Source: Sulfurovum sp. | GTDB taxonomy: Bacteria > Campylobacterota > Campylobacteria > Campylobacterales > Sulfurovaceae | Assembly: GCA_027049035.1 (NCBI GenBank) | Contig: JALTVI010000096.1 | Location: 1 to 39,067, forward strand | DNA: 39,067 nt | Direction of reading: 5' to 3' | Shown here: positions 1 to 39,067 of the stretch, one piece after another | How positions within the stretch are numbered: position 1 is the stretch's first letter | Layout of the letters: each line of letters starts with the position of its first letter | Notes under the pieces: model-generated | What the model was told of the DNA's origin: nothing | The model's input: only the letters and a program-made list of their open reading frames with translations | Database searches by the model: none | Made by a program: the position numbers and the translations under genes

Positions 1-1103
1 AACGTCCATGCCGTCTTACCGGAAAGTATGTAGTAAAATTCCGGTGTTGCATGGCTGTGCATGATGTATTTCGAGTGAGGTCCCCATACAATGTAGGAGA
101 AGTTGAAATCATACTGTTTGCCCGGTACCGACGCTCTGAAAACACCCGTCATGCGTACGATTTTCTGAATAACGCCCATAAGCGAACCCATTTTTTTCAA
201 ATCGGCAGCCCAGAAGAAGCCGCCGTCGGTAAGCGATCTGAAATCCAACCAGTTGTCGTCCACTTTGCTTCTAAATGTAGGTACGTCAGGATAGAGCGCT
301 TTTTTTACAGAATTCTTGTCCGATGTATCACTCAGTATTTTGAAACGTTTGTTTTCATTCCACACTGCAAAATTTTTCGGAATCTCCGCCTCTTCGGGCT
401 GTACCTGGAAATTGGCGCCAGTCAGGTAGTAGCCTGCAGAAAGGTAACGCTCGTCTCCGCCGGGTGCCCAGCTGAACCACAACAATTTTAGCGGTTTTTT
501 CGAGGTTGCCTCTATGCGTGTATTGTCACCGGGTTCGACTTTGATGGACGTACCGACATATACCTCTGCCGTCTTTGCACCCGAAGTAAACTTCGCACTA
601 CCCTCAAGCACATGGTATGCAGAGGGTGCCGCCTGTGAAAACGCCGGTAAAATACCACCCGGTGCGATGGCAAGTTCGACTATCTTGACATCAGGTGTAC
701 TGAAAATCACCCGCGCCCTGACAGCTTTTTTTAACTGTGCAGCTTTCTTTGGCGCTTCAAACTCGAGTATTTTCCAGTTGTACTTGAATATCTTGCTCAA
801 ATCTTCCCATGGTACATCCACATCTCTTGTTTCTGCCCGTGCATAATCGCTTATGGAAAAAGGGCGCGGCATATTCGGATTGGCCATATCTTTTATCTTA
901 CGGTCACGAAATGCCTGCAGAATTTTATCGTTGGGGTCTATCTTGCGACTCGCCTCGGTAGGATGATAGATTTCAGGATTGATGCTTTTAAGCGGTACCA
1001 GCAGCTTCTCCTGTGCACTGGCACCAACACTCAAGAGTCCGCCCATCAGAAGCATGGCAGCAAGTGTCATGCTCACTTTTGCTATTTTATGTTTCATGGC
1101 CAT
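1..1103 (-). CDS. Secreted cupin-domain protein (3' end outside window)
   Basis: The minus strand is open from an ATG at 1103 to the window edge (about 367 codons seen, C-terminus missing). AAGGA lies 7 nt before the ATG. The N-terminus is a signal peptide (MAMKHKIAKVSM..., hydrophobic core, cleavage near ASAQ), so the protein is probably periplasmic. An N-terminal cupin-like barrel (around SAYHVLEGSAKF) is followed by a second with a canonical metal-binding motif, HSHATPEFYYILSG, ending at the window edge. The HxHxxxExYxxLxG pattern is shared with many metal-dependent cupins, including DMSP-lyase-type and sugar/oxalate cupins; the substrate cannot be read from sequence. Plus-strand open frames over this region are shadows. 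The cupin fold is well supported; any specific function would be a guess. Confidence 0.8.
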   Translation of the reverse strand, partial: MAMKHKIAKVSMTLAAMLLMGGLLSVGASAQEKLLVPLKSINPEIYHPTEASRKIDPNDKILQAFRDRKIKDMANPNMPRPFSISDYARAETRDVDVPWEDLSKIFKYNWKILEFEAPKKAAQLKKAVRARVIFSTPDVKIVELAIAPGGILPAFSQAAPSAYHVLEGSAKFTSGAKTAEVYVGTSIKVEPGDNTRIEATSKKPLKLLWFSWAPGGDERYLSAGYYLTGANFQVQPEEAEIPKNFAVWNENKRFKILSDTSDKNSVKKALYPDVPTFRSKVDDNWLDFRSLTDGGFFWAADLKKMGSLMGVIQKIVRMTGVFRASVPGKQYDFNFSYIVWGPHSKYIMHSHATPEFYYILSGKTAWT

Positions 1104-1169
1104 TTTTTATTCCTTTTTTCTTGTGGATTCTCTATCAAAATAGTACTTCAAAAAGGTTAATATAGTTAC

Positions 1170-1197
1170 GCATTCCACGATCCACGGTCGTGGGAAC
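1170..1197. repeat. REP-like hairpin, family C copy 1
   Basis: On the minus strand this 28-mer begins GTTCCCA and ends GGAATGC, with an inverted repeat (TTCCACGA, 1173-1180, against TCGTGGGAA, 1188-1196). A related element lies at 37498-37525. It sits between two minus-strand genes and could also act as a transcriptional terminator of the cupin-side or methyltransferase-side transcript, although no clear U-run follows. Confidence 0.5.
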
Positions 1198-1239
1198 AAG
1201 TGCGAGCAATGCAACCATCTGCTACCTGCTCCCTTAAAC

Positions 1240-2184
1240 CTACTCCCTATCTACCCCTATCTTCGTCGCCGTCACAAACAGATACTGCTTCCCCGTCACT
1301 GTCACACGAAACTTCTTCTGTTGCAAGTATTTTTTTGCGAAGATGATATCGCTGAGTACCAGTCCCATTTCACTCATCGCATAGTGCGGCACCTTCGCAC
1401 CGTAAACAAGCTCTCCGCCTATCCATCTTCCGTTCGGGAAGCCGAGTATCAATGCGGCATTCTCACTCAGGTGGTTTTGTACCAGATCCATTAGAAGTGT
1501 TTTGTAGTTTATACCCGGGCTTTGCAGCGTTCCAATGGAGATGAGAAGGTCGAAACGTCCAAGGTTTAGTGCATCGAGGTCGTTGATGTCATGCGCATAG
1601 AAACGGACATTATTGTTAGCTTTGAAGTGCTCTTTGGCTTCGGTAAGGGCGCTTTGGGAGTGGTCTATGCCTGCCAGTTCCATCTGTGAGAAAACATCCT
1701 TTCCCGCCATCCTCTCTATGACCTCGAACTCGTCACCACGGTTGACGCCAAGGTCGAGTATGTGTTTTCGCTGCGTAATATCGACATTCTCAAGCGCCTG
1801 CCGGTAGTAGTAGAAAAAGGTGGGCTCTTCCATTTTGTGTATCTTTGCAAAGATCGAATCGCTGCCGTACTTCTCATCCGCTTTCTTTGTTTTGGCTGAG
1901 TGAAAACTCTGCTTTTTTTCAAGCTTTTTATAGGTGATGTGCAGCAGTGTGTCACCAGCCTTTTCCGGCACTCGCATACGGCAGCCAAGCAGTTCGGCAA
2001 GCTCCATCCAGGCACGCAGGCTGCGGTAAAGATAGGTTGTACCCTCTATTGTGGCCACAGTACCGGCATAAGTGTTGTCAAAGAGGTCTGGGTTGAGTAC
2101 CGTGAAAGAGACGCTGTCTGTCTGCTTCAGTTGGCTTGCGAGTATGGGGAGAATGGTCTGCAGCGGTTCGTCTGTAAAATGCAT
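1240..2184 (-). CDS. Class I SAM-dependent methyltransferase
   Basis: 314 aa. The C-terminal two-thirds is a Rossmann-fold methyltransferase: motif I HILDLGVNRGDEFEVI near residue 143, an acidic motif II (ELAGIDHSQSALTEAK), then HDINDLDALNLGRFDLLISIG as motifs III/IV. The N-terminal 110 residues resemble no domain I recognise. The acceptor substrate is unknown; the protein is presumably cytosolic, having no signal peptide. The ATG at 2184 has no Shine-Dalgarno site, but a TATAAT lies 5 nt upstream on the same strand, which would fit a leaderless mRNA. It stands alone, separated by repeats from the downstream-oriented serine hydrolase genes. The methyltransferase fold is secure; the pathway is not. 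Confidence 0.82.
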   Translation of the reverse strand: MHFTDEPLQTILPILASQLKQTDSVSFTVLNPDLFDNTYAGTVATIEGTTYLYRSLRAWMELAELLGCRMRVPEKAGDTLLHITYKKLEKKQSFHSAKTKKADEKYGSDSIFAKIHKMEEPTFFYYYRQALENVDITQRKHILDLGVNRGDEFEVIERMAGKDVFSQMELAGIDHSQSALTEAKEHFKANNNVRFYAHDINDLDALNLGRFDLLISIGTLQSPGINYKTLLMDLVQNHLSENAALILGFPNGRWIGGELVYGAKVPHYAMSEMGLVLSDIIFAKKYLQQKKFRVTVTGKQYLFVTATKIGVDRE

Positions 2185-2189
2185 GGGGC

Positions 2190-2195
2190 ATTATA
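2190..2195 (-). promoter_or_regulatory. Candidate -10 box for a leaderless transcript
   Basis: Read on the minus strand, TATAAT ends 5 nt before the ATG of the methyltransferase gene. Transcription would then start at or next to the start codon. A second TATAAT lies 10 nt further upstream (2203-2208 region). No convincing -35 box is visible. Confidence 0.4.
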
Positions 2196-2233
2196 GCAGA
2201 TTATATAGCTGCCAGTAGTATCATGTTCAAGTT

Positions 2234-2298
2234 GGCGAAAATGAATTTTCGCTTCCTAAGTGCTGTCTCCCAAGGAACCGAGGATGATCCTCGGCCAC
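2234..2298. repeat. Paired-hairpin repeat, family A copy 1
   Basis: Hairpin 1 is GCGAAAAT-GA-ATTTTCGC (2235-2252), followed by TTCC (2253-2256). After a 17 nt spacer come GGAA (2274-2277) and hairpin 2, CCGAGGAT-G-ATCCTCGG (2278-2294), then CCAC. The TTCC and GGAA flanks can pair with each other, giving a branched structure. Stems vary in sequence from other copies but remain self-complementary. Confidence 0.75.
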
Positions 2299-2304
2299 TA
2301 AATG

Positions 2305-2571
2305 TTACCGCGCTTCATCATCCGTTTTTGTAGACTTCCACACAAGCAGCACGCCGACGATCAGCAGCACAATACAGGTGCTGTTGATGTACATATCGAA
2401 GTTGAAGCCGCATGAGACATCACCGAATTCTCCATTGACAGGCTGCAGATAGCGTTCTTTGCATATCAGAAAACCAAGCAGCGCGGAGAGTCTGCCGCCA
2501 AAAGCTTCCGTCAGCCATCCTGCCAGAGAGAGCCCAATGAGACCCAGACCGGACTTTTTAGCAAAACGCAT
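2305..2571 (-). CDS. Small membrane protein coupled to the serine hydrolase
   Basis: 88 aa. Two hydrophobic stretches are visible: an N-terminal one (LGLIGLSLAGWLTEAFGG) and a C-terminal one (STCIVLLIVGVLLVWKS), with a cysteine-containing loop between them. The ATG follows the TAA of the upstream serine hydrolase by one nucleotide, so the two are almost certainly translationally coupled and may work together at the inner membrane. I do not recognise the family. Length, spacing and TM pattern support a real gene rather than chance. Confidence 0.65.
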   Translation of the reverse strand: MRFAKKSGLGLIGLSLAGWLTEAFGGRLSALLGFLICKERYLQPVNGEFGDVSCGFNFDMYINSTCIVLLIVGVLLVWKSTKTDDEAR

Positions 2572-2572
2572 C

Positions 2573-3736
2573 TTAATGGGCCGGTGTATTGTCTTTTTTT
2601 GGTGCTGCCGGCTTCAGCACGATGCCCGCCATTTCAAAAAAGAGCCCCATAGATGAGACAAAGGCATCATTGACACCGACGATGTAGAGCTCTTTTTTCT
2701 GCGGGTTGTACGCCAGATACGACTGAAACCCGAAGGTCTGTCCGCCGTGGCCGTAGAAGCCTTCGATGCGCATGATGGCATAGCCGTATTGCAGGTTTTC
2801 GATGGTCGGGTCCATCTTCACAAGGCCCTGTGTCATTTGAAACTTCAGCGTTTCGTGTTTTTTATAGAGCCTGCCCTCTCCCCACGCTTTCATAAAACGC
2901 GCAAGGTCATCGAGTGTCGAGACGATCTCTCCGGCACTTCCGGCAAGTGTCGGCGGCATAGAGGTCGGTTTTCCTATGGCGTACCCCTGCGGCATGTTTT
3001 TGCGCAGTTTTTCTGGCATCTGTGAACCAAACCAGGTGTGTTCCATCCCCGCCTTTTGCATGATGTGGGTGCGAATGTACTCCCGCCACGGCATGCCGCT
3101 GACCTTTTCAATGATGTCGCCAAGAATGATGTATCCGGTGTTGCAGTAGCGAAACTGCTCTCCGGGCCTGAAGTTCGCTTCGCCGTGCGATGCTGCCAAA
3201 GCGACAATCTCATCAAAGGTGTATTTCTTGTTTTTGTCTTTGAAGTGGGCTATGGTCTTGGCGTCACTGCCAAAGACATTGAGATAGTCCACAAAGCCGC
3301 TTCTGTGGCGCAGAAGCATACCTACGGTTACATCGTCAAAGTAGTTCTTGCCCTGAAAATCCGCCAGTTTTATGATGGTGCCTTTTTTGTAAAAGCGGCT
3401 TAGCTTCGTATTGAGTGAAAGTTTTCCCTCTTCGATCAGCTGAAAGATCGCAATGCCGGTAAAGATCTTGCTCGCACTGCCGATCTCAAAAAGCTGGTCG
3501 CGCGATGCGGGCAGATGCTTCTGCCTGTTGGCAAGTCCAGAAGCGCCCTTTGCCGTCTCACCCTCTTTTTCGACAAGCAGCCAGACAGCCGTGTTGTTAT
3601 GCTCTTTGGCGTAGCGGGCGGCAGCTTCGTTCACCTCTCCCTGCAGCCCCGGTGCGACCATCCCGCATGCCAGTGCATGCGCGAACAGGGGCAGGAGGAA
3701 GAGCAGTCCTGTGAACAATTTTCTATTTCGTATCAT
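2573..3736 (-). CDS. Serine hydrolase, beta-lactamase/class C PBP family
   Basis: 387 aa, with an N-terminal signal peptide (core LFTGLLFLLPLFAHALAC). The catalytic SxxK motif is S87-A-S-K90 (IGSASKIF), the second motif is Y197-C-N199 (FRYCNTGY), and a late HGG box (YGHGGQTFGF) replaces KTG, as in class C beta-lactamase and EstB/AmpH-like enzymes. It should be a periplasmic serine hydrolase acting on a peptidoglycan peptide, beta-lactam or ester. The Cys at the signal-peptide end (ALAC) may be a lipobox, which would make it a lipoprotein. It is first in a two-gene unit with the small membrane protein. Family assignment is firm; substrate is open. Confidence 0.88.
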   Translation of the reverse strand: MIRNRKLFTGLLFLLPLFAHALACGMVAPGLQGEVNEAAARYAKEHNNTAVWLLVEKEGETAKGASGLANRQKHLPASRDQLFEIGSASKIFTGIAIFQLIEEGKLSLNTKLSRFYKKGTIIKLADFQGKNYFDDVTVGMLLRHRSGFVDYLNVFGSDAKTIAHFKDKNKKYTFDEIVALAASHGEANFRPGEQFRYCNTGYIILGDIIEKVSGMPWREYIRTHIMQKAGMEHTWFGSQMPEKLRKNMPQGYAIGKPTSMPPTLAGSAGEIVSTLDDLARFMKAWGEGRLYKKHETLKFQMTQGLVKMDPTIENLQYGYAIMRIEGFYGHGGQTFGFQSYLAYNPQKKELYIVGVNDAFVSSMGLFFEMAGIVLKPAAPKKDNTPAH

Positions 3737-3922
3737 TATCTCTCTTTTTTTCTTAGCATAGCAAAAAAGAACCCAATTGCAACAATATATTTTGATCTAT
3801 TATCACTTTATATAAAAGGTGTTTTCCAGGATGATAATTCGCTCGGCACTTCGGAAAACTGTAACAAGAATATCGGTATGATTAGTCCATTTTACAAACC
3901 AAACAGATGAAGGAATCAAACT

Positions 3923-4831
3923 ATGTTCAAACGCTCACTGACACTCGCACTTTTGGCAGCAGCCACATTTGCCTCGACAGCCTCCGCCGCCTCTCACCCG
4001 CTTTATAAAAGTGTAAAAAACGATGACCAGATGCCGCTGAAGAACGAACTCATCGTCGCCTACTACGGACGCCCGGGTGTCAAGGCGCTCGGTGTGCTCG
4101 GCCAGCACCCCATCGGCGAACTCAAACGCCTCATCAAGCAGCGTGCCGCACAGTATGCAAAGGTCACCGGTAAAAAGGTGGTGCCTGCATTCGACATCAT
4201 CTACGGACTTGCATCCGCTGAACCTGGTGCACACCACGACTACATCATCCATCTAAACAGCAAGAAACTGCAGCCCTACATCGAAGCGGCAGAAAAAGAG
4301 GGCTTCAACCTCTTCATCGACATTCAGCTTGGCAAGCACACCCCTCAGGATGCCGTCAAACACGTACTGAAATACCTCAAATACCACAATGTCCACATTG
4401 CCATAGACCCCGAATTTGAAGTCAGCAACCTCAATGTGCGACCGGGCAAAAAGATTGGCCACATTCAGGGTGAGTGGGTCAACAAGGTGCAGGAGTTGAT
4501 GGACCAGTACATGAAAGCGCACAACATCACCGAAAAGAAGATCCTTGTGGTACATATGTTCCGCCACAGCATGGTCAAGGGCAAGGCACAGGTGCGACAC
4601 TACGACAACATCAAGATCGTCATGAACCTCGACGGGCACGGTTCACCGAAACTGAAAATAGACATCTACAACGGCATCTACCGCAAAGTACACTCCGAAA
4701 GGGTTGCCGGCGGCTTCAAACTCTTCTTCAAAGAGGACCATCCGCTGATGACGCCGCGACAGGTCATGGGGCTTGAGAGTGTGCAGGGCGCACGCATCAA
4801 GTATCCGCCAAAGTACATCAACTACCAGTAA
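3923..4831 (+). CDS. Secreted protein of unknown function, possible TIM-barrel
   Basis: 302 aa. A clear signal peptide (MFKRSLTLALLAAATFASTASA) predicts export. The mature part alternates beta-like and helical stretches (ELIVAYYGRPG, KKVVPAFDIIYGLA, FNLFIDIQLG, NVHIAIDPEFEV, KKILVVHMFRHSM, IKIVMNLDGHG), a rhythm resembling a TIM barrel with acidic residues at strand ends, as in secreted glycosidase-like proteins. I cannot name a family, and the barrel is inference. GAAGGAAT lies upstream of the ATG. The NlpC/P60 peptidase follows after 27 nt, probably in the same operon, which suggests an envelope role. Confidence 0.75.
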   Translation: MFKRSLTLALLAAATFASTASAASHPLYKSVKNDDQMPLKNELIVAYYGRPGVKALGVLGQHPIGELKRLIKQRAAQYAKVTGKKVVPAFDIIYGLASAEPGAHHDYIIHLNSKKLQPYIEAAEKEGFNLFIDIQLGKHTPQDAVKHVLKYLKYHNVHIAIDPEFEVSNLNVRPGKKIGHIQGEWVNKVQELMDQYMKAHNITEKKILVVHMFRHSMVKGKAQVRHYDNIKIVMNLDGHGSPKLKIDIYNGIYRKVHSERVAGGFKLFFKEDHPLMTPRQVMGLESVQGARIKYPPKYINYQ

Positions 4832-4858
4832 AACGCACCCTGTTTTAAAAGGAATTGC

Positions 4859-5479
4859 ATGAGACGCCTTTTCCCTCTTCTCTTCACGCTGCTTGCGGGC
4901 AGCGCCTTTGGCGCAAACTGTACCATCGAGATACAGACCGTTTCCCAAAAGGACGATACCTACACCCTCGTGCTGCACCATGACCCCACCTGCGAAATAC
5001 TGCTTGACCACAACGCCACGCATCTCTCGCTGGTCTCCAAAGTCCACGAGGGCAATACGACGGCATTGCCCTCAACCGACACCAACGCGACAGACAGCCG
5101 TATCGAAAAGCTCATCGAGCTGGCAAAAAGCAAAATGGGACACCGCTACGCACCGGCAAAAGCGGGCCCCGAACACTTCGACTGCTCCGGGTTTGTCTAC
5201 TATGTCTTCACCCAGAACGGCATCAAAATTCCCCGTACATCGCTGACGCAGTCGCAAAGCGGCGACAAGATCGACCGCGCGCACCTCAAACGCGGCGATA
5301 TGGTCTTTTTCGACACGCACGAAAGAGGCCATGTCAACCACAGCGGCATCTACCTCGGAGACGGCAAGTTCATCCACTCCTCTTCGGGAAAAGCTTACGG
5401 TGTCACGGTCTCAGACATCGACCATGGATTCTACAAAGACAAATTCAGGTGGGGAGTGAGAAAGAGCGTCTCAAAGTAG
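4859..5479 (+). CDS. Secreted NlpC/P60 family peptidase
   Basis: 206 aa. A signal peptide (MRRLFPLLFTLLAGSAFGA) is followed by about 60 residues of no known domain, then a C-terminal NlpC/P60 domain. The catalytic cysteine is in D108-C-S-G111, the histidine is H161 (VNHSGIYLG) and the third polar residue is probably H173 (FIHSSS). Family members cleave peptidoglycan stem peptides, typically D-Glu-gamma-mDAP bonds, in the periplasm. AAGGAAT precedes the ATG. It lies 27 nt after the secreted protein gene and is likely co-transcribed. This is a full-length, intact small cell-wall hydrolase. Confidence 0.9.
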   Translation: MRRLFPLLFTLLAGSAFGANCTIEIQTVSQKDDTYTLVLHHDPTCEILLDHNATHLSLVSKVHEGNTTALPSTDTNATDSRIEKLIELAKSKMGHRYAPAKAGPEHFDCSGFVYYVFTQNGIKIPRTSLTQSQSGDKIDRAHLKRGDMVFFDTHERGHVNHSGIYLGDGKFIHSSSGKAYGVTVSDIDHGFYKDKFRWGVRKSVSK

Positions 5480-5592
5480 CCTCTTATCACCTTCAAAAGT
5501 CCAAAAACTTATAGTGATAAATTTCATTTTCAATGGCAAAGCAGTAACTAAAAGCGTGTTATGATGCGCGCAATAACTTGAAAGGAGATGCC

Positions 5593-6405
5593 ATGCTGCG
5601 CTTTTTGAAAAAACGGCCGGTTTATGCTGCACTTTTGCTTGTGGGTGCGTATGCGCTCTGGTTCGTACTCCCCTACCTCTTCATTACACCCGACCCCAAG
5701 GCAAAAGGGATGGTGGGCATTGCAGGCGCGCTCAAACAGGCAGATGCAGAAATGATCACCGCAGGCGTGCTTCTGGCGTACATCGGGCTGCTTGGCTGGT
5801 GGAGAGAGGTCGGTTTCGTCAGGGTCAACCGCGGCGGATGGAAGTTTCTGCTGCCCATTTTTCTGCTGGTTGTGCTGATTCTTGGCATTGCACTGGCATT
5901 TTCAAAAGAGAGCGGCTGGTTTCTTGGCTTCTTAGGACCTTTGCAGCTGATGCAGCTGCTTGGGGTGATGCTGCTGCTTGGCTTTGTGGAGGAAGGCATC
6001 TTTAGAGGCGTACTCTTTTACGGCCTCAGCACACGGCTGACGCCCTTTTTTACCGTGCTGGTGACCGCACTGGTCTTTGGTGCGTTCCATATGGTCAACG
6101 TTTTTGTCGGCGCGCCCGTCGATGCATCGTTTTTTCAGTCCATCCACGCCTTTGCGATGGGCTTTCTCTACGCCTCGCTGCGTTTGAGACTGGGCGCGGT
6201 CTGGCCGCTGATGATTCTGCACGCGCTGTGGGATGCTTCACTCTTTGTCATGCAGACAAACCTGCATCTCGCCGCGCCCAACAGCGGCGGAGCGACGCTG
6301 ATTTCAGCGCTCATCGTCGCGGCACCCGCAATGCTTTACGGCATCTTTGTCTACTACAGATGGACACTCTGGCACCGTCAAGCGCTTGTTACCCTGAAAA
6401 AATAG
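5593..6405 (+). CDS. CPBP-family intramembrane glutamic endopeptidase
   Basis: 270 aa with about seven or eight hydrophobic segments. The CPBP (Abi/CAAX-like) motifs are present in order: E133-E134-xxx-R138 (FVEEGIFRGVL), FxxxH around H166 (FGAFHMVN), and H210-xxx-D214 (ILHALWDASL). Family members are inner-membrane proteases, or protease-like proteins in bacteriocin self-immunity, but the substrate cannot be read here. The start is the ATG at 5593, with AAGGAG 6 nt upstream; a TTG 15 nt upstream is in frame but lies before the Shine-Dalgarno site. It stands as a single gene after a 113 nt spacer. Confidence 0.88.
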   Translation: MLRFLKKRPVYAALLLVGAYALWFVLPYLFITPDPKAKGMVGIAGALKQADAEMITAGVLLAYIGLLGWWREVGFVRVNRGGWKFLLPIFLLVVLILGIALAFSKESGWFLGFLGPLQLMQLLGVMLLLGFVEEGIFRGVLFYGLSTRLTPFFTVLVTALVFGAFHMVNVFVGAPVDASFFQSIHAFAMGFLYASLRLRLGAVWPLMILHALWDASLFVMQTNLHLAAPNSGGATLISALIVAAPAMLYGIFVYYRWTLWHRQALVTLKK

Positions 6406-6516
6406 CCACAGCTTTGGTAAATATTATCATTTTGAAATTTTTTTATGCAAAATCATGATATTTACTTTGTTTAAAATTTTAAATAAAATCTATAAAAAAC
6501 ATGGAGTAACCTACAG

Positions 6517-8265
6517 ATGCAGTACCATTCACGTTATTTAGGCAGTTTCATACTTGGAAGTTTGAGTCTGACAGCATTATCCGCTGCGCCGTTTACAGAT
6601 ACGGGCAGCCTCTACAACCAGATGCAGCGCAATGCCCAGCAGTCAGTAAAGAAAAAAGAACATCCAAAATACAATACCAAAGAGAAGCAGCAGGCCAAAC
6701 TCAGCGGCAGACACATGGTAAAGGTCAACGGTTTCAAGATCATTGGAAACGACGAGTTAAGCCAGGCAGAGATCGACAAAGTGCTTGCACCGTTCATCGG
6801 CCGGACAATGAGCACAGAAGAACTTACCCAAGCCGCAAACGCTTTGACGGAATACTATCACAAGAAAGGCTTTTTCGATGCCAACGTGGCACTCATCAAG
6901 CCCTACATCCTCAAAGGCGGCATCATTGTGCTTGTGGTTGACGAAAGGCACCTTGAAAAAGGCGGTATATCGGTTGAGAACAGCGGAGAGAGGATCAAAA
7001 CGCAAAAGGTGCAAAAGCTGTGGGAGAACATCATGAAGCCCGGCGCAATGAAGCAGAAAGATTTCGAACGCGCCATGCTGCTTACCAATGACTTTCCGGG
7101 CATCTCTGCCAAAGCGGACCTCTACTACGGAACCGACGACAAAACTGACGATATGGTAATCACTGTCACGGATGAGGATGTTTTTAACGGCAATATAGAT
7201 ATTGACAATTACGGAAGCTACTACACCGGACAGACCGAAGTAGGCGCTACACTCTACTGGAACAGCCCCACCCAAAACGGTGAGGAGATCGTTGCGCGCT
7301 TCATTTCTACCGGCAAATATTCCAACTATGCATATGTCGATATTGCCGTACCGGTCTTCGATAACGGGATAAGAATAGGAGCCTCTTTTGACTACCTCAA
7401 ATATGAACTGACACATCAAAATCAGGGAGAGGGTGGCGACGGCAGTGCATGGAATGGTACCGCCTATGTCAAATATCCGCTCGTACGCAGCGAAGATTTT
7501 AATGTCGAAACTGAACTTGACTATGTGCATACGAGAATGAAAGACAACGATCTTACAGAAGAGTTGGATAATTCTACCATCGACAAAGGCGTATTTAAAA
7601 TCTCAGGCAACCGCAGTGACGACTTTTTGCTCAATGGCATCACCTACTTTGACGTTTCGCTTACCGTAGGGAACCTGAAGCTGCACAACCAAAAACATAA
7701 AGCCAACGATGACAAGTTTGTCAAGTCGGCAGGAAGTTTCACCAAGTTGAACTTCTCTCTTTCCCGCTTTCAGAACCTCGTAGGCAACCTTTCAAGCAAG
7801 ATCTCCATCGACGGACAGTGGGCAAGCAAAAATCTGGACTCTTTTGAAAAATATTTCATTACAGGGCCATACGCTGTAGCCGGATACCCCGTCGGCGAAG
7901 TTGCCGGAGACAAGGCAGCGGTATTCTATGCCGATCTTAGATACGACTTTTACCAGATGCCATGGGGCGGTGATTTTGAAGTGAATGCGTTCTATACATA
8001 CGGTTGGGCGCAGATCTACAAGAGTCAATCTACCTGGGATGCCTACTACCCGAACAAACCGGACGACAATGAAGTACGGCTGCAAACGGTCGGTCTCGGT
8101 CTCAGCCAGACATGGAGCGACAAGGCTGTCATTCGTGTGAGTGTGGGCAGACAGGTCGGCGGCAACAGACATGCCAAAAGAGCGTACAACGATCCTGTCG
8201 GAAAAGACTACGACCAGTCGACGTCTGACTACAGGGCATGGGTTCAGGCGATTTACTACTGGTAA
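6517..8265 (+). CDS. Two-partner secretion outer-membrane transporter (TpsB, ShlB/FhaC family)
   Basis: 582 aa. A signal peptide (cleavage near LSAAPF) precedes a basic, Gln-rich linker of about 40 residues, then a POTRA domain (about 68-142, VNGFKIIGNDELSQ... to DERHLEKGG), a second POTRA-like segment and a long barrel region of alternating strands ending in aromatic Trp (IYYW), as outer-membrane barrels do. ITGPYAVAGYPVGE is at the place of the conserved VRGY/F loop motif of the Omp85/TpsB superfamily, in degenerate form. The role is to export a partner protein across the outer membrane. The next gene, 120 nt downstream, encodes a large secreted repeat protein and is the natural candidate partner. 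Confidence 0.85.
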   Translation: MQYHSRYLGSFILGSLSLTALSAAPFTDTGSLYNQMQRNAQQSVKKKEHPKYNTKEKQQAKLSGRHMVKVNGFKIIGNDELSQAEIDKVLAPFIGRTMSTEELTQAANALTEYYHKKGFFDANVALIKPYILKGGIIVLVVDERHLEKGGISVENSGERIKTQKVQKLWENIMKPGAMKQKDFERAMLLTNDFPGISAKADLYYGTDDKTDDMVITVTDEDVFNGNIDIDNYGSYYTGQTEVGATLYWNSPTQNGEEIVARFISTGKYSNYAYVDIAVPVFDNGIRIGASFDYLKYELTHQNQGEGGDGSAWNGTAYVKYPLVRSEDFNVETELDYVHTRMKDNDLTEELDNSTIDKGVFKISGNRSDDFLLNGITYFDVSLTVGNLKLHNQKHKANDDKFVKSAGSFTKLNFSLSRFQNLVGNLSSKISIDGQWASKNLDSFEKYFITGPYAVAGYPVGEVAGDKAAVFYADLRYDFYQMPWGGDFEVNAFYTYGWAQIYKSQSTWDAYYPNKPDDNEVRLQTVGLGLSQTWSDKAVIRVSVGRQVGGNRHAKRAYNDPVGKDYDQSTSDYRAWVQAIYYW

Positions 8266-8290
8266 TACTATGGTCAAAAGTGGTGCACCT

Positions 8291-8327
8291 GGTCATTTTG
8301 AAGCAGAAAATAGATTTCCAAATGACC
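8291..8327. promoter_or_regulatory. Inverted repeat between transporter and repeat-protein genes
   Basis: GGTCATTT (8291-8298) and AAATGACC (8320-8327) are perfect 8 bp arms with a 21 nt spacer. It lies about 60 nt before the downstream ATG, so an operator or attenuating hairpin is possible. There is no U-run. Confidence 0.35.
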
Positions 8328-8385
8328 TTACGCTGCTCTTTGAAACCTGCTAAACTGAAACTATCTTAACAACGAGGAGAACACT

Positions 8386-11079
8386 ATGAAACAGATCACT
8401 TTATCCGCAGCGCTTATACCGCTTCTTGGCAGCGCAATATTCGCAAGCGGGTCTACACCCTATCCGGTACCACAACCCATTCCTCAGGCAGTACCTCAAC
8501 CCATTCCGCAGAAAGTGCCAAAACCGATCCCTCAAAAAACACCGAAGCCGGTCTATCAGGCAGTGCCAAAGCCTATTCCGCAGGCCGTACCAAAGCCGAT
8601 CCCGCAGATGGTACCAAAACCCATTCCTCAGAAAACGCCGAAGCCTGTTTATCAAGCGGTACCGCAACCTATTCCTCAAGAAGTTCCAAAGCCTGTGCCG
8701 CAAGCTGTACCAACGCCCATTCCACAAAAGGTACCCAAGAAACTTACCATCCACAAGTACAAAAAACCCTCAAAGCTGCCAAAACAGTACCACGGCAGCA
8801 AACCTGAAGTGATGAAGCATGCCAAGAAACATGCAAAAAAGCATCCTAAAGCCCATAAAGAGAAAATACACCACAAGACACTGTATCCTGTAGATCAAGT
8901 GCACAAAGCCCCTGCCGTGCATACTGCGCACAGTACACCACAGAAGCATACGCCGCATACTGTCGGACGCACGGCATCGAAGCGCATGCCAAATATGGTA
9001 GGAAGTACTGTGATAACAAACATTAATGGTGCTCCACATGTTACAATTCCAATTCAAAAGAATGGAAAAGAAGTAAAAATTCTTGTTCCGGTTGAGATCC
9101 GAAATACAAAACAAGGGAATGTTTTACTTTTCAATGGACAACCGTTCCAGTACCTTAGATCTGTGGGAGTAAAATTTAATGGAAATCAGGCAACTATTAA
9201 TGGGAAAAATATTGGGACAGTAGGTAAAAATCATATACTTAAACTTATATCCAAACCAGTGCATACTTCTACCAGCACTCCAAGCATACCAAAAGGGTAT
9301 CACCAGATCACCGTACCAAACACAGGCAAAGGCGGCGGTAGCAAAACCATTATCGTACCTAACGGACTGAACGCACCAAAAGGACAGGTTGCCACTGGGG
9401 TCATTCCAAAAGGCAGCAGTACCCAGCATCCGTCCACATCACATGCAAAAACACCGGGCGTGATCGCCAAGCCGCACGCTAAAGGCGGAAGCACTGCAAC
9501 CGGCGGTACTCCTGCCATTCCAAAAGGGTATCACCAGATCACCGTACAAAACACAGGCAAAGGCGGCGGATACAAGACGATAGTCGTACCAAATGCCATT
9601 AAACAGCCCAAGCTTCCGGCACAAAGCAACACGGCACCACAGCCAAAGACACCGGCACCGGTCAATAAGAGCAACTGGGTGTATGGCGGCGCAAAGACCA
9701 AAGGACCTGCAGTACCGCAAAAGAGTCAAAATCAGGTAAGTGCTTCGCTACGTCCTACGCCAAACAAACAGCAAACACCACATGTCAATCCACAGCAGTT
9801 ACAGGCTCCGGCTAAAAGTGTTCAAGGGACGCCAACCGTCAACCCTGCGAAACTTCAGGCACCAGCAAAAGGTCCCAAGCAGGTTGCACCAATGGTTCAC
9901 CCTACTCCAAGCAAGCCTGGATATATCAATGGTGTGAAACAAGCAACACCAATGGTTAAACCAACGCCGAGTAAACCAGGATATGTACAAGGTGTCAAAC
10001 AGCAAACACCACATATCAATCCACAGCAGCTTCAAGCACCAGCTAAAAGCCCGAGTGGAACACCAACGGTCAATCCTGCAAAACTGCAGGCTCCGGCAAA
10101 AGGTCCCAAGCAGGTTGCACCAATGGTTCACCCTACTCCAAGCAAGCCTGGGTATGTGAATGGTGTGAAGCAGGCAACGCCAATGGCTAAACCGACACCA
10201 AGCAAACCTGGATATGTACAGGGGGTCAAACAGCAAACACCACATGTCAATCCACAGCAGCTTCAAGCTCCAGCTAAAAGCCCGAGTGGAACACCAACGG
10301 TCAATCCTGCAAAACTGCAGGCTCCGGCAAAAAGTGTTCAAGGGACGCCAACGGTCAACCCAGGCAAGCTTCAGACTCCGGCAATAAGCCCACAGGGAAC
10401 ACCACATATCAATCCACAGCAGCTTCAAGCTCCAGCTAAAAGCCCGAGTGGAACACCAACGGTCAATCCTGCAAAACTGCAGGCTCCGGCAAAAAGCCCA
10501 CACGGAACACCGACTCTTCAGCCAGGAGCGGTTGTGCACAATAAAAACGGTGCTCCTATCGGCAAAGTAGTCAAGCTGCCAAACGGTCAGATGGGTGTAC
10601 AGCCTATCGCTGTGCCGCCGGTTGCTCCGATCGTGACCGGTGCAATACCAACAAAGCAGACAGGACAATCTCCGGCTAAAAGTGTTCAGGGAACGCCAAC
10701 CGTAAACCCTTCAAAGCTTCAGGCTCCGGCAAAAGGTCCCAAGCAGGTTGCACCAATGGTACATCCAACGCCAAGCAAGCCTGGATATGTGAATGGTGTG
10801 AAACAGGCAACACCAACAATTCACTCAGGTAACCAGGGGGGAACTTCTGCGACAGGTTCGACACACAATGCAGGCAGCACAAAGCCTGGCTTCTTTGACA
10901 AAATTAAAAGCTTCCTTTTTGGACCTAAAGAGGGAAGAACGGACAAGGTCATTGAGCCGGGTACCCGTAACAAAGAAGCAGAGGCATATCGTACACATGA
11001 CGCCAAAGAGGTTATGAGCAAAGATGCGATCATCCAAGATGACAAGAATGTCTCTCTGCCGTCTAAGCATAGCAGATAG
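8386..11079 (+). CDS. Secreted Pro/Gln/Lys-rich repeat protein, candidate TPS substrate
   Basis: 897 aa, with signal peptide MKQITLSAALIPLLGSAIFASG. Residues 25-125 are a run of heptads of the form VP(K/Q)PIPQ or TPKPVYQ. A basic His/Lys stretch follows, then a non-repetitive, more ordinary region (about 205-300). Next is a long array mixing units such as GTPTVNPAKLQAPAK, PMVHPTPSKPGYVNGVKQ and QTPHVNPQQLQAPAK, and a charged C-terminus. There is no NPNG/NPNL-type TPS domain and no recognisable membrane anchor. GAGGAGAA precedes the ATG. Position right after tpsB suggests it is exported by that transporter; a disordered, surface-extended or cell-wall-binding role is inference. DNA-level repeats at 9770-10830 make copy number likely to vary. 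Confidence 0.85.
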   Translation: MKQITLSAALIPLLGSAIFASGSTPYPVPQPIPQAVPQPIPQKVPKPIPQKTPKPVYQAVPKPIPQAVPKPIPQMVPKPIPQKTPKPVYQAVPQPIPQEVPKPVPQAVPTPIPQKVPKKLTIHKYKKPSKLPKQYHGSKPEVMKHAKKHAKKHPKAHKEKIHHKTLYPVDQVHKAPAVHTAHSTPQKHTPHTVGRTASKRMPNMVGSTVITNINGAPHVTIPIQKNGKEVKILVPVEIRNTKQGNVLLFNGQPFQYLRSVGVKFNGNQATINGKNIGTVGKNHILKLISKPVHTSTSTPSIPKGYHQITVPNTGKGGGSKTIIVPNGLNAPKGQVATGVIPKGSSTQHPSTSHAKTPGVIAKPHAKGGSTATGGTPAIPKGYHQITVQNTGKGGGYKTIVVPNAIKQPKLPAQSNTAPQPKTPAPVNKSNWVYGGAKTKGPAVPQKSQNQVSASLRPTPNKQQTPHVNPQQLQAPAKSVQGTPTVNPAKLQAPAKGPKQVAPMVHPTPSKPGYINGVKQATPMVKPTPSKPGYVQGVKQQTPHINPQQLQAPAKSPSGTPTVNPAKLQAPAKGPKQVAPMVHPTPSKPGYVNGVKQATPMAKPTPSKPGYVQGVKQQTPHVNPQQLQAPAKSPSGTPTVNPAKLQAPAKSVQGTPTVNPGKLQTPAISPQGTPHINPQQLQAPAKSPSGTPTVNPAKLQAPAKSPHGTPTLQPGAVVHNKNGAPIGKVVKLPNGQMGVQPIAVPPVAPIVTGAIPTKQTGQSPAKSVQGTPTVNPSKLQAPAKGPKQVAPMVHPTPSKPGYVNGVKQATPTIHSGNQGGTSATGSTHNAGSTKPGFFDKIKSFLFGPKEGRTDKVIEPGTRNKEAEAYRTHDAKEVMSKDAIIQDDKNVSLPSKHSR

Positions 11080-11090
11080 CTTCAACCGTT

Positions 11091-11115
11091 GCATACTTCC
11101 CTTGCGGAAGTGTGC
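11091..11115 (+). terminator. Hairpin after the repeat-protein gene
   Basis: GCATACTTCC (11091-11100), loop CTTGC, GGAAGTGTGC (11106-11115): a 10 bp stem with one G-T pair, 12 nt after the stop codon. There is no strong U-run, so it may be a 3'-end stabilising hairpin or a REP-like element rather than a classic intrinsic terminator. Confidence 0.45.
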
Positions 11116-11227
11116 ATAGTCCCACTTAACAACACTCCTCCCCACTTACATTAGAGTCAAGTTATTGGATTTACCCCATCCGTTCTATGCTATGACTGAT
11201 TTTGGGTATACATGAATAAGTTTAGAC

Positions 11228-11812
11228 TTACTTCTTTTTTGCAATCTCAGCTTCAAGAAACTTCAGGTTCTCTTCGGTGCGTTTGATTGCCGGGTCGATC
11301 TTTGGGAGGATGGCTTTGCGCAGTGCAAGCGTCTTTTGGGCATACGCTTTCGATCGCTCCAGATCTTCAAGATTGATGTAGATGCTTGCGATGGCTTCGT
11401 AGGTGTCGGCCAGTGCCGCTTCAGATCCTTTGCCCGCCTTTTCGTAGATGTTAGCTGCCTTTTGCATATAAAGCATCGCCGTGGGGTGCGCTTTGTGCAT
11501 ATAGTAGAGATTGCCCGTATCATAGTAGCGTTTTGCCAGCTTCGGGTCGTTCTCTTTGCGAAGTTTCATGGAAACCTTCAGCGCATGCAGCGCATACTCG
11601 ATGGCACTGTCGAGATTGCCGGCTTTGTAGTACGCCTGTGACAGCGCGGCGTAGTCATTGGCGACACGCGCATCGAACATACCGAATTTCGCGTAGTCGG
11701 CATCGAGTCTTTTGCCCGCTTCTGCGACTGCGCCGTCTGTCTGTACGGCGGATGTCTCCGCTGCTATCAAAGGGATGGCGGAAAGTATCGCCGTATATAT
11801 GATTTTTTTCAT
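11228..11812 (-). CDS. Exported TPR-repeat protein
   Basis: 194 aa. A signal peptide (MKKIIYTAILSAIPLIAAETS) is followed by tetratricopeptide-type helical pairs, for example ALSQAYYKAGNLDSAIEYAL, DTGNLYYMHKAHPTAMLYMQ and AIASIYINLEDLERSKAYAQ. TPRs mediate protein-protein contacts, here presumably in the periplasm. Its ATG overlaps the stop of the small membrane protein by 4 nt (11809-11812), so it is the last gene of a three-gene operon starting with the M16 peptidase. No catalytic motif is seen. A role as an adaptor or chaperone for the peptidase is inference from the operon only. Confidence 0.8.
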   Translation of the reverse strand: MKKIIYTAILSAIPLIAAETSAVQTDGAVAEAGKRLDADYAKFGMFDARVANDYAALSQAYYKAGNLDSAIEYALHALKVSMKLRKENDPKLAKRYYDTGNLYYMHKAHPTAMLYMQKAANIYEKAGKGSEAALADTYEAIASIYINLEDLERSKAYAQKTLALRKAILPKIDPAIKRTEENLKFLEAEIAKKK

Positions 11813-12117
11813 TCTGTCTCCATTTCTTTGGTAAGCGCATTGATCACGCCGGCATTCTCCGGTGCGATCTTGGCCGAACCTTTGGTAGAGAGGATCGCTT
11901 TTGCAACGGACGGGTACTCTTTTTGAAGCGCCTTTCCGCTCTTTTCAAGCAGCTGCGTGAACTTCTCTTCGCTCAATATGCCCTCTTCGGCAGCCTTTTT
12001 CTGCATCACCGTCAGTGTTGCGGCAACCTCTCCCGTGGCAATATATTTCCAGCCGAAATAGAGGCCTGCTATCAGTGTCGCTATCGATACGATCAGTGTA
12101 ATGACAATACATTTCAT
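11809..12117 (-). CDS. Small single-pass membrane protein in the M16 peptidase operon
   Basis: 102 aa. One N-terminal transmembrane helix (CIVITLIVSIATLIAGLYFGW) is followed by an amphipathic, Lys/Glu-rich domain of about 75 residues. Orientation cannot be fixed from sequence. AAGGAG sits just before the ATG, 3 nt after the M16 gene ends, and its last codons overlap the TPR gene start. I do not recognise the family. Tight packing on both sides supports a real gene whose product acts at the inner membrane with its neighbours. Confidence 0.7.
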   Translation of the reverse strand: MKCIVITLIVSIATLIAGLYFGWKYIATGEVAATLTVMQKKAAEEGILSEEKFTQLLEKSGKALQKEYPSVAKAILSTKGSAKIAPENAGVINALTKEMETE

Positions 12118-12120
12118 ATA

Positions 12121-14919
12121 TTACTCCTTGTTTGTGGTTTGATTGGCCTGCGTTTGTGCTGCAGGGAGCCTCTGGGCGATGATGCTGTCGCTTTCAAACA
12201 CCTCTTTTGCAAGGCGCTTCAGCTCTTCTGCTGTGACCGATGCCGTCTCGTCACCCAGCTTCAGGTACGCCTCAAGCGGCGTATCGAAACGGTTGGTAAG
12301 CTGCATCAGCGAAAGCCAGTATTCGTTCTTGCGCAGCAGCTGGGTGTAACCTACGGAAAACTCTTTTTTGGCGTTCTTGAGCGTCTTGACATCGGGTCCC
12401 TCTTTGATGAACGCGGCAAGCTGCGTCTGCACATCTTCGATGAGGGCGTCGCTTCTTTTTGGGTCGGCGGCAAAAGAGATGCTGCAGACAAGCGTGTTGT
12501 TGGTCTCGCGTGTCAGCTTGCACTCTGTGCCGATGCCGTAGGTGCCCGACTGCTTCTCGCGTATCTCGTTTCTAAGACGGATGTTCAGCACGCTTTGAAG
12601 CAGGTTGACCGTTGCGGCGGTATGCACCGAAAACTTCGGCAGCGTTGTGCGGTACTGCAGGGTGATGTTGGCGATGTTGGTACTGTTGTAGGCACGCTCG
12701 AAATGCAGGTGCCCCTTTTTGTAGGGGTAAGGCCTGCCGTCGTAGGGTGTTGGCTTCGCCTTGCCCGGCAGTGTGCCAAGATAGCACGGCAGCAGCTTCT
12801 CTACAGTTTTGGGGTCGATGTCGCCGACAATGGCGATGTGAAAACGGTTAAATCCTGAAAATGCTTTCTTGAAGTCCTGTAGCATCGCTTTGGGGTCGAG
12901 TTTGGCGATGCTTTGTTCTGTGTCGAACTGTATGCGCGGGTTGTGGTCGTAAAAATACTCCTCAAAGGCTTTGTTGAAGCGGTACCCGGGGTCACGCTCT
13001 TTGGCGCTCAGAGCCGCCATCAGGCTGTCACGCTGCTGTTTGGCGACAGCCGGGTCTATTTTTGGCGCGGTGATCTGCCAGCGGATCAGATTGAGCAGTG
13101 TCTCAAAATCTTCCGTTGCACTGCTTGCGCTGATGCTCTCGTCAAAGCGGTTGATGGCAAATTCGTACTGGAGCTGTTTGCCCGAAAGCAGCGCGGGCAT
13201 CTGCCACGCCTTTACCTTTCCGGGAGCTGATGCAACGACCCAGCGGGCGGCTTTGTGCAGGTTGTCAAGCGCCTCCGGTGCCACGACGGAGTCGCCGCCC
13301 GTAGCGACGGCGGTAAAAAGCACCCTTTTCTTTGCAAAGTCGGTGGGCTTGAAATCAACAGTGACATTGTTCTCCAGTACATAGTGATAGATGCCGTGCG
13401 CTTTATCAAAGTGTTTGGAGAGGATGCTGCCGCATTTTTTGGGACGCGGCGGGAAGACAGCGGCACTTTGGCTCTCTTTGTGTGCTGTCTTTGCCTCTTT
13501 GGCGGCGTTTTCAAGAATGGAGAGCGCCTCTTTGTTGTCTATCTTTACACGCTTTGGACCTAAAAAGAGAATGACCCTGTCGGGGTTGGAGACAATCGCC
13601 CTAAAGCGCTTGTTGACCGCATCAAGCGTTACAGAGTCAAGAAACTGCTTGGAGAAACGGTAGTTGTAATCCTCGTCAATGAAGACGCCGCCGTTCTCCG
13701 TCCTTTCGACAATGCGGCTTGCGTACGCTTCGGAGGGAGTATTGCTGCGTTGTCTGTGACCGTTTTCGTTGGCGGCATAGAGCTGTTTTTTGACCGCCTC
13801 AAAGGTAGCCTTGTCAAAGCCGTATGCGCTGTAGCCGGCGATGATGCGCCCCACTTCTCCAAGCGCCGCTTTGGCATTGCCTTTGGCATAATCCGCCGTG
13901 ACCGTGATGCTGCGCCTGAACGGCGTGATCCACTGCGTACTCATCGAAAGCCCGAGCAGTTTTGTCTTTGGTGCAAGCAGGTGTTTGGGGACCTCTTGCT
14001 TGAACATCAGCTGCACCATAATGTCCAGCAGTTCGCTTCGGAACTCATCGGGGGTGACAGATCCCAGTTCGCGCGAGAGGTAGTTGATCTGCAGGGAGTT
14101 GTCCCCGATATCCTTGTCGCTCACAGCCAGCGTGCGCGTGGTGTTTGCATCGGGAATCAGCCGCGTATAGGGCTGGGTGTGGTTACTGTTGGTCAGATCG
14201 GCAAACACCTTTCTTACCTTTTGCTCCATCGCTTTGGGGTCAATGTCGCCGACGACCACCAGCGTCATCAGTTCGGGGCGGTACCACTTTTTGTAAAAGT
14301 CCACCGCTCTTGAAACCGGAGCGTGTTTGAGCACCGACGCCTTGCCAATGGTCTCTCTTTTTTCATAGCGGCTTCCGTTGAAAAACAGCGGTGAGAACTG
14401 CTTGTAGAGACGGTACCCCGGTTTGTTGCGCAGGCGCTTCTCTTCGAGCACCACCCCGCGCTCGTTCTCGAACTCTTTGGGGTCGAAAGCCAGACCGTTC
14501 GCCCAGTCGTGCACGATCAGCAGCGCTTTTTCAACATTGTCGCCGGTGACAGGCACACTTAGTTTGTAGAGGGTGTGCCCGAAGGTGGTTTCGGCATTGA
14601 GGTCGCCGCCAAAACGCATCCCTATCGATTCGAGGTAGCGTACCAGATCGTTCTTTTTGAAGTGCTTCGTACCGTTGAACGCCATATGCTCAATAAAGTG
14701 CGCAAGACCCCGCTGGTCTTCGTCTTCTTCAAGTGATCCCGCTTTGACAAGCAGCCGTATCACCACGCGCTCTTTTGGCTTTTCGTTGTGCATGATCTTG
14801 TAGGCAAAAGTGTTCGAAAGCATCCCCTCTACAAGACGCTTGTCGGTAGGCATCTCCCCTCCAATCAGCGCTGTAGCAAGAAATAGAGAGAAGATAATCC
14901 AGTATTTTCGTATAGCCAA
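12121..14919 (-). CDS. M16 family (pitrilysin/insulinase-like) zinc metallopeptidase
   Basis: 932 aa, consistent with a fused two-half M16 enzyme. A signal peptide or anchor (KYWIIFSLFLATALIGG) directs it to the periplasm. The inverted zinc motif is H74-F-I-E77-H78, with the third ligand about 75 residues later in EFENERGVVLEE. The C-terminal half keeps the peptidase fold (FHIAIVGDIDPKTVEKLL, RLRNEIREKQSGTYGIGTEC) but lacks HxxEH, as usual for the inactive half. The late R-x-Y segment (LRNEIREKQSGTYG) fits the substrate-binding region of the family. It probably degrades peptides or misfolded envelope proteins. It leads the operon with the small membrane protein and TPR protein. Confidence 0.92.
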   Translation of the reverse strand: MAIRKYWIIFSLFLATALIGGEMPTDKRLVEGMLSNTFAYKIMHNEKPKERVVIRLLVKAGSLEEDEDQRGLAHFIEHMAFNGTKHFKKNDLVRYLESIGMRFGGDLNAETTFGHTLYKLSVPVTGDNVEKALLIVHDWANGLAFDPKEFENERGVVLEEKRLRNKPGYRLYKQFSPLFFNGSRYEKRETIGKASVLKHAPVSRAVDFYKKWYRPELMTLVVVGDIDPKAMEQKVRKVFADLTNSNHTQPYTRLIPDANTTRTLAVSDKDIGDNSLQINYLSRELGSVTPDEFRSELLDIMVQLMFKQEVPKHLLAPKTKLLGLSMSTQWITPFRRSITVTADYAKGNAKAALGEVGRIIAGYSAYGFDKATFEAVKKQLYAANENGHRQRSNTPSEAYASRIVERTENGGVFIDEDYNYRFSKQFLDSVTLDAVNKRFRAIVSNPDRVILFLGPKRVKIDNKEALSILENAAKEAKTAHKESQSAAVFPPRPKKCGSILSKHFDKAHGIYHYVLENNVTVDFKPTDFAKKRVLFTAVATGGDSVVAPEALDNLHKAARWVVASAPGKVKAWQMPALLSGKQLQYEFAINRFDESISASSATEDFETLLNLIRWQITAPKIDPAVAKQQRDSLMAALSAKERDPGYRFNKAFEEYFYDHNPRIQFDTEQSIAKLDPKAMLQDFKKAFSGFNRFHIAIVGDIDPKTVEKLLPCYLGTLPGKAKPTPYDGRPYPYKKGHLHFERAYNSTNIANITLQYRTTLPKFSVHTAATVNLLQSVLNIRLRNEIREKQSGTYGIGTECKLTRETNNTLVCSISFAADPKRSDALIEDVQTQLAAFIKEGPDVKTLKNAKKEFSVGYTQLLRKNEYWLSLMQLTNRFDTPLEAYLKLGDETASVTAEELKRLAKEVFESDSIIAQRLPAAQTQANQTTNKE

Positions 14920-15010
14920 AGGTAATCCTTTTATCGGTAGTTTTCATATAGTATCAATTCAGTTGAAGCCCAGGTTACAGTGCTGCATATCCAGAAGAAT
15001 ACTGCTTTCT

Positions 15011-15124
15011 TTAAGGAATATATTGTTCCATGCTGGTAAGATTGCCATCCTTGGGTATGTCGGCTCCGTAGAGTCCGCAGGCAAGCAGCGTCGACATACA
15101 CAAAGTTGTCAGAGAAAATTTCAT
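15011..15124 (-). CDS. Tiny putative lipoprotein (37 aa)
   Basis: Reading from the ATG at 15124 gives a 37-residue peptide with a signal sequence and a lipobox-like LLAC-G (CMSTLLACGLYGADIP). AAGGAT lies 9 nt upstream. The mature part would be about 21 residues. A longer in-frame reading from 15241 exists but has no Shine-Dalgarno site and runs through gene debris. It lies beside a degraded gene, so this could be a small lipoprotein (entericidin-like in scale only) or the surviving 5' end of a larger gene. Existence as a translated gene is uncertain. Confidence 0.4.
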   Translation of the reverse strand: MKFSLTTLCMSTLLACGLYGADIPKDGNLTSMEQYIP

Positions 15125-15192
15125 CAGTGTATCCTTAAAAGAGATGGGGAACAAGGAAGCGGTCAATGACGCCTCCTTGTGTTGGATGAGAA

Positions 15193-15393
15193 TCAGTTGA
15201 AAGACTTGTAGCGCTGAACGACACCGTTCTTGACGATACACTCGCCTTTCTCATCCAAACGCGGCTCGTCCCACTTGAAAGTAACAGGCACGTGTACCGT
15301 GTTGCCTTTGTAGTATCCTCTTCCTACAGAGGAGGCTGCGTTCGGTACGCCCGGGAACTTGTTCATAAGATAGTTTTTACAATCTCTTGAGAA
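15193..15393 (-). pseudogene. 3' remnant of a lipoprotein gene (paralogue of 16935-17279)
   Basis: In one minus-strand frame this stretch reads DCKNYLMNKFPGVPNAASS, then VGRGYYKGNTVHVPVTFKWD, then EPRLDEKGECIVKNGVVQRY and KSFN-stop. It matches the C-terminal half of the lipoprotein at 16935-17279 almost residue for residue. The 5' half, with signal peptide and lipobox, is missing; upstream the sequence runs directly into the YcgJ-like gene at 15363-15767 in another frame. An internal ATG at 15366 could start a 57-residue leaderless-of-signal peptide, but no Shine-Dalgarno site supports it. I read it as a decayed duplicate left by a deletion. Confidence 0.75.
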
Positions 15394-15767
15394 ATCCAGT
15401 GACGCTTTTTTCCGCCGCCGTGTGATGCGTGCGGTACGGTGCCAAACAGCATCTTTGTCCAGTGTGCATCGGCATTGTCATCCCACTTGCTCTTTTTACA
15501 GATCTTTTTGTGTGTGTTACAGTTGACACCGTTGGAGAATGTCCACTCAGTCATGTCCATATGGTCTTTCTCTACCAGTCTTTCAAACTTCTTTGCCGCC
15601 TTGTTGCCAAAATACTCTTTGGTCAACCCGATGGAGATACCGTAAGAGTCTGTACAGAACTTCGCTTTTTTGTCACAGAGAACACCCTTTGATGGTGAGT
15701 AGACGCTTCCGGCATATGCCGCGCCCGAAAGTGCGACGATCGCTGCCATGATTACTGTTTTTTTCAT
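15363..15767 (-). CDS. YcgJ/Fels1-like periplasmic protein with aberrant C-terminus
   Basis: 134 aa from the ATG at 15767 (AAAAGGAAT just upstream). A signal peptide (MKKTVIMAAIVALSGAAYA) is followed by a YcgJ/Fels-1-like domain: VYSPSKGVLCDKKAKFCTDS, then YGISIGLTKEYFGNKAAKK, and a second Cys pair NGVNCNTHKKICKKS. Four conserved cysteines suggest two disulfides. It is about 75% identical by eye to the adjacent 15828-16166 gene. That paralogue stops after KKLFGKVR, whereas this one continues with about 25 unrelated residues (HASHGGGKKRHWISQEIVKT...) reading out of frame into the lipoprotein remnant. Function of the family is poorly known. Confidence 0.78.
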   Translation of the reverse strand: MKKTVIMAAIVALSGAAYAGSVYSPSKGVLCDKKAKFCTDSYGISIGLTKEYFGNKAAKKFERLVEKDHMDMTEWTFSNGVNCNTHKKICKKSKWDDNADAHWTKMLFGTVPHASHGGGKKRHWISQEIVKTIL

Positions 15768-15827
15768 TTTATTCCTTTTATAATCTTTCAAGCCCTTCCT
15801 GTGGGAAAGGCACAGCCTGCTGCAAGT

Positions 15828-16166
15828 TTATCTAACCTTGCCAAAAAGCTTCTTTGTCCAGTGTGCATCGGCGTGCTTGTCCCACTTGCTCTTTTTACAG
15901 ATCTTTTTGTGGGTGTTGCAGCTGACACCGTTGGCAAATGTCCAATCGGTCAGGCTCATATGGTACTTGTCGACCATCTTCTCAAGATTCTTTGCAGCCT
16001 TGCTGCCAAGATACTCTTTTGTAAGCCCGATGGAGATGCTGTAGGAGTCGGCACAGAACTTTCCTTTTTTGTCACAGATGACACCCTTTGAGGGCGAATA
16101 GACGCTTCCTGCGTATGCTGCGCCCGAAAGCGCAACAATTGCAGCCATAATCACTGTTTTTTTCAT
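15828..16166 (-). CDS. YcgJ/Fels1-like periplasmic protein
   Basis: 112 aa. The signal peptide is nearly identical to that of the downstream copy. The mature domain has the four-Cys arrangement ICDKKGKFCADS ... GVSCNTHKKICKKS, and the LTKEYLGSKAAKNLEKM block typical of YcgJ/Fels-1 prophage-like small exported proteins. AAAGGATAAG precedes the ATG. Tandem duplication with 15363-15767 is clear from protein and DNA similarity, including the signal sequences. Role unknown; linkage to an LprI-like domain in the next gene hints at lysozyme inhibition or envelope stress, which is inference. Confidence 0.82.
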   Translation of the reverse strand: MKKTVIMAAIVALSGAAYAGSVYSPSKGVICDKKGKFCADSYSISIGLTKEYLGSKAAKNLEKMVDKYHMSLTDWTFANGVSCNTHKKICKKSKWDKHADAHWTKKLFGKVR

Positions 16167-16200
16167 TTGCTTATCCTTTTACTCTTTTGTTCGTATTGTT

Positions 16201-16278
16201 TTACAATACACCCATAAATCGCAGTACGACGACGATCACGACAACGGTCAACGCAGTATAGATCAAGTTGCCTATCAT
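16201..16278 (-). CDS. 25-residue single-helix membrane peptide
   Basis: The minus strand from the ATG at 16278 reads MIGNLIYTALTVVVIVVVLR followed by FMGVL and a stop at 16201. The whole peptide is one hydrophobic helix. AAGGGGATAAA directly precedes the ATG at ideal spacing, and it fills the gap between the LprI-YcgJ fusion gene and the YcgJ gene on the same strand. A GTATTG/CAATAC hairpin (about 16193-16209) overlaps its end. Family unknown. The strong ribosome binding site and TM composition argue for a real small protein. Confidence 0.55.
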   Translation of the reverse strand: MIGNLIYTALTVVVIVVVLRFMGVL

Positions 16279-16294
16279 TTTATCCCCTTTATGT

Positions 16295-16921
16295 TTATCT
16301 GAACAGTCTGTTGGTATAGTAGCCGTTCACAGGCGCGCCTGAGTAGCGGTTCTGGTAACAGCGGTAGCGGCGCGAATTACAGTAGATACCGTTGGAGAGT
16401 GTGTAGGCTTTGGTGTCCATATTGTACCGGTTGATGTTTTTGCGCAGCCGTTTTGCCGCCTTGCTGCCGAGATACTCCTTTGTAAACCCGATGGAGATGC
16501 CGTAGGAGTCGGCGCAGAACTTGCCTTTTCTGTCGCAGACAATGCCGCGCTGAGGAAAGAATACCGTCGGACGCTTGGCAGGTCTGTATTTATATCCGCC
16601 GCCGCGGTAGCTGTCTATCTGTCTGCGCAGCACATCGTTGCGCTGTCGCGTAAGTCGGATAAGGCACGATTCGTTCGCGCCGCACCGGCGGTTTCTGTGC
16701 TCTATCCAGTGGCGCTGCTGCGTCTTGATGCCCGGGATGGTATAGCGCGCTTCGTGGTAGAGGCGTCCCATTTCCGTATCGAGACGGTCAAGCGTACGGT
16801 TGTAGCAGATGGCGTTTTCGATGGGCGTACGCGCCTGCGCACAGTTGAAGCTCGCTGCATTCCCGATGGCAGGCAGTGCCGCCAGCAGCACTGCCGCAGC
16901 GATAAATCGGACCTTACTCAT
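16295..16921 (-). CDS. LprI-like domain fused to a YcgJ/Fels1-like domain
   Basis: 208 aa. The signal peptide (cleavage near GNAASF) is followed by an LprI/DUF1311-type domain at about 23-105: FNCAQARTPIENAICYNRTL, then RLYHEARYTIPGIKTQQRHW, then RCGANESCLIRLTRQRND. LprI was described as a lysozyme inhibitor, and this domain carries its paired cysteines. After a Gly/Tyr/Lys linker, residues 118-208 form a YcgJ-like domain (VFFPQRGIVCDRKGKFCADS, GFTKEYLGSKAAKRLRK) homologous to the two genes downstream. I infer a periplasmic protein, perhaps countering lysozyme. Both domains are complete. It overlaps no neighbour and shares strand and spacing with the cluster. Confidence 0.8.
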   Translation of the reverse strand: MSKVRFIAAAVLLAALPAIGNAASFNCAQARTPIENAICYNRTLDRLDTEMGRLYHEARYTIPGIKTQQRHWIEHRNRRCGANESCLIRLTRQRNDVLRRQIDSYRGGGYKYRPAKRPTVFFPQRGIVCDRKGKFCADSYGISIGFTKEYLGSKAAKRLRKNINRYNMDTKAYTLSNGIYCNSRRYRCYQNRYSGAPVNGYYTNRLFR

Positions 16922-16934
16922 TCAGATACCTTGA

Positions 16935-17279
16935 TTAGAGGGTCTTGTAACGCTGTACAGCACCGTTTTTGATGATACACTCGCCTCTTTCATCCACACG
17001 CGGTTCATCCCACTTGAATGTCACCGGCACGTGCACCTTTCCGCCTTTGTGGTACCCTCTTCCTACAGAGAAAGCGGCATTCGGGAAATCCGGGAATTTG
17101 TTGATGAGGTAGTTCTTGCATTCTGTCGAAAGAGACCATGGTGCAAGGCTTTCACCGTTTTGCTCATGTGCAGCCTCCTGCATTCCCTCGTTGAAATCCG
17201 CCATTTCCGCATCTGTACATCCGTTTACGCCAAGCAGCAGTGCCGCTGCAAATGTTGCCATAAGTACTCTTTTATTCAT
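16935..17279 (-). CDS. Small lipoprotein of unknown function
   Basis: 114 aa. The signal peptide ends in a lipobox (LLLGVNGC-T), predicting a lipid-anchored protein. A Glu/Asp-rich linker follows, then a compact domain with a Cys pair: LSTECKNYLINKFPDFPNAA, then VGRGYHKGGKVHVPVTFKWD and RGECIIKNGAVQRYKTL. The same domain survives as a remnant at 15193-15393. The conserved C...C and basic strand content suggest a small disulfide-bonded fold. It lies 13 nt upstream of the LprI-YcgJ gene on the same strand, so is likely co-transcribed. Family not recognised. Confidence 0.75.
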   Translation of the reverse strand: MNKRVLMATFAAALLLGVNGCTDAEMADFNEGMQEAAHEQNGESLAPWSLSTECKNYLINKFPDFPNAAFSVGRGYHKGGKVHVPVTFKWDEPRVDERGECIIKNGAVQRYKTL

Positions 17280-17306
17280 GCTTATTTCTCCTTGACTTGG
17301 TATGTT

Positions 17307-17657
17307 TTAGTAGCGGTACTTGCCGCTGTCTCTGATGGCCTGGTCGCGCTGTGCTTCACGCTGCGAACTTTCAAGGGAGTGCAGCATCTCTTTCTCTTCG
17401 GACTTGCACGAATCGTAACCGTCATTCCATCCCTCGCGGTATTTGTGGTTGCTGTCGTAGCGTCTGACATCTTTTTTGAACTGGTCGAACATCGATCCGC
17501 CCGCCTTTCTTCCGCTGCTGCAGCCGTCGCCGTAGCCCTGTGAATAGTCAGGTCCGTACCCCTGCGCTCTCATATTCTCCGCCGTGCTGGCGCACCCAGT
17601 AAAGCCAATGGCAAGCAGTGCAGCCGCTGCCAGTGTCACCGTTTTTGTATGCTTCAT
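17307..17657 (-). CDS. Small lipoprotein, GYxDGC repeat type (paralogue of 18873-19172)
   Basis: 116 aa with a lipobox (GFTGC-A). The mature part has two related halves, YSQGYGDGCSSGRKA and YREGWNDGYDSCKSEE, separated by about 25 residues, then a Glu/Arg-rich tail. The Y-x-x-G-(Y/W)-x-D/H-G-C pattern recurs in the protein at 18873-19172, so these are paralogues on either side of the HTH gene. Its likely place is the outer or inner membrane leaflet facing the periplasm. No enzyme motif is visible. GGAAATGAG precedes the ATG. It heads the minus-strand envelope cluster. Confidence 0.75.
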   Translation of the reverse strand: MKHTKTVTLAAAALLAIGFTGCASTAENMRAQGYGPDYSQGYGDGCSSGRKAGGSMFDQFKKDVRRYDSNHKYREGWNDGYDSCKSEEKEMLHSLESSQREAQRDQAIRDSGKYRY

Positions 17658-17829
17658 ATCTCATTTCCTTTTGTGTCAGTGTTATCTTTCTTCAAAAGAT
17701 ATTTCAAGCTTAACAGAAAAATGGAGATAAAAAAATAAATTATCAGAAAAAAACATATTATTTATCACTATCAAACACTTTTAATTTCCTAAATGATAAA
17801 CTTGTTATAGACAGTCGCGAAAAAAGAAC

Positions 17830-17872
17830 TTATCATTTTCTATTCCTGTGAAAAGAAAATATGATAATTCTC
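17830..17872. promoter_or_regulatory. Interrupted palindrome rich in TATCAT/ATGATA, candidate operator
   Basis: TTATCATTTTCT (17830-17841) pairs with AGAAAATATGATAA (17854-17867), two extra bases aside. The right arm continues as AAAATATGATAATTCTC (17856-17872), a 17-mer repeated exactly at 19274-19290 upstream of the L,D-transpeptidase gene. More TTATCA/TGATAA elements crowd 17740-17870. This is the divergent promoter space of the lipoprotein cluster and the HTH gene. A Fur-like or HTH-protein operator is possible. Confidence 0.5.
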
Positions 17873-17955
17873 TCTTTCGTGAGATAAAAACGGATAGAAA
17901 AATCCACTATTTATGGTATAAATGCATCATTCAAACCAAGGAGCGGAAGAGCCGT

Positions 17956-18866
17956 ATGGGTACAATCAGAAATCCTGTCGGAGAGATTCTGACAGCCTAC
18001 AGAAAGCATCACAATCTGACACAGAAAGAGGCGGTAGTCGCACTTGCTGCCTACAATGACGCCTTTGCCTCCCTAAACCCCGTAACACTCAGCCGCTGGG
18101 AGAACGGCACCACCTCTCCAAGCCTGAAAGAAAGAGGCTTCTGATTCTCTTTTTTCTTGAAGGCGGCTGCCTCTGGTGTGAGAAGTGCCGTCAGATCACC
18201 CGCCACTGCCTGGAAGATCTGTACGATTCACTCTATACCGTCTTTACCGCTAACTACCAGTACATCATCGGCAACCTGCCGGAGCGCCCCCTGAAAGAGT
18301 ATGCCTTTCATCCGCTCTACACCTACTACAGAAAACGCGAGCACATAGAGCACATTATCGATATCGAAGAGGCCAGCAACGTGCCGGGATACTATACGGT
18401 CACAACGCAGCAGATGGAGCGCTGGTGCAGCCATCCGGCTACTTTTGCGATGATTGCGGAAAGAAAGATGCAGCATCTGGGACACTTCGTTATGTTCAAA
18501 CTCAAAAACGATGTCGCCAGAGCCATCGCCAACTACGAACGGAGCGAATGCTCCCTAAAAGAGGAGGACTTCTGCCCCGCGTATGAAAAAGGCACCTACT
18601 TTGTCCATGCACTCTACGGGCGCAACCCCAAAGTCGCCGCAAAACTCAATGTCGAAGCCTATCTCTTTATGCTTGACAATATGGAGTATATCGACAATAT
18701 CATGGTCTTCAGTTCTAGGATTGACGGCAGAACTATCACACGCGATTACGGTATTACATCCGTTGCGAAAGGGTATGATGAAAAACTGGGGATGAAGTGG
18801 GAGGGGATGCTCTCACCTGTCGAAGACATTCTCTTCTCCGACACGGTGCTGAAGCTGGTCTTTTAA
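17956..18866 (+). pseudogene. HTH (XRE-like) regulator gene with a frameshift
   Basis: The N-terminal part (ATG 17956) encodes an XRE-type helix-turn-helix: NPVGEILTAYRKHHNLTQKE, then NPVTLSRWENGTTSPSLK, with a stop at 18142-18144. The next reading frame (shifted by -1) is open across the same point and continues without a stop as ERKRLLILFFLEGGCLWCEK ... to TAA at 18866, adding about 240 residues. Joining them just after TCTCCAAGCCT gives SPSLERKRLL, the natural continuation of this HTH family, so one base appears lost. The C-terminal domain contains a CLWCEKC motif and a region of unknown fold. Either a pseudogene, a sequencing error, or less likely programmed frameshifting; the intact length of the second part suggests the change is recent. 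Confidence 0.72.
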
Positions 18867-18872
18867 AACCAG

Positions 18873-19172
18873 CTACGAAGAGGACTGGCTTTTGCAGTGG
18901 AGTCTGCCGTGCTCCCAGCCTGCATGGTACGATTCGTTTGTCTTGAAGAGCGCATGGTTTTTGGTGTAGTCGCCGTCTGTCGTACGGCAGCCGTCCACAA
19001 CACCTGCCCTGTAGTCACTGTCTCTGTCGGGACCGAAATCGTGTCCTCTGTAGACATAGTGGTCTCCTCCTCCAGTGCTTCCCGGAAGCTGTGGTGCCGT
19101 ATTGCCACAGCCCGTCAACAGTAGTACTCCCGATGCAAAGCAGCCTGCAACTGTCGTTTTTAACAATCTCAT
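18873..19172 (-). CDS. Small lipoprotein, GYxDGC repeat type (paralogue of 17307-17657)
   Basis: 99 aa from the ATG at 19172, chosen because AGGAGTG lies about 8 nt upstream and the signal peptide starts there; a longer in-frame reading from 19238 lacks a Shine-Dalgarno site. The lipobox is LLLTGC-G. The mature protein contains YRAGVVDGCRTTDG and YHAGWEHGRLHCKSQ, the same two-part pattern as the 17307-17657 lipoprotein. It is convergent with the frameshifted HTH gene, 6 nt apart. Function unknown. Confidence 0.72.
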   Translation of the reverse strand: MRLLKTTVAGCFASGVLLLTGCGNTAPQLPGSTGGGDHYVYRGHDFGPDRDSDYRAGVVDGCRTTDGDYTKNHALFKTNESYHAGWEHGRLHCKSQSSS

Positions 19173-19272
19173 CAATATCACTCCTATGTTGGTTAATGAA
19201 GCAATTATAGCCAAGCTTCCGGCCGAGCGCAACCACAAAAATAAAAAATATCATAAATTTTCAGCATAACCC

Positions 19273-19290
19273 AAAAATATGATAATTCTC
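19273..19290. promoter_or_regulatory. Second copy of the ATATGATAATTCTC element
   Basis: AAAAATATGATAATTCTC at 19273-19290 matches 17856-17872 exactly over 17 bases. It lies about 70 nt before the L,D-transpeptidase start and about 100 nt before the divergent lipoprotein start, as expected of a shared operator or promoter element. Confidence 0.45.
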
Positions 19291-19357
19291 ACCTGTCATT
19301 ATCTCTTCATAACCGAACTGCTGCTATGCTTTTTGCAATACTAACAAGGAGTACTCC

Positions 19358-20020
19358 ATGATCAAAAAGATAGCACTGGGGCTTGGGGCAGTACTGCTGA
19401 GTACGGCAATGCTTCAGGCAACCACCTACCGAAAACACCGGGTGAACATTAAGCCGCTGAGCGCAACGAAGTTCGAACTGACCGATGTCAACCACGAAAA
19501 TCCACATACGGTGGATTTTACAGGGAAAGACTTCATCGTTGTTTCCGTACGCGAACCCGGCAGTGACGGCGAAGTGTATGCCGTGGACAAAGACGGCACC
19601 ATCTGGTGGCACGGTACCATTTCATCGGGTGCAGGCGGCGGGCATCTTGAAAAACGCAACGGCAAACTGGTTCCTGTGGGCGGGCACGAAACCAACAACA
19701 ACATTTTCCACATTCTGGTAAAACGCCGCTTCCATATGTCAAAGACACACCCCGACCCCAACGGCATCAACAATATGGACTTCGAACTTCAGTTCACACA
19801 GGATGGTCAGGCGCTGCATCTTGGCAACACACAGGCGATGTCGCACGGCTGCATCCACGTGGGTAGACAGGATATTTCAGCACTCTTCAAGTGGGCGAAA
19901 GTGGGTATGCCCGTCGTCGTCATGCGCGGTCACTACAGACAGTTTTTGAAAAAAGAGGTGGAGCAGTTTGACAGAGATGTCAAAGAGTACGATACCAAAA
20001 AAGGTGTCAGCAGTAACTAA
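19358..20020 (+). CDS. L,D-transpeptidase (YkuD-like) domain protein
   Basis: 220 aa. A signal peptide (MIKKIALGLGAVLLSTAMLQA) targets the periplasm. The C-terminal half carries the signature H-x(8)-SHGCIHV: ALHLGNTQAM-S162-H-G-C165-I-H-V, with the catalytic cysteine C165. Such enzymes form 3-3 peptidoglycan crosslinks or attach proteins to the wall; some are carboxypeptidases. The preceding part (NHENPHTVDFTGKDFIVVSV, TIWWHGTISSGAG) has the beta-rich character of the fold start. AACAAGGAG lies upstream of the ATG. It converges with the BioC-like gene, overlapping 4 nt. The domain is intact. Confidence 0.85.
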   Translation: MIKKIALGLGAVLLSTAMLQATTYRKHRVNIKPLSATKFELTDVNHENPHTVDFTGKDFIVVSVREPGSDGEVYAVDKDGTIWWHGTISSGAGGGHLEKRNGKLVPVGGHETNNNIFHILVKRRFHMSKTHPDPNGINNMDFELQFTQDGQALHLGNTQAMSHGCIHVGRQDISALFKWAKVGMPVVVMRGHYRQFLKKEVEQFDRDVKEYDTKKGVSSN

Positions 20021-20718
20021 GCCCTTTGAGCACTCTTTTCGTGCAGCAGCACGATCTCATACTCCAGGTACCCAAGCGGGTACGCTTCCATCAAACGTTT
20101 CATCTGGGCGTAGCCAAGCACGTTGCGCCCCGCTCCCACACCACTTTTCTTCATATAACGGAACATCTCCCTTACAGACGGAAAATCGAGTGTATACTCC
20201 ACTATTTCAATTTCGCCGTCAAAGTGTTTTTCAAGCAGGGCTACGGTCTCTTCCCTGCTTCGAAGCAGTGGCGGCAGGCCTGCCGTCTCATAGAGTGTCT
20301 TGAATGTGTTTGCGGTAAAGATGGCAAGAGAGACGGGTGTGTTGAGTGCAGCGATGTTGGCAAGGACTCCATCGAGGTCTTTTGCCCACTGAAGTGCAGA
20401 GGATGAGACAATGCGGTCAAAACGGTATGTGGAGAGTACATCAAAAAGCGAGGGGGCGTTGAAGTCTTGAAGCATCAGGGTGACATTATCCGCTTGGGGG
20501 TGCAGAGCAAGCATCCCTTCGGCAAAATCGACCCCCACAAAGCTTTCAACCGGCCAGTCAATCGCTTTGTAGAGCCCGCCGCTGCCGCAGCCGATGTCGA
20601 GGATGCGTGCAGGTGCGTCATCGATGCGCGCCACCAGTGCGTCAAGCACACGCTTCTGGATGATGTTGACACGCTCGTAGGCATCGGCATTTTGCGAAAA
20701 AGACTCTCTGATCTTCAT
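20017..20718 (-). CDS. bioC: BioC-like malonyl-ACP O-methyltransferase
   Basis: 233 aa, the usual BioC length. It starts MKIRESFSQNADAYERVNII, matching the BioC N-terminal pattern (F-x-x-x-A-x-x-Y). SAM motif I is ILDIGCGSGGLYKAI, motif II FVGVDFAEGMLAL, and ALQWAKDLDGVLA corresponds to the BioC-typical LQW block; IFTANTFKTLYE is the F-x-x-x-T-x-x-E/L stretch common in BioC. BioC methylates malonyl-ACP to begin pimeloyl synthesis for biotin. No other bio gene is adjacent. The family call is good; an unrelated small-molecule methyltransferase cannot be fully excluded. Confidence 0.78.
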   Translation of the reverse strand: MKIRESFSQNADAYERVNIIQKRVLDALVARIDDAPARILDIGCGSGGLYKAIDWPVESFVGVDFAEGMLALHPQADNVTLMLQDFNAPSLFDVLSTYRFDRIVSSSALQWAKDLDGVLANIAALNTPVSLAIFTANTFKTLYETAGLPPLLRSREETVALLEKHFDGEIEIVEYTLDFPSVREMFRYMKKSGVGAGRNVLGYAQMKRLMEAYPLGYLEYEIVLLHEKSAQRA

Positions 20719-21036
20719 TGATATCGTATCCTGGATAGTTTGGAGGTATTATAGCGACTCTTTTTCAAAAGCCCCCTTCCCCAGGGAAAGGAAGAAGAAT
20801 GTTTTTTGGACATAACAAGGAAAATGCCCTTATGTTTTTGAAAGGGAGGAGTTTAAACATTACATCCGGGAAGGGTTGCTGGCAGTATACGCCTCCTTGT
20901 TTAACCAAATGTTAATCCATAGGTCGTTTCACTCGATAGCTCTGGCAGTCGCAAATGGCTAAGCCACCCTTCGGGCTGAGTGCTCCTTTGTCGCCATCGA
21001 GTGAAACTCTTTGGGCAAATGATGGGGAATTTCGCT
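20719..21036. other. Intergenic stretch with repeat element, no gene seen
   Basis: 318 bp between the BioC-like and flavoprotein genes. 20719-20925 contains poly-purine and poly-pyrimidine tracts and no convincing gene or promoter; 20926-21007 is a family B repeat. Confidence 0.5.
20926..21007 (-). repeat. MITE-like element with 12 bp terminal inverted repeats, short form
   Basis: 82 bp bounded by perfect 12 bp inverted repeats GTTTCACTCGAT / ATCGAGTGAAAC. On the minus strand the interior begins GGCGACAAAGGAGCACTCA and ends ATTTGCGACTGCCAGAG. The 164 bp copy at 30664-30827 has the same ends plus about 80 bp more inside. No target-site duplication is obvious and no transposase is nearby. Confidence 0.75.
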
Positions 21037-22287
21037 ATGATTGCAGCTATGAAACAGTATGACATACTCATTGCCGGAGCGGGTGCAGCAGGGATGATGG
21101 CTGCCATTACCGCCGCGCGCAGCGGCAAACGGGTGCTGCTGCTTGAAAAGCTCTCCAAAGTGGGCGCGAAACTCAAAGCCACAGGCGGAGGGCGCTGCAA
21201 CCTGACCAATACGCTGGACAACGAAACCTTCATGGCACACTTCGGGCGTGACGGCAGGTTTATGATGCCGGCCCTCGATGCATTCGACCACCGTGCACTG
21301 ACGGGCTTCTTTGAAGAAATTGGCGTCCCCACCCATGCACCCGATGGTTTTCGTGTATTCCCTCTTACTCACAGTGCCGCCACCATTGTCGAAGCGATGG
21401 AGAGGGAGATGGCACGTGTGGGTGTGGAGGTACGCTGCAAAACGCGCATTGTCTCCATCGAGCATAACGGCAGTGCCGTTACCGGTGTAAAGACCCAACA
21501 CGAGACTTTCAGCGCTTCGCACATCATCATCGCAACGGGCGGCAAGGGCTACCCGGTACTTGGGGCTGAGGGAGACGGTTACACCATTGCCCAATCGTTG
21601 GGACACACCGTTACGCCGCTGCATCCTGCGATGATGCCGCTGAAGACCAAAGAGAAGTGGGTGGCAAACTGCCGTGCCGATACACTGCCCAAAGTGGAGC
21701 TGCGCGTAGCCATCAAAAAGTACCGCAAACTGCATGCCACCGGTGATCTCATCTTCACCAAAGAGGGCATAAGGGGCCCCGTAGTGCTTGACTTCTCACG
21801 GGAGATCACGCCCCTGCTGGCAAAGTTCGATGAAGTGCCTTTGACCGCAAACTTCACCAAAGGGATGAACGAAGAGCAGATTCGCAGCCATTTCAAAGAG
21901 CAAGTTAAAAAAAATCCGCAGAGCACGCTGCTGCAGCTGCTTGAGACACTGCTGCCAACCTCACTCTCGCTGGAGCTGTGCAGACTTGCAGACTGTGACC
22001 CGACAGCAACACTGGCAAAACAGAGGGGAGAGGCACGCGACAGACTCTTCAAGCTCCTTGTGGCAACACCGCTGACCGTCAACGGCCACGAGGGATTCAA
22101 AATGGCCATGATCACCCGCGGCGGCGTGAGCCTCAAAGAGATAGACCCCTACACGATGCAGAGCCGCAAACTGAGCGGACTCTATTTTTGCGGAGAGGTG
22201 GTCAACCTTGACGGGCCCTGCGGCGGCTACAATTTGCAGTGGTCTTTTGCTAGCGGATATCTTTCCGCGAAAGCGGCTTCTTCTTAA
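21037..22287 (+). CDS. BaiN/HI0933-family FAD-dependent oxidoreductase
   Basis: 416 aa. An N-terminal dinucleotide-binding motif DILIAGAGAAGMMAAITAAR is followed by LEKLSKVGAKLKATGGGRCN and LTNTL, a signature of the HI0933/YhiN/BaiN flavoprotein family. The C-terminal FAD-contact box is YFCGEVVNLDGPCGGYNLQW. Family members are cytosolic flavoproteins, mostly uncharacterised; BaiN acts in bile-acid dehydroxylation in gut clostridia, which does not transfer here. The start at 21037 has GGGGAA 7 nt upstream; ATG 21049 is the alternative. Longer readings would begin inside the family B repeat and are rejected. The 3' end overlaps the convergent kinase gene by 38 nt. Confidence 0.9.
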   Translation: MIAAMKQYDILIAGAGAAGMMAAITAARSGKRVLLLEKLSKVGAKLKATGGGRCNLTNTLDNETFMAHFGRDGRFMMPALDAFDHRALTGFFEEIGVPTHAPDGFRVFPLTHSAATIVEAMEREMARVGVEVRCKTRIVSIEHNGSAVTGVKTQHETFSASHIIIATGGKGYPVLGAEGDGYTIAQSLGHTVTPLHPAMMPLKTKEKWVANCRADTLPKVELRVAIKKYRKLHATGDLIFTKEGIRGPVVLDFSREITPLLAKFDEVPLTANFTKGMNEEQIRSHFKEQVKKNPQSTLLQLLETLLPTSLSLELCRLADCDPTATLAKQRGEARDRLFKLLVATPLTVNGHEGFKMAMITRGGVSLKEIDPYTMQSRKLSGLYFCGEVVNLDGPCGGYNLQWSFASGYLSAKAASS

Positions 22288-24271
22288 GATCGTAGTTGAA
22301 CGTCACAATGAAGCAAGCACCGCCGTTTCTGTTTTCGGCAGTGATCTTCGCCTGGTGCTTCTGCGCGATCTGCTGGCTCATATAGAGCCCGATTCCCGTC
22401 CCTTTCCCCTCCTCTTTGGTCGTGACATTGGCTTCGAAGATTCTGTCGATAACCGATTCGGGGATGCCTCCTGCATTGTCACATATCTCCAGCCTATCCC
22501 CTAGTTCTGAAGCGATCAGGTTGATTTTGATGAGACGCTGCTTTACCTCATTGTCGACAAACGCATCCTTGGCATTATTGATGATGTTGAGGATGAGATG
22601 TTTGAACTCGTTGGGGTAGCCGTATATCTCTATTTCATCCTGACGCATCATCTTAACAAGAATACGGTTTTTGAGAATGTCGTCTTTGGCAAGGAAAAGT
22701 GCAGAATTTACGACATCAAGGAGATTGAAATGTTCACGCTCCTTGTTCGGTCGGAAGAAAGAGCGGAACTCATCGAGGGTATTGACCATATGGTCAATCT
22801 GCACCTGAAGATTCTTTCTGAACTCCTCGACATAGGCTTTGTCCACCTTGCCCTCTTCAAAGTCGTTTCGTATCAGTTCGCTGTAGAGCATCAGGGCGTT
22901 GAGCGGCTGCTTCCACTGGTGGGCGACAGAGTCCATCATCTCTCCCACCATTGCCATCTTCGACTGCTGCATCAGCATCTCCTGCTGCTCGAGACGGAGT
23001 TCATGCTCACGGTTTTCACGCGCCTTTGCCTGTTCGAGGTTACGGGTTCGGGTATTGAGGTTATCCACAAGCAGGCCTATCTCACCTTTGTCTCTACACT
23101 CCAGAAGTGTATTCTCGGAGAGTGCCCCCTTTAACTGCTCGTTGATGCGGTTGATGGGCGTAATGAAAATGTGTTTCAAGAGCAGATAGCCCAGCAGTGT
23201 TGCAAGAAGTGTCAGAATGGTCGTAATGAGCAGAATTTTGTAAAAGATGCTGTTTGTATGGGCAAGTACCTGGTTTTGGGGTATTCCCACGACCATATTC
23301 CAGTGCGTTCCGGGAAAATGGAAGATAGCAAGAACCGAATCGGTCCCCAGCAGCGTGTCATTCTTTACAAAACAGAGTGTACTTTCAATATCACTGCTGT
23401 GTTGGAGTCCCTTGGGGAAGATGGTGACATTGCTGTCTGCTTCACACAGTGAACTCTCATCTTTATGCTCCAGAGAGGGTGCAATGATCTTTAATACGCT
23501 TTGCATACCGTTCTGCTTTGCATCGAATATATTTGGAGCGTTTTTACTTACACGCCTGATACGCGGGGAGCGGCAGATGTAGTTTCCGGCTTTATCCAGA
23601 ATCATGAAGTAGCCGTCGTCCGAAATATTGAGATGTTCATTGCCTGCAATCTTGTCAATATCGTAGTCAATGGCCAAATCAATGTCTGCCGCACCTGCGA
23701 AGTGCCCATCTATATAGATAGGTGAGAGTGCCGTTATGATACGCTTGTGTGTGAGCGGATCACTGTAGACTTCGCTCCACACTACCTCTCCCGCTTTGGT
23801 TTTTTGGGCGAGGGTATAGAGTTTTTGCCGAACAGTGCTCTGTTTGAATTTGGTTATACTTTCTGGAGAGATCTGTGTAAAAGTACCCGGCCCACTATTT
23901 TTGAAATAGATACCTGAGGGAATCTCTGAATTGCTCTTTTCCAACCATATTCCGCCGCTTAGAATATCGAGGTTCTGGGAGGGGATACCCGAAAGAATCG
24001 TTTTGAACAGCCAGGCAGTATCATCTTTGTTTCCTTTCAGTCCCGATTCGATGCGTGCAAGTGTCAACACCGTATCCTCGGCTTTAAGCTGCTTCTCTTT
24101 GAGCTCCTGCAGCATTTTGGTGGTCAGCAGTGTTACTTCCCTCGATGCATTTTCATACAGACGCTCTTCTCTTATCTTGAAAAATACGACAAGGATGCTT
24201 GCCAGAAAGAGGATGGAAATGAGCAGGAAGAAGCCGATCATTTTGGTCTTGATGCTGTTATACCACTTCAT
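22250..24271 (-). CDS. Membrane sensor histidine kinase with periplasmic Cache-like domain
   Basis: 673 aa. TM1 is at about 11-32 (MIGFFLLISILFLASILVVF). A large periplasmic region (about 35-325) resembles a dCache sensor (SGGIWLEKSNSEIPSGIYFK, ITALSPIYIDGHFAGAADID, GYFMILDKAGNYICRSP). TM2 follows (ILLITTILTLLATLLGYLLL), then a HAMP-like linker and coiled coil. The H-box is SVAHQWKQPLNALMLYSELI with phospho-accepting His near 450. The ATPase lobe has NIINNAKDAF (N), ICDNAGGIP (G1) and GKGTGIGLYMS (G2). All catalytic boxes are present. There is no response regulator nearby, so it is an orphan kinase. Such VAHQWRQPL kinases are common in Campylobacterota. Ligand unknown. Confidence 0.92.
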   Translation of the reverse strand: MKWYNSIKTKMIGFFLLISILFLASILVVFFKIREERLYENASREVTLLTTKMLQELKEKQLKAEDTVLTLARIESGLKGNKDDTAWLFKTILSGIPSQNLDILSGGIWLEKSNSEIPSGIYFKNSGPGTFTQISPESITKFKQSTVRQKLYTLAQKTKAGEVVWSEVYSDPLTHKRIITALSPIYIDGHFAGAADIDLAIDYDIDKIAGNEHLNISDDGYFMILDKAGNYICRSPRIRRVSKNAPNIFDAKQNGMQSVLKIIAPSLEHKDESSLCEADSNVTIFPKGLQHSSDIESTLCFVKNDTLLGTDSVLAIFHFPGTHWNMVVGIPQNQVLAHTNSIFYKILLITTILTLLATLLGYLLLKHIFITPINRINEQLKGALSENTLLECRDKGEIGLLVDNLNTRTRNLEQAKARENREHELRLEQQEMLMQQSKMAMVGEMMDSVAHQWKQPLNALMLYSELIRNDFEEGKVDKAYVEEFRKNLQVQIDHMVNTLDEFRSFFRPNKEREHFNLLDVVNSALFLAKDDILKNRILVKMMRQDEIEIYGYPNEFKHLILNIINNAKDAFVDNEVKQRLIKINLIASELGDRLEICDNAGGIPESVIDRIFEANVTTKEEGKGTGIGLYMSQQIAQKHQAKITAENRNGGACFIVTFNYDLKKKPLSRKDIR

Positions 24272-24429
24272 TTCCCCTCTTTTTTCTCTTTGTCTATGGC
24301 CATTATAACAAAGTATAAATTAGGTTTATTTGACAATATCGCCTTAGAGAATGGAAAGAGAATTTTCAGATACACCAACCGTTAATCAAACTGTACTATG
24401 ATTCCCCAAAACAACGCGACGGATATGTG

Positions 24430-25767
24430 ATGCAAAAACGCTCTTTTTTCACCTTTTTTATCTTGCTGATACTCTCTGTATCCATTCAGGCAGACTATGT
24501 GCTCAAACCGAGCAAACGCCACCCAAGCCGTATTGACCATATGCCAAAAGGGATGGTTGCGGATATGAAGCGCATTCCGCAGGACCCCACCTACTACGCA
24601 AAGCAGCTCAAACCATGGCCAAAAGCGAAACAGAAACGTGCGGACGAAGCTTTCAACCGAAAATACTTCAAACCATGGAAGCTCCATAAACTCGACATTC
24701 CACTGAGAGATTTCGGCTGGGAAGTACGCTTCGTAACACGCAACAAAATCTACACCGCCGACAGGAAGCAGATTCCTGCTTCTGTCTACAAACGCTGGAT
24801 CGCAAACGCCAACTACAAGGCAAAGGATTCCAAACGATACCATGCCATCACCACCGAGCGCACCAATGTACACGCCCTGCCCACCACACAGGCGTTTTAT
24901 CTAGACCCGAGAAAACCGGGTGAGGGATTCCCGTTCAATTACAACCAGAACTCCGCACTCCATATGAACGTACCGCTTTATGTGTCTCACTTCTCCAAAG
25001 ACAGAAAGTGGGCCTTTGTGCGTGCCTCCTACGCCTTTGGCTGGGTAAAGGTCAGCGACATCGCCTTTGTCGATGAGAAGTTCATACGCCGATTCAAGAA
25101 CGGACGCTACGCCATGACCGTCAAGGACAACCTGCGTCTTTTCAATGAAAAAGGCAAACCTGTCAGTTTTGTCAAGCTGGGCACCCTCTTCCCCATAGCC
25201 AAAGACGGGGTACGCTACCTCGCCGCAGCCAGAAGCAGCAACGGACAGGCGCTTATCAAAAAGGTCCAGGTACGTACCAAGGGCATCATTGCCAAAAAGC
25301 CGCTGCCCTTCACACCTGAGAATGTCGCCAAGGTCGCCAGGGAATTCTACAATGAACCCTACGGCTGGGGCGGCGGATACGGGTGCCGTGACTGTTCGGC
25401 CACCACACGTGACTTCATGGGTGTCTTCGGCATCTTTCTTCGGCGCAACTCCAGCAAGCAGGCAAAGGACGGACAGTCCATCTATATCAAAGGCATTCCA
25501 AAAAATGCCAAAAAGAGGAAGATCATCCAGGAAGCCGAGCCGTTCCGGTCACTCCTCTATGTGCCCGGCCACATCGTCCTCTACCTTGGAGAATACAAGG
25601 GTGAGCCCGTCATCATGCACACCTACTGGGGCATACGCAAAAAAGACGGCAGCAAGCTCATTACGGGAAGGACCATCATCACCACTACCGAACCGGGCAA
25701 GGAGCGCAGAGATACCAAGCCCAGCAGCAGACTCATCAATACGCTCAAGACCATTGTGAAATTTTGA
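24430..25767 (+). CDS. Secreted SH3b/NlpC-P60-type peptidase
   Basis: 445 aa. A signal peptide (SFFTFFILLILSVSIQA) leads to an N-terminal helical region, then SH3b-like segments (HALPTTQAFYLDP, KWAFVRASYAFGWVKVSDIA, RYAMTVKDNLRLFNEKGKP), and a C-terminal NlpC/P60-like domain with YGWGGGYGCRDCSATTRDFM (Cys nucleophile in RDCSAT) and VPGHIVLYLGEYKGEPVIMH (His in GHIVLYLG). This matches larger cell-wall endopeptidases whose SH3b domains bind peptidoglycan. It is the second P60-type hydrolase in the window. ATG at 24430 is preferred over the GTG at 24427. It is alone in its transcription unit, 22 nt before rsmD. Confidence 0.88.
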   Translation: MQKRSFFTFFILLILSVSIQADYVLKPSKRHPSRIDHMPKGMVADMKRIPQDPTYYAKQLKPWPKAKQKRADEAFNRKYFKPWKLHKLDIPLRDFGWEVRFVTRNKIYTADRKQIPASVYKRWIANANYKAKDSKRYHAITTERTNVHALPTTQAFYLDPRKPGEGFPFNYNQNSALHMNVPLYVSHFSKDRKWAFVRASYAFGWVKVSDIAFVDEKFIRRFKNGRYAMTVKDNLRLFNEKGKPVSFVKLGTLFPIAKDGVRYLAAARSSNGQALIKKVQVRTKGIIAKKPLPFTPENVAKVAREFYNEPYGWGGGYGCRDCSATTRDFMGVFGIFLRRNSSKQAKDGQSIYIKGIPKNAKKRKIIQEAEPFRSLLYVPGHIVLYLGEYKGEPVIMHTYWGIRKKDGSKLITGRTIITTTEPGKERRDTKPSSRLINTLKTIVKF

Positions 25768-25789
25768 TGCTTTTGGGTAGAATATCGGC

Positions 25790-26407
25790 ATGAGAAACCA
25801 ACGCAGACACAAAGAGAAGATCAAGCTCTTCACCACCACCATCATTGCCGGGGAGTTCAAGGGCAAAACCATTGAAATTCCCGATATCTCCACAACACGA
25901 AGCTCCAAATCGATTTTGAGAGAGTCCTTTTTCAACACAGTGCAGTTCGAGATTATCGGCAAGAACTTCGTCGAAGTCTTTGCCGGAAGCGGCTCTGTCG
26001 GGCTTGAAGCACTCAGCAGAGGTGCCGCAGAGTGCTGGTTTATGGAGTACAACCGTATTGCGTTCCAGTCTTTGGAGAACAACATCAAACAGACCGACCC
26101 TAGCCGATGCCACGCCTTTTACGGAGACAGTTTCGAAAAATTCGCCGATGTCTACGCAATGGTCAAGCGAACGGGGGAGAAAACCTACTTCTACTTCGAT
26201 CCGCCCTTCTCTACCCGTGACGGAATGGATGATGTCTATGACAAAACACTTTCTCTCATCGAACAGATAGAGCCCGAAGTGTGCGAAATGGTCGCCGTTG
26301 AGCACATGACCAACCTTACGATGCCTGAAACCATCGGCGCCCTTGGCAAAGTCAAGAAGAAGAAGTTCGGCCGCAGTACCCTTACCTACTACACCCCTGC
26401 CTCCTGA
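25790..26407 (+). CDS. rsmD: 16S rRNA guanine-N2 methyltransferase RsmD
   Basis: 205 aa, typical RsmD length. RSSKSILRESFFNTVQ matches the RPT-x-x-x-RE-x-x-FN N-terminal signature (R-x-x-K variant). SAM motif I is FVEVFAGSGSVGLEALSRGA, and the catalytic motif IV is FYFDPPFSTRDG (DPPF), diagnostic of base N-methyltransferases that modify G966 in 16S rRNA. Cytosolic; acts on the 30S subunit. It starts 22 nt after the peptidase gene. In many genomes it neighbours coaD; not here. Confidence 0.9.
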   Translation: MRNQRRHKEKIKLFTTTIIAGEFKGKTIEIPDISTTRSSKSILRESFFNTVQFEIIGKNFVEVFAGSGSVGLEALSRGAAECWFMEYNRIAFQSLENNIKQTDPSRCHAFYGDSFEKFADVYAMVKRTGEKTYFYFDPPFSTRDGMDDVYDKTLSLIEQIEPEVCEMVAVEHMTNLTMPETIGALGKVKKKKFGRSTLTYYTPAS

Positions 26408-26482
26408 GCGAATCACTTCCATTTTATTTACATTCTCTCCTTAAGCATGCTATACTATAGAAAGCAGATATAAGGAGCTGAC

Positions 26483-26920
26483 ATGAATCATAACGAACAG
26501 ATGCAGCGCTACTATGAGCGCTGCGACATGGAACAGATCAAAGGCCGACTCAAGGAACTCTTGACTGAGGCTCAGCAAGAGGTGAAAGAGATAGAGGTAG
26601 AAGAGGTCGATCTTGAAAAGATGGTACTGATCGATGTACGCGAATCGGACGAGTTCTCTTCCGGCGTCATTCCGGCTAAAACAGTCTTCACCATCCCGAG
26701 AGGAAAACTTGAATTTGCCGTAGATGACACGCTGGTGGAGCTGAGTGACCATACCATCGTCTGTTACTGCCTTAAAGGGGCCAGAGGGCTGATGGCGGCG
26801 ATGATACTGAAAAAACTCGGTTTCAGGAACGTTGTCAACCTCAAAGGAGGCATCGAAGCATGGGTGCAAGCAGGCAAAAGCATCAAAAATTATCTGGGTC
26901 TGTTTACACTTGGTAAATGA
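26483..26920 (+). CDS. Rhodanese-like domain protein
   Basis: 145 aa. A charged, coiled N-terminal helix of about 45 residues precedes one rhodanese domain: MVLIDVRESDEFSSGVIPAK (D-V-R-E), active-site loop C96-LKGAR in VCYCLKGARG, and VVNLKGGIEAWVQAGK at the end. Single-domain rhodaneses transfer sulfane sulfur or act as cysteine-based carriers, fitting a sulfur-metabolising host, though that is general. AAGGAG lies before the ATG; TATACT at 26449-26454 could be a -10 box. No signal peptide, so probably cytosolic. Confidence 0.88.
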   Translation: MNHNEQMQRYYERCDMEQIKGRLKELLTEAQQEVKEIEVEEVDLEKMVLIDVRESDEFSSGVIPAKTVFTIPRGKLEFAVDDTLVELSDHTIVCYCLKGARGLMAAMILKKLGFRNVVNLKGGIEAWVQAGKSIKNYLGLFTLGK

Positions 26921-26927
26921 GATTTGC

Positions 26928-26933
26928 TATAAT
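26928..26933 (+). promoter_or_regulatory. Candidate -10 box for the NYN-LOTUS gene
   Basis: TATAAT sits 20 nt before the ATG at 26954. A weak -35, TTTACA (26903-26908), is 19 nt upstream, inside the end of the rhodanese gene. Confidence 0.45.
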
Positions 26934-26953
26934 GCTTCCAAAAAAGAAGTTTT

Positions 26954-27700
26954 ATGACAAAAAAAGAAGACCACATTGCCCTCTTTATCGACTGTGACAA
27001 CATTTCACACCGCTCGATAGAGGGTATCATCAACGAACTGAGCAAATACGGCGTGGTGAACATCCGCCAGGCGTACGGCAACTGGACCAAAGAGAACCTC
27101 AAGAACTGGGAAGACAAACTCCTGGAGTTTGCCATCAAGCCCATTCAGCAGTTCGACTACTCCAAGAACAAGAACGCTACCGACATTCTGATGACTATCG
27201 ACGCGATCGACCTGCTGCACACCAAAGATATTGACGCCTTTGCGTTCGCTACCAGCGACAGTGACTTTACACCTGTAGTAATGCGGGTACAGGCGGAGGG
27301 CATCAAAGTATTCGGTTTTGGTGAGAAGAAGACGCCAAAGCCATTTATGGCGGCCTGTTCCCAGTTCATCTTTACAGAAAACCTGATGGAGAACCATGAG
27401 GACGGTACGGCAGAAACACCGGTAGAGAAAGAGAAGAAGCGTAAAACCGGCAGGGAACTGCGTCAGGACAGCTGGCTGGTCAACCTGCTGCGTACCGCTG
27501 TAGAGCAGACTGCAGACGACTACGGCTGGGCGAACCTCTCCGAAGTCGGACAGTACATCAACAACAAATCCTCTTTTTCTCCACTGAACTACGGCTACAA
27601 GAAACTGAGTTCGCTCATCAAGGAGATAGACCTCTTCGATATCGCCTACGATGAGGTAAGCAAACAGATGAGCATTCGGGACAAACGCTGGAAGAGCTGA
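26954..27700 (+). CDS. NYN-domain putative ribonuclease with OST-HTH/LOTUS domain
   Basis: 248 aa. Residues 1-155 form a NYN (PIN-like, LabA/DUF88) domain: IALFIDCDNISHRSI with metal-binding D13 and D15, KNATDILMTIDAIDLL, and FAFATSDSDFTPVVMRVQAE, giving the usual acidic set. Residues about 165-248 are an OST-HTH/LOTUS domain (DSWLVNLLRTAVEQTADDYG, WANLSEVGQYI, NYGYKKLSSLIKEIDLFDIA), thought to bind RNA. The architecture suggests an RNA-targeting nuclease, cytosolic. Its stop overlaps the deaminase ATG by one base (TGATGG-type), implying coupling with a nucleoside deaminase. Confidence 0.88.
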   Translation: MTKKEDHIALFIDCDNISHRSIEGIINELSKYGVVNIRQAYGNWTKENLKNWEDKLLEFAIKPIQQFDYSKNKNATDILMTIDAIDLLHTKDIDAFAFATSDSDFTPVVMRVQAEGIKVFGFGEKKTPKPFMAACSQFIFTENLMENHEDGTAETPVEKEKKRKTGRELRQDSWLVNLLRTAVEQTADDYGWANLSEVGQYINNKSSFSPLNYGYKKLSSLIKEIDLFDIAYDEVSKQMSIRDKRWKS

Positions 27701-28161
27701 TGGATGCTTTCATGCGTGAAGCCTTCAAGGAAGCGCAAAAAGGTATAGAAGCAGGTGACGGCGGCCCGTTTGGTGCGGTCATTGTCAAAGAGGGAGAGAT
27801 CATCGCGCGCGGACACAACGAGGTCGTCAAACGTAAAGACCCAACCGCACATGCCGAAATGGTTGCTATTCGCAACGCTTCCGCCTATCTGAACGATTTT
27901 CGGCTGGAGGGCTGCACACTTTACGTAACCGGAGAGCCCTGCCCTATGTGTTTTTCTGCCATTCACTGGGCGCACATCGAGCGTGTCTACTACTGCAATA
28001 CCAAAGCACAGGCAGCCGCCATCGGCTTTGACGATTCGTTCATTACGGAGATCATTCTCGGCAAAAAACGCGACCCGATCCGCTTTGAGCATACGCCTTC
28101 CAAAGCATGTGAAATGCTCTTTACGCAGTGGTATGAAAATCCTGAAAAGATACCCTACTGA
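27700..28161 (+). CDS. Nucleoside/guanine deaminase family protein
   Basis: 153 aa. The zinc-binding cytidine-deaminase-fold signature is present: H51-A-E53 (PTAHAEMVAIRNA) and P-C81-P-M-C84 (GEPCPMCFSAIHWA). The C-terminal part (AAIGFDDSFITEIILGKKRD) and the EMLFTQWYENPEKIPY end resemble GuaD-type guanine deaminases more than TadA, which edits tRNA-Arg; TadA typically has a different C-terminus. The reaction is hydrolytic deamination of a purine base or nucleoside. It overlaps the NYN-LOTUS gene by one base and is probably translated with it. Confidence 0.85.
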   Translation: MDAFMREAFKEAQKGIEAGDGGPFGAVIVKEGEIIARGHNEVVKRKDPTAHAEMVAIRNASAYLNDFRLEGCTLYVTGEPCPMCFSAIHWAHIERVYYCNTKAQAAAIGFDDSFITEIILGKKRDPIRFEHTPSKACEMLFTQWYENPEKIPY

Positions 28162-28164
28162 TAT

Positions 28165-30228
28165 TTAGGCACTCTCTTTCTTTTTGCCCTTACGCTGTTC
28201 AGGTTCGACAAACTCACCTTTGATAAGCCCCGCTTCATAGAGAAACTGTGAGGGGGTATATTCCACCTTCTTGACCTTATCGTATTTGGCCAGAGAGAGG
28301 TAGAGTTTGTCTTTTGCGCGTGTCACAGCGACATAGAAGAGCCTGCGCTCCTCTTCGATGGAGCTCATCATCCTGCGGTTGGGAAAACGGCCGTCCACCA
28401 GATCGACCACATAGACCTCCGGAAACTCCAGACCCTTGCTCGCATGTACCGTTAGCAGGTTCACCCCTTCACCCTCACTCAACTCTCCGCCGCCAAGTAC
28501 CATAGCGTTGACAAATCGGCCAAGCTCTTTGTACTGCCGGCTCAGGTCCAGCAGCAGGCGTGCTTTTCTCTGAATGCGCTCTCTTGCCGTCTTCCTCTTC
28601 TCTTCATCGATCTCCCCTGTCTTCAGCCGGCCCCGCTGTGTCGCGAGTGTCTCCACAATCCCCTCGTAAAGTCTCGAACCGATAATTGTCTGCAGTGTCT
28701 TGGAGGGGGCTTCATACGGGTCGATATGCGCCATGAGGCGGTAGAACTTCTCAAAGAACTTCACCCCCTCCTGGGTAATCTTGGGGTGCTTGAGCAGCGG
28801 ATGGGCATAGACTTCGGCAGGAAGGTCAAGATGTCTGAAGCGTGTTGCAGAGCCTATCTCGAAATCGTCGTCAAAAAGCCCAAGCTGCACATTCTTTTTG
28901 GGGTTGAGCTTGGGTAGGTCGGTCTGTACGGGATGGAGTACGCCCTGACGGAAACTCCCTTTTCCGAAATGGACAAAACACTGGAACATCTCTTTGGAGA
29001 GCGCCGACCCGATACCGGATGCATATTCGAAAATATGAATGAAGGCCATCATATCTTTTGGATTGACCAGGAGCGAGAGCATATCAAGCAGGAACTTGAT
29101 CTCCTTGGCGTCAAAAAAGCTTGTACCGCCCTTTCGCTTACAGGTGATGCCAAGCTCCCGGAGACTCGCCTCGATGCCGTCCGCAGAGGAGTTGTTGCGA
29201 AAAATGACGGCAATATCGTTGTTAGGCACATGGGTATGTTTGATGGAATGGGCAATCGCCTGATACTGCTCGAAAAGGTCGTTGTAGATCAGCAGTTTCG
29301 GCGGGTGCGTCTTGCCGTGCCTGCCCACTTCGAGCTTCTTGGGGTAGATGCGTTCGTTCCGTTCGATGACACGGTTTGCCAGCGAAAGGATTGGGGCTGT
29401 GGAGCGGTAGTTGGTTTTGAGGGTAAAGACCTTTGCATCCGGGTATCGGGTACCAAAGGTGGCGATGTTCTCGATATTCGCACCATTGAAGGCGTAGATG
29501 CTCTGGTCGTAGTCACCTACACAGAAAAGTGATTTCGGTTTAAGGGTGTCGATAAGCGCACTCTGCAGGGTATTGGTATCCTGATACTCGTCTACGAGCA
29601 CTTCATCGAAAGGAATGTGATTCTCCTCCAGATGCGCCTTGATGCGCAGCAGCAGGTCGTTGAAAGAGGCGAACCCGTAAGTGATCTTCTCCTCTTCGAA
29701 AGACTCTACGATGTGCATGTAGGTATCCATCAGCACTTCATGTTCGGGGTACTTCTCCAGAAACCAGACATCGAAGCCATCCAGAGAAGCATTCTGGTAG
29801 AGCGAATACATCTCGTAGAGATAGGTTGCCGAAAATGGAGCAACATCGACGTTCATACGCTCGAAGTTGTGTTTTTCGTAGATGCTTCGAAAAAGGGTTT
29901 TCAGCTCTCCGGGCTGCTTGAGTGCAAGGTTAGGATGCAGCTCCTTGAGCCAGCGGTAGCTGACGGCATGAAAGGTGCCCGATTCGATCTTGGAGACCAC
30001 CTTTTTTGGGAAAAAACGCTCCAGTCTGGCGATCATCTCTCCCGCAGCCTTGTTGGTAAAGGTCAGCAACAGGATCTTCTGCGGCTCCACACCGCTGTTG
30101 AGCAGGTGGGCAATCCGTCCGACAATGGTTGATGTCTTTCCCGTTCCGGCACTGGCGATGATGAGATTGTGGCCCGGTGCGGCCGTGGCAGCACTCAGCT
30201 GCTCGTCATTGAGGGCTGAGAGCGGCAC
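28165..30228 (-). CDS. UvrD/Rep/PcrA-family ATP-dependent 3'-5' DNA helicase
   Basis: 687 aa, superfamily 1A. In order: Q motif LNDEQLSAA, Walker A ASAGTGKTSTI (K31), motif Ia LLTFTNKAAGEM, motif II VDEYQDTN, motif III SLFCVGDYDQSIYAFNGA, motif IV LKTNYRST, motif V NLLTVHASKGLEFPEVYVVD and motif VI RRLFYVAVTRAKDKLYL. It starts with GTG at 30228, directly after the TAA of the upstream gene (TAAGTG), hence coupled translation. Likely roles are replication restart, mismatch/nucleotide repair or displacement of proteins from DNA. Length and motifs are complete. Convergent with the deaminase gene, 3 nt apart. Confidence 0.92.
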   Translation of the reverse strand: MPLSALNDEQLSAATAAPGHNLIIASAGTGKTSTIVGRIAHLLNSGVEPQKILLLTFTNKAAGEMIARLERFFPKKVVSKIESGTFHAVSYRWLKELHPNLALKQPGELKTLFRSIYEKHNFERMNVDVAPFSATYLYEMYSLYQNASLDGFDVWFLEKYPEHEVLMDTYMHIVESFEEEKITYGFASFNDLLLRIKAHLEENHIPFDEVLVDEYQDTNTLQSALIDTLKPKSLFCVGDYDQSIYAFNGANIENIATFGTRYPDAKVFTLKTNYRSTAPILSLANRVIERNERIYPKKLEVGRHGKTHPPKLLIYNDLFEQYQAIAHSIKHTHVPNNDIAVIFRNNSSADGIEASLRELGITCKRKGGTSFFDAKEIKFLLDMLSLLVNPKDMMAFIHIFEYASGIGSALSKEMFQCFVHFGKGSFRQGVLHPVQTDLPKLNPKKNVQLGLFDDDFEIGSATRFRHLDLPAEVYAHPLLKHPKITQEGVKFFEKFYRLMAHIDPYEAPSKTLQTIIGSRLYEGIVETLATQRGRLKTGEIDEEKRKTARERIQRKARLLLDLSRQYKELGRFVNAMVLGGGELSEGEGVNLLTVHASKGLEFPEVYVVDLVDGRFPNRRMMSSIEEERRLFYVAVTRAKDKLYLSLAKYDKVKKVEYTPSQFLYEAGLIKGEFVEPEQRKGKKKESA

Positions 30229-30567
30229 TTATGCGTGACCGATAATGTAGTAGGTATTTTTGTTGTCGACTTTTTTCAGCTGCAGTTTGTACTTCTCTGC
30301 CCAGTGGTTTACCAGATCGGTAAACGCAGAGAGGTTGTCGGCGTTGGCATCCTCTTCGCACTTGATCTTCAGGTAGTCTTCGGAGTTTGACATGGCGATG
30401 TAGCCTTTTTCTACAGCAAGCGCATCGGCAAATGAGGGGATATGCGGCAGAAACTTCTGCATGCCGGGCGTGTTGTCGAGAATCGTGTTTACCTGTTTGA
30501 GCGTCTGCTCGGTGACAGCGTAGCCGAGCTGCTTGAGAAGTGCTTCGGGGGTCAGTTCAAGATGCAT
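30229..30567 (-). CDS. Small conserved-looking protein coupled to the helicase
   Basis: 112 aa, acidic, no signal peptide. ELTPEALLKQLGYAVTEQTL begins a helical N-terminus; the C-terminal half (DYLKIKCEEDANADNLSAFT to YYIIGHA) appears alpha/beta. Its TAA is followed immediately by the helicase GTG start, so the two are translated as a unit. I do not recognise the family; a helicase partner or regulator is possible from position alone. The GGAATTTTATGC region gives a usable ribosome binding site. Confidence 0.7.
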   Translation of the reverse strand: MHLELTPEALLKQLGYAVTEQTLKQVNTILDNTPGMQKFLPHIPSFADALAVEKGYIAMSNSEDYLKIKCEEDANADNLSAFTDLVNHWAEKYKLQLKKVDNKNTYYIIGHA

Positions 30568-30663
30568 AAAATTCCTTCAGTCGTGAGTGTTGAAATAGAA
30601 GAGGATTGTAGCAGATTTTTGTTTAGTATCGGGAGAAAAAGTGTGTGACGCCTTTGTACTAAG

Positions 30664-30827
30664 GTTTCACTCGATGGCGACAAAGGAGCACTCAACCCGT
30701 AGGGCGGCCAGCCTTCACGGCTTCGCATATGCTCCGACCGTTCCGGTTCCGAAGCTACAAAAGCAAAGCAGTTTGCTTTCGTTTTACGCTTCTCACATTT
30801 GCGACTGCCAGAGTGATCGAGTGAAAC
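30664..30827 (+). repeat. MITE-like element with 12 bp terminal inverted repeats, long form
   Basis: 164 bp bounded by GTTTCACTCGAT (30664-30675) and ATCGAGTGAAAC (30816-30827). The first ~45 and last ~28 bases match the 82 bp copy at 20926-21007 in reverse orientation. The middle adds about 80 bp with small hairpin potential (for example GGCCAGCC, TTCCGGTTCCGAA). The apparent reading frame inside (MATKEHSTRRAASLHGF...) is a by-product of the element, not a gene. Confidence 0.75.
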
Positions 30828-30855
30828 CCAATATCTGATCTCACCTTAACGAAGG

Positions 30856-31452
30856 CTAAAAGAGGGTCTCTTTTGGTCTGTCAATCTTTTCAATCAGCTC
30901 TTTGTAGTGTTCAACATTCTGGAACGCTTTTTCATATCGCCAGCGCAGTACGAATTCTATAATGTCGTTTTTAAGACCCGGATCGAGCGTCTCCGCCTTG
31001 CCGAAGTAGCCAAGCGAAATGTTTTTGGCTTTTTTCTTTCCCGTTTTGTCCGGCTCATAGGTAATGGCGATCACCTGAATATATTTGCCTTCCCTCACCT
31101 GACCGAAATCCTCCTCTTTCAATCCGATGCCTGAAAGGTTCATCGCCTTATAGTCAAAAATATGATTGAAGTCCGGAGATTTTTCAAAAATTTTGAGCTT
31201 CTCGAAAAGTGTTTTTACACGGTCGATGTTCTCCTGCCGAACCGTTTCGAACGAAACTTTTGCAGCAGGTTTCGGGATGGTATTTGCAGCGGGTTTAACG
31301 GTTTTTTGAGGTACCGGTACGGCAACAGTCTTCTCTGACGCAACCTCGGCTTTCGTTTCCGGTTCCGTCGCTTTCGGCTGCGCCTTTTTTTGCTCCAGCT
31401 TCTCTTCCAGCTTGCTGGTAAGTGCCCGGAGCTTCTCCAAACTGCTTGACAT
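30856..31452 (-). CDS. Uncharacterised cytosolic protein with coiled N-terminus
   Basis: 198 aa. Residues 1-75 are a Lys/Glu/Ala/Pro-rich, low-complexity coiled and linker segment (LRALTSKLEEKLEQKKAQPK, VPVPQKTVKPAANTIPKPAA). Residues 78-198 look folded: RVKTLFEKLKIFEKSPDFNH, IFDYKAMNLSGIGLKEEDFG, YIQVIAITYEPDKTGKKKAK, FVLRWRYEKAFQNVEHYKEL. No enzyme motif or membrane segment. GGAAGGGAA precedes the ATG. It is alone between a family B repeat and the murA promoter region. Function unknown. Confidence 0.75.
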   Translation of the reverse strand: MSSSLEKLRALTSKLEEKLEQKKAQPKATEPETKAEVASEKTVAVPVPQKTVKPAANTIPKPAAKVSFETVRQENIDRVKTLFEKLKIFEKSPDFNHIFDYKAMNLSGIGLKEEDFGQVREGKYIQVIAITYEPDKTGKKKAKNISLGYFGKAETLDPGLKNDIIEFVLRWRYEKAFQNVEHYKELIEKIDRPKETLF

Positions 31453-31672
31453 TTTTTCCCTTCCGTACGGGCTTTCCGTGCCCAGAAAATAAATATTAGA
31501 AAATATAGTACACCACTTTTTCTAATACTTACTTTAAAACCATACTGAATAATATGAATTTTTTCTATTTTTTAATGTTAAATGTATATTTATTTATATT
31601 ATTTAATATCCATGCTCCCTTTAAATGATGTTTGGATAAAATCCACCATCGATATATTTATAGTTAGGATTC

Positions 31673-32944
31673 ATGATGGATTATCTTCAGATCAACGGCG
31701 GGAAAAAACTGAGCGGCAGCATCACAATCAGCGGAGCGAAGAATGCCGCCCTCCCCGTTATTGCAGCCACCATACTGAGTGACAAACCGGTCACCCTCAC
31801 CAACCTTCCCAATGTCGTTGACATTCGTACTCTCCTCAAGCTGTTGACAATGCTTGGCGGGAACGTGACACACGAAGATACCGTAGCCTACATTGACAAC
31901 AGTTCCATCAACTCACATAAGGCTGTCTATGAGATTGTTTCACAAATGCGTGCTTCCATTCTGGTGCTTGGTCCGCTGCTTGCCCGTTTTGGTGAGTGTG
32001 AAGTGAGCCTTCCCGGCGGCTGCGCCATCGGACAGCGCCCTATCGATCTGCACCTCAAGGCGCTTGAAGCGATGGGCGCACAAATAGAGATAAAAAGCGG
32101 ATATGTCCATGCCGTCGCGCCGGAAGGTCTCAAGGGCGCAAAGATCATCTTCGACAAGATCACGGTCGGTGGAACGGAAAATACACTGATGGCCGCTGCA
32201 CTTGCAAAGGGTACAACCACCATCATCAATGCAGCCAAAGAGCCTGAGATCGTCCAGCTTTGCGACATGCTTGCCTCTGCAGGTGTCCTCATAGAGGGTA
32301 TTGGTACCAGTGAACTGACCATAGAGGGAACAGGCGGCGCACCGCTTGCGTTCCCAAGGACAGAGATCATCCCGGACCGTATCGAGGCAGGTACCTACCT
32401 CTGCGCCGGTGCCATCACCAACTCCTCCATTACGCTCAACAAGGTCAATGCGGAGCATATCCGTGCCTCTCTGGACAAGCTTGAGTCAATGGGCTTTGGC
32501 TTTGATATCGACAATGACAGCATTACCATCCACCCGGCTGAAACCATCAAACCGGTCAATCTCATCACGGTAGAGTATCCCGGCTTCCCTACCGATATGC
32601 AGGCGCAGTTCATGGCCGTTGCCACACTTGCAGAAGGGGAAAGCCTCATTGAAGAGCGCCTCTTTGAAAACCGTTTCATGCATGTGAGCGAACTCAACCG
32701 TCTCGGTGCCGATATCTGGCTCAAAGGGAGTACTGCCGCGGTCAAAGGGGTTGAAAAACTCTACGGTGCCGATGTGATGGCAACCGATCTGCGTGCCTCT
32801 TCGGCACTGGTACTTGCCGGACTGGTTGCCGAGGGTACCACAAATGTCCGCCGTATCTATCACCTTGACAGGGGATACGACAACCTCGAGGGCAAGCTGG
32901 CGGCACTTGGTGCCGACATCGTCCGTAAAAAAGAGCAGAAGTAA
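31673..32944 (+). CDS. murA: UDP-N-acetylglucosamine 1-carboxyvinyltransferase MurA
   Basis: 423 aa, the standard MurA length. It catalyses the first committed step of peptidoglycan synthesis, transferring enolpyruvate from PEP to UDP-GlcNAc in the cytosol. Visible signatures: [20 protein letters not shown] (substrate-binding Lys in GAKNA), the fosfomycin-target loop [20 protein letters not shown] with C117, [17 protein letters not shown], and [14 protein letters not shown]. The preceding 220 bp (31453-31672) are AT-rich, hold no gene and contain TAAAAT at about 31632 as a weak -10. CYTH gene follows 6 nt after the stop. Confidence 0.95.
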
Positions 32945-32950
32945 TCTCCT

Positions 32951-33412
32951 ATGGCTCTGGAGATAGAACGCAAGTTTCTTGTCGACACTTCCCGGCTCCC
33001 TTCCCTCCCTAAACCCTACACCATCAAACAGGGCTACATCGCCGCCTATAATGCAACTGTCCGTGTACGCATCCGGGACAAAGAGGCTTTTCTTACACTT
33101 AAAGGTTTGACTACAGGTGTAAGCCGCTCGGAGTTCGAGTACCCTATTCCCCTCACCGATGCCGAAGCGATGCTCTCCCAGCTTTGTGAAAGACCCTACA
33201 TCGACAAAAAGCGTTATCTGCTTGAACATGCCGGCCATACCTGGGAACTCGATATCTTTGAAGGGGAGAACGAGGGACTGGTTATTGCCGAAATCGAACT
33301 TTCCAGTGAAGAGGAAGCGTTTGAAAAACCGGAGTGGGTGACAACAGAGGTCTCGGACGATCCACGCTACCGTAATGCCTACCTTGTGAAGAAGCCGTTC
33401 AAGAGTTGGTAA
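32951..33412 (+). CDS. CYTH-domain protein (inorganic triphosphatase-like)
   Basis: 153 aa. It begins LEIERKFLVDTSRLPSLP, the ExExK signature of CYTH (triphosphate tunnel) enzymes. Further tunnel residues appear in ATVRVRIRDKEAFLTLKG and RSEFEYPIPL, and in WELDIFEGENEGLVIAEIEL. CYTH proteins of this small type hydrolyse tripolyphosphate or related substrates with metal; some have other roles. Cytosolic. It begins 6 nt after murA on the same strand and is probably co-transcribed. Confidence 0.88.
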   Translation: MALEIERKFLVDTSRLPSLPKPYTIKQGYIAAYNATVRVRIRDKEAFLTLKGLTTGVSRSEFEYPIPLTDAEAMLSQLCERPYIDKKRYLLEHAGHTWELDIFEGENEGLVIAEIELSSEEEAFEKPEWVTTEVSDDPRYRNAYLVKKPFKSW

Positions 33413-33453
33413 CGGTCATTGGTAACTGGTGTATTGGTTATTGACTTTTTGCT

Positions 33454-33561
33454 GGAATCGGAGAGTTTACTCCGCTGGACGTTATTTGGGTAATCAGCGT
33501 CAGGGCGAAGATGAATCTTCGCTTCCAATGTTTTTGGAACCGAGAATTTATTCTCGGCCAC
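33454..33561. repeat. Paired-hairpin repeat, family A copy 2 with a degenerate neighbour
   Basis: 33454-33478 is GGAA-T-CGGAG-AGTTTA-CTCCG, a diverged single hairpin. Then GCGAAGAT-GA-ATCTTCGC (33505-33522), TTCC, GGAA (33536-33539) and CCGAGAAT-TT-ATTCTCGG (33540-33557) plus CCAC. Geometry equals 2234-2298 with a shorter spacer. Confidence 0.8.
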
Positions 33562-33608
33562 AACGAAAAAGATGCAAAGAGTTTATGATTCCCGGCTAAA
33601 CAGGTTGA

Positions 33609-33755
33609 AAATACACCTATATTGTATACACTTCGTTAAATCTTCACTTCAATTCTTTTGGAATTGAAGGCTTTATTGCAGTGCATCCCCTTGCGGGATA
33701 GCCTGCCTGACATTGTGTTCATGAAAAAACATCGGGCGAAGATGAATCTTCGCTT
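33609..33755. repeat. Family A relatives: long-loop module and single hairpin
   Basis: 33609-33642 carries the TACACCT ... GTATACACTTCGTTAAAT module shared with 35868-35898. 33648-33668 is a TTCAATTC/GAATTGAA hairpin, 33685-33699 an ATCCC/GGGAT hairpin, and 33736-33753 is GCGAAGAT-GA-ATCTTCGC followed by TTC. The stretch may act as a bidirectional 3'-end structure. Confidence 0.6.
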
Positions 33756-33784
33756 CTAATCCTTCCCTTTCTCTAAATAATTAC

Positions 33785-34867
33785 TTATCTCGTACCCGAT
33801 AAAGCATCTTCACCCCGAAGCACATCCAGCACATTCGTCGCATACGACCCCTTGGGGAGCACAAATCCCAATTCATAGTGCGCTTTTTCCGGGATATAGC
33901 GCTTCTCTATCTCCGTCACCTGCACCCAGGCGTAGCGTCTGGCGCCGTAGAGCTTGATAGGCTCGTCAAACTGCGCTTCAATGATGCCTGCAATATCTTC
34001 GGCGCGTTTGGTTTTGCTGCCTGGTATCAACCCGGTGGGAGCGGTATCTTTGGTGGCAAAACGTGCCGCTTCTGTTTCGACATCTTCAGCCCCGAAGAGT
34101 TTGCCGTAAGGGTAGTGCATTATCAGGTCTCCTTTAAGCAGTTTGTAGAAGTTTGGCTGTGCTTTGGCTCCTGTGAGTGCACCCTTTGGCAGCTGTATCA
34201 GATCTTCAACCTCCGACTCTTCAAATTTCTCCAGCAGCAGATTGATCTCCATCCGTTTGGCAAGCCAGCGGTTAAAGAGCCAGCTCTGATAAGAGCCCAT
34301 CAGAAACTCCCGTGTCTTCCTGTCACGCATCTTCAGTGTGCCCTCTATGAGCTTCTTGCCATCCTCCCAGTTGTTGCCGTTGGTACCGAAGCGCTGGTTG
34401 CCAAAGTAGTTGGGCACGCCGTTGGCCTTGATCCACTTGAGTACGGAATCGATCTTCTCTTTCTGCACGCCAAGCACCTTTTTCAAGCGAATCTCAAAGC
34501 GGTTTCCCTTGAGGTGGCCGATGCGTATCTTGTTGCTGTGGCGGGTGGTCTCGAGTATCTTTATCTTTTCATGGGTGAAATTCTGCAGCTTCTCTTCAAA
34601 CTTTGCCGGCAGCGAAATGTACTGCATGGTCATCGCATGCTTGTCTTTGAGCCCCGCATAGCCGATGTCACGCCGTCTGATGCCAAGGAAATCGGCAAAA
34701 GCGTCAAGCATCTCCCAGGTCGTCGCCTCTTTTTTGCGTACCTTGAGTACCAGATGCTCCCCTTCCCCGGTAAAGGGGTAGAGCGGGATCTCCTCAACGG
34801 TAAAGTCACGCGGTGAGGCGTTGAAGACAAATTCATTTTTGACATTGAGCGGGTAGATGCGTTTCAT
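33785..34867 (-). CDS. truD: tRNA pseudouridine(13) synthase TruD
   Basis: 360 aa. The catalytic motif GYAGLKDKHAMTMQYISLP places the nucleophilic Asp at D75. RIGHLKGNRFEIRLKKV and VPNYFGNQRFG match the conserved TruD blocks (GN-x-F-x-I-x-L and NYFG-x-QRFG). The protein forms pseudouridine at position 13 of tRNA-Glu. SYQSWLFNRWLAKRM is also typical of the family. It is convergent with the CYTH gene across a repeat region and divergent from the HAD phosphatase gene, whose promoter lies in the 95 bp between them. Complete and intact. Confidence 0.94.
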   Translation of the reverse strand: MKRIYPLNVKNEFVFNASPRDFTVEEIPLYPFTGEGEHLVLKVRKKEATTWEMLDAFADFLGIRRRDIGYAGLKDKHAMTMQYISLPAKFEEKLQNFTHEKIKILETTRHSNKIRIGHLKGNRFEIRLKKVLGVQKEKIDSVLKWIKANGVPNYFGNQRFGTNGNNWEDGKKLIEGTLKMRDRKTREFLMGSYQSWLFNRWLAKRMEINLLLEKFEESEVEDLIQLPKGALTGAKAQPNFYKLLKGDLIMHYPYGKLFGAEDVETEAARFATKDTAPTGLIPGSKTKRAEDIAGIIEAQFDEPIKLYGARRYAWVQVTEIEKRYIPEKAHYELGFVLPKGSYATNVLDVLRGEDALSGTR

Positions 34868-34902
34868 TGGGTGCTTCTTTCAGGTAGTTTTGGCGTTTTG
34901 AT

Positions 34903-34930
34903 TTGACATTTTACCCTAACTCAGTATAAT
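34903..34930 (+). promoter_or_regulatory. Sigma-70 promoter of the HAD phosphatase gene
   Basis: TTGACA (34903-34908), 16 nt spacer, TATAAT (34925-34930): a near-consensus housekeeping promoter. The TTG start codon at 34963 lies 33 nt downstream. Confidence 0.75.
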
Positions 34931-34962
34931 CCGCACATATCATACCAATAAGGAATGCACCT

Positions 34963-35640
34963 TTGAACTGGAAAGAGAAAAAAGCGATCCTCTTCGACCT
35001 TGACGGCACCCTCATCGACAGTGTGCCCGACCTCGCACTGGCAGTCAACGAGATGCTGCAGCAGCTTGGACGGAATACTTTCAGCGAAGAGACCATCCGC
35101 TACTGGGTCGGCAACGGCGCACAGACACTGGTCAAACGTGCCCTGCTGGGGGAGCGAGACATCAAAGGAAAGCAGATCGACAAAGAGCTTTTTGAAGATG
35201 CGCTGGCACGCTTTCTTAGCGCCTATCAAAAGCATTTATGCGAAGCGACACGCCCCTACCCGGACGTACCTGAAACACTCAAAGCGCTGAAAGCACGCGG
35301 GTACAGACTGGCCATCGTCACCAACAAGCCAGAGCAGTTTGTCGGCCCCATCCTCGAGGGACTTGGCTTGGCGGATCTTTTTGAGGCATGGCTTGGCGGC
35401 GACAGCCTGCCAAAGAAGAAACCCGACCCTATGCCGCTGCTACACCTTTGTGAAACGATGCAGATCAAGGTGGAAGAGGCTGTCATTGTGGGTGACTCAA
35501 AAAACGACATACTCGCTGCCAAAGCCTGCGGTATGGATGCTATAGGCGTGACGTATGGGTATAATTACGGTGAGGATATTGCGGTATATCACCCCACTGT
35601 TGTTATTGAAGAGTTTGGAAAGTTGCTGAAGCTGTTTTGA
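34963..35640 (+). CDS. Phosphoglycolate phosphatase-like HAD hydrolase
   Basis: 225 aa, with a TTG start at 34963; AAGGAAT lies 6 nt upstream, and an in-frame ATG at 34954 is followed by a stop. HAD motif I is FDLDGTLIDSVPDL (D12, D14), motif II IVTNKP, Lys in LPKKKPDPMPLLHLCE (motif III), and motif IV VGDSKNDILAAKACG. The family pattern and the cap resemble Gph, which removes 2-phosphoglycolate from DNA repair or carbon metabolism. GYNYGEDIAVYHPTVVIEEF ends the protein as in Gph. Substrate not proven. Strong promoter upstream. Confidence 0.85.
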   Translation: MNWKEKKAILFDLDGTLIDSVPDLALAVNEMLQQLGRNTFSEETIRYWVGNGAQTLVKRALLGERDIKGKQIDKELFEDALARFLSAYQKHLCEATRPYPDVPETLKALKARGYRLAIVTNKPEQFVGPILEGLGLADLFEAWLGGDSLPKKKPDPMPLLHLCETMQIKVEEAVIVGDSKNDILAAKACGMDAIGVTYGYNYGEDIAVYHPTVVIEEFGKLLKLF

Positions 35641-35703
35641 GTTTCTACTTATAATTGAACGTCAAGATTTCACATCAGGCGCGGGATGATAAGCGTCTTC
35701 CCT

Positions 35704-35726
35704 GGAACCGAAAGCTTCAGCTTCGG
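35704..35726. repeat. Family A hairpin, variant stem
   Basis: GGAA (35704-35707) precedes CCGAAAGCT-TC-AGCTTCGG (35708-35726), one bulged A. Same flank and position logic as the CCGAGAAT hairpins but with a different, still self-complementary stem. Confidence 0.6.
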
Positions 35727-35780
35727 CTTGACATTGATTGACTGAATAACGTTTGGCGAGGCTGTCCCTGAAGAGAATAC

Positions 35781-36018
35781 GGAAGCGAAGATTGATCTTC
35801 GCCCAGTGGAGGAGGAGAACTGTTTTTTCGAAGACAGACGCTTTGATTTTTCGGCGTAGTGGCCGAGAATACACCTAAAGGTATACACTTCGTTAAATTC
35901 TCGGTTCCAAAAGTCTTGGAAGCGAAGATTAATCTTCGCCCAGTAGAGGAGGAAAGTTCTTTTTTTGAAGACAGACGCTTTAACTATTCGGTGTTGTGGC
36001 CAAGAAATTCTCGGTTCC
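35781..36018 (+). repeat. Imperfect tandem duplication of a composite family A unit
   Basis: Copy 1 (35781-35908, 128 bp) and copy 2 (35918-36018, 101 bp) share order: GGAA-GCGAAGAT-NN-ATCTTCGC, CCCAGT-GAGGAG, a T-run, GAAGACAGACGCTTT, TTCGG, GTGGCC, AGAA and ATTCTCGG-TTCC. Copy 1 carries a 26 nt loop (35871-35896) with ACACCT ... CGTTAA between CCGAGAAT and ATTCTCGG; copy 2 lacks it (GTGGCCAAGAAATTCTCGG). Confidence 0.75.
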
Positions 36019-36072
36019 GATTTTGGAAACATATTTGATACAATAACAAAACAGAAGACTACAGAGGAAAAC

Positions 36073-37494
36073 ATGAAAAAGAGACCCTCCATAGCCATTG
36101 TCGGCGGTGGCATTGCCGGAAGTACCACCGCCCTCTTTCTTGCCAAAGCGGGAGCGAAAGTCACGCTCTTTGAAAAGGCACAAAGTCTTGTAAGCGGACC
36201 ACCCTTTTGCCACCTGCACGCCGGCGGCAATCTCTACCCAGAGATCAGTGACGAGCAGTGTCTGACACTGCTGAAACAGTCCATCGACTTTGCACGCCTC
36301 TACCCCCACGGTGTCGATCACCGCCCCACCATTGTTGCACTGCCGACCTACTGCAGCAGAAACACGAAGCACCTGATGCCGCGGCTGGAGAAGCTGAGAG
36401 CACGCTATGAGGCACTGGTTGAAGAGGATGCCAAAAACCGTGTGCTGGGTGACCCTGCTGTCTATTTCAAGTGCTATGAGAGAGAAGAGATTGAGGCTTT
36501 GAAAAACGAAACCATCAAAACCAAGCCCCAAACACTCGATGAGTGGATGATACCTTTCGCCCAAAAGGCCGATCTTGACAAACTGCAGTTCCCTGTCATT
36601 CTGGTGCAGGAGTACGGCCTCAACCTCTTTCGCATCGGCGCGCGGCTGATGCTTGACCTGCAGCAAGACCCCAATGTCATGCTAAAGCTCTCTACTGCCG
36701 TAACCAACATCAAGAAAGAGACAGATGGGTGGTCTGTTCAGACTAATGCCGAAACGGAGACTTCCGACTACCTTGTCAATGCCGCAGGATACCAGACAGG
36801 CAAGATAGACGATATGGTCGGCGTTCCCTGCGAGCGCATGGTAGAGTTCAAAGCTGCCTACGTTACGCAGTGGGATGAAGGAGCCTCCTACCTCTGGCCG
36901 GAGATCATCTTTCAGGGTGAGCGCGGCACGCCGCGCGGCATGGGGCAGTTTACCCCCTACCCCCAGGGGCATGTACAGCTGCACGGCATGACCAAGGAGA
37001 TCACGCTTTATGAAGACGGGCTTGTGGCAAGCACGCCCCTCAGCTGCCAGCCACAGCTGCCGAAAAACCTTGTGGAAAAAATAGAAGCCGACTGGACCTG
37101 GAGCGAAACCAAACAGCGTACCCAAAAGGCCATCGAACACCTAAGCCGCTTCATCCCCTCTTTCGCCTCGGCAAAGACCGTCTCCAAGCCGCTCTTTGGC
37201 GCACAGCAGATCCCCGGCAGCGACCCCACCCTGCGTGTGGCTGAAGTCGCTTTCCCCGTAAAGCGCTATGCCCGCTGTGAAATCGTCAAGGTCTCATCGA
37301 CCATCGACATGGCGCACGCCATTTTGAAAGACCTTGTATCGCTGGAGCTCTTAGAGAGTACGGCTGCCGAAGTTGGCATTGAGGAGATCACTGTCAATGC
37401 GGATGAGCCAAGCATCACAAAAGAGGCAGAAAGACTCTGCCGCATCAGAGAGTACCCCGAAGCGTTGGCGCATCTTTGTGTGCCTATAACTTGA
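36073..37494 (+). CDS. FAD-dependent oxidoreductase, D-amino-acid oxidase (DAO) type
   Basis: 473 aa from the ATG at 36073 (AGAGGA 5 nt upstream); a longer in-frame reading begins inside repeat DNA and is rejected. The N-terminus is a Rossmann FAD site: SIAIVGGGIAGSTTALFLAK, then VTLFEKA. The middle (VNAAGYQTGKIDD) corresponds to the second FAD-contacting strand. The C-terminal 60 residues, after the flavoprotein core, are helical (SLELLESTAAEVGIEEITVN) and unlike standard DadA. Deamination of a D-amino acid or other amine is the family reaction but the substrate is open. A hairpin terminator follows. Confidence 0.8.
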   Translation: MKKRPSIAIVGGGIAGSTTALFLAKAGAKVTLFEKAQSLVSGPPFCHLHAGGNLYPEISDEQCLTLLKQSIDFARLYPHGVDHRPTIVALPTYCSRNTKHLMPRLEKLRARYEALVEEDAKNRVLGDPAVYFKCYEREEIEALKNETIKTKPQTLDEWMIPFAQKADLDKLQFPVILVQEYGLNLFRIGARLMLDLQQDPNVMLKLSTAVTNIKKETDGWSVQTNAETETSDYLVNAAGYQTGKIDDMVGVPCERMVEFKAAYVTQWDEGASYLWPEIIFQGERGTPRGMGQFTPYPQGHVQLHGMTKEITLYEDGLVASTPLSCQPQLPKNLVEKIEADWTWSETKQRTQKAIEHLSRFIPSFASAKTVSKPLFGAQQIPGSDPTLRVAEVAFPVKRYARCEIVKVSSTIDMAHAILKDLVSLELLESTAAEVGIEEITVNADEPSITKEAERLCRIREYPEALAHLCVPIT

Positions 37495-37497
37495 CTC

Positions 37498-37525
37498 GTT
37501 CCCAAGCTCCTGCGCGGGAATGCAT
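37498..37525. repeat. REP-like hairpin, family C copy 2
   Basis: It begins GTTCCCA and ends GGGAATGCAT, the same ends as the element at 1170-1197 (opposite orientation). It lies 4 nt after the flavoprotein stop codon. Confidence 0.5.
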
Positions 37526-37535
37526 AGTAGCATGT

Positions 37536-37558
37536 GAGATATATTTATCTCTATTTTT
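37536..37558 (+). terminator. Intrinsic terminator downstream of the flavoprotein gene
   Basis: GAGATA (37536-37541), loop TATT, TATCTC (37546-37551), then TATTTTT: a short stem followed by a T-run on the plus strand. It abuts the stop codon of the convergent integrase gene. Confidence 0.6.
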
Positions 37559-38534
37559 ATGCCATCATATCCAACGGACTCATGACTTTTACCTTGTTCA
37601 TCTCCGCGACTACATGCGTGTAAACCATGGTAGTTTCCACTGACTTGTGTCCCAGTAACTCCTGAATGCTCCGCAGATCAATGCCGCTTTGCAGCAGATG
37701 CGTCGCGTAAGAGTGGCGGAAGATGTGGGAGGTAACGCGTTTATGAACTCCGGCTTTTTGTGCGGCTTGTTTGATGTTCCTTCCAAACGTTTTTTCATGG
37801 ATGTGATGCCGCCTTATGATGCCTGTTCTTGGATCTTTGGAGACATTACGCATGGGGAATAAAAACTGCCATTTGGTCTCGAACTTGGCATTGGGATATT
37901 TACGCTCTAGTGCATAGGGCAGATAGACACTTCCGTACCCTTCGGCAATATCTTTTTGATGCAGCTGCTCCACATGCGCTACCTGAACTTTCAAGCGTTC
38001 CTTTAATACTTGCGGCAAAGGTACTGTACGATCTTTTAGCGATTTGGAGTCCCAGATATAGACTTTATTAAACCCAAAGTCGATATCTTTAATGCGTAGA
38101 TTGAGGACTTCATTCATTCGCAACCCACACCCGTACATCATCTGTACCATAAGCTGATAAACCCCCGTCATTTGAGCAATGATTTGCTGTACTTCCTCTT
38201 TGGTTAGCACCTGTGGTATGCGTTTGCGCTCCTGTGCCCGAAGTGCTTGTATGTTCCACGTACTCATGTCGATACCAAGCACCTCTTTGTAAAGAAACAG
38301 CAGTGCCGAAAAAGCTTGATTCTGTGTAGTTGGTGATACTTTTTTCTTTACGGCAAGATATGTGAGAAACTGTTCTATCTCCTCTTTGCCCATCTCTACT
38401 GGATGTTTTTTGTTATGAAAAAAGATGTAGTGTTTTATCCAGTGGATATAGGTACGCTCTGTAGAGAGACTGTAGTGCTTGAGTCGTATCTTTTCTCGGA
38501 CAATATCAAGTAGTTTTTTCTTTGGTTTTTGCAT
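37557..38534 (-). CDS. intI: Integron integrase (IntI), tyrosine recombinase
   Basis: 325 aa from the ATG at 38534, chosen for GGGAGAAGG ending 2 nt upstream; a TTG at 38579 is in frame but overlaps the promoter region. Tyrosine recombinase residues are complete: R139 (GCGLRMNEVLNL), K164/K167 region (WDSKSLKDRTVPL), H270-x-x-R273 (SHIFRHSYATHLL), H296 (LLGHKSVE) and Y305 (TTMVYTHVV). Between box I and box II is the extra IntI domain, LPYALERKYPNAKFETKW followed by FLFPMRNVSKDPRTGIIRRH, which ordinary XerC/D lack. It should insert and excise gene cassettes at attI and attC. The gene points away from the AT-rich stretch and the SIR2-type gene, as intI does from its cassettes. Confidence 0.9.
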   Translation of the reverse strand: MQKPKKKLLDIVREKIRLKHYSLSTERTYIHWIKHYIFFHNKKHPVEMGKEEIEQFLTYLAVKKKVSPTTQNQAFSALLFLYKEVLGIDMSTWNIQALRAQERKRIPQVLTKEEVQQIIAQMTGVYQLMVQMMYGCGLRMNEVLNLRIKDIDFGFNKVYIWDSKSLKDRTVPLPQVLKERLKVQVAHVEQLHQKDIAEGYGSVYLPYALERKYPNAKFETKWQFLFPMRNVSKDPRTGIIRRHHIHEKTFGRNIKQAAQKAGVHKRVTSHIFRHSYATHLLQSGIDLRSIQELLGHKSVETTMVYTHVVAEMNKVKVMSPLDMMA

Positions 38535-38563
38535 AACCTTCTCCCAAAAATAAAAGGACATTG

Positions 38564-38599
38564 TGTCTGTTAATGTCAAATATTTCTATTTAACAGACA
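38564..38599. promoter_or_regulatory. Inverted repeat over the intI promoter, possible operator or integrase site
   Basis: TGTCTGTTAA (38564-38573) and TTAACAGACA (38590-38599) are perfect 10 bp arms with a 16 bp spacer. Minus-strand TTGACA (38574-38579) lies in the spacer and could be the -35 box of intI. The arms contain GTTAA, the core of integrase boxes. LexA, the usual regulator of intI elsewhere, is generally absent from Campylobacterota, so another repressor or IntI itself could bind. Confidence 0.45.
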
Positions 38600-38664
38600 A
38601 ATGAGTTCCGTTAATACGCTATTTCATGAAAATAAGACATAACGTATTTTAAAAATTGTAAAAC

Positions 38665-38687
38665 TTTTTAGTAAAAAGTACTAAAAA
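38665..38687. repeat. AT-rich inverted repeat in the intI upstream region
   Basis: TTTTTAGTA (38665-38673) and TACTAAAAA (38679-38687) with a 5 nt spacer, a 9 bp stem. It may be a transcription or recombination signal; no gene overlaps it. Confidence 0.4.
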
Positions 38688-38725
38688 TATGTCATTTTGA
38701 AATATTTTTTAGGATAAACGGTACA

Positions 38726-38745
38726 TTTTAAACATGCTGTTAATC
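38726..38745 (+). other. Candidate attI recombination site
   Basis: TTTTAAAC-ATGCT-GTTAATC is an imperfect inverted pair around the GTT core expected at attI. It sits 190 nt from the intI start and 78 nt before the first downstream ATG. GTTAATC departs from the GTTRRRY consensus at one position. The true crossover point cannot be fixed without cassette-array comparison. Confidence 0.3.
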
Positions 38746-38768
38746 ATCAGTTTTAAGAGTAAACTGCC

Positions 38769-38800
38769 TATAATATTCCTTGAATAAATAGTTGTATAAT
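38769..38800 (+). promoter_or_regulatory. Candidate -10 boxes for the SIR2-type gene
   Basis: TATAAT occurs at 38769-38774 and again at 38795-38800, 49 and 23 nt before the ATG at 38824. Neither has a good -35 box. One may be a cassette promoter or the Pc-like promoter of the integron. Confidence 0.4.
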
Positions 38801-38823
38801 GAAATATCTTGAAGGTTATCAGT

Positions 38824-39067
38824 ATGGAAATCAAACAACAAGTTGATACAGAGCTTTATAACAGTCATGATTTAAATGAATTCAAAAGAAGGTTAGAAAG
38901 CCAAAATGTCATACTATTTATAGGTGCTGGGTTTTCCTCCGGGGTAGAAAATTTACTTGGTAAACCAATGCCATTAGCAACCGAACTAGCAAATAAGATA
39001 GGTGAACTAGGTAATTTTGACGCTGAAGACGACTTACCGTTTGCAGCAGATGAATATTTAAAGAACA
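38824..39067 (+). CDS. SIR2-like domain protein, N-terminal part (cut by window end)
   Basis: 81 residues visible from the ATG at 38824 (GAAGG about 8 nt upstream), open to the window edge. After a 28-residue helical start, the NAD-binding SIR2 motif appears: NVILFIGAGFSSGVENLLG, then KPMPLATELANKIGELG. This matches SIR2-like (SIR2_2-type) domains of bacterial anti-phage systems such as DSR, Thoeris-type ThsA and other NAD+-depleting effectors, in which the domain is fused to variable C-terminal sensors. Base composition is far more AT-rich than the rest of the window. Position divergent from intI suggests a first cassette gene. The C-terminal domain is not visible, so the defence type is open. 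Confidence 0.78.
   Translation, partial: MEIKQQVDTELYNSHDLNEFKRRLESQNVILFIGAGFSSGVENLLGKPMPLATELANKIGELGNFDAEDDLPFAADEYLKN

Follow-up and report, generated by a model that had tools for sequence, protein, structure and literature searches.

Can an outer-membrane transporter of the TpsB/ShlB type export a neighbour that carries no TPS domain? In characterised systems recognition goes through this domain (PMC5422565), which weighs against such export, and in the open papers that we searched no TpsB with a non-TPS partner or neighbour was reported. The question is raised by a locus of a Sulfurovum sp. draft genome (2.49 Mb, 92 contigs) whose close kin form a large genus. The window analysed here is a whole contig of this draft (C75, JALTVI010000096.1; 39,067 nucleotides). 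We infer that a re-purposed TpsB exports the adjoining repeat protein, which has no such domain, a reading that we hold to be quite possible, if somewhat short of probable.

A TpsB-type transporter beside a repeat protein

The transporter is a 582-residue Omp85 protein of the TpsB/ShlB type, encoded on the forward strand at positions 6517–8265 and identified by Pfam, AlphaFold2 and Foldseek. On the same strand and 120 bp downstream, positions 8386–11079 encode an exported 897-residue repeat protein rich in Pro, Lys and Gln and without a TPS domain, as judged from its reading frame, Pfam searches and composition. The first-pass annotation had described such a pair, and both reading frames were found as it had them, with domain searches in agreement. 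It had also called the neighbour an exported Pro/Lys/Gln repeat protein, which is borne out by the signal peptide-like N-terminus, the composition and the silence of TPS HMMs.

The 120 bp gap and the common strand are poor evidence of co-function. Just 5′ of the repeat gene lies a weak promoter-like match of its own (TTGAAA-16-TATCTT, 8340–8367, forward strand), and its ATG is preceded by GAGGAG, which resembles a ribosome-binding site (8374–8379, forward strand). Promoter-like matches in this region are only mildly more frequent than in shuffled sequences. That the repeat gene has a promoter-like site and ribosome-binding site of its own argues against the export reading. The promoter-like match speaks for a rival explanation that we consider somewhat unlikely, namely that TpsB still works, but on another substrate or as an outer-membrane pore with a loosened loop L6, while the repeat protein, exported by Sec and unrelated to it, resides in the periplasm or binds the wall; its cationic composition would suit binding to the wall or to polysaccharides.

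So far a single genome is known to carry the pair. No orthologues of it turned up among 175 genomes of the family or 397 sampled from the class, nor, by peptide patterns, in 84,980 species. The restriction to a single genome, with no independent recurrence of the pair, also counts against export of the repeat protein by TpsB.

The transporter keeps the TpsB fold on a long branch

Three Pfam families matched the transporter over cut-off: ShlB (PF03865, 1e-16), POTRA_2 (PF08479, 1.4e-10) and POTRA (PF07244, 4.1e-9). Its layout comprises a signal peptide (residues ~1–23), plug helix H1 (29–41), POTRA1 (~67–155) and POTRA2 (~162–219), followed in the AlphaFold2 model by a barrel of 16 strands (223–581); the last residue is aromatic. 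The model, built from a 42-sequence alignment, has a mean pLDDT of 87 and a pTM of 0.83, and its top Foldseek match was CdiB (6wim, TM 0.70/0.75), followed by FhaC (4ql0). Signal peptide, plug helix, two POTRAs and a 16-strand barrel are shared with the type Vb TpsBs FhaC, CdiB and HMW1B/EtpB. On the strength of this anatomy and of the matches to CdiB and FhaC, the window protein is by ancestry as well as by fold a homologue of the TpsBs, but in view of its lid-lock residues (see below) not a typical member.

Relatives are distant, at about 20–32% identity overall; the best identity was ~32% among the 80 nearest loci, taken from the genomes of 84,980 species. The nearest sequences (27–32%) belong to YDG-repeat TpsA/TpsB pairs of Betaproteobacteria, Chlorobiaceae, Pseudomonas and the window's own class, which, unlike the window pair, adjoin a canonical TPS-domain TpsA and keep the Arg/Lys and Asp of the lid lock discussed below. 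In a tree of 114 TpsBs the window protein attaches basally to a clade with 80 other members (support 0.95), on the longest terminal branch (1.36 substitutions per site, against a median of 0.30).

The extent of change could be taken as decay. In that explanation TpsB is an orphan left after loss of its TpsA, a decaying or non-functional exporter in which the loss of Arg455 and Asp494 marks relaxed selection. Eleven of 37 near-invariant positions are altered in the window TpsB, against a median of one in its relatives, and orphan TpsBs without a visible TpsA do exist (L126, L147, L162 and L183). However, the reading frame runs through all 582 codons without a stop or frameshift along a branch of 1.36, although ~4.5% of random changes in tpsB would create a stop, and the structure prediction is highly confident, including H1, the POTRAs, 16 strands and the aromatic terminal residue. 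We regard decay as distinctly unlikely. A reading frame and fold that stay intact on the longest branch speak for the export reading; an open frame over such a branch implies that some function was kept, which would also suit work on another substrate.

Both lid-lock residues are replaced

In FhaC, a salt bridge between R450 and D492 joins the two residues of the lid lock, and this Arg-Asp lock has been described as common to every known Omp85 structure (Maier et al. 2015, PMC4490367). When we tested the window TpsB for the pair, formed by an Arg in loop L6 and an Asp on strand 13, we found Ala455 and Thr494. Alignment and model place L6 at residues 437–465 between strands 11 and 12 (7825–7911, forward strand), and its tip reads AVAGYP instead of (V/I)RG(Y/F). 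In the alignment, codon 455 (GCC, Ala; 7879–7881, forward strand) stands at the conserved Arg/Lys position, where 115 relatives have R in 102 and K in 13 cases, with one gap. Codon 494 (ACA, Thr; 7996–7998, forward strand) stands at the conserved Asp of the strand-13 FxDxG motif, which is D in 99% of relatives.

An alignment slip does not account for these replacements, since the flanking F492 and G496 are kept. In the model, Ala455 falls in the loop that joins strands 11 and 12, and Thr494 on strand 13, as expected for L6 and FxDxG. Among 114 full-length TpsBs, 102 combine R with D and 11 combine K with D, and A with T occurs in the window protein only. As far as aligned sequences can tell, the absence of both lid-lock residues in one of 114 TpsBs is a new observation.

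A close parallel is the engineered FhaC mutant R450A (PDB 3njt), which has the same Arg-to-Ala change at the L6 tip. The window differs in that the change is natural and that the partner Asp is replaced as well, by Thr. According to a review, activity depends on L6 and its VRGY motif, which are essential, and release of L6 from the wall gives a larger channel (PMC5422565). Because the motif is reported as essential, loss of the Arg could mean that secretion was lost, as the decay explanation would have it. Replacement of both salt-bridge partners, however, looks more like a compensated change than random decay, and the joint loss of two interacting residues, found once in 114, speaks for the export reading.

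The repeat protein is Pro-rich, Cys-free and under constraint

The repeat protein contains 144 Pro, 105 Lys and 77 Gln among its 897 residues and no Cys; its predicted pI is 10.6. Electrostatic matching to TpsB (pI 5.6) was considered and set aside, as this TpsB pI is the 30th lowest of 117 and thus not diagnostic. Measured by sequence against the traits of a TpsA, the protein has a signal-like N-terminus, lacks Cys and is Pro-rich. Little structure is predicted. The absence of Cys together with the scarcity of structure matches what is generally seen in the passengers of type V systems (PMC5422565) and so favours the export reading.

Directly after the signal peptide-like N-terminus, repeat and sequence searches identified an octapeptide array (VPKPIPQx) of 11 clear units (8467–8729, forward strand), which would be expected to form an extended polyproline-type rod. 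These Pro octapeptides occupy the place where a TpsA has its TPS beta-helix domain with the NPNG turn, and no TPS HMM matched the protein. The array is followed by a Lys/His-rich stretch, residues 206–292, two GYHQITV repeats and long repeats of 77 and 18 residues; the C-terminal segment has a short hydrophobic patch (FFDKIKSFLFG). The long repeats, detected by TRF (9765–10511, forward strand), consist of a 231-bp/77-residue unit and 54-bp/18-residue units with the motifs NPxxLQAPAK and TPSKPGY.

Residues 206–292 (9001–9261, forward strand) form the only low-proline, globular-looking segment in a single-sequence AlphaFold2 prediction. The first-pass annotation had proposed residues 205–300 as a possible cryptic secretion domain. 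Modelling gave a small beta-rich unit of low confidence (pLDDT 60); the model of residues 206–292 had no Foldseek hit with E<0.1, and region 205–300 matched nothing over the Pfam cut-off and nothing among PDB sequences.

Two copies of the 77-codon repeat differ by 24 synonymous and five non-synonymous codon changes (dN 0.054, dS 0.73), and 27 of their 35 base differences fall at third positions. The low dN relative to dS and the third-position excess show that the repeats are coding and under purifying selection in frame; constraint on the amino acids of the repeat gene is in keeping with the export reading.

No Pfam family matched the protein over cut-off, NCBIfam and PHROGs yielded nothing, and no relatives were found in the family, the class sample or the genomes of 84,980 species. 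Apparent relatives in G014, G072 and G093 proved to be weak low-complexity matches, the one in G014 being a TonB-like protein. Another in G375, which seemed to lie 3 kb from a TpsB, turned out to be an MSRG repeat read in antisense; the TpsB in question is accompanied by a canonical TpsA. The proline-rich spacers of TonB/TolA-type proteins share Pro/Lys-rich extended repeats with the repeat protein, which differs in its length of 897 residues, its export and the lack of a TonB domain, TonB-like matches being of low complexity only.

TpsA partners adjoin nearly all related transporters

The TPS HMMs used for neighbour counts were built from the TpsA proteins of relatives; PF05860 served as an outside check on the window's own genome only. 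No TPS domain was found in the window by these HMMs. In the genome PF05860 occurs once; it lies on contig C85, where a second TpsB directly precedes it. A YDG-type TpsA query against the same genome returned nothing. The C85 TpsA (L022:6475–13200) has an in-frame TAG right after its TPS domain, while its homologue in G110 (L021:1537–8433) reads through intact.

The first-pass annotation had offered, as one of two options, that the partner lies elsewhere. This is disfavoured, since the genome's sole TPS-domain gene adjoins its own TpsB and is interrupted; we rejected it as a remote partner. That the genome holds no other free TPS-domain partner argues for the export reading. If TpsB worked on another substrate, the candidates would be the C85 TpsA or a protein with an unrecognised signal. 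TpsBs of relaxed partner specificity have been reported (BcpB, PMC10449530), which lends this explanation some support; the adjacent TpsB and the interruption after the TPS domain speak against the C85 protein in this role.

It would also be conceivable that the system is an ordinary two-partner one, its TpsA lying in an unassembled part of the genome and the repeat protein being a bystander. The draft does consist of 92 contigs, but its completeness is 99.78%, the TpsA of relatives is adjacent rather than remote, and the window extends to both sides of tpsB without a TpsA. Such a gap would moreover leave the loss of the lid lock unexplained, and we consider this explanation highly improbable.

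In the family, 16 loci besides that of the window match ShlB strongly, C85 among them, and at every one a TPS-domain gene lies no more than 1.5 kb away. In the wider class, 19 of 20 TpsB loci have one immediately upstream of tpsB, and among the 80 nearest loci elsewhere it is present in the examined flank in 71. At three or four others of the 80 a TpsA-like repeat frame is cut by the contig end, and about four look orphan. Since relatives nearly always adjoin a canonical TpsA, this pairing is ancestral and, going by gene neighbourhoods, the non-TPS pairing in one genome is a derived exception.

Two observations had been named in advance as able to overturn the idea of a new kind of partner. 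Relatives beside a canonical TpsA were indeed seen; being distant (about 20–32% identical) and all retaining the lock, they show the ancestral state and do not refute a derived pairing. The other, a repeat protein in a genome that lacks tpsB, was not seen; the searches returned no relative of this protein at all.

Two further groups of ShlB-type loci deserve mention. The four candidate orphans listed above lack a TPS-domain gene in the examined flank, and the full-length TpsBs among them from L126, L147 and L162 keep Arg/Lys and Asp. Three more ShlB loci of the family encode barrels of another kind, of ~400 residues and without POTRA domains (L018:5783–6991, reverse strand; L019:7900–9114, reverse strand; L223:5271–6452, forward strand). 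PF03865 matched at 4e-19 in L018, the N-terminal motif resembles CxxGxCGVxxPxIPTDIQNN, two aligned members keep the lid-lock Lys and FYDYG, and no TPS-domain gene was found near any of the three.

A sister genome lacks both genes at the same site

Synteny showed that a stretch holding just tpsB and the repeat gene (6406–11234) is absent at the same site of a sister genome, G086. This genome carries the same flanking genes, the neighbouring M16 peptidase being 83–85% identical. At its junction, ~80–90 bp separate the end of the CPBP-protease gene (window 6325–6405, 82% DNA identity) from that of the TPR gene (window 11228–11235), and no trace of tpsB or the repeat gene was found at the syntenic site. 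As G086 lacks exactly these two, the genes are present or absent together. A two-gene unit missing at the same site, with both genes on one strand and 120 bp apart, speaks for the export reading, and joint gain or loss speaks against the explanation that TpsB serves another substrate.

Joint loss of two chance neighbours in one G086 deletion is possible. Gain and loss of the unit are not distinguishable, because G086 is itself rearranged upstream of the junction, where other DNA stands in place of the CPBP gene body and the greater part of the NlpC gene. We saw no inverted repeats flanking the 6406–11234 unit. With no close relative of either protein found, the link between TpsB and the repeat protein rests on adjacency and one presence/absence event.

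The DNA that replaces most of the NlpC/P60 and CPBP genes in G086 (L103:1570–3910) holds a Mutator-type transposase fragment, a DUF3955 protein and a 392-residue membrane protein without a family. Elsewhere in the window (15363–16921, reverse strand), three neighbouring small exported proteins look mutually paralogous, and G086 has matching copies at L104:11564–12496.

A possible type Vb-like export module

Taken together, these results suggest a changed export system. As in type Vb systems, a gene for a large exported protein adjoins tpsB; in contrast to them, the neighbour lacks a TPS domain, the lid-lock residues are replaced, and the genes lie 120 bp apart, with a separate promoter-like site. 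The pair is thus an atypical, possibly type-Vb-like module and should not be called a two-partner system. The other option of the first-pass annotation, that a new substrate class uses this transporter, may hold. More specifically, a naturally unlocked TpsB exporting a non-beta-helical polyproline/lysine repeat protein would be a variant of type Vb that recognises, in a new way, a new class of substrate; we advance this tentatively and with some doubt.

In the export reading, the repeat protein would cross the inner membrane by its Sec signal and, being Pro-rich and Cys-free, would probably remain unfolded in the periplasm. The POTRA domains may then take it up by means other than a TPS beta-helix, perhaps through extended segments such as residues 206–292. 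Passage would follow through a barrel whose unpinned L6 could leave the channel wider or permanently looser. On reaching the surface, the protein may serve as a coat or adhesive of extended shape and strong positive charge.

If the repeat protein is exported by TpsB, a TPS domain would not be required for TpsB-dependent export, and this would bear on how POTRA domains choose their substrates. A natural TpsB that lacks the lock and keeps the fold makes it possible to ask directly whether translocation, channel gating or only TPS-type substrates require the lock.
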